Source: Rhizopus arrhizus (Eukaryota; Mucoromycota; Mucoromycetes; Mucorales; Rhizopodaceae). From it: a stretch of DNA of 64,000 nt. The stretch spans positions 1 to 64,000 of the forward strand of contig JAKZZE010000010.1 in assembly GCA_024220505.1 (NCBI GenBank), given 5' to 3'. Each line of letters starts with the position of its first letter. The stretch's first letter is position 1. Positions 1 to 64,000 of this stretch are shown piece after piece. The notes under the pieces were generated by a model. It saw nothing but the letters and a program-made list of their open reading frames with translations, ran no database searches and was not told the origin of the DNA. The position numbers and the translations under genes were made by a program.

Positions 1-447
1 CACAAACAAAATTGTCTGTAAGAAAAATCGCTTTATCTCGTTTATATACCCAATGGGGTGCGCCTAGTGTTGGTTCTCACTCCGAAAAGTAACCGGAAAA
101 CACTGGATTTTACTTTTTCGCTATAGCCGTGACTCTAACTTTAGTTACCGTCATAAAAAGTGCCTAAACCACAACTATGAAATTAAGCTGGCAACCATAG
201 GATTTTGGATTTTAACCGTAAACACAATTTTCTTTTTTTGCGTTTTTGTGGTCCATTGGTTCTGTTACTGCGTTGAAAACCACAACCACAATTTTATAAG
301 CGTTTTGTGCTGGTATCCATAACTCTTTTGGGGTTTAACCACCGTCTGTGTCGTTATCTGTTGCTTCATCAAGTAGCCCTGTTATTATTGTTGATTCTGA
401 TGATGAAGTAGAAAAAACACATTTATAAACTGAACAAAATTCAAACT
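1..447 (+). repeat. Satellite-like repeat unit in front of Merlin copy 1
   Basis: This stretch matches the segment 6865-7306 upstream of the intact Merlin copy and the arrays at 6395-6864 and 17785-19653. Shared landmarks are CCCAATGGGGTGCGCCTAGT near position 49, the run TAGCCGTGACTCTAACTTTA near 124, and a decayed GGCAACCATAGGATTTTGG near 190. It shows no coding potential of its own. It may be the 5' region of the Merlin element or an independent repeat that lies next to it in both places. The window starts inside the repeat, so its left edge is not visible. Confidence 0.75.
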
Positions 448-1521
448 TGGATGAAGCATTTATTTCTATCAATAACGACGATATTGAAGAATGACTGGAA
501 AAAGAAGATTTTGAAGTTGATGAAGAGTTACATCACAGTACCATTTTGCCACATAATTGGAGCAGAGAGCAAAATGTTCCCATTATGTCCACAAAATGGT
601 GCTGAAGGAAGTATTATGTACTTGGAACAAGCGAGAAGTAATCCATGTTGGAGATGTAATGACATAACTATAAACCAGGAAACCGGCGAAAAATATTGTA
701 ATGGACGTCAAATAGCTGTACGAAACGCTTCCTTTTTTCCTCATCGAAACTTACCAAACTATGACACTCTATCCATTCTTTACTTTTGGCGTTTGAAAAT
801 ACGCCGTATAGCAATTTCTACCATGGTTGGATGCTCTCCTAATACAGTACGCAAAACGTTAAGATTGGTACCAAGTCTTACAAGAAGATTTGCAGCAAAA
901 TGATTGTAAAATTGGAGACTATGATGCGGATCGAAATCCAATCGTGATAGAAATTGATGAATCAAAGTTTGGAAAAAGAAAGTGTCATCGTGGACACCAT
1001 GTGGAGGGTGTTTGGATGCTTGGTGGTGTGGAAAAGACACCTGAACGAAAGTACTTCCTTGTTGTGGTGAATAACAGAAACACGGAAACGATAAATACAA
1101 TTATCCAAAATTATGTTGCAGATGCATCCATAGTACATACAGACTGTTGGCGAGCATATGAAAGTATGGTAAACCTTGGAATGAACTTAATACATCGAAC
1201 TGTCAGCCATAGTGTAACATTTCGTGATGGCGATGTTCATACCAATACAATTGAGGGTAAGAACAAGGTTACTATATACAAAGGTTTATAGCTCAAAATC
1301 ATTCTAAAATTTCTTTAGGAACTTGGAATGGAATAAAAATGAATGCAACTCCTGCCCTCAGAACAAAGAAAATGATACCTTGGTTGCTTATTGAATTTAT
1401 TTGGCGAAGAAAGCACCATAACAATACCTTTAACGGTATAATAAATTGCCTTAAGAATGTTAGCTTTGATCGAGTTCAACATAATCCAGCCTGGTTTGCA
1501 GAACTTGCTGCAGAAAAATAA
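448..1521 (+). pseudogene. Merlin/IS1595-type transposase, decayed copy 1
   Basis: The translated pieces match the intact copy at 7307-8544 almost residue for residue, including the ISXO2-like DDE core (IDESKFGKRK, VHTDCWRAYE, HTNTIEG). Three lesions are visible. An early in-frame TGA follows the acidic N-terminal segment near 493. About 164 bp present in copy 2 (roughly 7453-7616) are missing near 593. Two bases are missing near 866, so the frame jumps between the pieces 451-903 and 890-1256. The C-terminal intron (1257-1318, GTAAG..TTTAG) and last exon (1319-1521) are still in register, so decay is recent. It cannot make a full transposase but could be moved in trans. Confidence 0.88.
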
Positions 1522-2013
1522 CATTAATAATACGAAATAAAAATATAAACGTTTGTTGAAACGTTGTTATTAATATCATTTGCAGCAAGTACTATAGATA
1601 CTTTATGTAAAAAAATAGCCAAAGTGTTAAGATAATCAATTAAACAAAAGATATTGCGATAACATTCGTTTTTGTGTGTCCACAATATTAAATACATTCA
1701 TTTTAAAGAGATTAGATGCTGAACCAATAGTCTTAACAAGCTTGATTCCAAAAAAATAATACAGTATTCAGCACAATTTCGCATTTAAACTGTAATGACC
1801 AGATTCTGTTGTGTAAATCAAGCTTATTACAGAAGAGTAATAAAAATATCAAAACAAAAAAGGGAATACAATCAAGTATGTGCTTCAAAGGACTTGTTCC
1901 TGAGAAGAAAACAAGCATTCGATTCAAAAAAATTATTTTACAGAAAAAAAGTGAAGAAAATTGTATGTTTTCATACCAGAAAAAAAAAAGAAAAGATGGC
2001 TGTTTATACATAA
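1522..2013 (+). repeat. 3' flank of Merlin element, copy 1
   Basis: This segment is collinear with 8545-9029 downstream of the intact Merlin copy, so the mobile unit extends about 460-490 bp past the transposase stop. Both copies keep a small open frame (1795-2013 here, 8826-9029 there) with similar peptides beginning MTRFCC/MTSFCC. With only two closely related copies this may be chance rather than coding. Homology ends near 1980. I could not find a terminal inverted repeat there. Confidence 0.7.
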
Positions 2014-2337
2014 TTTGTTTTGTAGGGCTTTTGTCTTCCGAGTTGCTTTTGATTGTTTTTGGGTTAATGTCTTCAATTCGCTTTGTTAAGTTGAATCGAG
2101 TTGGTTAATACAAAATAAAAAGGTTTTCTTTAAAGTAATTAGCAACTTAAAATTAAACTATGTTTGCGTCCTCATCATTTTTTGATTATCAATGGCATCG
2201 TCACAATATGAATATAAAATAAAACGATACATAAAAGCATTAATTTTTGAAAAGAAGAACCACAGCCATAAAATTGCATTTGCAACTTCCTAAAAAAGCA
2301 TGGTCGACAAATTTTAAACAAGTGACCCCTTGGTTTG
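2014..2337. other. AT-rich spacer between Merlin copy 1 and the chromovirus LTR
   Basis: No ORF with family features, RNA gene or repeat matching other parts of the window was seen here. Confidence 0.5.
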
Positions 2338-4301
2338 TGTCGTATTTACATTATTAAATACTTATTATTCGTATGAGATTACTCAGATCTTATATAAGAA
2401 ATAACAAGTACTGAAGACATAATATTACTTATTACATATTCCTTAAAGCTCATATACAGTAGCGGACAAAACTGGTGCACAAAAATTAAAATCAACATTG
2501 TATCTCCGCCATATGTCTGCGACTTTTGTGGCATATACCATCTGAAAGACAGTCCAAAATATACATTATGTTATGTAAACCGGAACTGTACCGGACATCC
2601 CCCAGGCATAAGGTCATTTTTAGTGATTTTTTGCATATTTCAATTTTCGCCAAAAATGTGGTGCTTGTCTAGCCTTCTTTCAATTTTCCCCATATCTCTC
2701 CCGTTTGCTTTCAGATTTCACAGCCTATTAGTGAACTTTAGTAGCTCTTAAAAAATATATAAAACCGTAGTTATTTTGTATTTCCCATTGAATCCCCCCT
2801 TTTGTTTTTACCCTATTCACTATAACAAAGTACTAGCCTTATATGTTTAAGAAAATAAGCAACTGTAAAAACGAAACTCTGAGATCTCGAATACACTTAG
2901 TTCGTACGACAACAGATATTTCTAGAATAACAAGAATCTCTAAATGGACAATCAACAGGAGAAAGAGGGAAGAAAGAAACTTAATGTCTTGTGATCATGA
3001 AGGTCTCCCGCTTTTAGTCTGAAAAGTTACTAGCTCAATCACCAACCTAAAGCTTGGACAAGGTCCGTTGCACACAGTTTCCGATGCTCAGCACATTTTG
3101 AGGACCTTAAGATACAGTATTAGCAAATTGTCAGTCTGAAGGCACTGTAGGAAGCTAGATTTTGAGTCTGGAAGTAAGGAATCGAAGAATTTCATCAGCT
3201 GTATTAGCCGGAAAAAGCGATGAATGTGGTATCACGACAAGCCATTGTATACAATAGAGGGCTGGAAGTCTGCTATCTTTAGCAATGAAACAAATATGAA
3301 CATTATGGATGCAGATAGTATACACTAATATTGAAAGCAAGTCGAGCAACCTGAGCGATTTTTTCACGGTGATCAAACAATGAAGCATGCTGGCTGCTCC
3401 GTTATGTTTTAAGGCTGTATTAGATATTGAGGACCAGAATATGTGTGTCAAGTATATGATGGTATAATGAACTCAGAAATATGCACATATATTTCGCTTA
3501 CTTCATACCACAAAAGCCTAGCGTATAGTAGTCTAAAACGTCGTAATCTCTCGTTTCAGTATGACAATGACACAAGGCACAAGTCGACGCATGTCACAAA
3601 CTCAATATTTGATAACAGCGCCTCTGTGCTACAAGTTTAGCCGCCACTAATCCCGGCCTAAGTCCGCTTAAGCATGCCAGGTGGCAATTGATGGCAAAGG
3701 TATGATGATACGACACTAGATCAAAAAGGGTCGATGATCTTTGGAAAAGAGTAGTTAAAGAGCCGGGTTCTTTTATTGAAAATGATATACACGCATATTA
3801 TTAGCATATGCAAAGAAGAACATCCGATGATATCAAGAGATGAGATGATTATATAAAATCTAAGGTCTTAGCCACTTTTGCGGTTTTTAGAAAATATAAA
3901 ATTTTATAAATTTAAAGCACGCTTATCGCTCAGTTTTAACAATGTAATGCTTAAAACATACATAAATTACAATGACTAGTATATCCTCCTTCTAGTACAG
4001 TTTCATGACTATTGCAATTACTATGAGCAGGTAATGGCAGTTAAAAGCTGAAAAAAAGTTTTGTGCAACAGTTTTGTCCGCTACTGTACAATGTTTATAT
4101 TGTTCAAGCTCAATACTAAAATTGACCTTGAACTCACTTTGGTCCCTGAATAATTTCATTTCCTATATAAAGGCGTAGTTTGATTAAATGGGTTCTGTCT
4201 CTCGTCTTGAAATCTAATAACAAGGTTACATAGAGACTCATTCACTAGTTTTCAAGTACTATTTCCTTTCTTTTTTCTCACTTTTATCTGCAAATATCTC
4301 A
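2338..4301 (+). mobile_element. 5' LTR of truncated chromovirus copy 1, split by a Tc1 element
   Basis: The LTR starts TGTCGTATTTAC and ends AAATATCTCA, matching the 334-bp LTRs at 26131-26464 and 35265-35598 on the other strand. Removing the Tc1 element (2457-4086) and one TA restores an LTR of about 332 bp. A TATA box (CCTATATAAAGG, near 4164) and a CT-rich downstream stretch mark the likely promoter. The gag ATG at 4311 lies only nine bases after the LTR, leaving no room for a usual tRNA primer-binding site. Confidence 0.88.
2457..4086 (+). mobile_element. Tc1/mariner element, copy A (dead)
   Basis: The 1630-bp element is flanked by TA (2455-2456 and 4087-4088) and bounded by inverted repeats beginning CAGTAGCGGACAAAACTGG. 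It sits inside the chromovirus LTR, whose sequence closes up perfectly when the element is removed. A transposase remnant reads forward from about 2819 (helix-turn-helix piece ISRITRISKWTINRRK, then a GWKSAIFS..T block matching the region before the first catalytic Asp) but has several in-frame stops. The antisense ORF at 3155-3451 is a shadow. Confidence 0.9.
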
Positions 4302-4310
4302 TTTTTTTGA

Positions 4311-6440
4311 ATGAATTCTTCTATTAATCAATCCCCTGCCAAAAACGTTGAAAAGGATTCAGCTGATGAAGTAGCTAAGTCCTTGGATAGAATGGATCTT
4401 GAAACCCTCGAAAGTAGAGCGTCAAACTCATCCATCCATCCTCGTGATGATGCATCCATTGAAACTGATGCTGAGATGGATGAAGTTACTGACTCTTCTC
4501 CTGCTGTTCCTTCTTCGGACCCTTCCAATTATATGGAGAGGTTGATGGCTCAAAAATCCTTGTTCTTTGATTTAATTGAAAAATTAAATAATAATAAAGC
4601 GAGTTTTATTTTAGAAAATAAGCTAACTTCACTTGAAGAAAACGAAAAGCAATTGAGCTATGCTGTATCAGTTTTAAATGATGTTAACGCTCTTATTGCT
4701 TTCCAGTTAGAACTGCATAATCATGAGTTGAAGGGCAATGGATCTAGAAATTCATCACCCAACGATAGACTTATCCCAAGCCGTGAAATCCCAAAATTCA
4801 ACGTCAACCCTACCGCTAGTACTCTGTATCAGCTCACTCTTCGCGAAGGTGATAAAAACGTCAGACCAAGTAATGAACCATCTTTGGATATGTTTATTAG
4901 AGATTTCCAAAGAAAATTCTTGGATTATGATGTATCTGTAGAGGATCATTGGTTGCACTACCTGGAAGTTTCTTTTGAAAAGTCTGACAGTGATACCGAC
5001 CATGACTGGTTCGAACGATTCATTAAAAGACGTTGTATGGATAAGAAAACCGCTTTGAATTGGGATCAGGCAAAAGAAGTCTTGAAACAACGCTTCGATC
5101 TTGCTTCACAAACTACACCAGAGATGTGGTTTAAAAATCTTATCAATTTCAAACAAGAACGTTGTGAAACTTTGACCCAAGCAATGGATCGATATCGTCT
5201 TTTCTCTCTTGGTGCAAAGGTTAACATGCATGATAACACTTTCTTGATTGGACATTTCATTTCGAGGCTTTACACTGTCAAGTTTCAGGAAATTGTCCAA
5301 GCTACTGTCAAAAAAAATCTTCCCTCGCTTGTCTCTACTAGCTCCAATATCACTGGAGAAAGTATTTATTCAACACGCAACTTGCCTATTCCTCTGCCTA
5401 AGGAATGGAATGTTCTGGAGTCAATTCTAATTAAAGAAATGGCTAACTTAGAATCTGCTTTGTTGAACATCCTTAAGGATAAGAAAAAGAAAGACAATAC
5501 CAAAAAACTCGTTGAACAGGATGATAACGCCAATACTAAAAAAAGAAAAATGGTACATCAAAGTGAACATAAGATCCAAAAAGTTTCAAAAACATCTGTT
5601 GAATTTGAGCAAGAAATTGCAGATTTAAAGAAACAAGGTATATGCACATTTTGCAAAACTGCCAAGTACTCTCCTCGTCATTATTCATCTTGTTCTGTAA
5701 GACTTGAACATATCAAAAGAAAATATGGCAAAAAAATTGTAAGTAATTCTTCTAAAGGGAATGACAAAACTGTTAGCAATTTAGAGCTGTCCAACTCGAT
5801 CACTAGCATTAGTCAGATAAATAAATCTCCTAAAAACAGAGTTACTGATTTATCTTTATCTCCTAGTAATAATGAATCTACCTCGCACTCGTATGAGCAA
5901 TGTGAATCATCTGATGACGAAATTGAATTTCTTTATAAGCATTATGACAGAAATATAATCTGTTCAAATAAAAATATAAATACTAGTTTTGATGAAGAGT
6001 ATAACAAAAATGTCTTTGCCATTCGTAACAATAAAGTTGGAGAAGATGATAGTCTATTCGAATCGGATAATGTGGCTTATTCCCCCTTTACTCCAATCAC
6101 GCTTAATAATGTGAACGCTTATGGTATCATAGATACTGGTGCACGTGTCTCTGTCATAAATAAAAAATTTGCAATAGACAATAATATTAAATTTCATTCA
6201 GTTCCTGGTAACCTAGTTTTAGCAAATGGCGACCAAATTCCCAGAATGAGATCTATTGATTATGTGAATGTCGAATACGACAACATTGACCATATTATTA
6301 AACATAAGTTTCATATTATTGACGATCATGCTTCCTCTCACAATTGTAAAATTCTTATTGGGACAGATTTGCTTCCTAAACTTTCCATTCATTTCACAAT
6401 TCTGAAATTAAGCGGGCAACCACAGGATTTTAGGGTATAA
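4311..6440 (+). pseudogene. Truncated Gag-protease of chromovirus copy 1
   Basis: This 709-codon frame is a Ty3/Gypsy Gag followed by the start of Pol. It has an acidic Ser-rich N-terminus, a capsid-like region (residues about 150-350), a single Cys/His cluster (CTFCKTAKYSPRHYSSC, about 445-461) resembling a zinc knuckle, and an aspartic protease with DTGA (about 610) and ILIGTDLLPKL. It matches the minus-strand copy (28797-35255) throughout. It ends abruptly in the protease: the last 15 codons are read from the satellite element that begins at 6395. RT, RNase H, integrase and chromodomain are all lost. Confidence 0.92.
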
Positions 6441-6864
6441 CCTTAGAAATAATCAGAGATCCAAGCTTAACTTTAGTCATAGGCCAAATTTTAGCTATAA
6501 GCCTATCCATAGGCATAAACATAGTGAGCTATGTGTACAAATGGCTTTGTATGATTTGTAGACCAAATGGGGTGTGTCTAGTGTTGCTTATCACTCCGCT
6601 TAACTTTAACTATAAGCCCAATTTTAGTCATAAGCCTAGCCATAGGCACAAAAATAGTGAGCTATATGCAAAAATCACTTTATCTCGTTTATATACCCAA
6701 TGGGGTGCGCCTAGTGTTGGTTATCACTCCGAAAAGTAACCGGACAACACTGGATTTTACTTTTTCGCTATAGCCGTGACTCTAACTTTAGTTATCGTCG
6801 TGAAAAGTGCCCTAACCACAACTCTGAAATTAAGCGGGCAACCACAGGATTTTAGGGTACAACC
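6395..6864 (+). repeat. Satellite-like element, single-unit copy
   Basis: The copy begins CACAATTCTGAAATTAAGCG right at the chromovirus breakpoint and ends TTTTAGGGTACAACC. Both edges carry the same 48-bp motif in direct orientation (containing TTAAGCGGGCAACCACAGG), so this is one internal unit of about 420 bp plus a terminal repeat. The same left and right edges bound the larger array at 17785-19653. Internally it holds two related subunits of about 134-150 bp, each ending TTATCACTCCG, followed by a distinct third segment. Confidence 0.8.
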
Positions 6865-7306
6865 ACAACTGTGTTTCTTTTTTTTTTTTTTTTTTTTCTT
6901 CTTTTTCTTCTTCCCAACCATAACCACAAAATAAACTTGTCTGTAAAAAAAAACGCTTTACCTCGTTCATATGTCCAGTGGGGTGCGCATAGTGTTGGTT
7001 ATCACTCCGACAAGTAACCGGCCAGCACTGAATTTCATATTTTTGCTATAGCCGTGACTCTAACTTTAGTTCTCGTCATGAAAAGTGCCCTAACCACAAC
7101 TCTGAAATTAAGCGGGTAACCACAGGATTTTGGGGTTTAACCACAACCACAATTTTCTAAGGGTTCTGTGCTGGTATCCATAACTCTTTTGGGGTTTAAC
7201 CACCGTCTGTGTCGTTATCTGTTGCTTCATCAAGTATCCCTGTTATTATTGTTGATCATCATGATGAAGTAGAAAAATTCCTTTACAAACTGAGCAAACT
7301 TCAAAT
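6865..7306 (+). repeat. Diverged satellite half-unit and leader of Merlin copy 2
   Basis: After a T-rich tract near 6880-6900, the block 6930-7135 repeats the second half of the satellite unit, ending in a variant of the CAACCACAGGATTTTGGGG motif. The stretch 7135-7306 matches 290-450 in front of Merlin copy 1, so it belongs to the Merlin unit. No coding sequence is evident. Confidence 0.7.
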
Positions 7307-8544
7307 TTGGATGAAGCATTTATTTCTATCAATAACGACGATAATGAAGAATTATTGGGAATAGCAGATTTCGAAGTTGATGAAGAGTTACATCACAGTA
7401 CCATTTTGCCACATAATTGGAGCAGAGAGCAAAATGTTCCCATCATGTCCACCAGAACGTTTTTTTTAACTTTTGGAACAGAAGAAGCGAGTAAGCAGTA
7501 AGTATAAAAGTATAACAAAATACTCCTGTATACAATATTGGTAACTCTATTTTTTTTATAAAGTGGATTTTTTATTAATAATGGAATTTATTATGGAGGC
7601 AACATTGTTTACCATTGCAATGGTGCTGAAGGAAGTATTACCTACATGGAACAAACAAGAACTATTAAACATTGGAGATGTAATGACATGATAGTTAATC
7701 AGGAAACCGGTGAAAAATGTTGTAATGGACGTCAAATAGCTGTACGAAATGCTTCCCTTTTTAGTCATCGAAACTTACCAACCTATGATACACTATCCAT
7801 TCTTTACTTTTGGAGTTTAAAAATACGCCGCATGACAATTTCTACCATGGTTGGATGCTCTCCTGATACAGTACGTAAAACATTAACAGATTGGTACCAA
7901 GTCTTACAAGAAGATTTGCAACAAAACGACTGTAAAATTGGAGGCTATGATGCGGATGGAAATCCAATCGTGGTAGAAATTGATGAATCAAAGTTTGGAA
8001 AAAGAAAATATCATCGTGGACACCGTGTGGAGGGCGTTTGGGTGGTTGGTGGTGTGGAAAAGACACCTGAACGAAAGTGTTTTCTTGTTGTGGTGAATAA
8101 CAGAAACACGGAAACGATGGATACAATTATCCAAAATTATGTTGCAGATGGATCCATAGTACATACAGACTGTTGGCGAGCATATGAAAGTATGGTAAAC
8201 CTTGGAATGAACTTAATACATCGAACTGTCAGCCATAGTGTAACATTTCGTGATGGCGATGTTCATACCAATACAATTGAGGGTAAGAACAAGGTTACTA
8301 TATACAAAGGTTTATAGTTCAAGATCATTCTAAAATTTCTTTAGGAACTTGGAATGGAATAAAAATGAATGTAACTCCTGCCCTCAGAACGAAGAAAATG
8401 GTACCTTGGTTGCTAATTGAGTTGATTTGGCAAAGGAAGCACCATAACAATATCTTTAACGGTATAATAAGTTGTCTTAAGAACTTTAGCATCGATCGAG
8501 TTCAACGTAATCCTGCCTGGTTAGCAGAACTTGCTGCAGGATAA
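7307..8544 (+). CDS. Merlin/IS1595-type (ISXO2-like) transposase, intact
   Basis: A three-exon model, 7307-7497, 7564-8282 and 8345-8544, gives 369 residues with both introns (66 and 62 bp) in standard GT..AG form and frame kept at each junction. The protein has an acidic N-terminus, a helix-turn-helix-like segment (TISTMVGCSPDTVRKTL) and the ISXO2 catalytic core: first Asp in VEIDESKFGK, second Asp in VHTDCWRAYE, third acid in HTNTIEGTW. The TIEG-TW join is created only by splicing, which supports the second intron. The enzyme should cut and paste Merlin elements in the nucleus. Upstream exons cannot be excluded. Confidence 0.88.
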
Positions 8545-9029
8545 ATAATATTAATAATAAGAAATAAAAATAAAAACGTTTGTTTAAATGTTGTTGTTAA
8601 TATTATCTGCAGCAACCATTATAAATACTTTATGTAAAAAAAAAATAGCCAAAGTGTTAAGATAATCAATTAAACAAAAGATATTGTGATAATATTCGTT
8701 TTTGTGTGTTTACAATATTAAATACGTTCATTTTAAGACGATTAGATGCTGAACCAATAGTCTTAACAAGATTGATTCCAAAACAAATAGAACAGTATTG
8801 AGCACAATTTCGGTTTTAAACTGTTATGACCAGCTTTTGCTGTATAAATCAAGCTTATTACAGAATAGTAATAAAAACGTCAAAACAAAAAAGGGAATAC
8901 AATGAAGTACGAGCTTTAAGGAATTTGTTCCTGAGAAGAAAACAAGTATTCGATTCAAAAAAAATATTGTACAGAAAAAACGTGAAGAAAATTATATGTT
9001 TCCATTGTTTTAATCGCAAGATTAAGTAA
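8545..9029 (+). repeat. 3' flank of Merlin element, copy 2
   Basis: Collinear with 1522-1980, with scattered substitutions and small indels. Homology between the two copies stops near 9008, which is the best estimate of this element's right edge. No inverted partner of the left region was recognised, so the terminal repeats of this Merlin family remain undefined. Confidence 0.7.
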
Positions 9030-10075
9030 AAAAATTAAACAAAAAACAATAGCAGCAATATAAAATTAAAATCCTTCTTTATTGCGGATTTCTTTATATT
9101 GCGAAAAGGCCTCGCTTTATGGATAAAAAGTTGGCATCTATTTATATTCTTTGTGAGCGTAGATATAAAAGATATAGACTCGGTCACGATGTCGTGCTGA
9201 AGAACCAATGATTAAGCTAAAGCTTGTCGATGTTCTAATATATGCATCTGAAGTTGAACAATAGAAATAAAAACCAGTCAATTAACTTTGATCTAATTAC
9301 TTTTGGGGTTGACAATTGATTAGACTCTCTAGGATGACAGATATCGATCTTATTGTTCTAAATTTGGAAAAGTGTGGAATTGCTCAATCATAGTTTAATC
9401 TTTTTGTGTATCGTTATTTATTTTAATACAACTGATATCATATGGAAAATAACTATGTTTACAACAATCATAATAAAGTATAATATCAATAAGCCTTTTT
9501 CTAAAGTATTATATGGCTCCTTATAATCCTGAACACCAAATAATACAACTAAAAAGAAATAAACTGATATTGTTATTGGTTTTTCAAATAGAATATTTTT
9601 AATTTCGTTAACTTTACTAATAGGAGTAAGTCTTTTTGCTCCAAGTATTTTTTTGACTAACTATTAATCAACCATAATTTAAGAATTTCTAGTATTCATT
9701 TGTTAAAATTTGATATTCTCTTCGTAAGTTATCCTTAACATTGATGGTTTCCATTTTTTTATTTACTAAAATTCAGTCTTGTACATTAAGATAAAAATAA
9801 GAGTGATAATTGTTTATCGTTATACAGTAAAAAGTAATAGATGGATGTATATGATTATTTTATCATTTTTACTTTTAATAAAAGTCCACAATTTTGATGC
9901 TTTGTTAACTTTCATTACAAATAAAAAATGATTACTATAAAACAAAATCATCATCAAGAAGGCAATTATTCCATGATGCATGAAAAAGTAACTTTTTATT
10001 TTGGTTTATTCCTAAAAAAAAACATATAAATTTGATACCAAATCTGACATCGATCGAAGGAAGAAAAACCCCATA
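9030..10075. other. AT-rich intergenic DNA
   Basis: No ORF with recognisable features, no RNA gene and no match to other repeats in the window was seen. Composition is strongly AT-rich, consistent with old decayed sequence. Confidence 0.5.
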
Positions 10076-10270
10076 CCTTATAAGCAATTACATCATCAGC
10101 TTAAGCAGGTTACATCTTACCTTTTCTCACAAAGAGATCAGAACGCAAGATGGCATATTACTTTCCGTTACAACCACCGGAATCCTTCTAATCATACTAT
10201 GCAAAAACAAATTTTGTTGGCCAAAAGTTTTTCAAATGTTATACTGAATGTTCTCCAGTTCATTCCTAGA
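10076..10270 (+). repeat. SINE-like repeat, left part (interrupted by Gypsy element 2)
   Basis: The block from about 10076 to the insertion point is homologous to about 21080-21275 (shared stretches include TTAAGCAGGTTACATCTTA and TTTTCTCACA). In the second copy the homology runs straight on into the tRNA-like segment, while here the Gypsy element lies between. The target duplication TAGA occupies 10267-10270. The small ORF at 10032-10247 is not preserved in the other copy and is not a gene. Confidence 0.7.
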
Positions 10271-10975
10271 TGACAGTTGCTAATATGTATGTTATGTCTA
10301 GTTTCGCTATACGGTGAAGTGATAACAGAAACCAATTAATAGAAGACTGTAAAGACTATTAATGTACAATAACAACAAAGTTAACAATATAAACTAGTTC
10401 TTGACTTCAATTGCTTGAACGTGCAAAAAGAATTTACTCGGCACCCAAAATTAATTTTAGCGGGAAGAAAGCCTTTCGTTTATTACTTTACAACAATAGA
10501 TACTTTGGAATACATATTAATATAAAGGTAATTGGGGAAAATATACAATTGTAAAGAGGATTATGGTGATTTTTGATAAATAAAGTATATGATGTATCAA
10601 TTGAGTATTCGTCTTCATGTTGATTTTAATGGTGTTCTTTTCTGTTTAGTGTGCTGGCACATTGGGTGAATAATGCGTCCAGAGATCGTCTTCTTGATGT
10701 ATCCTATGAGGGATAGAAAATAATAGGTAAGAAAAATAATGTCGGCCAATTGTGACGTGTGTCTTTTCAATTCCCGATGCGGTGAAGCTGATTATTTTCC
10801 TTTCCCCTTATTTTCTTTTACATTTTCTTCAATAACGTCTGTTAGAGTTATCCAACCACACCGAAAAGCATACCATTCGAATCGCCATGAAAAGGAGTAT
10901 CTTTTGAATACAAAATAAGCTTTAAAAATCAAAAAGGAATCAAAGGCGATCATCGACCAAAATCCGACTTCGTCA
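10271..10975 (-). repeat. 3' LTR of Gypsy element 2
   Basis: This 705-bp LTR is bounded by TG..CA and appears to match 16925-17629 base for base. In element orientation it is the downstream LTR. The purine-rich run TAGGGGGGAGGTACA (complement of 10976-10990) lies directly inside it and serves as the polypurine tract for plus-strand priming. Confidence 0.95.
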
Positions 10976-11018
10976 TGTACCTCCCCCCTAGCCTTTGCTT
11001 ATCTTCTTTGATTTTCTT

Positions 11019-12347
11019 CTAACTGGGCACAGTGCTAAACCTTGCCACCCAAGACTTGAACTGCTGTTGAGCTCTTGTCACCGTGACATCAGGAACCATC
11101 AACTTTGCATTATGAAATGCAGTCAACTTATCGCCATTCACGGCACCGTCGAGCTTCCGACTATTTGAGCCCACTAAATGGTACGTACCATTTTTGTTGA
11201 CTTTCAACACACGGAAAGGACCAATCCACTTGTCAGCAAACTTGCTTGCAGGCAACATGTCCTTCATCAACACTTCTTCTCCTACTTCAAACTGCTTACG
11301 AAAACCAACTGTTCTATCGTACACAGCTTTTTCCTTTTTCTTCTTTTCATCAGACTTCATGCGCGCATGCTCCCTGGCTTCCTTCAATTTCTCTTGAATC
11401 ATAATCGCCCTTTCCTTGATGGTTTCCTCCCAATCGTCTTCCACGAAATCTTCTCTGGGAGCCATCCATATCACTGGCGTCATAAATTCATATCCATACA
11501 AGAGAAAAGCAGGAGTAAAGCCAGTAGCCGAATTCTTCATCGTTCTAATTGCTAAAAGAGCGGACGCAATGTAATTATCCCATTGATGGATCTTGTCTTC
11601 ATCACGCGCTAATTTAGCAATCGTTCTACACAGCGTCTGATTCAATCTTTCACAAGCACCATTACAGTTTGGTCTCCAGCTAGTGGTAGTAATGTGCTTG
11701 CAACCAATCTTCGCCAAAAACTCATGGACCAGCGTTGCCACAAAATTACTTCCCCGATCAGTCAACAGGTAATTTGGGACACCGTACTGAGCTACAATTT
11801 CATCATACAAAAATTTTTGAGTAGTGACCGCATTTATCTCAGGAACAGCCAAAGCCATGGGCCATCTTGTCAAGTAATCAGTGGCTACTAGGATGTACTT
11901 GTTACCCCTAGCAGTTTGAGTAAGAGGACCCACCGCATCACAACCAACCATGAAGAAGGGGTGTCGGGGCGTCTTGACAATGTAACCTGGATTGTGCCGC
12001 GAACGATCTACTCTTGCACGAAATTGGCATGTTTCACAAGTTTTGACCACCTCAGCCACAATCTCTCTTGCTTCTGTGCACACATACCCTAACAACAATT
12101 TCTTGACAGTGTTGACAACACCCAAATGACCTTCACCATGTACCATTCGAATTATTTCCACTGCATTCCCTTCATGAACCACTTCTCTTCCCGTACCCAT
12201 CTCAAGTAAGCGATCACCATCGACAAAGTACTTTTTGGCTTGATATTTAATTCTTCTTTTTTCATTAGCATCAGTACAACCAGAAGGATAAGTGCCATCA
12301 ACTAGGTGACGATAGATAGCCACAAACCATGCAAAAGACATAGGCAT
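11019..12347 (-). CDS. Integrase of Gypsy element 2
   Basis: A 442-residue integrase frame. The N-terminal zinc-binding module reads VHGEGHLG (His-x3-His) with CETCQ about 40 residues later. The catalytic triad is visible as GCDAVGPL, LLTDRGSNF and NGACERLNQ. The C-terminus (KQFEVGEEVLMKD .. KWIGPFRVLKV) is the usual basic DNA-binding module of Gypsy integrases. The frame begins at a Met right after an AG (TTTACTTCAAG), 330 bp past the RNase H stop. It is therefore either spliced onto the Pol frame or translated from a separate RNA. It would insert the cDNA into chromatin in the nucleus. Confidence 0.93.
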   Translation of the reverse strand: MPMSFAWFVAIYRHLVDGTYPSGCTDANEKRRIKYQAKKYFVDGDRLLEMGTGREVVHEGNAVEIIRMVHGEGHLGVVNTVKKLLLGYVCTEAREIVAEVVKTCETCQFRARVDRSRHNPGYIVKTPRHPFFMVGCDAVGPLTQTARGNKYILVATDYLTRWPMALAVPEINAVTTQKFLYDEIVAQYGVPNYLLTDRGSNFVATLVHEFLAKIGCKHITTTSWRPNCNGACERLNQTLCRTIAKLARDEDKIHQWDNYIASALLAIRTMKNSATGFTPAFLLYGYEFMTPVIWMAPREDFVEDDWEETIKERAIMIQEKLKEAREHARMKSDEKKKKEKAVYDRTVGFRKQFEVGEEVLMKDMLPASKFADKWIGPFRVLKVNKNGTYHLVGSNSRKLDGAVNGDKLTAFHNAKLMVPDVTVTRAQQQFKSWVARFSTVPS

Positions 12348-12677
12348 CTTGAAGTAAATACCAACCGTAGAATTATAAAAAGAAAGGGAAGTCTTGTATA
12401 TTTATATGATTATCCCAAGGATGAGCTAAGGACTAATCACTACCACTATAGTTGATCTGGACAAAAACTTTTATTCAAAGAAACCTTGATCAATTAAAGA
12501 TAAACAAGAGTGAAGGGTTGTAACAAAATAAAAAGGGGAAGAATGAAGTAAAAAATAAAGGTAAAATTAGGCAAGCCCAAAAAAAGTGATAAGAGTGCGA
12601 AAGAACCTCCGTTGTCTCTTTCCAAAAAAAAAATTTTAACATCTATAAATATATCTAATGAACACCAATAAACTTCC
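12348..12677 (-). other. Spacer between RNase H and integrase frames
   Basis: In element orientation this stretch is T/C-rich, has stops in all frames and contains a TATA-like ATATAAATA about 70 bases before the integrase Met, ending in AG at the integrase start. It could be an intron (no strong GT donor was picked out near the Pol stop) or a small internal promoter for an integrase RNA. The 74-codon frame at 12494-12718 has no family features. Confidence 0.45.
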
Positions 12678-15533
12678 TCAATTCGCTTCAGGAGTTTCAT
12701 CTTGCTCGTCAGTCCCATTATTTCGTTCGTTTTCTACAACTGGAAGTCTTGACAACGCATCTGCTGGGTTAGCATTACCAGGTCTATATCTCAAAATATA
12801 GTCATACTCCATCAAACAGGCAGCCCATCTTGACAATTTTGGGGTAGACTTGACAGGTTGAAAAACATATCTCAAAGCAGAATGATCTGTGATCAAGACG
12901 AATTTGCGACCTAACAAGAAATGACGATAATGCTGAACACCCCATACAACTGCAAGAGCTTCTAAATGTGTGATCGCGTAATTGGTTTCAGCACCACGTA
13001 ATGACCTTGAAGCATACGATATAACTTGTTCATTCGCCAATGAATACAGATCTGTAACTTGTGAAAGCACTGCACCTAAACCAGACTTCGATGCATCTAC
13101 GGACAACACTTGGTACTTTCTTCTATCCGGGTACGAAAGCAAAGGAGGCGACGTCAACATTTCTTGAAACCTCCTAAAACTTGTTTCTTGCTCTTCGCCC
13201 CAAACAAAAGCCACATTCTTCTTTACCAACTTCTGTAACGGAGCTGCCACACTTGCAAAATTTGGACAGAACGCACGGTAATAACTACACAGGCCAAGGT
13301 AAGACCTTACTTCTCCAACATTCTTGGGCGTGTCAAACTTAACGATCTTGTTAACATTATGATCGCTAGGCTTTAGACCATCCGACGTAACTTCATGACC
13401 CAAATACGATACTGAAGACCGACCCCACGAACATTTCTTCTTCTTCAGTTTCAAACCAGCTTCTTTACACTTGATCAACACCTTTTCAACCAAGACACTA
13501 TGCTCCGTCAAAGAATCACCACCAAAGATCAACACATCATCAATGAACACCAAGCAGAACTTACCAATATACTCACCTAGGATGGAGTTCATCATGGCTT
13601 GGAAAGTAGAGGGTGCAGATGTCAATCCAAATGGCATGACCAGGAATTCATAAATTCCTTTCTTTGTTACGAAACCAGTCTTCTCTATCGAATCTTCAGC
13701 CATAGGGACTTGCCAATAACCGAAAGCCATATCCATCGTAGTGAAAAACTTGGCACCACCCAACGAATCCAACAATTCTGAAATCAAAGGTAAGGGATAC
13801 GCATTTGATACAGTCATTTGATTAAGTTTTCGGTAATCTAATACCATTCTACGACTGCCATCCTTTTTCTTGACGAAGAAACAGGGAGAAGAGTATGCGC
13901 CTGATTTAGACGGTCTGATTATTCCCAGTTCCAGCATACTGTTCAGTTCCTTCTCCAAGAATTCATTCTCTTCCCATGTTAGTCGAAACGGTACAGAGCG
14001 CACTGGGGTAGCGTCAGGCTTTAGGACGATCTTGTGTTCGAAGCCCTTCACCTTACCCAGGCCCGAATTTTCTACAAAGCAGTCCGCAAACCTTGACTCC
14101 ACCATTTCTTTCATTTCTTCGGGAACCATTGCTTCGTCATCATCTTCGTCATCAGACAACTTGTCAAAGATGCCTTCCTCGTACGATTCAACCAAATCGC
14201 GCCCTTGTTGAATCCTAGTCTGATCGACTACATCCAAACTATTTGAGGATCCGGGAGCACCATTACTGACCACAGATATGCTGACAGCATACACCTCTGT
14301 GCTCTCCTCAATCTTCACATCTTTCTTTTCAAAAGGAAGACCCGACTCCACCATTGAACGTCTCTCAGGTTCTGATTCAACCTGTTGTTCCATAAAATGG
14401 ACCTTCCTTTCCTTCTTCGCCAACATGCCTTGCTTGCTAGCACCTACTTGTATTGCTTCAGTATAGCCCTTGTGGACTACTACACCCCGACTGGTTGGTA
14501 TGTGGATCTCTGCAACACCAATCCGAGGTTGAATACCATAAGCCTTGAACCAAGTCACACCGAGCAAACACAATTCTCTTTCACGATACTGGTCTGTCCT
14601 TTCCAAGATACACATATGTTCAGGTCTTAGACAACCAGAGATGACAACAGGCACATCAACAACCACCTTAGATGGTTTACCAGCAGTTCTACTATCAAAA
14701 CCAGACAGCCACAACTCATCATTGCTTGGCACTAGCCCCAATTTACTAGCTAGACCACCACTGATCACACTGACACTGGCACCAGAATCGAAGACACATT
14801 CCACGGTACGTCCATTTATAGACACCAAGCCTTTAAAAGGAGAACTACCTTTCATATTGTCGAGGCTGTATGGATATCTATAAACAGACGATACCTGGCT
14901 ATCCATATCTGAAACAGAGAAATCCACTGAAGATCCTTCAGACCACGAATCTTCATCACCACCAGTACCAACAGAACTCCAATCAGCATCGGTGGGTTGC
15001 ACCGTATCGACTACCATTGGCACGCTTGACGAACCATTTCGATGTGGACCAGTAGATCCCATAGCAGCCGTTCGTTTACCTTGGCGTAGGTAACGTACAC
15101 CATCTACCAGGTCCTTGCAAGCCGTACGATCCACTGCCAACAGATCAGCCACCGAAGCACCAGCATTGGTTCTGCTCAGTACATCCCAAACGTTGACCTT
15201 GTTGGTCTGTACTGCTAGTTTCCTGGGTTTGGCACGGGTTCTTTTCTTTGGTGCATCCACCACCGGCATAGGGATAACCCTAGATGGACGGTTTGGGAAA
15301 CCCGCAGCCTCTCCCATCGACTGACCTGCAACTGGAATCGAATGACCATAGGCAGGAGCTGAACTGGTGGGAACAGCAACTGGTACACCATTCGTTCTTG
15401 GTCTTGAACTTGGATATGGATTTGCAGCAGGGACCTCGCTTCTTCTCTTTTCGGCAGCAAATATCTCCTGAGACTCCACATCAACTACATCCACCATCCG
15501 AACTTGATTATTGTTACTAGAGGACTTATTCAT
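12678..15533 (-). CDS. Protease-reverse transcriptase-RNase H of Gypsy element 2
   Basis: A 951-residue polyprotein. Domains in order: a basic, Pro-rich linker; aspartic protease with CVFDSGASVSVI (about residue 245); reverse transcriptase with DMAFGYWQVP, MPFGLTSAPSTFQ and the catalytic FIDDVLIF (about 640-650); RNase H with SVDASKSGLG, ITHLEALAVVW and ITDHSALRY, ending PADALSRLP. The frame differs from that of gag and starts 20 bp past the gag stop, so expression needs reinitiation, frameshifting or a separate message. All catalytic residues are present. It makes the element cDNA in cytoplasmic particles. Confidence 0.94.
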   Translation of the reverse strand: MNKSSSNNNQVRMVDVVDVESQEIFAAEKRRSEVPAANPYPSSRPRTNGVPVAVPTSSAPAYGHSIPVAGQSMGEAAGFPNRPSRVIPMPVVDAPKKRTRAKPRKLAVQTNKVNVWDVLSRTNAGASVADLLAVDRTACKDLVDGVRYLRQGKRTAAMGSTGPHRNGSSSVPMVVDTVQPTDADWSSVGTGGDEDSWSEGSSVDFSVSDMDSQVSSVYRYPYSLDNMKGSSPFKGLVSINGRTVECVFDSGASVSVISGGLASKLGLVPSNDELWLSGFDSRTAGKPSKVVVDVPVVISGCLRPEHMCILERTDQYRERELCLLGVTWFKAYGIQPRIGVAEIHIPTSRGVVVHKGYTEAIQVGASKQGMLAKKERKVHFMEQQVESEPERRSMVESGLPFEKKDVKIEESTEVYAVSISVVSNGAPGSSNSLDVVDQTRIQQGRDLVESYEEGIFDKLSDDEDDDEAMVPEEMKEMVESRFADCFVENSGLGKVKGFEHKIVLKPDATPVRSVPFRLTWEENEFLEKELNSMLELGIIRPSKSGAYSSPCFFVKKKDGSRRMVLDYRKLNQMTVSNAYPLPLISELLDSLGGAKFFTTMDMAFGYWQVPMAEDSIEKTGFVTKKGIYEFLVMPFGLTSAPSTFQAMMNSILGEYIGKFCLVFIDDVLIFGGDSLTEHSVLVEKVLIKCKEAGLKLKKKKCSWGRSSVSYLGHEVTSDGLKPSDHNVNKIVKFDTPKNVGEVRSYLGLCSYYRAFCPNFASVAAPLQKLVKKNVAFVWGEEQETSFRRFQEMLTSPPLLSYPDRRKYQVLSVDASKSGLGAVLSQVTDLYSLANEQVISYASRSLRGAETNYAITHLEALAVVWGVQHYRHFLLGRKFVLITDHSALRYVFQPVKSTPKLSRWAACLMEYDYILRYRPGNANPADALSRLPVVENERNNGTDEQDETPEAN

Positions 15534-15556
15534 TTCTAGAGCGCCTGTTGCCTCCT

Positions 15557-16540
15557 TTACAGACGCTCCGAGTCTTTTCCCGAAAAGGAAACTTCACCCT
15601 TCTCTGGTTTCGACCCACCACCAAGAGGAACTGCGTTGCTTCCTGACACAGGAACACCTCCCAAATTACGAAGCTTGGGGCAGTCAACCTTACGGTGCCC
15701 TTCTTCTTTACAGTAGAAGCATCCTGATACAACACCAGTATTAAAAGGTCTAGGGTAAGGACCTCGTTGCCTTTCATTCTGAAGTTGAACAATGTTGATA
15801 CGCATTTGCTCAAGCTCCTTCATTAGGGCTGTCATGGTGGACACAGAGACATTGTCCTCACCCACTCCTTGATTACCACCTGTAATCGGCAGAGACCTAA
15901 ATGAAGCACCATCCATGGATCCAGCACCATATTTGTTTAAAGATCTTTCGATCTTTTTAGCCTCAACAATGGCCATATCCAACGTTCTAGGGAGATCCCT
16001 CTTCTCGATCTCACAGGCGATAACAGGGTTGATAGCTCCCAAAAAGACACGAACATGGAAACTATCCACCCGATTATTCAACAACACCAACAGCTCCCTC
16101 ATTCTCAACGAGAGATCGTCGATACTCTCTCCAGCACGCTGCTTCAAACTGTAGAGTTCCTGCCACCAAACATCTTCTTGATCAGCAGCGTACTGCTTCT
16201 TGAAAGCAGCAGAAAACTCTGCCCATGTTTGATATTGGAACCCTAAGACGTTCCACCACAGTTCTGCCTTGCCGGTAAGGTGATCACCAGCCACCAGCAG
16301 AATTTCTTCGTCTGACAGGTCCGCAGACACACGGATCCTGTCCATTCTCTTCCACCATGTCAGAGCAGCAGCAGACAAACCTTCTAAACGACCGCCATTA
16401 TTCTCTATTTCACCAGAGAAATTCCTTGGGTCATTAAGGAAGCGCAACACCTTCTTTCCACCGTGCGTTTGTTGACTAGGATCGAAGGGACTTCTTGTAG
16501 TCTCCATAAGACCATCATCATTAACAGAATTGTAAGCCAT
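15557..16540 (-). CDS. Gag of Gypsy element 2
   Basis: A 327-residue Gag starting at the Met of MAYNSVNDDG. The longer upstream reading is an untranslated T-rich leader. It has the retrotransposon capsid pattern (LTGKAELWW, WAEFSAAFKKQY, WWQELYSLKQRAGESIDD) at about residues 75-170 and a single CCHC zinc knuckle, CFYCKEEGHRKVDC, near 285. It packages the element RNA. The frame is undamaged. The stop lies 20 bp before the Pol start codon. Confidence 0.93.
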   Translation of the reverse strand: MAYNSVNDDGLMETTRSPFDPSQQTHGGKKVLRFLNDPRNFSGEIENNGGRLEGLSAAALTWWKRMDRIRVSADLSDEEILLVAGDHLTGKAELWWNVLGFQYQTWAEFSAAFKKQYAADQEDVWWQELYSLKQRAGESIDDLSLRMRELLVLLNNRVDSFHVRVFLGAINPVIACEIEKRDLPRTLDMAIVEAKKIERSLNKYGAGSMDGASFRSLPITGGNQGVGEDNVSVSTMTALMKELEQMRINIVQLQNERQRGPYPRPFNTGVVSGCFYCKEEGHRKVDCPKLRNLGGVPVSGSNAVPLGGGSKPEKGEVSFSGKDSERL

Positions 16541-16902
16541 ATTATCAAAAGGGTGATTATCGATTTTGTGTAATAGGTTACAAAAAAAAAAATTAAAATT
16601 AAAATTAAACAGAAAGATCACTGCTGTCCAAAAAAAAATTTTACAACAGGTACAAAAAAAAAAAAAAAATATAAAAATAGAAGCAATGAAAAGTTTTCCT
16701 GGCCAATACAATAAAAAAAAGAGAAACAAGGGGCCCTTGGATTAACAAACGGTGAAGAAAGGTAATCACAAGTAAAGAAAGGAAAAAAAAAAAAAATTAA
16801 CAAAAATACAATACTAGAGACACAGGAAAAAAAAAAAAAATTACACAAATCTAATATTACACCTACACCTAGAGACTTGATCGAGTGATTATCTTGACAC
16901 GA

Positions 16903-16920
16903 ATCTGGTAGGCCGGACCA
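16903..16920 (-). promoter_or_regulatory. Primer-binding site of Gypsy element 2
   Basis: Four bases after the 5' LTR, in element orientation, is TGGTCCGGCCTACCAGAT. It is complementary to a tRNA 3' end reading GGTAGGCCGGACCA, and the following bases continue into what would be the T-loop. The identity of the primer tRNA was not determined. Confidence 0.75.
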
Positions 16921-16924
16921 AAAA

Positions 16925-17629
16925 TGACAGTTGCTAATATGTATGTTATGTCTAGTTTCGCTATACGGTGAAGTGATAACAGAAACCAATTAATAGAAGA
17001 CTGTAAAGACTATTAATGTACAATAACAACAAAGTTAACAATATAAACTAGTTCTTGACTTCAATTGCTTGAACGTGCAAAAAGAATTTACTCGGCACCC
17101 AAAATTAATTTTAGCGGGAAGAAAGCCTTTCGTTTATTACTTTACAACAATAGATACTTTGGAATACATATTAATATAAAGGTAATTGGGGAAAATATAC
17201 AATTGTAAAGAGGATTATGGTGATTTTTGATAAATAAAGTATATGATGTATCAATTGAGTATTCGTCTTCATGTTGATTTTAATGGTGTTCTTTTCTGTT
17301 TAGTGTGCTGGCACATTGGGTGAATAATGCGTCCAGAGATCGTCTTCTTGATGTATCCTATGAGGGATAGAAAATAATAGGTAAGAAAAATAATGTCGGC
17401 CAATTGTGACGTGTGTCTTTTCAATTCCCGATGCGGTGAAGCTGATTATTTTCCTTTCCCCTTATTTTCTTTTACATTTTCTTCAATAACGTCTGTTAGA
17501 GTTATCCAACCACACCGAAAAGCATACCATTCGAATCGCCATGAAAAGGAGTATCTTTTGAATACAAAATAAGCTTTAAAAATCAAAAAGGAATCAAAGG
17601 CGATCATCGACCAAAATCCGACTTCGTCA
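16925..17629 (-). repeat. 5' LTR of Gypsy element 2
   Basis: The upstream LTR in element orientation, 705 bp, TG..CA ends. It carries the promoter of the element. A poly-purine/pyrimidine-rich leader follows between it and gag. Confidence 0.95.
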
Positions 17630-17720
17630 TAGACTTGACTATTTTTTGACCTAGTGGCAACGCTACGGTGATGCTAGCCATTAGGCGTGAGTTCGAATCC
17701 AGTAACCAATATTAATCTTA
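17630..17720 (+). repeat. SINE-like repeat, right part with tRNA-like A and B boxes
   Basis: Right after the Gypsy element the interrupted repeat resumes. It contains TGACCTAGTGGCAACG (17647-17662), which resembles an A box, and GTTCGAATCC (17691-17700), a perfect B box, spaced as in a tRNA gene. The T and anticodon stems no longer pair well, so this is not a functional tRNA gene. A second copy at about 21285-21350 shares both boxes. A tRNA-derived SINE head is the best explanation. Confidence 0.55.
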
Positions 17721-17784
17721 CTTCCATACTGTTAGGTGGTTTTGCTCCATTTAGCGATGGATGGGGTGCGGCTAGTGTTTCTAC

Positions 17785-19653
17785 CACAATTCTGAAATTA
17801 AGCGGGCAACCACAGGATTTTGGGGTTTAACCATGCAAATAATCAGAGATCCAAGCATAACTTTAGTCATAGGCCAAATTTTAGCTATAAGCCTATCCAT
17901 AGGCACAAAAATAGTGAGCTATGTGTAAAAATGGCTTTGTGTGATTTATAGAGCAAATAGGGTGCACATAGTGTTGCTTATCACTCCGCTTAACTTTAGC
18001 CATAAGCCAAATTTTAGCTATCAGCCTAGCCATAGGCACAAAAATAGTCGGCTATATGCAAAAACCACTTTATCTCGTTTATATACCCAATGGGGTGCGC
18101 CTAGTGTTAGTTATCACTCCGAAAAGTAACCGGCCAGCACTGAATTTCATATTTTTGCTATAGCCGTGACTCTAACTTTAGTTACGGTCATGTAAAGTGC
18201 CCAAACCACAACTCCAAAATTAAGCGGGCAACCACAGGATTTTGGGGTTTAACCATGCAAATAATCAGAGATCCAACCTTAACTTTAGTCATAGGCCAAA
18301 TTTTAGCTATAAGCATAGCCATAGGCACAAAAATAGTGGGCTATGTGTAAAAATTGCTTTAGCCCATTTATAGAGCAAATAGGGTGCACTTAGTGTTGGT
18401 TATCACTCCGCTTAACTTTAGCCATAAGCCAAATTTTAGCTATAAGCCTAGCCATAGGCACGAAAATAGTCGGCTATGTGTAAAAATCACTTTATCTCGT
18501 TTATATACCCAATGGGGTGCGCCTAGTGATGGTTCTCACTCCGAAAAATTACCGGACAACACTGGATTTTAGTTTTTCGCTATAGCCGTGATTCTAACTT
18601 TAGTTATCGTCATGAAAAGTGCTCCAACCACAACTCGGAAATTAAGCGGGCAACCACAGGATTTTGGGGTTTAACCATGCAAATAATCAGAGATCCAACC
18701 TTAACTTTAGTCATAGGCCAAATTTTAGCTATAAGCCTATCCATAGGCATAAACATAGTGGGCTATGTGTAAAAATGGCTTTGTATGATTTGTAGACCAA
18801 ATGGGGTGTGTCTAGTGCTGGTTATCACTCCGCTTAACTTTAGCCATAAGCCAAATTTTAGCTATAAGCCTATCCATAGGCATAAACATAGTGGGCTATG
18901 TGTAAAAATGGCTTTGTATGATTTGTAGACCAAATGGGGTGTGTCTAGTGTTGCTTATCACTCCGCTTAACTTTAGCCATAAGCCAAATTTTAGCTATAA
19001 GCCTAGCCATAGGCACCAAAATAGTGGGCTATGTGTAAAAATCACTTTACCTCGTTTATATACCCAATGGGGTGCACCTAGTGTTCGTTATTACACCGAA
19101 ACGTAACCGGCCAACACTGAATTTCATATTTTTGCTATAGCCGTGATTCTAACTTTAGTTATCGTCATGAAAAGTGCTCCAACCACAACTCGGAAATTAA
19201 GCGGGCAACCACAGGATTTTGGGGTTTAACCTTGAAAATAATCAGAGATTTCAGCTTAACTTTAGCGATAGGCCAAATTTTAGCTATAAGCCTATCCATA
19301 GGCGTAAACATAGTGAGCTATGTGTAAAAATGGCTTTATCGCATTTATAGAGCAAATGGGGTGCATTTAGTGTTGATTATCACTCCGCTTAACTTTAGCC
19401 ATAAGCCAAATCTTAGCTATAAGCCTATCCATAGGCCTAAATATAGTGAGCTAGGTGTAGAAATCGCTTTATCTCGTTTATATACGCAATGGGGTGCGCC
19501 TAGTGTTGGTTATCACTCCGAAAAATAACCGGACAACACTGGATTTTAGTTTTTCGCTATAGCCGTGACTCTAACTTTAGTTATCGTCATGAAAAGTGCC
19601 CTAACCACAACTCTGAAATTAAGCGGGCAACCACAGGATTTTAGGGTACAACC
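17785..19653 (+). repeat. Satellite-like element, multi-unit array
   Basis: The array holds four units with the period motif TTAAGCGGGCAACCACAGG recurring near 17800, 18222, 18643, 19199 and 19620, giving spacings of about 421, 421, 556 and 421 bp. The longer unit has one extra internal subunit of about 134 bp. Its left edge (CACAATTCTG) and right edge (TTTTAGGGTACAACC) are the same as those of the one-unit copy at 6395-6864. A 62-codon open frame recurs in several units (for example 17941, 18384, 18918), always containing LYTQWGAPS. The right edge cuts directly into a Tc1 transposase gene. Confidence 0.85.
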
Positions 19654-20514
19654 CTCAGCACCCCAAACATTTATCTTTGTTTTATCACTGAAGACCACAG
19701 ACTTCCAGTCCTCCACAGTCCATGATGCTTTGTCACGACACCATTTTATTTGCTTTTTCTGGTTTGTATAGCTAATGAAAGGCTTGTGTGTCTTAATTCC
19801 AGACTTGAAACCTAGCTTTCGAAGAAGCCTTATGACCGACCGTTTACTAATATTGTAACCTAAGGATCTCAAAAAGAGCTGAGCATCGGAAGCTGTGCCT
19901 AAGAGACCTTGTCGAAACTTTAGGCGGATGATTGCACTAGTTATTTTGCTGACTACAAGCGGTCGACCACCACGGTCATGAGTTTTCATGTTCTTTTCTT
20001 TCTTCTTTATCCTCTTTATCGTCCATTTAGAGATTTCCGTTGTTCTAGAAATATCCATTGTCGTGCGACCTGAGCGTATTCCAGATTTCGCAGCTTCTTT
20101 TTTGCCGTAGCTAATTTTTTTGGGAATAGAGTACTGGTACTTTGTCATAATGAATAGGGTAAAAGCAAGAAAGTGAGATTCAATGAGAAATGCAAATTAA
20201 GCAAGGGTTTATATATTTCTTAAAAGCCATCGGAATGCACTAGTGCATTATGAAATTTTACTGTGAACTACAAAGAAATGGATAAATTCGAAAGAAGGAT
20301 AAACAAGTACTACATTTTTGGCGAAAATTGAAATATTCGAAAAATCACTAAAAATGACCTTATGTCTGAAGGATGCCCGGCATAGGTCCGTTTTACATAG
20401 CATAGTGTATATTTTAGACTGTCTTTCAGATGGTATATGCCACAAAAGTCACAAGCATATAGCGGAGATGCAATGATGATTTTAATTTTTGTGCACCAGT
20501 TTTGTCCGCTACTG
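19654..20514 (-). mobile_element. Tc1/mariner element, copy B, 3'-truncated
   Basis: The transposase end with inverted repeat is intact on the right (the complement starts CAGTAGCGGACAAAACTGG at 20514, flanked by TA). The left end is missing because the satellite array abuts it at 19653. Its transposase (19654-20148, minus) keeps an undamaged N-terminus: two helix-turn-helix motifs (DISRTTEISKWTIKRIKK and the SVIRLLRKLGFKS region) and the start of the catalytic domain, SWTVEDWKSVVFSDKTK, with the first Asp. The frame then runs into satellite sequence. It is more complete at this end than copies A, C and D and may represent the once-active relative. Confidence 0.85.
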
Positions 20515-20709
20515 TATATAGGGAACTGTGCTGTTTCACATTATATAAAATTATAAGTTTCATCAAACTTTTGACAATGTAATATCCTTTTGCTTTGGGA
20601 GTAGCTGTTGTAAAAGTGGCTATTTCTATACGATGCCAGAAGATGAACAAGTATAAGGGTCCTTTCTACAATATGAATATTTTTTGTCAGAGCAAAAGAC
20701 TATGCTAAC

Positions 20710-21051
20710 TATCATGCTTTGACATGTTAATAAGATACAGTCTTATCATTCTGGACTAAATCTTTAGAAATGAATTTGAATAAGAATAGATCCTGATAAT
20801 TATCACTGCCCTAAAGAGCCAAGTTTCACTTTCATCTCAACAGTTGATTATTAACATCAGTTTATAAAATTTTTCTTATACACGTCAAATCATAATGGTA
20901 GCCACTATCTTCTGTCACCTAATCTCAAGTCTCGCTTAACTAATATAAATAGCGTTGAAATCTTTTTTTAATAAAAGTATTCGACTTTAGAACCATTGTT
21001 CAGTCCCGTTAATTCTCCTTTCTCCTATTTTTGAGTACTTAAAACACTCCA
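20710..21051 (+). repeat. Solo LTR, 341-bp family, copy 1
   Basis: The 342-bp stretch is collinear with 33293-33633, which has a clean target duplication. Here the first dinucleotide is TA rather than TG and no target duplication is visible, so this copy is older or recombined. It contains TAATAAAAGTATTCGACTTTAG, typical of an LTR polyadenylation region. Confidence 0.65.
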
Positions 21052-21070
21052 ATCTGTCCAACGAACGACA

Positions 21071-21352
21071 AGTTCGTACGTTATAAGCACTTACATAATG
21101 AGCTTTAAGCAGGTTACATCTTATCTTTTCTCACAGAGAGATCAGAGCGCAAGATTGCATACTGCCTTCAGTTACAATCACTGGTAACGGTTTAATCATA
21201 ATATGCCCAAGCAAATTTTATTGGCCAAAACTATTTTATATGCTGTACCGAATGATCTCCAGTCCTTGCCAGGATTAGACTTTTGTTTGACCTAATGGCA
21301 ACATTTCGGTCATTTAAGCTATTAGGTGAAAATTCGAATCCAGTAGCTGGCA
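21071..21352 (+). repeat. SINE-like repeat, uninterrupted copy
   Basis: This copy runs without a break through the point where Gypsy element 2 inserted in the other copy (10270/17630) and ends with A-box-like TGACCTAATGGCAACA and B-box ATTCGAATCC (21332-21341). It serves as an empty-site reference for the Gypsy insertion. Confidence 0.6.
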
Positions 21353-23030
21353 TCAATCACTACGGCGCAAAGAATCCTGCTTGAAGGATACGAATACTCG
21401 TTGCAGCATTTTTTTACAGCGCTTCTGGTGTATTTTTGAGTTTATTTTTTGGTTGTTCTCCGCATTTTTTTTAAAATGCTCCATTCATTTTTATTGCTCC
21501 ACCTTTTTTTTTTTTTTGCAGGTAAATATTGAAATGGGCTGGATCTACTTGGCAAAATCACTTTTTAAACTATATAAAACCTGAGTTTTGCTGTTAAAAG
21601 ACGTAACGAACCGATATTACACAACTTGCATTTTTCTGCATTATGATTGTAATGGTCGTAAAAAAGATTCCTTTTCATTGGTTTTTTTAAGCAATTACAA
21701 AGAAAGTAGATTGTGTACAATTTTTTATTTTTTTAAAAAAAAACGTTCTGCGACTCTCTTTTTTGTTTCTTTCTTGAACTATATTTTATGGTTGTTTTTA
21801 GAATAGATAATTTGCAACAACAAAAAAAGAGACAACTTATAACTCCATTGCTGCCAAAAATGTAAAAAAAGAACAAAGCTTACGTTTTTTTATACCTCTG
21901 TCAATTGTCGTATCTTAAACCACTTCCACATCTTGTGCTCTAGCTGATATGTTTTTAATGGAAACTTAAAATGTGAAAAAGAAGACATGTAAGCATTATG
22001 GCAAAGAGTCAGTAATGCACCTGTACCTTTAGTTCTATTTATTTTAGCAAATTTAAACAAGATATGCTTTAATTGCTGTAACTTTTCTTTGTATCCAATT
22101 GTAGTACTGCTTCATTATACTTTTACTAGTCGAGTTACATTACAAACTTTTTATGTTAATTGAACTGAGAGTAATTTGTCATAGTTGTGAATCTTTATTT
22201 TTTTGTATTAAATATGGAGGAATAAACTGAAGAATATAAATGCGTAATAGATATAAACAAGAGATGTATAAACTATTATCAAATTCAGACCATATACAAT
22301 AAAGTAATTTGTTTATAAATTACTTCTTCATTGGGTAAAAATATTGATTTGAGTAGGTTGACCTTTGTTATTATACTTTTTCTCTGTTATAGTCAGTTTA
22401 ATTGAAGCCAAAGGAATTCAATCTGTTTGACTACTAACAATTGTTGTAATCATGAATTAAATAAACTGAATTTCAAAAATAATAATAATAAAAGAAAAAA
22501 AAAAACGAGTTTGCAAATGCTCTGGGATGACGTCGTTATAACTTACAAATGTTTCAAAAAGTACAAGAAACTTCCAATTGTACTTCTTTTCTTTCTTCAT
22601 GTAATCCTGCTACGAAATTCTTACGGCTCATAATTACTTTTACTATTCTAAACACTTTCTAACAATTAAACTGTTATTATTTTTCTTGTACCTTAATCTT
22701 GTTATTGGCCCCTTTGCATCAAAATTGTTCTTTTATCCTGAATTATAATTATACCATGGTCGATTAATACATGGCTTCGTGAAAGTGTAAAAGTAAATAG
22801 TTATGATAAAGAAAAACCCGTTTACCTTTGATTCTAATGATTTATAGAAGAAACTTGAACAACATACTTTTACAAATATTTAACAAGAATTAGCTTTTTT
22901 TTTAAGGTAAATAATGATCGTTTGTTGATATACATTGCATCTAATGTATGTTTATAGAATATGAGCTACATTCCGTTTAGTCCTATGCTTTATGAAATAT
23001 TTAGTAGAAAAAAAGTCTTTATTTGGTAGG

Positions 23031-23066
<36 letters not shown>

Positions 23067-23402
23067 ATACAAGTTCAGTACTCATAATGAAAAAAATCTT
23101 ATTTTGATTAGCATATTGGATATAAGGCTATAAATCCCTTTAACAACAACGTAACACTGTAGAGATAATGGAAGGTGTCAAATAACATATCATTTTGCAG
23201 TGCAACTTGTTAACAGATACAAAACCTGAAGCTTTGTTTAAAAACTCTTAAAACGATTTTTTTTATTACAGCTACAAAACGTATAAAAATAGTTTCTTGT
23301 AAAAGGTTTTAAGCATAGAAACATATGCATAGAATTTATTTGGATTATAGTCGAAGAGTGATTTACGTGAATACAGCAATACATAAGAGAAGATTAGATA
23401 TA
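21353..23402. other. AT-rich intergenic DNA with long homopolymer
   Basis: Two kilobases without a supportable gene. Small ORFs at 21381, 21588 and 22427 are rich in Phe/Lys codons from T and A runs and have no family signature. An A tract of about 36 bases lies at 23029-23064. Nothing else was recognised. Confidence 0.5.
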
Positions 23403-25033
23403 CAGTAGCGGACAAAACTGGTGCACAAAACTTTTTTTTCAGCTTTTAACTACCATTACCTGCTCATGGTAATTGCAATAGTCATGAAACTGTACTAGAA
23501 GGAGGATATACTAGTCATTGTAATCTATGTATGTTCTAAGCATGACATTGTTAAAACTGAGCGATAAGCGTGCTTTAAATTTATAAAATTTTATATTTTC
23601 TAAAAACCGCAAAAGTGGCTAAGACCTTAGACTTTATATAATCATCTCATCTCTTAATATCATCGGATGTTCTTCTTTGCATATGCTAATAATATGCGTG
23701 TATATAATTTCTAATAAAAGAACCCGGCTCTTTAACTACTCTTTTCCAAAGATCATCGACCCTTTTTGATCTAGTGTCGTATCATCATACCTTTGCCATC
23801 AATTGCCACCTGGCATGCTTAAGCGGACTTAGGCCGGGATTAGTGGCGGCTAAACTTGTAGTACAGAAGCGCTGTTATCAAATATTGAGTTTGTGACATG
23901 CGTCGACTTGTGCCTTGTATCATTGTCATACTGAAACGAGAGATTACGACGTTTTAGACCACTATACGCTAGGCTTTTGTGGTATGAAGTAAGCGAAATA
24001 TATGTGTATATTTCTGAGTTCATTATACCATCATATACTTGACACACATATTCCGGTCCTCAATATCTAATACAGCCTTAAAACATAAAAGAGCAGCCAG
24101 CATGCTTCATTGTTTGATCACCGTGAAAAAATCGCTCAGGTTGCTCGACTTGCTTTCAATATTAGTGTATACTATCTGCATCCATAATGTTCATATTTGT
24201 TTCATTGCTAAAGATAGCAGACTTCCAGCCCTCTATTGTATACAATGGCTTGTCGTGATACCACATTCATCGCTTTTTCCGGCTAATACAGCTGATGAAA
24301 TTCTTCGATTCCTTACTTCCAGACTCAAAATCTAGCTTCCAACAGTTCCTTCAGACTGACAATTTGCTAATACTGTATCTTAAGGTCCTCAAAATGTGCT
24401 GAGCATCGGAAACTGTGTGTAACGGACCTTGTCCAAGCTTTAGGTTGGTGATTGAGCTAGTAACTTTTCAGACTAAAAGCGGGAGACCTTCATGATCACA
24501 AGACATTAAGTTTCTTTCTTCCCTCTTTCTCCTGTTGATTGTCCATTTAGAGATTCTTGTTATTCTAGAAATATCTGTTGTCGTACGAACTAAGTGTATT
24601 CGAGATCTCAGAGTTTCGTTTTTACAGTTGCTTATTTTCTTAAACATATAAGGCTAGTACTTTGTTATAGTGAATAGGGTAAAAACAAAAAGGGGGATTC
24701 AATGGGAAATACAAAATAACTACGGTTTTATATATTTTTTAAGAGCTACTAAAATTCACTAATATGCGGTGAAATCTGAAAGCAAACGGGAGAGATATGG
24801 GGAAAATTGAAAGAAGGCTAGACAAGCACCATATTTTTGGCGAAAATTGAAATATGCAAAAAATCACTAAAAATGACCTTACGTCTGGGGGATGTCTGGT
24901 ACAGTTCCGGTTTACATAACATAATGTATATTTTGGACTGTCTTTCAGATGGTATATGCCACAAAAGTCGCAGACATATGGCGGAGATACAATGTTGATT
25001 TTAATTTTTGTGCACCAGTTTTGTCCGCTACTG
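23403..25033 (-). mobile_element. Tc1/mariner element, copy C (dead)
   Basis: The 1631-bp element is flanked by TA (23401-23402 and 25034-25035), with both inverted repeats intact and the transposase remnant on the minus strand. It is collinear with copies A and D. The forward ORF 24039-24335 is an antisense shadow that also occurs in copy A. Confidence 0.9.
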
Positions 25034-25035
25034 TA

Positions 25036-26125
25036 TATTTTGGATGGAGTTTTGATGGTAATTAAAAAAAAAAAAAAAGGAACATGGAAAAAGAAGTTAT
25101 TAAATCATAGACATAGGCATAAAAGCATAAAAAAATAAAAAAAAAGAAGGCTACATAAATGAAATGAAGAAAAAGGCATTAAAGATCGGAAAGCATACCA
25201 TTATGTCTACCACCCGTTCTGCCACTCGTCCTACTTCTCGTCGTCAAAATAAAAAGAGATGAATAGAATTGTTTCTTTTTCCTTTTATTGTTTTATCTTT
25301 GTTAAATAAATTCTACTATTGTTTGTTAAATGTCGTTTAGAATTGTCTTGTCATGACTAGATCTCCATGATGGTAATGTTGGTACTTTTTTATATAGCTT
25401 AGTTATTATTCTTCAATGCCATTGGTCCTATGACGTTAATTATATGAAATAAACTTGCATGGATTTTAAAGCATTATTTTATTTTTTTTTTTTTATGGCT
25501 CTTTTCTTTTTTTTTTTTTCGTATATTCATTATTACTCTACTTTGTTAAAAGTTTTTGATACTTTTTGTTATTGCTGATATGCACCATGTTTTGAAAACA
25601 AAATAGCTAAAACTAAATCAGCTCAAACAGTCAACGCATTACAAATGAAAAAAAAAAAAAAAAACAATTATTATGTTGCATGGGTATGAAGTTGTTGAAT
25701 GTTGTATTCCTTTTAACCATTTCTTTTTATCTTTGCTTATAGTAAGCTCTAGTATTCTTTTACTTCAAATATTGCGAGAGCTTTAGTCAAACAAGATGTT
25801 TTTAACGAATGGTTCACTAATGAAAAGAAAACTTAGTTATGGTTACATTACAACATGCAACAACCCTTGCTCTTCTTTATATCTTTATTTGTATTTCTTT
25901 CCGCTCCTTACCTTGACACTTTACTGACTCTATCTGTAGTGTACAACCTAGCTGTATAATCAATACTCTATCATGCTGTAGACCAGTTTGTCGCAACTAT
26001 TCATCCTCTGCTTTTGTATACTATGCTTAATGTGTTGTTTCATATTGTGTATGCTGTTGATATTAGGTAAAATTATACTCTATGCTGCTTCAGATAGATT
26101 GAACCTTAACCAACAACATATTGTA
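25036..26125. other. AT-rich intergenic DNA
   Basis: Contains A/T tracts and a 19-codon Arg/Ser/Thr-rich frame at 25202 resembling a basic retroelement tail, too short to support. No other feature was seen. The last five bases before 26131 (TAGAT) are the target duplication of the following chromovirus. Confidence 0.5.
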
Positions 26126-26130
26126 TAGAT

Positions 26131-26464
26131 TGAGATATTTTCAGATAATTAAGTGAGAAAAAAGAAAGGAGATAGTACTTGAAAACTAGTGAATGAGTCT
26201 CTATGTAACCTCTTTATTAGATTTCAAGACGAGAGAGAGAACCCATTTAATCAAACTACGCCTTTATATAGGAAATGAAATTATTCAGGGACCGAAGTGA
26301 GTTCAAGGTCAATTTTAGTACTGAGCTTGAACAATATAAACATTGTATATGAGCTTTTAAGGAATATGTAATAAGTAATATTATGTATTCAGTACTTGTT
26401 ATTTCTTATATAAGATCTGAGTAATCTCATACGAATAATAGTATTTAATGAGGTAAATACGACA
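26131..26464 (-). repeat. 3' LTR of chromovirus copy 2
   Basis: A 334-bp LTR matching 35265-35598 with a T for G difference near 26141. In element sense it begins TGTCGTATTTAC and contains a TATA box (CCTATATAAAGG). Confidence 0.93.
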
Positions 26465-26522
26465 TAGCCCCCGACCAGTATGAGATTACTTTGAAGAAAA
26501 TCTTGTGACTATTTTTAATATA

Positions 26523-28152
26523 CAGTAGCGGACAAAACTGGTGCACAAAACTTAAAATTAACATTGTATCTCCGCCATATGTCTGCGACTTTTGTGGTAT
26601 ATACCATCTGAAAGACAGTCTAAAATATACATTACGTTATGTAAACCGGAACTGTGCCGGACATCCCTCAGGCATAAGGTCATTTTTAGTGATTTTTTGC
26701 ATATTTCAATTTTCGCCAAAAATGTAGTGCTTGTCTAGCCTTCTTTCAATTTTCCCCAAATCTCTCCCGTTTGCTTTCAGATTTCACAGCAGATTAGTAA
26801 ATTCTAGTAGCTCATAAAAAATATATAAAACTGTACTTATTTTGTATTTCCCATTGAGCCCCCCCTTTTGTTTTTACCCTATTCACTATAACAAAGTACT
26901 AGCCTTATATGTTTAAGAAAATAAGCAACTGTAAAAATGAAACTCTGAGATCTCGAATACACTTAGTTCGTACGACAACAGATACTCCTAGAGTAACAAG
27001 AATCACTAAATGGACAATCAACAGGAGAAAGAGGGAAGAAAGAAACTTAATGTCTTGTGATCATGAAGGTATTCCGCTATTAGCCTGAAAAGTTATTAGT
27101 TCAGTCATCAACCTAGAGCTTGGACAAGGTCCGCTACACACAGTTCCTGATGCTCAGCACATTTTGAGGACCTTAAGATACAGTGTTAGCAGACTGTCAG
27201 TCTAAAGGCACAGTAGGAAGCTAGATTTTGAGTCTGGAAGTAAGGAATCGAAGAATTTCATCAGCTGTATAAGTCGGAAAAAGCGATGAATGTGGTATCA
27301 CGACAAGCCATTGTATACTATAGAGGGCTGGAAGTCTGCTATCTTTAGCAATGAAACAAATATGAACATTATGGATGCAGACAGTATACACTAATATTGA
27401 AAGCAAGTCGAGCAACCTTAGCGATTTTTTCACGGTGATCAAACAATGAAGCATGCTGGCTGCTCTGTTATGTTTTAAGGCTGTATTAGATATTGAGGAC
27501 CAGAATATGTGTGTCAGGTATACGATGGTATAATGAACTCATAAATATGCACATATATTTCGCTTACTTCATACCACAAAAGCCTAGCGTATAGTGGTCT
27601 AAAACGTCGTAATCTCTCGTTTCAGCATGACAATGACACAAGGCACAAGTCAACGCATACCACAAACTCAATATTTGATAACAGCGCCTCTGTGCTACAA
27701 GTTTAGCCGCCACTAATCCCGGCCTAAGTCCGCTTAAGCATGCCAGGTGGCAATTGATGGCAAAGGTATGATGATACGACACTAGATCAAAAAGGGTCGA
27801 TGATCTTTGGAAAAGAATAGTTAAAGAGCCGGGTTCTTTTACTGAAAATGATATACACGCATATTATTAGCATATGCAAAGAAGAACATCCGATGATATC
27901 AAGAGATGAGATGATTATATAAAGTCTAAGGTCTTAGCCACTTTTGCGGTTTTTAGAAAATATAAAATTTTATAAATTTAAAGCACGCTTATCGCTCAGT
28001 TTTAACAATGTCATGCTCAGAACATACATAAATTACAATGACTAGTATATCCTCCTTCTAGTACAGTTTCATGACTATTGCAACTACCATGAGCAGGTAA
28101 TGGTAGTTAAAAGCTGAAAAAAAGTTTTGTGCACCAGTTTTGTCCGCTACTG
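26523..28152 (+). mobile_element. Tc1/mariner element, copy D (dead)
   Basis: The 1630-bp element is flanked by TA (26521-26522, 28153-28154), inserted between pol and the 3' LTR of the chromovirus. Transposase remnant on the plus strand with stops, several shared with copy A (for example the TGA within TTAGYCTGAAAAG). The antisense ORF at 27221-27454 is not a gene. Confidence 0.9.
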
Positions 28153-28218
28153 TATATGTTTTTTTTTTTTTTTTTTTTTTTTGAAAAGTAATTTACTTAT
28201 GAAGAGATTTAAGTCGTT

Positions 28219-28796
28219 TGTTGTAGAACAGCGTCTGATCATAACGGACATTGAATAATCACAACTAAAAGAAGTATATTAAAACTGATAAAAGATAATA
28301 ATTTAAATCTTTATCAAATAAAATATATTCTTCTTCTTTCTTATATAAAACTATCACTATTAGATTCATCCTATAAAGTAAACATGAACAATAAATAAGT
28401 CATGACCTTTATTATTCATCATTTCTGTAAATGAATAATAATGGATCAGGTACCTAGTCAACTATGATCTGACTGGAGGCATTTCATATAAATATATCTT
28501 TCCTCTCAATGAAGACGGGACAATTCTCCCAGATCAGTTAAAGAACAATAAGATCTATAAAACAACGAATTAAAAATTTTCATAATCGATTCAGTGATCA
28601 TTCTTCAATCAAACATGTCAATTATTGGATCTACGCTCATAACAACTCATTTACCCGCCAACTGATAGAAGAATATAAATAGTAGACTTTGTAATGATTT
28701 CTTTTTAATAATTAAGATTGTCTTAAATAAAGTTCAGTCTCAAAAAGTATTCTTTGGTTTTTATCGCTACCTTAATTACTTTACCAGAACATAACA
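28219..28796 (+). repeat. Solo LTR, 575-bp family, copy C
   Basis: The 578-bp LTR has ends TGTTGTAG..CATAACA and a perfect target duplication TCGTT (28214-28218 and 28797-28801) in the last codons of the chromovirus pol. It is related to the two LTRs at 38547-39121 and 39816-40390. It changes the end of the Pol frame: the native tail KRLKSLHK resumes on the far side, with its stop at about 28193. Confidence 0.9.
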
Positions 28797-31700
28797 TCGT
28801 TTACTGGATCGAGTAGCTGTGGATGAAGTATTACAGACATTTTTAGTTGAAGGCTTATTACGACGAGTTCTTTTAACAGATCGTGTTGAAGAGCCAACAT
28901 TAGAATTAATTGTGGATTTTTTATCAACCAAATTAGAATTGGTTTCATCATCAGAAGAGAAATGTTTCATAGCAGCACTTATAGTACCAGATGGTGTAGA
29001 TTTTAATACTTCAGATGAAGATGGAGAATTGGTAATTGGAGCATTTTTTGGAGGAATATACTTTTTACCAAGATTTTTCCAATAGTTGCGTAGTGTGTTA
29101 GGGTCATTAAACTTATCTGCAGATAGCCATTCATCCCACTCACTGCTATAGTTTTTCCAACGTACAAGGTACTCACAGTCTTTTGGAGGGCCACGATGGT
29201 TTATAACTGCCTCGATTTCGAAATTTATGATCTCATTACCTTCATCATCCAGTTCGATCACTTCTTCATTAGAGATTAATTTCAGCTCAACAGAAGTGTA
29301 GGCACGAGGCATAAGGACACCAGTTTCGTCACGTAAGATATAGGCATTTCCTTTATTTTTACGTACGACTGTATATGGTCCTTCATAAGCAGGAGCAAGT
29401 TGACCAGATTTATTTGGAATACGAACCATGACATGAGAGCCAGGTGTGTAATCAACAAGTCTATGAGAATCATTGAACTTTGCTTGTTCAAGTTCTATTT
29501 GTGCTTTGGTTTTATTTACAATAGCTGGGAATACAATATCAGTCATATAGTCAATGCGTTTCATGAGTTCTTCATGAGACATTGGTGGTTTATCTTTAAC
29601 TTCTTTGAGCTTATCTTTGTCAGATCGAAAACCATAAGGTTCGTTCATTTTACGTGCGAACATGAGAGAGAAAGGTGTGGAATTTAACCGTTTGGATATA
29701 CGATTATTCATAGCAAGTTGAATAGATGGAAGATATAAATCCCAATCATTGCCAACACCATGAGTGGCTTTAGCCAGTAATTTTTTGACTGATTGTACAG
29801 TACGTTCACTGATTCCATTAGCAGATGGGTGTAGAGGGGTGATGAATCGATGATCATAGCCCATAGCATCAGCTAAATCTTTAGAGAGCGAGTTTTTAAA
29901 CTCTGTTCCATTATCACTTTGAAGTTTTGTAGGAAAACCCATAGTTGAGAATACGTCAATAAGAGAGCGTAAAATTGTATCTGATCTTTTATCAGGTAGA
30001 GCACGAAGTATACAAAAACGTGTACAAACATCGATGATAACCATAAAATAATTATTATTGTAAACGGAAGTAGTATGCATAGGACCACCAAGATCAATAG
30101 CATAATGATCACCAGGGTAGTAGCTATAAATGCTGCGTAGAGGATGGAAGCCTCTTTTTTCTATATTATGTTTCATACAATCTTTGCATTGCTTAATGAA
30201 TTTAATGCAATCACCTATCAGGTTAGGCCAATGAATACCGTCATTATGGAGACGTTTGACCATTTGTTCAGCACCATAGTGACCAATTTTATTATGGGCA
30301 TCTATAAGTAACTGTTGGTGTTCAGCCAAAGGCGGTGTAAGATAATCCGAATATAATGGCTGTGCAGATTGTACATAAAATAGGTATTGATCATTGATGT
30401 TATTATCAATATTTCTTAGATCAGTATTTTCTTTAACTTGATTGATGTCCTTTTGTGCATCAGAAGTTGTAGTTTCTTGTATTACTGAAATAATGTTAAT
30501 AGCAGCATTGTATTTAGAATAAGCTCGATGTCTTTTCTTTGTATTGATTGTCTCAGAAATAGCATGATTCTGTCTATACGAGGATAATCGTTTGCCTTTT
30601 TTGATATCGCTTTCATGCTCGACCGTATCCTTTGGCGGATATAATCTGGATAGTTTGTCAGGTAAGACATTTTCCAAACCTGGAACATGAATGACACTAA
30701 AGTTATAATCAAGGATGACGTCAAGCCATTTAATAAGCATACTATTTGCATTCTTTTGGGAATGAATATAGCATAAAGCTTTATGGTCAGTGTATAAAGT
30801 AAATCGTGTGCCCCATATAAATTTATGAAATTGGGTTAAGGCATAAACTACACCAAGCAATTCACGCATTGTAACACTGTAGCGTTTTTCGCTTCTTGAC
30901 AGGGAACGGGACATGAAACCAATGTATCTTTTGATTTTAGATATTTCACCATTGGGTTTAGTCACTTCGAACTCTTGATATAAGCAACAACCAGTACTGT
31001 TATCTGATGAATCAGTAGCGATACAAAATGGTTTTGACAAATCAGGATGGGATAACATCAATTCTGAAGACAAAATGTGCTTGATACTATCAAAGTGCAT
31101 TTGATGCTCTTTTGTCCATTCGAAAGGACCTTTAACTTTTTCATCATGGCAACGCAAAGCATCTAAGGGAGCCATGAGAAGTGCAGCATTGGGAGTATGT
31201 TGTCTAAAATAGTTGACAAACCCAAGAAAACTTTGCACTTGCTTCTGAGTAGTAGGACGAGGCCAATCGTATATATTTGTTAATTTTCGGGCATCTATCT
31301 GCTTTCCTGAGGCAGAAATAGAATATCCTAATAAGTAAACGGCAGATTTTGCCAAATAGGTCTTTTCAAAATTGACTTTTAAATTAGCATCAGTTAATAT
31401 TTGTAGCACTTTTTTAACATGAAGAAAATGTGCATGTATAGATGAACTGAATATACAGATATCATCAACAAAACATTTTACATAAGGAAGATCTTTAAAT
31501 AATGTTAACATTATACGAGAGAATAACTGACTTATTGTAGATATTCCAAAAGGAGCACCTCTATACATATATTGTAAATTATTGGGTGCAGTAAAAGTAG
31601 TTTTAATTTGATCATCCTTATTTACAGGAAACTGATTAAATGCAGATTTTAGATCTAACGTGCTAAAAATGACTGCACCAGACATAGAATTGAATATGTC

Positions 31701-33292
31701 GTTAATTAATGGAAGTTGATGATTATCAACTGGTAAGACCTTATTTAACATTCTAGGATCCAACACTAATCGAATTTTATCTGTCTTAGTGCCGTCTAAA
31801 TTTTTTTTATGAGTTACTGTCATAGGCAGATTCCATCCAGATGGAGTTGCTGGAATGCTAATACCTTCATCTAACCAACTATTTATTATATCCATTACTT
31901 TAGGCTGTAAGGTATATGCTATTGGATATTGTTTTATATTGGCAACATAATCTTTTGGTGTTGGAAGATGTAAAACAGCCTCTTTAATATTACATAAAGA
32001 ATTCTTATTTAAGTTTTTATTTGCTTCGATGTATGGTTTAATAGCCATATCAAAAACGTTTTGTTCTTTTTCTGTACCGGCTCGTGAAATATTTGGTTCA
32101 TAAGCTTTATCTAGAATAGAGTCGTCTAATTCTTTTTCAGTACTCTTATGTTTAACTGCTACATTCATTAAATGAATGGAAAGTTTAGGAAGCAAATCTG
32201 TTCCAATAAGAATTTTACAGTTGTGAGAGGAAGCATGATCGTCAATAATATCAAACTTATGTTTAATAATGTGGTCAATGTTGTCGTATTCGACATTCAC
32301 ATAGTCAATAGATCTCATTCTGGGAATTTGGTCGCCATTTGCTAAAACTAGGTTACCAGGAACTGAATGAAATTTAATATTATTGTCTATTGCAAATTTT
32401 TTATTTATGACAGAGACACGTGCACCAGTATCTATGATACCATAAGTGTTCACATTATTAAGCGTGATTGGAGTAACGGGGGAATAAGCCACATTATCCG
32501 ATTCGAATAGACTATCATCTTCTCCAACTTTATTATTACGAATGGCAAAGACATTTTTGTTATACTCTTCATCAAAACTAGTATTTATATTTTTATTTGA
32601 ACAGATTATGTTTCTGTCATAATGCTTATAAAGAAATTCAAATTCGTCATCAGATGATTCACATTGTTCATACGATTGCGAGGTAGATTCATTTTTACTA
32701 GGAGATAAAGATAAATCAGTAACTCTGTTTTTAGGAGATTTATTTATCTGACTAATGCTAGTGATCGAGTTGGACAACTCTAAATTGCTAACAGTTTTGT
32801 CATTTCCTTTAGAAGAATTACTTACAATTTGTTTGCCATATTTTCTTTTGATATGTTCAAGTCTTACAGAACAAGATGAATAATGACCAGGAGAGTACTT
32901 GGCAGTTTTGCAAAATGTGCATATACCTTGTTTCTTTAAATCCGCAATTTCTTGCTGAAATTCAACAGATGTTTTTGAAACTTTTTGGTTCTTATGTTCA
33001 CTTTGATGTACCATTTTTCTTTTTTTAGTATTGGTGTTATCATCATGTTCAACGAGTTTTTTGGTATTATCTTCCTTTTTCTTATCCTTAAGGATGTTCA
33101 ACAAAGCAGATTCTAAGTTGGCCATTTCTTTAATGAGAATTGACTCAAGGACATTCCATTCCTTAGGCAGAGGAATAGGTAAGTTGCGTGTTGAATAAAT
33201 ACTTTCTCCAGTGATATTGGAGCTAGTAGAGACAAGCGAGGGAAGATTTTTTTTGACAGTATCTTGGACAATTTCCTGAAACTTGACAGTGT
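28797..33292 (-). pseudogene. Chromovirus Pol (protease-RT-RNase H-integrase-chromodomain), ends cut by insertions
   Basis: About 1500 open codons. Order: Gag C-terminus with the CTFCKTAKYSPGHYSSC cluster; protease (GIIDTGARVSVI, ILIGTDLLPKL); reverse transcriptase with DLKSAFNQFPV, APFGISTISQLFS and FVDDICIFSS; RNase H (CIATDSSDNSTG, LYTDHKALCYI); integrase zinc module ending CKDCMKH; integrase catalytic residues in AIDLGGPM, QSDNGTEFKN and NGISERTVQ; and a C-terminal chromodomain (CEYLVRWKNYSSEWDEW, NTLRNYW) that would target integration to methylated-histone chromatin. The first 14 codons of the longest frame come from the solo LTR at 33293 and its last codons from the LTR at 28219, so the reading frame is an artefact at both ends. 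Confidence 0.93.
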
Positions 33293-33633
33293 TGTCATGT
33301 TTTGACATGTCAATAAGATACAGTCTTATCATTCTGGACTAAATCTTTACAAATGAGTTTGAATAAGAATAGAACCTGATAATTATCACTGCCCTAAACA
33401 GCCAAGTTTCACTTTCATCTCAACAGTTGATTATTAACATCAGTCTATAAAATTTTTCTTATACATGTCAAATCATATCGGTCGTAACTATTTTTGTCAT
33501 CTAATCTCAGGTCTTGCTCAACTAATATAAATAGCCTTGAAATCTTTCTTTAATAAAAGTATTCGACTTTAGAACTATTGTTCGGTCTCGTTAATTGTTC
33601 TTTATCTTATTTTTGAATACTTAAAACACTTCA
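33293..33633 (+). repeat. Solo LTR, 341-bp family, copy 2, in chromovirus gag
   Basis: TGTCATG..CACTTCA with target duplication AGTGT (33288-33292 and 33634-33638). It matches 20710-21051. It interrupts gag between codons that are adjacent in chromovirus copy 1. Confidence 0.88.
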
Positions 33634-33643
33634 AGTGTAAAGC

Positions 33644-34294
33644 TGTTTAGGAAAGGGGAGTTTTAGGTAAATATAATATAGCAATCAAAGATAAAGAAAT
33701 ACTGTTAGAACTTGGTATCTCTTTATTAAGTTAAGATAACTATTATATGATTCAAAAATAAATTCTACATGTAAAAAGTGAGAGTATTTATAGACATGAT
33801 ACGGATAAAGAATTAGGACAGATTTATAATCAATTTGACAGAATAGATGATTACTATTTCTAATTATTAGTTTAGCCTGTTCCTAGCTTGTATTGTCAAT
33901 TATGCTATTGGGATGGTTTCAGATATAACTATTTAAGGAGACGGTACGGATGAATATAAAGACTTTTAGTTCCGTGATTGGATATCATTGCTAACAATAA
34001 TATCTCAGTCAGGATAAATGTTTTCATGACTAATGATGATCCGGTAAGTAATCGTCATTCCTTATTCAACATGCTCATATTATTAATAAACTACATTACA
34101 ACCATGTCATCTTATTTGACTATGTGAAGTAAATATGAATAAAGCTTAATATAAAAATCTAATCAAAGTATTTTATTGATCTGTGTTGGGAATAATGTTA
34201 TAAATGATACCAAGTTATGTCAACATATTATTCAGGATCATATCTGATTCTTTTTACTAAAATAAAGTGACTATAATCTTATGTATCCTTAACA
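33644..34294 (+). repeat. Solo LTR, 651 bp, in chromovirus gag
   Basis: TGTTTAGG..CCTTAACA flanked by AAAGC on both sides (33639-33643 and 34295-34299). Removing it together with the neighbouring LTR restores the gag sequence of copy 1 exactly (AGTGTAAAGCCTCG). It holds an internal inverted pair, AACTTGGTATC near 33709 and GATACCAAGTT near 34206, of unknown meaning. Confidence 0.85.
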
Positions 34295-35255
34295 AAAGCC
34301 TCGAAATGAAATGTCCAATCAAGAAAGTGTTATCATGCATGTTAACCTTTGCACCAAGAGAGAAAAGACGATATCGATCCATTGCTTGGGTCAAAGTTTC
34401 ACAACGTTCTTGCTTGAAATTGATAAGATTTTTAAACCACATCTCTGGTGTAGTTTGTGAAGCAAGATCGAAGCGTTGTTTCAAGACTTCTTTTGCCTGA
34501 TCCCAATTCAAAGAGGTTTTCTTATCCATACAACGTCTTTTGATGAATCTTTCGAACCAGTCATGGTCGGTATCACTGTCAGACTTTTCAAAAGAAACTT
34601 CCAGGTAGTGCAACCAATGATCCTCTACCGATACATCATAATCCAAGAATTTTCTTTGGAAATCTCTAATGAACATATCCAAAGATGGTTCATTACTTGG
34701 ATTGACGTTTTTATCGCCTTCCCGAAGAGTGAGCTGATACAGAGCACTAGCAGTAGGGTTGACGTTGAATTTTGGGATTTCACGGCTTGGAATAAGTCTA
34801 TCCTTGGGTGATGAATTTTTAGATCCATTGCCCTTCAACTCATGATTATGCAGTTCTAACTGGGAAGCAATAAGAGCGTTAACATCATTTAAAGCTGATA
34901 CAGCATAGCTCAATTGCTTTTCGTTTTCTTCAAGTAAAGTTAGCTTATTTTCTAAAATAAAACTCGCTTTATTATTATTTAATTTTTCAATTAAATCAAA
35001 GAACAAGGATTTTTGAGCCATTAACCTCTCCATATACTTGGAAGGGTCCGAAGAAGGAACAGCAGGAGAAGAATCAGTAACTTCATCCATCTCAACATCA
35101 GTTTCAATGGATGCATCATCACGAGGATGGATGGATGAGTTTGACGCTCTACTTTCGAGAGTTTCAAGATCCATTCTATCCAAGGACTTAGCTACTTCAT
35201 CAGCTGAATCCTTTTCAACGTTTTTGGCAGGGGATTGATTAATAGAAGAATTCAT
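34295..35255 (-). pseudogene. Chromovirus Gag, N-terminal part
   Basis: The first 320 or so codons of Gag, starting MNSSINQSPAKN at 35255, ten bases from the LTR. It is nearly identical to residues 1-323 of chromovirus copy 1, then runs into the solo LTR at 34294. Acidic Ser-rich N-terminus followed by the capsid-like region (WLHYLEVSFEKS, AKEVLKQRFDLAS). Confidence 0.92.
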
Positions 35256-35264
35256 TCAAAAAAA

Positions 35265-35598
35265 TGAGATATTTGCAGATAATTAAGTGAGAAAAAAGAA
35301 AGGAGATAGTACTTGAAAACTAGTGAATGAGTCTCTATGTAACCTCTTTATTAGATTTCAAGACGAGAGAGAGAACCCATTTAATCAAACTACGCCTTTA
35401 TATAGGAAATGAAATTATTCAGGGACCGAAGTGAGTTCAAGGTCAATTTTAGTACTGAGCTTGAACAATATAAACATTGTATATGAGCTTTTAAGGAATA
35501 TGTAATAAGTAATATTATGTATTCAGTACTTGTTATTTCTTATATAAGATCTGAGTAATCTCATACGAATAATAGTATTTAATGAGGTAAATACGACA
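35265..35598 (-). repeat. 5' LTR of chromovirus copy 2
   Basis: A 334-bp LTR, upstream in element orientation. It is directly followed by T7GAATG and the gag ATG, so no tRNA primer-binding site starting TGG can be placed at the usual position. Confidence 0.93.
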
Positions 35599-35603
35599 TA
35601 GAT

Positions 35604-36640
35604 AGTATGTTTGAACAAGACAAAAGGTATAATTTGTTTGCTTGTTATTTTTTCTTAACTGATGTTTCTTATTTATTAGATTTTAATACTTTGTTTTATT
35701 TTGCAATGTGGATTTTGTATGAAGCGACTGTGATGATATTAACGATAACAGCAATGATGATAGAGTATTATTAAACCCAATAAAGCATAGGCGCACGGAC
35801 TTGAGGAAAAGTAACAATGGTTGTATAAGACAATTATCTATCATGTGATAAAAAAAAAGGAAAACAATATTGGTAAATAGAAATAAAATTGCATATGTTT
35901 AAATATTAATTATTCTGTTGAATGTAGATTGCAATGTAGATTGTTGAAAGTAATTAAATCTGCTAAATGGGTTGCATTGAATATTGTCGAGGACAGGTAA
36001 GTAATGACGTACGATTATATTGGATCTGTTCATTCTGTATTCCTTTTCTTTTATTATTCCTTTTCATTTGTTATTATTTTTTTTGTTATTACTTTTTTTT
36101 TTATTCAAATGTATATTGAATGAATAACATAATAAAATAAATAAAGCATCGTATTATTAAATCATTTAAATTTGTCCATTTATACTGCCCTATACAATAA
36201 TAAACCTACCCATTTTACTGGACATAATTGCTTAAACGTAGCCATACTCTGCTTATATACAGAACAGCTAATGTCTGCCTCGTCCAGTTAAATTGTTATA
36301 TTTTACATCAATTTTATTCCATTTTACTCCAATTTTGCCTCATCCAATTAAATTGTTATGTGAAAGCGTATGAAAGTTCATGTAGCATCATGTTTTATTC
36401 CAATTTTATTCCTAATTATGCTAAATTCGACATTTTTAGCATTTTTATTTTATTAATCCGCGCCTGCAATGAGTGTTATGCGGAGATTTTTTGCGCCGTA
36501 GTGAATATCCTTAATGTCGTGTGAGATCACTCAAAAGATTCTTAAAATTAATAATTTGACTGTATATCATATATAGCACTTCGTGCTATGTACGATAAAC
36601 AGCCCACACAATTTATACCGTACTACCTCGGACCCTAAAT
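35604..36640. other. AT-rich intergenic DNA with short repeats
   Basis: No gene is supported. Two copies of a segment containing CCARTTAAATTGTTATRT lie near 36284 and 36345. A small hairpin (ATAGCAC-TTC-GTGCTAT) lies near 36574-36590. ORF 36228-36524 is built on the direct repeat and has no family features. Confidence 0.45.
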
Positions 36641-36780
36641 CATATAGTTATATTCTAAGACGTAGTTTGTATTGAATGGGCTCTCTCTCTCGTCCTTACT
36701 CAATAAAGAGGTTCAAGAGACTCATCGATTATTTGATTTATTTGTTAATTTTATTAATCGAGAGAAACAACACGCCTATT
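36641..36780 (+). repeat. Diverged chromovirus-like LTR relic
   Basis: The stretch ACGTAGTTTGTATTGAATGG..CTCTCTCTCGTC..AGAGACTCATCGA resembles the TATA-downstream part of the chromovirus LTR (compare about 4170-4250). Borders were not found, so it may be a related LTR family or a fragment. The overlapping ORFs at 36672-36963 are not convincing. Confidence 0.35.
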
Positions 36781-37038
36781 CCACAAAAACATTCCCGAGT
36801 CATTGTCATACATTTCGTTTTTGTAACAGCATTATCTCGGATTACAACGCCGAATCAGGTCCCACATTTCAGCCCCATCGCTGGTCCCGTTCCAGGTCCT
36901 GTTACACTGCATAAAATAAAAAGAAAGTTCTTTTTAATTTATTACGTATTGGCGAGATTTTAAAACGTTTTCCCTTAAGATATTTTAGTTTAAGTTTTTT
37001 ATATTATCTAGAATTTTAGTTTGTGGAAAAAGATATAT

Positions 37039-37108
37039 AAGAGCAAGTTTAAGTCACCTGAAGAAGCTTCATTTCGAAGCGAAAGCGCCGCTCGTGCTTT
37101 TTGTTCTT
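37039..37108 (+). ncRNA. Hammerhead-like ribozyme, copy 1
   Basis: Core elements are in order: CTGAAGA (37058-37064, fits CUGANGA), stem II GCTTC/GAAGC (37066-37070 with 37076-37080), GAAA (37081-37084), short stem III GC/GC closing GCC (37085-37091), then T-C and the predicted cleavage point after 37093. Helix I forms from CAC (37055-37057) with GTG (37094-37096) and, beyond a 9/5-nt internal loop, AAGAGCA (37039-37045) with TGTTCTT (37102-37108). Helix I is the open helix (type I layout). One extra A (37065) lies between the core and stem II. Activity is inferred, not shown. Confidence 0.62.
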
Positions 37109-37560
37109 GTTTTGTTGTTCTTTTTGGACTTTTTGGGTTATATTTATTTTATTTTATTTTCATATAAAACAACGCCACCATTCGTAATACAATGTAGTTG
37201 CTTTTTCAATAAAACAATTTTTTCCGAAACTTGTGTTCTACAATCTCGGATTTATCTATTACATATTAATTTGTAATACTTTCTTTTTTCCATTCCCTAT
37301 AATACACAATACGCGGATTAAATCTTTATCTTTCAGATTTCACTTAATATGTAATCTGTATTCCATCGGCAAAATATTTTTGTTTTTCCGTTCCTTACCG
37401 TCTATTATGTATCATCACAAGCATCTTTGGACTACTTATCATGTACGACAACGTGCATCTTACGCCATTATTTCATATATCGTGTACCACCATGTACATC
37501 TTAGATTATGGACATTATCTCCGCCTATCGGCAGTATCTTGACAAGGAAAAAGTATATAA

Positions 37561-37632
37561 AGAGCAGGTATAAACCACCTGATGAAGCTTCATATCTCGA
37601 AGCGAAAGACATTGTCTAGTGTGTCTTGCTCT
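37561..37632 (+). ncRNA. Hammerhead-like ribozyme, copy 2
   Basis: CTGATGA (37579-37585), extra A (37586), stem II GCTTC/GAAGC (37587-37591 with 37599-37603), GAAA (37604-37607), stem III GAC/GTC around ATT (37608-37616), T-A, predicted cleavage after 37618. Helix I: CAC (37576-37578) with GTG (37619-37621), a 9/5-nt internal loop identical in size to copy 1, then AGAGCA (37561-37566) with TGCTCT (37627-37632). The helix I pairing is kept although the bases differ from copy 1 (a G-C here where copy 1 has G-U). A TATA-like box precedes both copies. Confidence 0.68.
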
Positions 37633-37809
37633 CTTTCTGTTGAAACTTTATTGCCCTTTTCTTGGTTTTCTTGGATTTCATCTTTAATTTTTTAATACAA
37701 CCACAAACCTTGTCCTTTCTCTTCTTGGTTCTTTTTCATCTTTTTTGGTCTTTTTGGTCCTTTTTGGTTCGTCTCTTCGTTCTTTTTTGGTTCTTTTCTG
37801 GTTTTTTTA

Positions 37810-38562
37810 ATGTCCGGGCCAATTAGTTTATTTGCAAGTAATAATCCAGACAATTATGGTTTTCCAATTCTTTCTATGGATGGATTTCGTATTGCGGAAT
37901 CTGAATTCGTATACATCCCTGCAGTCAAATCGGAAGTTTCGGGATTTTCACCTTGGATCTTCGATGCCATCAAATTTATATACAATACCGTATTCAAGGA
38001 CAATTACGAACAATTTTCGATTTTAGAACGTTCGGTTCTTAGATTAGAAAAACACCGCCGTGATGGAACGTATCCTCCATTTACCATAAAAAGTTTTTCC
38101 GGTGTTTCAGATACATCTTATCACACGGATAAGTGTATTTCATCTGAACTACGTAATACCTACCTTGCCACAATTGAGGAGGTTACACGCGTTGCCCGAA
38201 ATGGATTATTGAATCAAATTATTGATTCTAAAAAATACGCATTACAAAAACGACAATATTTATGTTCAAGTATAAATGTTTTATGTTCGTTTAGGGACCG
38301 CATTATAGAAAATTTGACTGGTATGAATAAATCTTTAAATATGGTTGATTCGGAGTTACCTCAAATATCTAGAGCATTATGTCATTTGGTATTTATGATG
38401 CAAAATCGTCATGCAATGATAGCTTGGTCAAATTTTCAATTATCTCGGGAAAAACAAAAAATTAAAACAGCAGCTGACTCAGTTATGGATATCTCTTCAT
38501 CATTAACTCCGACAGAAATGTCAGATTCTATTGAACGGCTTGTAAATGTTGTAGAACAGTAA
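37810..38562 (+). CDS. Unidentified 250-aa protein, C-terminus cut by an LTR
   Basis: A single open frame starting at the first ATG after a long T-rich leader with repeated TTTTTGGT units (about 37725-37808). I do not recognise the family. The protein is soluble, mixed alpha-helical in appearance, with no signal peptide or TM segment; the second half (SFRDRIIENLTGMNKS onward) looks helical. The last codons (VVEQ, stop) are read from the LTR that starts at 38547, so the original protein was longer. Its place after two hammerhead-like repeats and among transposons suggests ORF1 of a retroelement, which is inference. Confidence 0.5.
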   Translation: MSGPISLFASNNPDNYGFPILSMDGFRIAESEFVYIPAVKSEVSGFSPWIFDAIKFIYNTVFKDNYEQFSILERSVLRLEKHRRDGTYPPFTIKSFSGVSDTSYHTDKCISSELRNTYLATIEEVTRVARNGLLNQIIDSKKYALQKRQYLCSSINVLCSFRDRIIENLTGMNKSLNMVDSELPQISRALCHLVFMMQNRHAMIAWSNFQLSREKQKIKTAADSVMDISSSLTPTEMSDSIERLVNVVEQ

Positions 38563-39121
38563 CTGATCGTAGTAGACATTGATAAACATAAGTCTTAATA
38601 CAAGATCATAATTAAATAAAATAAAAATACAAGTTTATTTAAATAAGATCATACAATCAATTCCAATTAAACATGTTCTTTTAGAATATGCTTTGTATTA
38701 ATGAGAGTTCTTTGATAAGAAGAAGTATCAACTAAAATAACAAGATCCAATCCAATATCAGGAATATTGCTAATCTTTCACATAATTGAAATAACGCGTA
38801 AAATAACGTTATTCAAATCAGTGAGGAATTCCCAGAATAAAAGATAATCTATGACAGACATACAAAAGAACAAATGAAAAGTTTTCATAATCATAATCAT
38901 AATTATAGATGACACTTGCTAAAGTACCTGAATATTAGAAGAACGCTTACAATAGAAGATATCAAGCCACTCACTCAATAAGATATAAATACCTGCCTTC
39001 AATTAGAATAATTTTTACTTAAAACTTAAACTGAAATAAAGATCAGTCTCAAAAAGTACACAAACTGTTTCTTTATTTTTTTTTCTATCTTTTTCTTAAT
39101 AACTATTACCATTATACAACA
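38547..39121 (+). repeat. Solo LTR, 575-bp family, copy A
   Basis: TGTTGTAG..TATACAACA, 575 bp. It is the inverted counterpart of 39816-40390 and related to 28219-28796. No matching target duplication flanks it (GTAAA left, TCATT right), so it was rearranged after insertion. AATAAAG..CAGTCTCAAAAAGT near 39035 marks the polyadenylation region. Confidence 0.85.
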
Positions 39122-39189
39122 TCATTAATCATTAATAGTGTGAGTATATGGAATTGTAGACTTATTAAGATTTTTTTTTAATAGGTAAT

Positions 39190-39815
39190 TTACTTACGAA
39201 GAGACTTAAGTCGTTTACTGGAACGAGTAGCTGTGGATGAAGTATTACAAATTTTTTTGGTTGGAGGCTTATTACGACGAGTTCTTTTAACAGATCGTGT
39301 TAAAGAGCCAACATTAGATTTGATTGTGGATTTTTTATCAACCAAATTAGAATTGGTTTCCTCATCAGAAGAGAAATGTTTCATAGCAGCACTTATAGTA
39401 CCAGATGGTGTAGATTTTAATACTTCAGATGAAGATGGAGAATTGGTAATTGGAGCATTTTTTGGAGGAATATACTTTTTACCAAGATTTTTCCAATAGT
39501 TGCGTAGTGTGTTAGGGTCATTAAACTTATCTGCAGATAGCCATTCATCCCACTCACTGCTATAGTTTTTCCAACGTACAAGGTACTCACAGTCTTTTGG
39601 AGGGCCACGATGGTTTATAACTGCCTCGATTTCGAAATTTATGATCTCATTACCTTCATCATCCAGTTCGATCACTTCTTCATTAGAGATTAATTTCAGC
39701 TCAACAGAAGTGTAGGCACGAGGCATAAGGACACCAGTTCCGTCATGTAAGATATAGGCATTTCCTTTATTTTTACGTACGACTGTATATGATCCTTCAT
39801 AAGCTGGAGCAAGTT
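39190..39815 (-). pseudogene. Chromovirus Pol fragment with chromodomain
   Basis: A fragment matching the C-terminal end of the chromovirus Pol (chromodomain CEYLVRWKNYSSEWDEW and basic tail ending KRLKSLRK). It shows the native C-terminus that is displaced in the copy at 28797. It is cut on the right by LTR copy B after GCAAGTT, and the rest of the element is absent. Confidence 0.9.
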
Positions 39816-40390
39816 TGTTGTATAATGGTTAAGGTAATAAAATAAAAGGTGGAAACAAAAATAAAGAAACAGTTTGTGTACTTTTTGAGACTGATCTTTA
39901 TTTCAGTTTAAGTTTTAAGTAAAAATTATTCTAATTGAAGGCAGGTATTTATATCTTATTGAGTGAGTGGCTTGATATCTTCTATTGTAAGCGTTCTTCT
40001 AATATTCAGGTACTTTAGCAAGTGTCATCTATAATTATGATTATGATTATGAAAACTTTTCATTTGTTCTTTTGTATGTCTGTCATAGATTATCTTTTAT
40101 TCTGGGAATTCCTCACTGATTTGAATAACGTTATTTTACGCGTTATTTCAATTATGTGAAAGATTAGCAATATTCCTGATATTGGATTGGATCTTGTTAT
40201 TTTAGTTGATACTTCTTCTTATCAAAGAACTCTCATTAATACAAAGCATATTCTAAAAGAACATGTTTAATTGGAATTGATTGTATGATCTTATTTAAAT
40301 AAACTTGTATTTTTATTTTATTTAATTATGATCTTGTATTAAGACTTATGTTTATCAATGTCTACTACGATCAGTTACTGTTCTACAACA
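39816..40390 (-). repeat. Solo LTR, 575-bp family, copy B (inverted)
   Basis: 575 bp, reverse complement of copy A with scattered differences mostly near one end. Together they form an inverted repeat with arms of 575 bp around a 694-bp spacer. No target duplication is visible (AAGTT left, AATGA right). Confidence 0.85.
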
Positions 40391-41338
40391 AATGATACTT
40401 GATCGCTATGTAATAACTATCTTTGGAGTATAACACTTTCCTTTTTTGACTTTCTTATCCATTTTACTCTTTAGTTATTTCTAAATAAACATCATTCAAA
40501 TCAAATCTATTTTATTATTTTTATTTTACTTTATTCGAAGCAATTTAATCTACTTAGCAAGGTCTGGTGGTCATTTAGCACATGCAATTCATACACAAAT
40601 CTTTGTTTTCCTGTCAAGAATCTTTTAGATCAAGCCTATTTAACACTACACAAATCTAACAAACTCCAATCTCAATGATAATAAGAATGATGATGATACC
40701 AACAATTTTATTTTAAGTTAATCAACCTAATTCAACTTCATAAAATGAATTTAAGATATTAACTCAAAAACATACAAAAACAACTCAAAAGATAAAATCC
40801 TCACAAAACAAAAAACTATAAATAGCCATCCTTTCTTTTATTTTTTATTGATTTCACTTCTTGAAAACTTTTCTTTTCTCGTTTGTTTCATTATATTTTT
40901 ATAAAATGAGTATCTTTGAATCGAATGCTATATTTTTTATTTAAAATCAAGAACAAGTCTCTTGAAGCATATACTTTATTGTAATCCTTTTTACCTATGT
41001 TCTGTACTGCTACTCCTTAAGCAAGTTTGATCTACTTATCAAAATTTGGTGGTCACTTATTACAAGCGAACGTATACTCAATATATTACTATTTTTGGAA
41101 CCAGACACTATTAAAGCCTTCTATATCAAAACATCTTACAATCAATCATATTTAACATCACAAGCACCTAGAAGCGAAGAATACATCAAGCAATCAAGAT
41201 TTGGAAAAATCCTACTGAGCTGTGATGACGTCCCAGCTCCAGCAAACATTAGTGATGGTTATATCTTGTGAGTTTATTCATTTTTTGAACTTTATTCTTT
41301 TTTGAATTTTATTTTTGAGTTTGTTTTCTATTTGAAAA

Positions 41339-41371
<33 letters not shown>

Positions 41372-42508
41372 CAAGCTTTATAATTTTTTATTTAGTATAA
41401 AAAGGACACCCTTTTTATCTCTATTACCTCACTTCTCTTTGTCATATTTTTATACAAATATCCACTAAATCAAATTATTTTATTTCTGAATCTTTTGTCA
41501 TTATCTTTAAATACAAGCAAGGCAAATCCCTTGAAGCCAGTTTATTTCTTTGCAAATACTTTACAAGATCCGGTAATTGCTTACAACCAGCAATTTATTG
41601 AGCTTTCAGCAAAAAGCTTTGTTTAATACAACAGATAGTCATGCCTGCTAGAGGCACTATCTAATTTGTCCAATGCTATTTTAAAACCTAGTCAATAAAA
41701 TTATTAAGTGCCACTTGTTTTCATTTTTTTTTCATTTAATCTAATCTAGTACACTATTTCCAGAAATTAAAGTCGCGTTTTTACAAATTTTATAATACAA
41801 TATATACAAAAAAGCGACAAGTAAACGCGACATCTATTCCTGGAAACAGTGTATAGTTTGCATTTTTGATCAAGTACATAAAAATGTTCAACTATTTAAG
41901 CTTATTTTTTAAATACATGCAAATGATTATGATGACAGTAAACAAGTACTTGTATGAATACAATATCCTTTAATAAACCATCAAGAGTCAATGAAATATA
42001 AACGTGATGGTTTTTATAGCACCTGCAAAACTTTTAATATTTGATATATAAAAATAGAATGACCATTCATGTAAGATAAAGCTGATAACAGTAACTTTGA
42101 TAACAATCTTGTGGCGGGAAAGATACAAAACTATTAATGAAAGTTAAATAAGTGTAATCAAATAATAAAGTATTCTGAACGATGTACCTGCTACAAAGTT
42201 ACTTTAAAGAAATTGAATAATTTGCAGTAGAACATGGTAGCTCTGCATCCTCTTTCTATATTTTTAGATAAAATGATGGTAATTGGTTGATTAGTCAATC
42301 AAGTTTACCAAGTGACAGTGAAGCAATCAAAATTCAGGTGAAAGAAGCATAAATCAAACATTAAAATAATAAGAATGATTTTAACGTAAACATGTTTAAT
42401 GTCCATTTTATTTTATTTTTTTAAGTGTTTCCATTTTTGTTTATAATTCATTTCATTGATCCAACTTGATTTTACCCTTTTGTTTGTGGTATCGTCTATT
42501 TTTCATTG
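40391..42508. other. Intergenic DNA with three degenerate tandem segments
   Basis: Segments near 40440-40640, 40800-41110 and 41400-41620 resemble each other. The first two share YTTAATCTACTTA..GGTGGTCAYTTA. The last two share a TATAAA box, a short CT-rich leader and CYCTTGAAGC. They look like decayed copies of one small transcription unit, but no intact frame was found. A T tract of 30 bases lies at 41341-41370. Positions 41860-42508 show nothing else. Confidence 0.4.
41752..41851. mobile_element. 100-bp MITE with TA target
   Basis: Inverted ends CACTATTTCCAGAAATTAAA and, on the other strand, CACTGTTTCCAGGAATAGAT, both followed by GTCGCGTTT, with TA on each side (41750-41751, 41852-41853). 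The whole element is 100 bp and can fold into one hairpin. It fits a non-autonomous mariner-type element. No matching full-length copy is in the window. Confidence 0.8.
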
Positions 42509-43795
42509 TTAGGATGTCTTCTTTTTGTTTCGGGATTCATAATAAACCAAGAAGTCTCGTTTGTCATTCATGGTCAAGTTTGTTTTTCGAAGTTTTGACA
42601 AGTGACCGAGAGAAGCCAGTATGTCAGAGTCTAATTCACCTTTTGCCAACATTCTCACATTCAAACCGTTGTGAAACTAGAGTGTTGCTGTCAATATAAA
42701 TCATTTTTGTTTTGGATGTTTACCTGTGAGCATAATTTAAAGAAATGAATCCACTGATTTCCAATAGTAAAAGTAGGTGGCATGCTACCATATTCATACC
42801 TATTCTGTCATAAGTATCAAATAAAATTATAATAAGCTTTGATCCTACTTGAAAGATAATAAATGAAATCTATTCAAATCGACATCATCAAACGACAAAG
42901 GAACAAACTTTAATAAAGCTCTTCCATTGGTCGTTGTACCTTCTGGGAAAATAACAATAGGACCCCAACCTTGTTCTTTAGCTTTCAATGATAACTCTTT
43001 GATGTCATATACAGTGGATGTGGGTGTTGCTGGAGGGATCTGATTGACGGATCGAATGGCTTGCCACAATGAAATTTTCTTTACTTGAGTTGTATTTGAA
43101 TAAACCTGTGTAAAGACAGGATTAAACCTAATACAGGATAAGTAGATAGTCATACATTGCGTCTTATTTTACTTGTAAGCAAGATAAAGTATATCAACAT
43201 AAGATGTCCAGTTGGATATAATAATATCTCCATCTTTTACTGAACCACTTTTAATATTACCTCGACTATTCATCATCATCAGCTACTTTTCTTTTCCTTT
43301 TGTTCGATTTACCTTTTACGAATAGAAACAGTTTCTGTTTTAATATGAAAGAAGCCCATAAAAAACAGAATAGATCGAGTCAAGATGGTAGAGAATAGTG
43401 TTTGCCAAGCTCTTTTAAGTGGTTTTATGGGTGTCTATGATGAATGTAAATAACGCGCACATGTAGAAAGGTAGGTCTATTTACTAAAAGACTGCCTAAA
43501 ATAGAAACAAAAAGAACATAACATAAACTGAGTAATAAGATGACTGGAAGCTTAATCAGCCCTTGAACAGAACCAGCGATGGTATGAACAATGTTTGATA
43601 GTGTCACCAGAAAACTAGAGTCAGTTCGAGGTGGCTATGATTGCGTGAATGTGTGTGATGTCAAAGAAGTGTTCTTGTTTCATATATTGTATATTTACCA
43701 CAGGAGGAAGAAAAGGTTGAATACCAGTACCCGCGTCCTATGCATACAGTTTTAATACAAGATCATTCAACCTTCTTCTTCTTCTCACCCTCCAT
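42509..43795 (-). CDS. LOA1: Lysophospholipid acyltransferase, Loa1/Vps66-type (PlsC fold)
   Basis: Eight exons join in frame: 43795-43772, 43737-43699, 43634-43485, 43434-43313, 43265-43173, 43127-42849, 42799-42724, 42676-42509, giving 316 residues. There is a hydrophobic helix near residues 50-70 (KLPVILLLSLCYVLFVSILG) and a second at about 90-105. Acyltransferase block I reads SNWTSYVDILYL, with Trp where the usual HX4D has His. Block III is FPEGTTTNGRALLKF, followed by PTFTIGNQW. The C-terminus ends KKKTS, an ER-type basic tail. It probably acylates lysophosphatidic acid at the ER or lipid droplets. The 34-bp first intron is unusually short, so the first eight codons are tentative. Confidence 0.82.
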
Positions 43796-43930
43796 CGTGA
43801 ATATTTCTCCATTATGAAACAAGCAAGAAAAAAGCGTGAAAGGTGTATGTGTGACCTACAAAAAATTCCCCTGGTCACACTTTTTTTTTTTTTTTTTTTT
43901 TTCCTCTTCGTTCTTTTTCAAAAAAAAAAA

Positions 43931-44264
43931 ATGTCATTAAGAACACTCAAATCAACAAAAGAAATACTTCAACAATTAAAGAGTGGATCTGGTGCAGCAC
44001 AATTACCTTCTAATATTTCTAAAATTGCTTTGACTTTTGCATTAAAAGGAAAAAATGAAAGTGCTTCAGCAAGGTTCATTTGTTTTTTTGTTTTTTTTTT
44101 TTTTTTTTTGTTTTTTTCTAATAGAATCAATTAGACACTTTTTGAATGAAAATCTTCCTCGTATTCAATACAATAATCCACAAGTAGAATATGAAGTGAA
44201 TAAAGTAGCTGATGCTAATATCAAACCAACAGTCACCCTTCACTTTCGTAAGTTAAATGGATAA
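43931..44264 (+). CDS. MRP49: Mitochondrial large ribosomal subunit protein mL61 (Mrp49-like)
   Basis: Two exons, 43931-44073 and 44135-44264, encode 90 residues. The splice joins SASA-RHF to give ARHFLNENLPRIQYNNPQV, the hallmark of the ribosomal L51/S25/CI-B8 (thioredoxin-like) domain, after an N-terminus LKSGSGAAQLP typical of fungal Mrp49. It is a structural protein of the mitoribosome. The start lies 135 bp from the divergent LOA1 start, so the two probably share a promoter. The intron carries a long T tract. NDUFA2 is related in fold but has a different N-terminus. Confidence 0.8.
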
Positions 44265-44399
44265 AAGAAAACAATGAATAACGTTTATAAAGGCAACGGA
44301 GCAAGCAAAACATTGGACATTGCTCGTGTGAAATCAAGTACGATTTGTGACCAAATCTTTGCAAACTAGGAAAGTAAAGAATAAATAGACCTTTTTTTT

Positions 44400-45224
44400 T
44401 TATTGACCCAATATGAATTCGATTAATCCAATGGACTTCTTTGTGATTGAATTTGATTTAATAAAATAACCAATCAAGTTATCTTGATTTAACAAATAAC
44501 TCGTAATAAATCCAATATATTCTTTCACATAACTTTTACTGTATTCAATCATTTCTTGAATATATAAAATGACATCACACAATAAGGAATGCTTGTCGAT
44601 ACCGCATGACCTTAACGGCCTTACGATACAAATAGGTCGATTGTAACTTGAGATGAAGGTGAATGACATCCAATCATAACTTATACTTTCTTCAAGACTA
44701 AAATCATATTGATTAGACCAACGTAAACAGACTGGATGATCAAGTGCTCGTTGATGAAGTACAGCAGACAGATGACCACAGAGGATTTGTACATCGTCAT
44801 GATAGATAAAGGTCATGATAGGTCTACCGATGAGTTCATACATCGGTTGTTTAAAATGACTATTGTTGTGTACTTGTTCAATCGTTCCATAACAATTAAG
44901 ACCTATAATAGATGGCATCATCAACTGTTGCTGTTCTTCTTGTTCCATCATCGGTTTCAGTAACCAATAACTCAAACGGTCTTCTTGATGAATACAGCAT
45001 TGAAATGTGATTAGATGACCGTCTGAATGCTTTAGTGTACACTCTGGAATGAGAGATAGTTTGGATGAGAGTTGAATAAATTGTGTGATAGGTTGATCGA
45101 CTACATCTGGCATTGAATATCCTGATAAATCAAGTAGTTCATCTGTTGCTGTAATAATACATTGTGTTGAATGATTTGTAATAAATAAACAAGAGGACCA
45201 AAGTGGGCAATTTGAATAAAACAT
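44400..45224 (-). CDS. PAS-domain protein
   Basis: A single-exon 274-residue protein. Two PAS-like units are visible: residues about 14-90 (TNHSTQCIITATDELLDLSG, then VVDQPITQFI) and about 105-200 (LNCYGTIEQVHNNS, ELIGRPIMTFIYHDDV). The second ends in a beta-strand pair near SYDWMSFTFISS. There is no DNA-binding, kinase or LOV photo-active Cys motif, so it may be a partner or sensor subunit in signalling, as with other Mucorales PAS-only proteins. The C-terminal 60 residues are helical. It converges with MRP49. Confidence 0.72.
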   Translation of the reverse strand: MFYSNCPLWSSCLFITNHSTQCIITATDELLDLSGYSMPDVVDQPITQFIQLSSKLSLIPECTLKHSDGHLITFQCCIHQEDRLSYWLLKPMMEQEEQQQLMMPSIIGLNCYGTIEQVHNNSHFKQPMYELIGRPIMTFIYHDDVQILCGHLSAVLHQRALDHPVCLRWSNQYDFSLEESISYDWMSFTFISSYNRPICIVRPLRSCGIDKHSLLCDVILYIQEMIEYSKSYVKEYIGFITSYLLNQDNLIGYFIKSNSITKKSIGLIEFILGQ

Positions 45225-46126
45225 TTTTTTTTTAAAAAAAAAAAAAAAAAAAAAAGAGAGAAAAAGAAGATGATAAATAGGCGCGTGATTTTATTTTATA
45301 TATATTTTCTCTCTTACTTTTTTTTTTTTTCTTTTTTTTTTTTTTTTCACATGAAAACAAAAAGGTGAAACTGTTATTGTTTATTATTTATATTATCCCT
45401 CTCTTTCTTTCTCCTTCAAGCTACAGATTCAGTTTGTTTGAATCATGAATTATCATCTTTTGATGATGGCAAATAAAGTAGGATTTGATATGTTTGAAAT
45501 CATTTTATAGTCTTTTAATCATAAAGTAATTAATCACTATATTATCCATGACAACCATTGTATCCTTTGACCAATGACAAGGTAATTCCTGGATATGATT
45601 CATATCCCAATTATTTGAAGCATAAAATATATCCCTTCTTATTACTCTACCCATTTTAGATATTTGATCACCTTAACCTTTCAACACATCCAATATACTC
45701 TCCTATATTTCTCTTTCACATTCAATACTTGTTTTATATCTGATATATTGATTATATAAATTGAATCATATCTTTCACTGTCTTTATTTGAATAGTGTAT
45801 TCGTGTTAATTAAAAAGTAGAATATCAATAAAAATAATAATAACAATAACAATAATAAAAATAAAAGCGGATATCAAATACAACACAATCGGTCAATTTA
45901 TCCAATGTATAAATACTGTCTTTCATTTGTTCAATACTGTTTTCATTTTAATAACTCAACCAAGAAATACATCTATTCTTTAATAACTTATTTTAGAAAG
46001 CACAAAGTAGCAAGTCACACGTTTTCATTTAAAATTTCTGTTAGAACCAAAATAACCCTAAAGAATAAAAAAAAAAAAAAAAAAAAAATAAGAAAAATTC
46101 CTTAGAAAAGCATATAAAAGAGAAGG
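45225..46126. other. Divergent intergenic region
   Basis: Shared upstream region of the PAS gene (-) and the secreted-protein gene (+). It contains A and T tracts (about 45236-45254, 45320-45347, 46069-46088). ORF 45905-46105 ends in a poly-Lys run from the A tract and is not supported. Confidence 0.5.
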
Positions 46127-46678
46127 ATGCCGCCTGTTTCTTTTTTCTATAAAATGCTCTTTCTACAAACTGCTATTCTCACATTATTTTCAAGTTCCGT
46201 CTTGGCCATGTTTGCTGGACAAAATGACCCACGCATTGAAAAATGGAATCGTATGAAGATTGCTCTTCCTGATGGTATCTTGCCTGAGCAAGAAGAATCT
46301 TTGGCTCCAGCAAAGATCATCCATCGTCCTACTTATAGACAACGTATTCAGAAAGAACAACCGGGTTATAAACATCTTGGATTACCTCGTGTCTTGAACC
46401 AGGTAGCACCTTTGCCTCCTTCATTTGTCCAATCTGCTATTAATCAAAAACAAGGTAAGTTAGATGGAGAATGGGCGAAATAGAAATGAACGAAATCTAT
46501 AGCTTCTCAATCTGTATCATGGCAAGCGGCTCCTACAGCAAAACCCTATTATAAATTCGTTGCTTTAGATGAAAAAGTGCCTGTGATGAACAAGTCGATT
46601 AAAGAAAAACAAGTAGTGGGTCTTGATAGTCAAGGAAACATGCAAATTGTGGACGTACCTGAATATCATCGTAATTAA
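46127..46678 (+). CDS. Small secreted protein of unknown function
   Basis: Exons 46127-46454 and 46503-46678 give 167 residues. The second Met (46154) may be the real start because MLFLQTAILTLFSSSVLA is a textbook signal peptide. The mature part starts near MFAGQNDPRIEKWN, is Pro/Gln/Lys-rich, lacks Cys and repeats, and ends VPEYHRN. No family was recognised. It lies 170 bp upstream of the RecQ-like gene on the same strand. Confidence 0.7.
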
Positions 46679-46751
46679 ATTATTCATAATAAATCATTGG
46701 TATTTGGACTTTTCTGGTTTTAAAAAGAATTTAGAATAACAACTACAACAA

Positions 46752-46786
<35 letters not shown>

Positions 46787-46847
46787 ATTGTGTTGTCCTA
46801 CTCAAAAGAATGGGCTTTTTATCGTTACAAATACACTTTTTCATTTG

Positions 46848-47933
46848 ATGAAAACAAACTACAATCAGTGGGTTGCTTGGTATGAACTTTCAGTAAAGCC
46901 TTATATAATGACACCTCACTCTCAACCTACAAGGTGTGGCTATGCTACCTTGAAAAGACCACCTAAACCTTTTGAGATGATGGTTGTTGGAAATCAAGGT
47001 AATTCCACCGAGTTCAGGTCTTTGTTTTATTCATTAACAAAAGAAAGAGTTTAAGCCTGAAAGAACGTTTCATCCTAGAAAAAGGCCAAGAGTAGAAGAA
47101 AGTGAACAAAAGAAGAATAGCTCCATTCAGAATATGATGGTAAGACTTGCAAAAAAGAAAAGAAAAGTTCACTGAAAAATGTCCTTTAAAGAAAAACAGT
47201 GACAAAATACTATCAGAAAGCAGTACTGCAGTAAGAAGAAAGAGAGGGTCTCTTTTAAATAAATCTGATTTGATTATAGGACAACACGCTTTGCAGTCCA
47301 GAGACAGTATACTATGACGCTTCAGAATGTTTTGATAGCAGTGATGACATGTTACTTGACACACTCCAAAGCGTGTTTGGTATATCTGAATGGATACCCA
47401 ATCAATATGAATCCATCACATCAGCCTTAGCCAACCAAGACATCTTGATCATCTTACCTTCGGGACAACCAAGACATCTATGCTATCAGTTACCCGCCCT
47501 ACTACAGCCTAGTCTGACGCTGGTCATGATGCCTCGATTAGTCTATGTGGAGCACAGCTCAATACCTACCCTTTTTTTCTTGGATCAATCGAGTGACATG
47601 GCCCAGACTGTTTCCGCAAGAGATCTGTCGAGCAAGACAGAGAAAGACATTCGATTGATCTACATGACCTATTCTCACTTTTTGCAGCACCGATCCGTTT
47701 TCCAAAGCATCCGGCATCGCGTCGGTCGTCTTGTGCTGGACGATGCGCACTGTCTTTCCCAGTGGCATCCTTTAGGCCATCCACGTTATGTGAAAGCGGT
47801 AGAACACTTGAAGGAGGATTTCCCAAAGACACCCATCACTGCACTGACAGCGATAGCGAACGAACGGGTTCAGATGGATCTTGTTTCTTTTTTAGGCATT
47901 CATAAAATATATAAAAAAAGCATCTTGTTTTAA
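46848..47933 (+). CDS. Truncated RecQ-like protein with degenerate ATPase motifs
   Basis: Exons 46848-46998, 47049-47140, 47192-47230 and 47280-47933 join in frame to 311 residues. A basic, Ser-rich N-terminus precedes a RecQ-type first RecA domain from about residue 118. Motif I is LPSGQPRHLCYQLPA where active RecQ has a GGGKS-type loop, so the ATP-binding Lys is gone. Motif II is DDAHCLSQW in place of DEAHCVSQW. A motif III-like ALTAIANERV is near 282. The protein then stops: helicase domain 2, RQC and HRDC are absent. It cannot be an ATP-driven helicase. It may be a scaffold or a decaying duplicate. It is tail-to-tail with the MFS gene, six bases apart. Confidence 0.75.
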
Positions 47934-47939
47934 ACCTCT

Positions 47940-49179
47940 TTATCGTTTTCTATTTCTATACACTGCATATAGCACAATACCCAACACAGCCCAGCAGAGC
48001 CACTGGCCCACACGAAAAACATCGTAGGCGCCATACAGCACATTAAAAAATTGGCTTCCCAACGCAGGCGCAAATAGCATCCACCCCCAATTTTTCGCAA
48101 ACGCTCCCGTACCGAATCCAGTCACAATCGAGGGTGAGACGCCAAAGCCGATGCCGTATGTGATGGAGATCAAGAGAGTAGAACCAGTGGGGGGTAATTG
48201 ATGGGCTTGTGGCAGAGCCAAAAGAGCCAAGCAAAAAATCCAGAGGGGATCAAGGCCCCATCGGTGCCACATCAGATCGGTCAGGGCGCCAAAGAAGGCC
48301 CGAGAGAGACAGTTGCCAAGACTAAAGAGGGTGATCTGATGGTTGCGTTCGTGTTGTGATGATGAAGACGTTGCCATCAAGATGTGACCAAGATTGGCCA
48401 GATACATGTAACCCATGCCCAGGATCACAAATAAGGCACAGAACAGGGCGGTGCCTGTGGGATGCAATAAAAAGGCAAGCCCTGATCTCTGTTCTTCTTT
48501 TCTGGTGGTCACTGGAGGATGACCAAGGGGATCCTGGATAGGTTCTAGGAACAGAAAGGAGCCTGAAAGGATCACAAGAGAAGTGCAGGCGGCTAAGAAT
48601 AAAAGAAATCGATAGGTAGCTCCTATCTGATGCATGTCTGTTTTGAAAAAGAAATCGTTGATTTGTGAAAAGACAAGGCCAGAGATGCCAATGGAAGCCG
48701 TGGTGAGTCCCATGGAAAGTCCTCGGTATTGTTTAAAATGATGAGACTAAGATAAAAATGAATCAGTCTCTCTTTCGAGTCTTCCATCTATTTACTTGAG
48801 AATCTAATGCGCAAAGAAAAGATGCTGCACCGGCAATACCCGTACAGCCAAGATAGAATGTGATGAGCATGAAATGTTGAGGTAAATATCCAGCATAGGT
48901 CTGAGCTATTAAAAAGAAACCAGAAAAAATAATAGCAGATGCTATTCGTAAAGTGGTCTTGGTACCAAAATAAGTCATGGCCCAAGAACAAAGTGGACCT
49001 GAAAATGATACACCCACAAAGCAAGCGGTATTGACAATACTGTGTTCTAGACTAGACCACTGAAACCGGTCTTGAAGAAAGGTGCTATAGATTGGATAAA
49101 CATATTGTGGCCCTGATACATTGGCTACTAAAAGTGCAGAAAGAAAAGAAAGAAATAAACCTGGTCGATGACGAAACAT
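47940..49179 (-). CDS. Major facilitator transporter, Mch1/SLC16-like
   Basis: Exons 49179-48796 and 48746-47940 (intron 49 bp) encode 396 residues with about 12 hydrophobic segments. The N-terminal half (GPQYVYPIYSTFLQDRFQWS) and the post-splice segment KQYRGLSMGLTTASIGISGL fit monocarboxylate-type or nodulin-like MFS proteins such as yeast Mch1. The central loop (residues about 195-215) is short and hydrophilic. Substrate is unknown. Membrane location could be plasma membrane or vacuole. Confidence 0.75.
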
Positions 49180-49338
49180 TCAAGGATCGACACAAAATAA
49201 TAAAAGTGAAAAAAAAAACAGTAAAAAGAGCTGGTTTTTTTTTTTTCTTTTTTCTTTTTTTTTTTTTCTGTATAAAGTATCACAACACGTGGAGTTGATT
49301 TCAATCAAAACACACACACTAATTCATGCATTGACTTT

Positions 49339-49775
49339 TTATTGACCCTTAAGAACTCTCTTGACAATCTTTTGTTCTTCAATCAAGAAAGCACGCACAA
49401 TACGGTTTCTAACACAGTGAGCACAACGAGATCCACCATAGGCACGGCTGACGGTCTTCTTGGTCTTGGAGACCGTGGCGAATTCACGAGGACGAAGAGC
49501 CTTGATCTACATTCAACCAGTGAGTTTCCTACACTTTCTGTCTCATCTACAACTTACACCAGCCAGAGCTTCACCACAGTCACCACAACGAGGAGCCTTC
49601 ACGGGCTTCTTTTGGTAGTGGTAAACAAGATTGCCACCTATAAAAAATTGCTTAACCCTCATTCTCCTTTATCCATCTCTCTCTCTCTCTCCTTACCAGG
49701 GGTCTTTACGGCCTTGACACGGTTAGAACGAGTGTTGTAAGAACATCGACGACGGTATGTGAGTCTCTGAGCCAT
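49339..49775 (-). CDS. RPL34: Ribosomal protein eL34
   Basis: Three exons, 49775-49697, 49637-49558 and 49506-49339, encode 108 residues. The start is [18 protein letters not shown]. The zinc-binding Cys pair RCGDCG (about residues 45-50) pairs with RCAHCVRNR (about 80-88), and the C-terminus [14 protein letters not shown] matches eL34 of other eukaryotes. It is a cytosolic 60S subunit protein. Introns of 59 and 51 bp are typical for this window. A telomere-like AACCCTA box lies about 150 bp upstream. Confidence 0.95.
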
Positions 49776-49920
49776 TCTACAGACATTTCAAAAATACTTT
49801 TAGTATCTACTCTTCATCTTTATTCATCCATCCATTGATTCATCCATCTCTTTTATTCCAATCCATCTACTTTACCTTGTCTTATCTACGGTCGATTGAA
49901 GAGAAGGGGTTGTGGGTATG

Positions 49921-49927
49921 TAGGGTT
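49921..49927 (-). promoter_or_regulatory. AACCCTA box upstream of RPL34
   Basis: TAGGGTT on the plus strand (AACCCTA toward the gene), about 150 bp before the RPL34 start. Telobox-like motifs of this form commonly occur in fungal ribosomal-protein promoters (Tbf1/Rap1-type factors). The role here is inferred. Confidence 0.4.
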
Positions 49928-50006
49928 GTGATGTTCATGAAGGCAGTGAGCTGTATGCTGTTTTCGTGGGTCCGATCTGAGATTAAAAACTAGGTAAACA
50001 AACAGT

Positions 50007-51308
50007 TTATTGATAATGATCCATTGTCAAATTTGAGTCCTTTTTTGCTTTTGCAAACCCAAGTCTTGTATTTTCTAAATCAAATATCTATAAAAGATGG
50101 TTAAGTGAAAGGAAGAAAAAACAGCTTGTTATTACAGTGTAATAGTTTTTTAAAAAGACATCTCCTAGAATCCATTGATCTGCACGGCCATGGCTAGATA
50201 GACCAGATAGACAGAGATCAATGAATGTCTCATGAGGAAAGAGAATATAATCATTGGATGAAATGGAAAGAGAATGATTATGTACTTCAAGTATAATGTC
50301 CGATAGCTTTCCTTTCAATCCACATGGAATATAATAAGTTCCATTTAAAAAAGTGATGGATGAATGTAAGCTACGATGAATGGCCTGAATATCGCTCTGT
50401 GGGAGAATCATCAAAGTACTGCCTACTTTAAGCTAAGTTTCTTTTTCCTCCCTTTTTTTCTCATCTTCAGTTCATACACTACCTGTATCTATCATTAAAT
50501 GGCGAGACATATTGAGTGGAGTAGCACCAAGATATGCTTCTTTCATCTGGACCACAAAATACTTGCTGCTCTCCAGCATGGGTGCATAGCCAATCGATCC
50601 TTCAAAGTGATTCGGATCAATACCACCAAAATCAATTTCACCACCAAACGGCTGAAGATACATGCCAAAGATACGTTGACGAATTCTCATTTGCTCGTAC
50701 AAGGACTGTAGGAACGGGGGACTTCCTGAACGACCGCTGTCTTGACCTAGACCGAGAATTCCATCGATAGGTAACGAATTAAACACGTCAGAAAGCTCGT
50801 AGGCGCTTGCTACGGGGTAGTTTCTGAGAGTCATATTGGCTACCATGACCGTGTCCTGACCACGGTAGGCAGCGATGGCTCCCGTACCATACCTGAATCG
50901 GACAGATTCTTTACTCTCCCAGTAAGTTTTCGATAACCGGGTATTGTACTGCTGGCCCCTTTTACATGATAGGCAGTGATTGGAAACTACCCAAAATTCG
51001 GAACTTCCGGTATCAAATACGACATGAAAAGTCTGAGGTGGTTCACCAACAGCGACCTCTCCATAGTATCCTAAATCACACAGGCAGTAAGCTATCCTCT
51101 GACCATTCTCTCTCTCTCTCTCTCTCTCTGGTTTGTACTTACCACTTCCGTGAAGGTATCCTGTTTGTTTTAGTCTTTTAATTGGAAAATCTTGACGTTT
51201 TTGAAGGGAAGAGCGTGTTTTTAATTTTATCTTTCTAATGCTGTTTTTTGTTGGTAAATAGGCGATCACTGGTACGATCATTACCAATAACAGTAATATG
51301 AATTTCAT
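50007..51308 (-). CDS. Secreted aspartic protease, pepsin family A1
   Basis: Exons 51308-51143, 51070-50483, 50422-50136 and 50087-50007 give 373 residues. Signal peptide MKFILLLLVMIVPVIA, a basic propeptide to about residue 50, then the two catalytic Asp motifs FDTGSSEFW (D75) and MIDTGSTLM (about D249), the flap YGTGAIAAYRG and the late motif WILGDVFLKNYYTIFD. The C-terminus is complete only with the last small exon. It hydrolyses proteins at acidic pH outside the cell, as in rhizopuspepsins. The first intron (51071-51142) is 72 bp with no stop codon, so retention would add 24 residues in frame. Confidence 0.92.
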
Positions 51309-52833
51309 TTCAACGAGAAGAAAATTGAAAAAAAAAGAAAAGAATAAGGAGAAAAGAGGATATTTGTTTAAAAAGTATCCATATATTTATTCTTTTTATT
51401 ATTAGGCTTTACTGGTAACGAAAAGTACCGTAGAACAAACAATAATTATAATAAGGCGGTTTGTTATAAAACAAAGGGACGATAGCATCCGTTTGATTTC
51501 ATTAAAAGAGATCCAAGGAAGCATTGCTTTTAAAATATTAGAAATAAATGGTATATGCTGATCATTGGTATCAAACAAACGGACGGCTACCTATCGTATC
51601 TTACCTTGATCCATGCTCTTTATCCACTGTATATCCAAAGAATATAGATATCTTTTTTAAAATCTAAATTGTTGTGTACGCAATACAATCTACTTTTATG
51701 CAAAAAAAGGTCATTAAGAAAGGAGTGGACGGGATTGAGCCTGATTACTTTTTATAGAATTCCTTGAAGGTAAAATGGTGCGAGTTACATAAGATGAGAG
51801 CTAATGATTCATACTAATGCATGTAAAAAAAAGCTCACTTGCTGCTTTCAATTCTCTTTGCTCTTTCTCCTCTTTTGGCAACCAGCACATCGGAGCTTCC
51901 CCACTGCAAAATATCCCAATTGTATGTATCTATCATGGAGTCATAATATTCCTCCATTCCTTTTATTAAAAAACTACCTTCCATATTTTATTTGGTTTTC
52001 AAAGATTATCTTGCCTTCTTCAACAATCTATTTGATAAATATTGAAATTTTTAATTTACAGCTTTTTAAGAAATCGTCTACTCTTAACGACTATTCAAAT
52101 AGAACATTTGGCTTTCTTGTAACAAGAGTCTGTGTGTATAGTATAGCTTATGTTTTCGTTCCCTTGATTTCTACCTTCTTTTGCAAGTGATTTTTTTTTT
52201 TGCAGCCCTGGTTTGTTAATAAAGAAAAATTAAATAAAGGCTAATAACATTGAACCCCTGAATATGTCTGCATTTATTTTTTTGCGTCAAATATCTGTTT
52301 TTTATTTTATTAGCTCACAAGCGTCATTCATATTCAATTGATTACTCTCTGGTTTATCGGATGAGTCAATAATTTCCAAATTCTTCATATATTTCTTCTG
52401 CTGTAATTTCAAAGGGTAAGTTTCTAATAGTGCTTTTTTAACAATGAGTTAAAGTAAGCAAAAAGTATCATTTCATAAATAGAATTCTATTTACTTCAAG
52501 TGGCCATCGGACCTATGCAAAATTGTTTTCAGTAAACAATAAAAAAAGGAACACAGGGTTAGTCTATTGTTTGAATCTATTCTTGTTCCAAAAGGACCAA
52601 AATGTTTCCAGGTACCTGCTTTTCTTTGTGAAAATTGGTACTCGCACAGCCACTGTTTTCAATATCAGAATGTTCAATGCAATAAAAGTGAGGCTGAAGG
52701 TTCACTTGAACCGTCTTGCAATCTGATTTAAAACCTACTCGCTAGCACAAAAATCTTATTATATTATTATTATTCATGTCTGTATTAACACATATTTTGA
52801 TATCTTTTGAACATGCGCTGAAATAAGCAAATG

Positions 52834-52865
<32 letters not shown>

Positions 52866-52987
52866 TTCGTGTTACATTTGAAGTTACACAAAAAGTGAAT
52901 AGTAATGCATTTTGGGTATAATGTTTTGATTTCCTAAAAAAAAAAGAATTTAAGCAAAATCATTTTAAAAGGATTTTATCTCATAAA
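51309..52987. other. AT-rich intergenic DNA
   Basis: An imperfect inverted pair (CGATAG..TCCGTTTGATT near 51480 and its complement near 51567-51598) is present. The 128-codon ORF at 51804-52190 is Phe/Leu/Ser-rich from T-rich sequence with no family feature and is not called. An A tract of about 30 bases lies near 52833-52862. No RNA gene was seen. Confidence 0.45.
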
Positions 52988-53861
52988 ATGATTATACCTA
53001 GAGAACATGTTATTCATTCAACAAATCCCTATGTACGTAAATGGTGCGGATGCATTCATTTACGAATAGGGGCATTATTATCTTGTTTAATATGGGCTGG
53101 ATTCTCTTTATATTTTGCCGTTTTGTCATTTCAAGCCAAAAGCCGTAAGTTGAGAATAAAGCAATAAGGGATGGTATAGATAAATCCTTTTTTTATTTTT
53201 TTATTTTTGCTGTTAGCATTTTATTCATATACAGATGCACCCACTGCACTCTACATCTTTGGAACAATCAACCTTGTTTTATTCGGTGTTTGTTTAGGAA
53301 CATTGCTCTGTCTTCTCTTTGTATGTGTCTTTCCTTTTATGTTACCTCCTAATCATATGCTTTTTAGAGATCACAGAAAGGAGTTCGAACTGCTTCCTTT
53401 GCTATAAGTATTACCGTTTTTGTCTTGGTTGCTGATATAGTTGCCAATACAATCCTGTTTATCGCTAAAAAAGATTCTTATGTCCAATGGTGCATTAATA
53501 TAGCTTCCACTTCACTAAATCGAGACATTCTCGATCAACAACAGCAACGGCAATTCAGTTTTAACCAACAAGACTTTTATAACTGTAATCGTACTTGGGA
53601 AGACGAGTTGAAATTCACTATTTTGTGCACAATATTAATCATAGCACTTTATGTAAAAAAAGAAAGAAAAAAAAAGTAACTTGTATCAGAAATCAACTCA
53701 CACTTTACGTAAATTAGACTTATTGGGCCTTTTGCTTATTTTCATATGCAGTCAAGCTTAGAATTAATATTAAGACGGCCATGGTTAACTATTATCAGCA
53801 AGGTATGATGCCTCAACCCATAATGGTGCCTACGATGAATGGTGGGGACATCATTCTTTAA
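52988..53861 (+). CDS. Four-TM (tetraspan-like) membrane protein
   Basis: Exons 52988-53144, 53217-53320, 53368-53675 and 53762-53861 give 222 residues. TM segments are near residues 25-45 (LRIGALLSCLIWAGFSLYFA), 65-87, 97-118 (FAISITVFVLVADIVANTIL) and 170-187. The large loop between TM3 and TM4 is Gln-rich and contains two Cys (FYNCNRTW). The tail ends with a Met/Pro-rich stretch (YYQQGMMPQPIMVPTMN). The layout resembles Sur7 or tetraspanin-like fungal proteins, but no diagnostic CCG motif exists. The last splice site (53675) is chosen because it gives an open tail. Function unknown. Confidence 0.65.
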
Positions 53862-54407
53862 ACATATTTTTGATGTAAGCAAAGGGAGAAAATGAATGCT
53901 TTTTGTACTGAATGCTTCTATTTACCAAGCATATATAACAGTCTACTTACAGAAATGTAATTGCTATTTCCCTACTATGCAAGCAGCTAATGTTGAAAGC
54001 ATATTGCTTTTCTTAATAATAAACTTGAAAAGAAAAAAAATTTAGAATGATATTAACACATGTGAGCCAGTATCATACATGATATTGTGGACCCTTTATG
54101 TTTAGTATGGTTTTCGCCTCCATGCTGCTGCTATTTATAAAAAATCGCTTTATACACAGTTAGCTAAGTATTGCTTTACAAATAGTAATCCAGGGAAATG
54201 CTGAATTACCATCCAAAAATTCATTACTTGTGCTGTACATCAAAATTATATAGCTTCACTGGCTAAGGCAATAGGTCAACTAGCTTGCAAATTTAACATA
54301 TCTTGCACCGGGAAGCAGGTGCTTGCAGTACAGACTTAGTCTCTTTCTCCTTGCTATTTTATTATTTTATATATAGAATAAATTTTGGTATATAGTATGT
54401 ACAATGT
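53862..54407. other. Intergenic region between convergent genes
   Basis: AT-rich with no supported gene or repeat. It holds the 3' ends of the four-TM gene (+) and DUO1 (-). Confidence 0.5.
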
Positions 54408-54797
54408 CTATTCTTCTTCTAGCTTTAATTGCGACTTTTCCCACTCTGGATCTTCAAGCAAATTTTTAAAAGTCTCAGTTTTTTCCAAAATCAATGACCA
54501 GACATTCAATAACCGATCTGTTTCATCCACATGCTGTGCCACTTGACTTTGTACTTGAAGAGCATTTTGAAAATCACCAATCATCAGCTCCACAGCACGA
54601 TTCACTAGTTGAAGTTTTTCAAATTCCTTTCTCAAATGCGCGTTGTACTCGTCTGAATTTTCAGGATTGTCCACAGGAGGTTCATGCTGAACATTGCGTT
54701 GAAAAAACGTCGAACGACGATTTGTTTTTAGGAGAATGCTCTGACGATGAGGAGCAGTGGGTGGCGTTGTAGGTGGGTTTTCGTTAGCATCTGCCAT
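54408..54797 (-). CDS. DUO1: DASH complex subunit Duo1
   Basis: A single exon of 129 residues starting MADANENPP. Upstream in-frame codons are treated as leader because an AG (TTATTTCAG) sits just before this Met, suggesting a 5' UTR intron. After a Pro/Thr-rich N-termin, the region from LRKEFEKLQLVNRAVELMI to DETDRLLNVWSLILEKTE (about residues 55-110) is the Duo1 domain, a coiled-coil segment of the ten-protein DASH/Dam1 ring that couples kinetochores to spindle microtubules. The acidic end is KLEEE. Confidence 0.85.
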   Translation of the reverse strand: MADANENPPTTPPTAPHRQSILLKTNRRSTFFQRNVQHEPPVDNPENSDEYNAHLRKEFEKLQLVNRAVELMIGDFQNALQVQSQVAQHVDETDRLLNVWSLILEKTETFKNLLEDPEWEKSQLKLEEE

Positions 54798-56313
54798 GAC
54801 TGAAATAAAAAAAATAAATAAATACAAAAGCACTCTTAGAACGGTCACGAAATTTTACTTTTTAAAAAGACTCAGCTCAGACTCATCACTAGTACAAGAA
54901 TACCTCTAACAAGTGTTAAACTGAACATTTTTTATATCCATATATTGTATTTTCTTATGATTCTTAAAGGTAAGCTTTTTTTACGAGGCATTGAACTTGG
55001 TAGGAAAACACTGAAGAAAGGTAATAATACATTAACGCAACATTTATATCTCATATACAAATGATTCCATTTGAATAATAAAATAACATGGCGAATGATG
55101 GAAAATTTAGAATAAATCCTTAATTTAGTTATTTGCCTAACCCTGCGTCAAGTTTGATGCTTATTGATCCAGTAGGAAATGCACATCTTTATTGTGTATT
55201 CTTGCTTTTAGCATAGTCAGGTTACACCAACTTTTAAATTAGCTGTACGAATCAAGCTACTCCAGTTTTTTTCAGTCAAAATATAAATCGTCAAATTAGA
55301 CATAAGCCAAGTTGGAAGTAGACTTCGGTAAAGTATTACATTTATAAAAATGGTAAAGCATCGCATGAAAAATGTCTCATCAAATGTACATGTTATCCTT
55401 TTCCTTTAGGGTCTAGAACAAAACCCTTTGGATTAAATTATTCCAAAGGGTTTCCTCTATATCTCAATTTGAGCTCTTTTTCTTAAAACTCCAACCAATT
55501 ATTGCATTAAATAACTTGGTCTATTTTGCCACATAGACTTATTGAAGCCTTTCTTCAAGCTGTACAGTCAAATCACACGCGCATGTTAGGACCCTATTCG
55601 TTCTCTTAAAGCCGCGCTGTTCCTTTATTGTCTTGACGCGATTCACGGCAATGTCAAAGGATATGGTATGGTTTGATCAATTCTTGTTTTACACATAAAA
55701 TAAAATTCCTTATCATTCATGATTTTTATTTTATTTTACTTTAATATATTTCGCAACCAATAATGAATCATTTCAATAAAAAGGAGCGCGTCCGCTTTAA
55801 TATATTGCCTATCACAACCAAATAATGAAATTAAACCAATTCTATTCCCCCTTTCTCCCCTTTGGTTGTTCACCGGATTTCCAAGTTTTTCATTAGTAGC
55901 TCACCAAGATCCCTTCTTTTATTTTTATTTTTCCTTTTCTCGCAAATCCGATTTTAACCGATGTTTATTTAGTTGTTATATTCCTGGGTTATATCAAAGT
56001 GCTATACATTATTGATTTGTTAAGAATAAAGAGAATAAGGTATATTACCGAAAGAAAAACCGACTTGTGTAAATGAAGAAACACCAATGATAGGGTTTAC
56101 TTGCGCATACACTAATAAAACATGTACATCAATTCTGGGTTGGTTCAAGTTGTAATTAATAATGGCTTCAAACATTATAGTGTATAAAGTAGGAGAAAGG
56201 AGATCACAGTTTACTGCATAATAAAATTAAACACCTTTAAAAAGTGGTCTAATTTCTTTGTTTCTTTCTCTCTCTTTTTTTATTTTGCTCCTTCATATAG
56301 TAGACACTTTGCC
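54798..56313. other. Intergenic region between divergent genes
   Basis: 1.5 kb between DUO1 (-) and the MFS permease (+). A pair of near-repeats (CTTTAATATATT..CAACCAAtAATGAA) lies near 55740 and 55795. A CT-rich stretch just before 56314 is a probable promoter element. No RNA or protein gene was seen. Confidence 0.45.
55421..55453. other. Perfect 12-bp hairpin
   Basis: AAACCCTTTGGA (55421-55432) and TCCAAAGGGTTT (55442-55453) are exact inverted repeats around a nine-base AT loop. Its location in the middle of an intergenic region could mark a regulatory site or a tiny mobile-element remnant. Confidence 0.7.
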
Positions 56314-58248
56314 ATGAAAGATTTACTAAAGAAAATGGATACAATCGAGTTACAAGAAGACTTTGATTTGATCCAAACCAGATCAAGTAGTCAAACATGC
56401 GTCGATAATGCCAATAAAGAAGAAAAAAAGATTACTCGGACCATTGATAGACATATGATGCCATTGTTTTGTCTTTTTTATTTCATGGATTATTTAGATC
56501 GTGCTAATATTGGAAACGCAACGTAAAGAATTTAATTGCAAAAGAAAAAAAAAAGATATTGACACATTCGTCATAGTTTAGCTGGTATTCAGGATGATTT
56601 ACATGTAAAGGGAGGAAGTGAGGAAAGGGCGATACATAAAATAGGATTTTTTTAATGTTTAATATTACTAGTTAACACCTAAACAATTAAGTATGGCTAT
56701 ATCAGGATTTTATATCACTTATGTAAATACAAAAGGATTACCATCTGCTTTTATCCGCTAAACTTGGACTTGTTTTAGATTGTATTTGAGGTGCCTTCCA
56801 ATGTCGTTTTAAAACGTGTGAATGCTGTTAAATGGCTATCGCTTATCATGCTTATTTGGGGAATAATGACTCTAGCCATGGCATTTGCAAAAGACTTTGC
56901 AAGCTTATTTGCTTTACGTTTGCTACTTGGGTAAAATATGTCTTGGAGCAAAGATCACATGTGCCATTTCTCATCCTTGCTATATAGAGCGGCTGAAAGT
57001 GGATATATTCCCGGTATTCTTTATTTGATGTCTAAAGCTTATAAGCCAAGGCAACTCACGACACGCGTCGCCATGTTACTATGCATGTCCTCCTTATCGG
57101 GTGTTGTCTCTGGTCCGATTGCCTATGCCACCTCTTTCCTTGATGGAAACCTAGGCCTAAATGGCTGGCAGTACCTATTCATTCTCGAAGGCGCGCCCAC
57201 TATCTGTCTAAGTGTCCTTTCTTACTTTTGCTTATTTGATGATATCAAGAATGTCTCTTGGCTGACTAGTGAACAAAAGGAAATTCATAAATTATATATG
57301 CAAACAGAAGAGAATAATGCACATGTGAACACAAAGACGATTGTCAAAGCCTGTCTTAATTGGAAAACGGCTCTATTCTCAACCACTTATGCCTTGAGTG
57401 CCATTATTTTTACAAGTTATCAAGTGTTTACACCAATTATCATTGATGGTACTATTGGTTTTAGATAAGAAAGGATCGACATCTTATTTTATTGTATTAG
57501 GTTTTGGTTTTCCTGTATTGACCTCACAGCTTTTATCTGCACCACCTAATGTATTGCAACTCATGTCTATTCTTTTGGGAGGCTATTTGTCAGATCATTA
57601 CAAGAATAAAAGAGGGTTTGTTATCACCATCGGATTTTCCATAGCAGCCCTTGGGTTCTTATTACTTGGTCTTCTTGAGAATCGATGGGGTAAACAAAAA
57701 CGGCAGTTTTTTTTTTTTTTTTTTTTTAACTCAACTTTTTTTGCAGCTAAATATGGTTCACTTTTTATTATCCCTTTAGGCATTGGGTTACAAAGTAGGC
57801 TAAAGAGAGGACGCTATGTATTTATCTAAATTTTTATGATAGACGCAGCCAATGTGAGTTGGTCTTCTATTAATTTCCCTATTCTGGAAATACGAGCAGT
57901 AGCTGTAGCGACAGTGGTGATGATTGGAAATACAGGTGGCGTGATAGCCTCTTATTTATATCCTTTAAATGATGGACCTCATTATTGTAAGTTAGTTGTA
58001 CTTAAATTAAAAGAGAATTAAAATCATAGGTCGATAGATTTTGGCAATTCTTTCAATTTAACTTGTGGCCTGCTAGGAGCTGCTGTTTCTTTATTAACAA
58101 GTTATTTACTCTATAGACAGAATTGTAAGTTGGATTCACAACATTCGGTAGAATACGGAAATGGAGAAAAGGTAAAGACCTGTTTGTATAAAACAAAGCT
58201 AACATGTAGTGTTTTTAGACAAGGACACAATTTAGATATTATTATTAA
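56314..58248 (+). CDS. MFS permease, anion:cation symporter (Dal5-like) family
   Basis: Ten exons close in frame: 56314-56522, 56577-56604, 56672-56722, 56779-56930, 56988-57448, 57501-57689, 57747-57794, 57843-57986, 58038-58171 and 58219-58248, for 481 residues. Family hallmarks appear in order: IDRHMMPLFCLFYFMDYLDR, ANIGNATLAG, ISGFYITY, AAESGYIPGILYLM, GWQYLFILEGAP, a long central loop, GYLSDHYKNKRG and the closing FRYYY. Typical substrates of this group are allantoate, vitamins or other organic anions, and the actual one is unknown. About 12 TM segments are expected at the plasma membrane. The exon density is high, and the small exons (28, 51, 48, 30 bp) make automatic prediction likely to fail. 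Confidence 0.88.
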
Positions 58249-58351
58249 GAAAAAAAATATTTGTAGTTTTTTAATATTCGTCTTTTTAATAAAAAAAAAA
58301 AAACAAAAACGCTTTTAACATTTTTTTGTATACACACATATTTTTATATTT

Positions 58352-59855
58352 CTAGATATATTCTTCATCATCATCAGAAATGAATTCATCAGATTCATAG
58401 TTGAGTTGTTCAAAGTTAACACGATATCTAAGGATACCACCGATACCACCAAAACCTCTAACAAATTGAGCACCTTCTTGAGATCGGTCTGTGATAATTT
58501 CCAAATTAGCACCAAATTCCTTGTATTTGTGAGTAAACCATTCCAAGAGAGGCATGCATTCAATAACTTCCATTTCTGAGTTGGTAGTAGCATCAGCACT
58601 GGTGTCTACCATGAAGCTCTTTTGCTTTTCTTCTTCGGCATTAGGATAAACCACAACTTCTGTGCCCGAGGCATCACGAAGGATGTAACGATTAGCAGTC
58701 AAGTTTTCCCAAACAATTAAAGTCTCGACAGCACCCATTTCAAGGGCCTTCAAGGTATCTTCAACACCGAAACAATACTTGCCGGTATCCTGAGAGATTT
58801 CACCAAAGTAATCACCAATCAAACGCTTTTCTTGAATAAACTTGACATTAGAAAGGGCTTCGGCAGACAATTCAATGGCTTGGTTAAAGCCGTTTTCACC
58901 ACCATAAGAGACATCCACAATCTTGACAACCTTGGCACGAAGACGAGGATCAAAGAGATCGGATTGAGAAAGCTCAGTCTTGAAATCAGCAGAACCAGCC
59001 AAGACCAAACCAACCACGTTGACCTTGTCGTTCGTGATAAACAGCTGAACGGCCAATTCGGCAATCTTTCTCACATAGTTGTGTCTCTTTTCTTCACGAA
59101 GACGAGAGAAACGAAGGGCGGATTGACCACCACGACCGTGCTTCTTGGGTAAATCAACCGAGAGCTTGTGGATCACATCACGTACGTTACCGCAAACGGT
59201 ACCAAACAATGAACCATTACCATCCATGACAATGAAACCAAACTTGGCATCGTTGTCTAATAATTCGGAAAGCGCCTCGACGTGGAACTTGTTATCACAC
59301 AAGTAAAGTGAGGTGTTGATGGGCTTGTGAGGTTCAAAATCAATGTTGACCTTCTTTTCTTTGCCTTCATCTGTAATAATTGTACCACAATAAACAACTA
59401 AACCGTTCTCAGGAACTAAGATAAAATAGTTGGCTTTTTGCACTTGTTCGGTATAGTACTTTCTTTTTACCTCTAGTATAAAGCTTTAAACGTTGTTGAG
59501 TAGAAGTAATGGCAGACAAGACAGAAAGTCTGTTGACACGGGATTTAATATTGGAAGCAGTACCATATTCATCAGCCAACATCTTTACCACACGAGAAAT
59601 TTGATCCTTGGGAGCTACATGTGTCTGCATAAGCTTTCTTTTCTTCTCTCTCTCTCTTTTTTTTTGCACTTACGGATAACAAGTGAAATCATGGAAGTAC
59701 CGTTACTATAATACATCACTCATTTTAGTCAATCTAAAAGAATAATAAAAACTTTTTTTATACCCTCTAGCCATCTGAAGGCTTTTAATCAACTTCTTCA
59801 TCTTCCAAATTTCGACATTTTCGTCAGTTGTATCTGTAGGTTGCGTTGAAGACAT
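58352..59855 (-). CDS. SUP45: Eukaryotic peptide chain release factor 1 (eRF1)
   Basis: Four exons, 59855-59764, 59705-59674, 59614-59471 and 59415-58352, give 443 residues, close to the usual 437. The N domain has the stop-codon-reading motifs TASNIKS (about 60-66) and YLCDNKF; the M domain has [13 protein letters not shown] with the catalytic GGQ; the C domain ends with the acidic ISDDDEEYI needed for eRF3 contact. It terminates translation at all three stops in the cytosol. The internal Met at 59443 is intron sequence, not a start. Motif residues are standard, so the genetic code should be standard. Confidence 0.96.
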
Positions 59856-59971
59856 GATCCTTTATATGTATAAAAAAAAGAGGAAAAAAAAAAAAAAAAC
59901 AAGACTTTTTTTTAGTTTATTTTTTTTTTAGCTTCTAATTGACACACAGGGTTGGATTCACGGAGTGTGGC

Positions 59972-61305
59972 TTATCGCATCCCAAATCCCACTAAATCCT
60001 CACCCAAACACCCATTTTCCTTTTCAATAGCAATCGTTGACCATGTTGTACCATAATCATGGCCTGGGTAGACCACGATACGATCATCCAATCCACCCAA
60101 GACATAGCGCAAGGTATGCTCCATGGCTTTTCGATCCCCACCAGGTAAATCGGTTCGTCCGCAGTGTCCGCAGCCAAGCAGAGTGTCGCCAGCAATCAGG
60201 CGTGACTGATTGACCAAGATAGATTGTGATCCAGGTGTATGTCCAGGTGTATGAAGGAATTGGAGACGGACTTGCCCGATGGTCAGTTCAGAGGTGATGG
60301 AAGTGGTGCAGGTGGGTACGAGACGATTGAGTTGGATGGTACCATGAAGGTAAGGAATGTCTAAGGGATGCATGTAGGCCTTGATATGAGGTAATTTTTT
60401 GAGCAGATGAGCCAGACCAGAGATCTTGATGGGTAAAGTGTCATATGGTGCAGGAGGTGATCCACCGACGTGATCAAAATGGTAGTGAGTGACTATGGTT
60501 GAAACAACAGTATAACCTTGATCTTGTACAAATTTTAGAATACCATCAATATCCCAACACTATGTATGTATAAATGAGTTGATATGCTTTCTTCTCCTCT
60601 ATTCTGTATACATGTCACTTTACTGCGTCAACTAAAACACATTGTTTTGTTGCGATATCTACAACAACATGAATAATGTTCTTCATATGTAAAGCAAATT
60701 CATATAATTTGGTTTGAATCGGATTCAATACATTTTTTTCAATCGCAAAATCTTTTCCTGCAACCAATTGGAGTATCTTGATTCCCATCGCCTCGTTGTC
60801 CTTTTCAATTAATGCTTTTGTAATGTGAAGTGATATATCTTTACTACTTTTGGGTTCCTAGATTCACACTTAAGTATTTATTGCAAAGTGACCTAATCTC
60901 TCTTACAAGGTTTGATGCTGATTTAAAATATTCAATGGCTTTATCGTATTGAGAGAGCTTTAAAAGGACTTGCCCATATCTAAAATACCCCTTCAAAAGA
61001 AAATCAATTTAGTTTTGTACTTGTTACTTGCTATCTATTACTTTTCCCCAACGCTTAGCCAATGCTATCGCTCGGGCAGCATCCTCCTTTGCTTGTTGGC
61101 AATCGCCAACTTGTAAACAAGTTGCACTTCTGTTGGCATAGATTAAAGCCAAGTAATCATCATCACACGATCCTGTTTCAGTTGCACATTTCAGTGCTTT
61201 TGTATATTCTATCAATGCCTCTGCATACAAATGGCGCTCAAACAAGTCATTAGCTCGAGTTGTCAACTTGTAACATTTCTCATTCGGCGCACAAGGAGCA
61301 ACCAT
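59972..61305 (-). CDS. TPR-metallo-beta-lactamase fusion protein
   Basis: Four phase-0 exons, 61305-61042, 60990-60907, 60857-60624 and 60559-59972, join to 389 residues. Residues about 10-120 are TPR repeats (ANDLFERHLYAEALIEYTKA, YANRSATCLQVGDCQQAKED, FRYGQVLLKLSQYDKAIEYF) like those of Hsp70/Hsp90 co-chaperones. Residues about 175-389 are a metallo-beta-lactamase domain of glyoxalase II type with metal ligands in THYHFDHVGG, HTPGHTPGS, AGDTLLGCGHCGRTD and VYPGHDYG. All expected Zn ligands are present, so it is probably an active thioesterase-type hydrolase, perhaps tethered to a chaperone. A separate MBL gene starting at 60788 is possible but would need a start in the middle of the open exon. 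Confidence 0.82.
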
Positions 61306-61992
61306 ATATAAGAAAAAGAGAGAGAAAAAAGGAAAAAGAATGCTTTGTGTGACACATGTTGAAGTTGTCAATTTATGTTTATGAGTGTCACCCTTCACTT
61401 TATTTCTTTCTCTTTGAGCCAATAATAGCTTAACAAACACATCATAAAAACAAAAAAAAAAGAAAAAGAGAAAGAAAAAGAGAAAAAGAGAAAAAAAATT
61501 CAACTAAAAAAGAAAGTTTTCAAAAATGCTAAATAGAGAAAGAAACAATTCATTTAAAATAGTTCAATACACTATTGCTTCTTATTATCACTCTCTTTCT
61601 TTTCAATAGTCTATGTATGTCAATAGAAGTTATAATATTTCTTTGAACAAGGGCACAAGTGTTTAGTACAAACCAAGACATAAAACATAAACAACTACCC
61701 TTAAAAATACAACCAAGTCGAATTATACCAGCAAAAGATTAAAAGAAACAGAAAAGTCACTGACATCTTTTTTCATATCATGGGTTGGATTTTAGACTTG
61801 TTTGAACAAAGCTCCCTTTGAGGTAAATCGCGAGAGTAAAAGTCGTGTTCTCAAAAAATTTGGATGAATGCGGAGTAACAAAAAAAAAGCTGTCTCATAA
61901 AAAAATCCCTCTTTATCTCCTCAAACTTTCTATCTTTTTTGAAAACAGTATTCCCTTTCATTACCTAGCAACTAAATCTTTAATTACTTTAA
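61306..61992. other. Divergent intergenic region
   Basis: AT-rich sequence upstream of both the TPR-MBL gene (-) and the CLASP-like gene (+). The open frame that extends upstream of 61305 to 61503 is a hydrophobic T-rich artefact. No other feature was seen. Confidence 0.5.
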
Positions 61993-63140
61993 ATGAGTTA
62001 CAGAAATGATACTTATCCAAAAGATACCATTCGAGTAAAGTAAAAGAAAAAAAAATACAGCGTTTTGTTCGATTGACCAGTTTACAAAGTTTATACTAGA
62101 TCTCTTCCAAATTTGAACTTGATCGTGAAATGAAAAGAATCAAGCGAGTTCTATTAAAGAAAAAAATGACAGATGATAACTGGGATGATTTTAATAAAGC
62201 GATAGAGAATATAAATACATGGTGTATGGAGGATCGTGTTTATGAATATCAAGGGTTTATTGATTATATCAAGGAATTAAAAGAAATCATTATTACCAGT
62301 GTATATAAAATCAAGAACATATAAAACAATTGAACTAAACAGGATTTATTATAGCTCACATCCGAACGTACGATCTTATCAGCTACAGCCGTTGACCTTT
62401 TAATAACACTTGCAAAATGTTTAAACACCAAATTCGATCCTATTAACGAAATGATCCTACCCACCATCCGACATCTATTTGGACGATCCAATAAAGTACA
62501 TGTGAGTCGAACAGTCTCTGGCTATAAGCAAATCATTCGTTATGCACACCTACCACGGACTATACCCAAATTCTGTAGTGTCCTTTCAGCAAGTCATCAG
62601 CGACAGGATCCAGCCCGTGTCTATCTGGCCGAGTGTCTGGAGATTTTGATTCGTGTCAATACATCAGAAAAGGTTATTAGGTACCAAAAGGAGATCGAAT
62701 CTGCGATCAAGGTGATTGCGGTTGATGCAACCCCCGATGTGCGAAGGCAAGCACGTGCCTGCTTTGAAATTTACAGACAGCTCTTTCCAGAGCAGACAGA
62801 GACTTTTGTTGTCGGTTTATCAAAGGATATAAAGAAATATCTTGCGATCAATGATCAGTCCAAACCAGTTACATCGCTTGTTGCCAAGGCAACACCATCA
62901 TCACAGCAACAGTCAATAAGACAGTCAATGCAGCTCATGCCTCCACCACCACCTCCTACTATTAAGAAATATCAACCAGTAGCCAACTACAAAGATCGCG
63001 TTTTAAAATTATTTGAAGAAAACAAAGAAAAAGATTTATCAAATATAATCACATTTAGAAATGGCAAACCTTATTTTAGACGACCTCTTTTGTTAAAAAA
63101 GAAAAATAATATTCAATTAAAAGGAAGAATAAGAAAATGA
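61993..63140 (+). CDS. Short CLASP/TOG-domain protein
   Basis: Exons 61993-62034, 62100-62300 and 62355-63140 encode 342 residues. Residues about 15-240 match the CLASP N-terminal TOG array of HEAT repeats: TDDNWDDFNKAIENINTWC, ILSATAVDLLITLAKCLNTKF, VHVSRTVSGYKQIIRYAHLP and VAVDATPDVRRQARACFEIY-like segments. A Pro6 run and a basic C-terminus (KKKNNIQLKGRIRK) follow. CLASPs stabilise microtubule plus ends and usually exceed 1000 residues with several TOGs. This one has a single TOG-like unit. Upstream exons cannot be excluded. Confidence 0.75.
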
Positions 63141-63666
63141 ACTGAACAAAAATGGAAACTCTAGTATGTGGGGGAGAAGAGGAAAGGATCTTTATGATTT
63201 AATATCTTTTGACTGTAATTATTTATATTTTGTATAAATGATTCATAATTTCTCAAACTAAAAAAGAAATGTTCTTTTATGACAAAAAAAAATAATTTCC
63301 AATCCTAACAAAAATGATAAAAAGGCCTGTCCTGTTGTTTGCATAAAAGGTCGTACAAAATGTTGATAGCGTGTGACAATGAAAATTGTCAAATCATGTT
63401 ACTTTGTAACACGTAGCAACAGACATGACATCAGTAACCATGACTCATAAAAAAAGGGGAGGGAAAAAGAACAGTGATGTGAAGATGGTATTGTTTATTC
63501 ATGTTGTGATATCATACACAAAAAATAAAGCGTAGAATAAAGGGTAGACGTATATATATAAAAGATGATGGAGTTATTTATATATGTTCCTTTTTATAGG
63601 AAAAGATATGTAGGAGGTTGTATAATAAATATGTATAATTGTAAAAGTATGAAAATTCTCATCAAT
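63141..63666. other. Intergenic region between convergent genes
   Basis: AT-rich 3' flanks of the CLASP-like gene and the small Cys-rich gene. No gene or repeat was seen. Confidence 0.5.
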
Positions 63667-63881
63667 TTATAACAATTCTTCATCTTCTTCATCTTCTTCT
63701 TTTTCATTTAAACAAGTCAAAGACCATTGAGAAGGATGAACACCATTTCTAGGACAGGAAGACTATAAAAGAAAATGAGGTGAACTATTTTTTTTTTTTT
63801 GCAAGTCATCCTTACCTGATGTTCGGGTAACCAGTTTCCACATAATTCACAAGTAGCAGGACAAATAACGAATGGGATCAT
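63667..63881 (-). CDS. Small Cys-rich acidic-tailed protein (53 aa)
   Basis: Exons 63881-63816 and 63762-63667, separated by a 53-bp GT..AG intron, give 53 residues. The first part is CPATCELCGNWLPEHQ and the second begins SSCPRNGVHPSQW, with five Cys and two His that could bind one zinc ion; the end is a Glu/Asp run (KEEDEEDEELL). No family was recognised. Splice sites of standard form and an in-frame join make a real gene likely. Its promoter is at the window edge. Confidence 0.55.
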
Positions 63882-64000
63882 CAAAGGGAAAAATAAATGC
63901 AGAAAAAAAGAAGAAAATTTTCTGCGTGAGAGAGTTTATTTTATATATTTTTCATTTTTTATTCTGCGCTATTCACTGTTACATTATTTATACAATTTAA

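Follow-up and report, generated by a model that had tools for sequence, protein, structure and literature searches.

The window analysed here, the whole of the stretch under study, covers the opening 64 kb of contig C2 in a Rhizopus arrhizus genome of 50.26 Mb and 41 contigs. It carries on its forward strand two sequences, at 37040-37107 (copy A) and 37561-37632 (copy B), that form complete type I hammerhead ribozyme motifs when read base by base and by a scripted search. Their parts, with the TATA boxes that adjoin them, are as follows.

37034..37041, + strand: TATA box of module A, TATATAAG
37040..37107, + strand: hammerhead A, type I, predicted cleavage after C17 = 37093
37040-37047 with 37100-37107, + strand: distal helix I of hammerhead A, AGAGCAAG with UUUGUUCU, 8 pairs
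37055-57/37094-96, + strand: proximal helix I of hammerhead A, CAC/GUG
37058-37064, 37065 and 37081-84, + strand: core of hammerhead A, CUGAAGA, extra A and GAAA
37066-70/37076-80, + strand: stem II of hammerhead A, 5 bp, GCUUC/GAAGC
37084-86/37090-92, + strand: stem III of hammerhead A, AGC/GCU
37554..37562, + strand: TATA box of module B, TATATAAAG
37561..37632, + strand: hammerhead B, type I, predicted cleavage after A17 = 37618
37561-37568 with 37625-37632, + strand: distal helix I of hammerhead B, AGAGCAGG with CUUGCUCU, 8 pairs
37576-78/37619-21, + strand: proximal helix I of hammerhead B, CAC/GUG
37579-37585, 37586 and 37604-07, + strand: core of hammerhead B, CUGAUGA, extra A and GAAA
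37587-91/37599-603, + strand: stem II of hammerhead B, 5 bp, identical to stem II of A
37607-10/37614-17, + strand: stem III of hammerhead B, AGAC/GUCU

Each window copy thus has 8 plus 3 pairs in an open helix I, 5 pairs in stem II and 3-4 pairs in stem III, which in both cases opens with A15.1-U16.1 and is followed by an H17 that is C in A and A in B. Both copies are free of the pairing or H17 lesions found in their paralogues (see below), and they are predicted to cut their own RNA after 37093 and 37618. The copies start 521 nt apart and the predicted cleavage sites lie 525 nt apart. The original prediction of a pair of hammerhead-like motifs that preserve their pairing, carry an extra A and correct U-H doublets and have this 525-nt spacing is therefore borne out by sequence reading and by script, with the exception of the 9/5-nt internal loop that it placed in helix I. 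We replaced that loop by one of 7/3 nt in both A and B, a register that aligns all copies of the motif, and likewise dropped an alternative helix I register for copy A, CUUGUUUU at 37106-37113, for the homologous 37100-37107.

A genome search for further copies, which had been proposed as a check, returned seven full copies and a set of decayed relatives. The full copies are A and B on C2, an A type, a B type and a third copy on C9, and one A copy on each of C15 and C27. A strict pattern was found at six places in the genome and at none in a reversed control, and a relaxed core block, CACCTGANGAAGCTTC, had seven exact genome matches, which are the seven full copies, together with five further places at one mismatch (0 in the control). 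Across the seven aligned copies none of the 11 fixed core columns varies, so that the loss of core bases in homologous copies, named beforehand as an outcome that would count against the motif, is not what is seen. By contrast N7 varies (A, U or G), H17 is C or A and once G, and variation is found in 14/21 loop columns, 5/16 columns of distal helix I and 4/6 of stem III, compared with 1/10 in stem II and 0/6 in proximal helix I. The extra A between A9 and helix II is present in 7/7 full copies, at what we take to be the same position as the extra nucleotide of a viroid hammerhead.

Pairing is kept in 97.1% of 136 cells in the seven copies, compared with 36-49% in a sliding control. Two pairs carry changes on both sides (columns 7-67, AU/GU/GC, and 50-56, AU/CG), and stem III combines a two-sided change with an additional pair in B. 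The number of two-sided changes was reached by 211/500 shuffles and the covariation score by 1/500, which we regard as modest evidence because the alignment consists of seven related rows. Several paralogues are damaged: C9 A carries G17 and for that reason should not cleave, the C15 copy has a U.U mismatch in stem II, the C27 copy has C.A in stem III and A.G in helix I, and the third C9 copy has a single A.C in helix I.

The TATA boxes that had been noted beside both copies are indeed there, and TATATAAG and TATATAAAG extend into helix I, sharing bases with the start of its 5' strand. A GAAAAAG-TATA-AGAGCARG block stands upstream of 7/7 full copies, a constant pairing of TATA box and hammerhead that is an odd arrangement. 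The combined TATA/helix I block has nine exact matches in the genome, seven of them the full copies and two lacking TATATA; only exact matches of this pattern are informative, because at up to 2 mismatches it returns 312 matches against 202 in the reversed control. Between C2 and C9 the TATA and hammerhead segments are identical at 82/83 and 85/87 positions (167/170 together), compared with 638/720 for the rest of the alignment (Fisher p 1.8e-5 for the excess), although in comparison with C15 (p 0.054) and C27 (p 0.18) the module shows no significant excess of conservation.

How far the likeness between copies extends was assessed by a DNA search with 36750-37810 and by local comparison of the loci, which delimit the following segments.

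36750..36786, + strand: end of a separate dispersed repeat that abuts the 5' side of the element and lies outside it, from genome matches
36786..37024, + strand: 5' region of module A, common to C9, C15 and C27
37108..37168, + strand: tail of module A, resembling C15 as far as 37166 and C27 as far as 37170, followed by divergence
37169..37545, + strand: spacer from the tail of A to module B, common among the compared loci to C9 only
37633..37706, + strand: pyrimidine-rich tail of module B, with a 3' end at 37706-37707 common to C9 and C11
37094..37618, + strand: 525-nt RNA that would result if both ribozymes cut one read-through transcript, from the distance between the predicted sites

Among the genome matches listed for the query from 36750, 34 of 41 cover only its first 36-57 bases. 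Over 36816-37024 the identities are 188/209 for C9, 190/206 for C15 and 157/177 for C27, with 2, 4 and 33 gap columns, respectively, and the spacer (37166-37545) is identical at 328/378 positions between C2 and C9 with another 48 gap columns. Similarity between A and B themselves is confined to the module (51 + 15 nt, and up to 141 nt between related modules). On these sequence comparisons A and B are modules of ~100-130 nt, each made up of TATA box, hammerhead and tail, with different end points. They also occur apart: A is found without B on C15 (36816-37166) and C27 (36786-37170), the 3' half of B is found twice without A on C11 (37596-37706), and both are found on C9 (36815-37707), where a third module lies upstream of the A copy. 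Beyond the tail of A the sequence shared by C2 and C9, that of C15 and that of C27 all differ, and beyond the tail of B the sequences of C2, C9 and C11 all differ. Constant 3' ends with a variable 5' extent are usual for target-primed retroelements. The C11 copy of B is 5'-truncated: it starts within stem-loop II and is fused to an open frame, which on C30 has a different continuation; the two places on C11 likely represent one event, because their surroundings are duplicated. The last bases of the module B tail in the window run into CAACCACAA, a sequence similar to the telomere repeat TTGTGG read as its reverse complement.

A descriptor comprising the core with an optional extra A, a stem II of at least 4 bp, a stem III of at least 3 bp, H17 and a 3-bp helix I matches both strands of the window at exactly two sites, A and B. 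The same descriptor gave 19 matches in 2,480 Mb of simulated sequence (first-order Markov, with the composition of the window), or ~0.001 expected per 128 kb, a figure that is somewhat optimistic because the descriptor was written after the copies had been seen. The covariance-model match that had been proposed as a check was not obtained with Rfam: no family matched in the whole window at the gathering score, and no hammerhead model matched over 36.9-37.8 kb at E<=10. Weak matches to rli62 and snoRNA models in 36.9-37.8 kb (E 1.9-9.9) were taken as chance. A search with RF00163 of the own genome and 14 control genomes is a weak test, because it returned no match in any of them, controls included. 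A strict pattern scan of viral contigs returned two IMG/VR contigs that share one phage-like sequence and a complete hammerhead-like motif (L048 2344-2374, + strand, and L049 1662-1692, - strand), in which, by eye, A9 is followed by an extra G, stem II has 6 bp and stem III is long; its context is unrelated, and we rejected it as a relative of modules A and B. Rfam found nothing in this motif at E<=0.1 on the two contigs, and the extra base after A9 may explain the Rfam misses, because this extra-base motif was missed too. In the nearest-neighbour model all seven full copies have another fold 4-11 kcal/mol more stable than the hammerhead, the lowest and the hammerhead fold being -17.1 versus -10.8 kcal/mol for A and -20.3 versus -16.2 kcal/mol for B.

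All of the places at which we found full, partial or decayed copies (13/13, comprising the four contig loci with full copies on C2, C9, C15 and C27, the two on C11 and seven decayed copies) lie <45 kb from a contig end and are oriented so that the 5' side points to it. The telomere repeat (TTGTGG)n terminates C9, C17 and C20, with ~22 units at three contig ends (L011, L050 and L051), and was not seen at the other six of the nine contig ends concerned; the sequence at the start of C2 is, by eye, also found next to the C9 telomere. Its reverse complement CCACAA lies <~15 nt from the end of four of nine tails (C2 B, the third C9 module and both C11 copies) and is absent from 5/9, with the reservation that the two C11 positives are likely one event and that such hexamers are frequent in these subtelomeres. 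In a scan of 16 stretches (the window and 15 loci) for interior runs of at least three tandem CCACAA, only two were found: on C9, 55 nt beyond the third hammerhead, and on C27, ~1 kb upstream of the hammerhead there. The position of all 13 places near contig ends, and their outward 5' sides, are compatible with RNA-templated addition at chromosome ends of the kind described for rotifer Terminons, and subtelomeric exchange would give the same pattern. As a separate observation, the window contains 133-bp and 422-bp tandem repeats at 6465-6731 and 17783-19647 with telomere-repeat-like pieces (ACCACAAC).

The seven decayed hammerheads (C20, C9 twice, C27, C32, C17 and C1) are weak model matches of 13.7-19.7 bits (E 0.01-0.8), compared with 82-94 bits for the full copies, and lie within a 401-bp sequence that is present seven times and shows a 69% match with the C9 region that holds the third module. 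At 7/7 of these subtelomeric places an exon of a multi-exon gene starts 565-569 nt downstream of the decayed hammerhead. This gene, modelled by eye at L011 3878-1120 (- strand) and at six more subtelomeric places, has one exon that is 90-100% identical in seven places at six contig ends, and this exon is weakly matched (33%, with two stops) once more at 120 kb of C11. Two pieces of it gave no Pfam match, and of its 12 homologues the five that carry an organism name are all hypothetical proteins of Rhizopus delemar or R. arrhizus. Another module 3' half (CACTGTGTCTAGCGTGTCC and tail) is seen by eye at L011 ~5140-5050 (- strand), upstream of a decayed copy.

Downstream of module B the window continues with an open frame.

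37810..38562, + strand: 250-aa open frame (MSGPISLF...), no Pfam match

We could not assign this frame to a known gene, as it has no Pfam match and a single relative of 85% on a 2.4-kb contig, and it is possibly a distant relative of the C11 frame that is fused to half of module B (pairwise E 3e-7, E 0.03 in the genome search). Other short open frames of one family are found at L036 4934-5533, C30:223-430, C13:10870-11077 and C37:1848637-1848873, mostly near contig ends; the C37 member lies 553 kb from the nearer contig end, and the C11 member runs into the 3' half of module B. Two 575-bp inverted repeats that are 98% alike, at 38547-39121 and 39816-40390 of the window, flank a Ty3-type remnant with a chromodomain, and one arm starts inside the end of the 37810-38562 frame. 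No reverse transcriptase gene adjoining the modules could be accepted as their partner: among 20 frames tested in the window and its flanks there were Ty3-type, LINE-type and DNA transposon domains, none of them tied to the modules. A genome search for a Penelope-type enzyme with a probe and no positive control gave 0 candidates, and GIY-YIG had one clear match in the genome, on C8.

Given these features, we read the two motifs, each a TATA box joined to a predicted self-cleaving hammerhead, as likely 3' termini of a pair of small retroelements, the probable products of head-to-tail addition to a chromosome end, a reading that we consider evenly poised between right and wrong. The retroelements that bear the modules are likely small, non-autonomous and subtelomeric. 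Read-through RNA from an upstream TATA box, which for B is likely that of module A, would contain a whole ribozyme, whose self-cleavage would leave one end with a 2',3'-cyclic phosphate and one with a 5'-OH; cleavage at B would give an RNA ending at 37618. The tail, followed at some copies by telomere-complement-like bases, would then allow the RNA to be copied onto the G-rich (TTGTGG) chromosome end by a reverse transcriptase acting in trans, for which a telomere-associated Penelope-type enzyme or telomerase is a candidate. Helix I begins at the end of each TATA box, so that RNA initiated ~30 nt further on (an assumed spacing) would start in the core and lack a working ribozyme, and hence each module would act on the RNA of its upstream neighbour rather than on its own. 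Taken to its full extent, this would describe telomere-capping fungal retroelements that each end in a fused TATA promoter and hammerhead, in which the promoter transcribes the inward neighbour, whose ribozyme cuts the RNA into a template for end addition, and in which ribozyme and promoter replace long terminal repeats; this fuller version we regard as doubtful. Subtelomeric exchange of old relics is simpler and accounts no less well for place and orientation, though it leaves the contrast in variation between core and loops unexplained.

The original prediction had instead taken A and B as the bounds of one retrozyme-like 525-nt unit, which would be cut out of read-through RNA and closed into a circle in the way of plant and animal retrozymes. 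Two predicted-active direct copies with 525 nt between their sites would suit this, the spacing in plants being 400-1000 bp (PMC4918200), and a circle would re-form a hybrid hammerhead, with AGAGCAGG of B pairing by eye with UUUGUUCU of A and with identical CAC/GUG. The 525-nt stretch also folds somewhat more stably than expected (z-score -2.04, with 3/100 shuffles equally stable), and such an RNA could arise from the window copy by read-through. However, the hallmark of a retrozyme is a single unit with hammerheads in direct repeats at its ends, or arrayed as tandem monomers, and A and B show neither arrangement: their similarity stops at the module, they occur separately and their tails have different 3' ends. 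Moreover, the sole other A-B pair, on C9, has G17 in A, the copies found include no tandem multimers, and there are seven full copies in 50 Mb as against >100 in some plants (PMC4918200). We therefore find the 525-nt unit as originally drawn unsupported and judge a retrozyme-like origin unlikely.

Two further explanations do without retroelement ends. The motif might have no ribozyme function in life, a TATA promoter and a nearby palindrome having been spread by subtelomeric exchange, with the hammerhead match a by-product or a dead relic. The palindrome near the TATA box is GAAnnTTC-like, a pattern of heat-shock elements; TATA block and motif always occur together, the alternative folds are more stable, at least three of the seven full copies carry a lesion (G17 in C9 A, stem II in C15, stem III and helix I in C27), and exchange accounts for the orientation. 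Against this, N7, H17 and the loops vary while the 11 fixed columns are constant, stem III shows a two-sided change and gains a pair in B, and two full motifs are present where ~0.001 would be expected by chance, so that we find this explanation distinctly unlikely. Alternatively, the hammerhead might be a co-opted leader ribozyme of subtelomeric genes, in which cutting at 37618 would control expression of the 37810-38562 frame by giving it an RNA that lacks a cap. An intact 250-aa frame does begin 192 nt after that site, and the exon at a near-constant 565-569 nt from 7/7 decayed hammerheads would agree with such a role, but in those seven places the hammerhead has decayed (13.7-19.7 versus 82-94 bits) while the tested exon is open, the C11 half module comes after an open frame, and the 10-kb stretches of C9, C15 and C27 (L007, L035 and L009) have no same-direction frame of at least 180 aa downstream. 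A leader ribozyme is thus very unlikely. If the ribozymes do cut, as the reading as retroelement ends would have it, a fungal genome that is small and whose telomere repeat is known would be a simple system in which to study whether a hammerhead in a telomeric element serves to form ends, to form circles or to escape from the transcripts of its neighbours.

Compared with known type I hammerheads, the modules share the CUGANGA/GAAA/UH three-way junction, an open helix I with an internal loop and closed stems II and III, and they differ in the extra A, in a helix III of 3-4 bp with a 3-nt loop and in the lack of an Rfam match. In head-to-tail arrays of Drosophila HeT-A and TART, an element's 3'-terminal promoter would drive the element that follows; no hammerhead is known in these elements, and their likeness to the modules described here, through the 3'-end promoter, is an analogy only. 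PMC6155905 cites, as its reference 28, a viroid hammerhead whose core has an extra nucleotide. Fungal hammerheads have already been reported (PMC3088659), and among titles and abstract openings of the open-licence literature we found none tied to Mucorales, Rhizopus or fungal subtelomeres.

Plant LTR and animal non-LTR retrozymes, as described in PMC4918200 and PMC7229834, are likewise non-coding, with two direct hammerheads a few hundred nt apart and no reverse transcriptase of their own, whereas here there are no long terminal repeats, no tandem unit is seen, A and B are separable and unlike outside the module, and the copies are very few and all subtelomeric. Penelope-like elements also carry a type I hammerhead in an untranslated terminal part (pLTR), usually without the helix III that the modules possess (PMC11167929 and PMC7761336); the weak tests made for a Penelope-type coding region here, the probe without a positive control and the GIY-YIG search, found none. 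A further comparison is with the Terminons of bdelloid rotifers, giant telomere-associated Penelope-like elements which (PMC6431247) have a hammerhead near the 3' end, a location at chromosome ends, 5' truncation and host genes between elements, all of which have counterparts here, and in which, beyond the hammerhead, telomeric repeats stand in reverse complement, for which pairing with the G-rich overhang has been proposed. The modules differ in being <1 kb, in having a TATA box beside the ribozyme, in having no reverse transcriptase tied to them, in a likely fungal host and in the absence of telomere-complement bases at 5/9 tails. Nevertheless, the order of ribozyme, tail and CCACAA at 4/9 tails, with three tandem copies at one of them, is partly that of the Terminons, and if our reading of the modules is true the link between ribozymes and telomeres seen in rotifers would extend to fungi.
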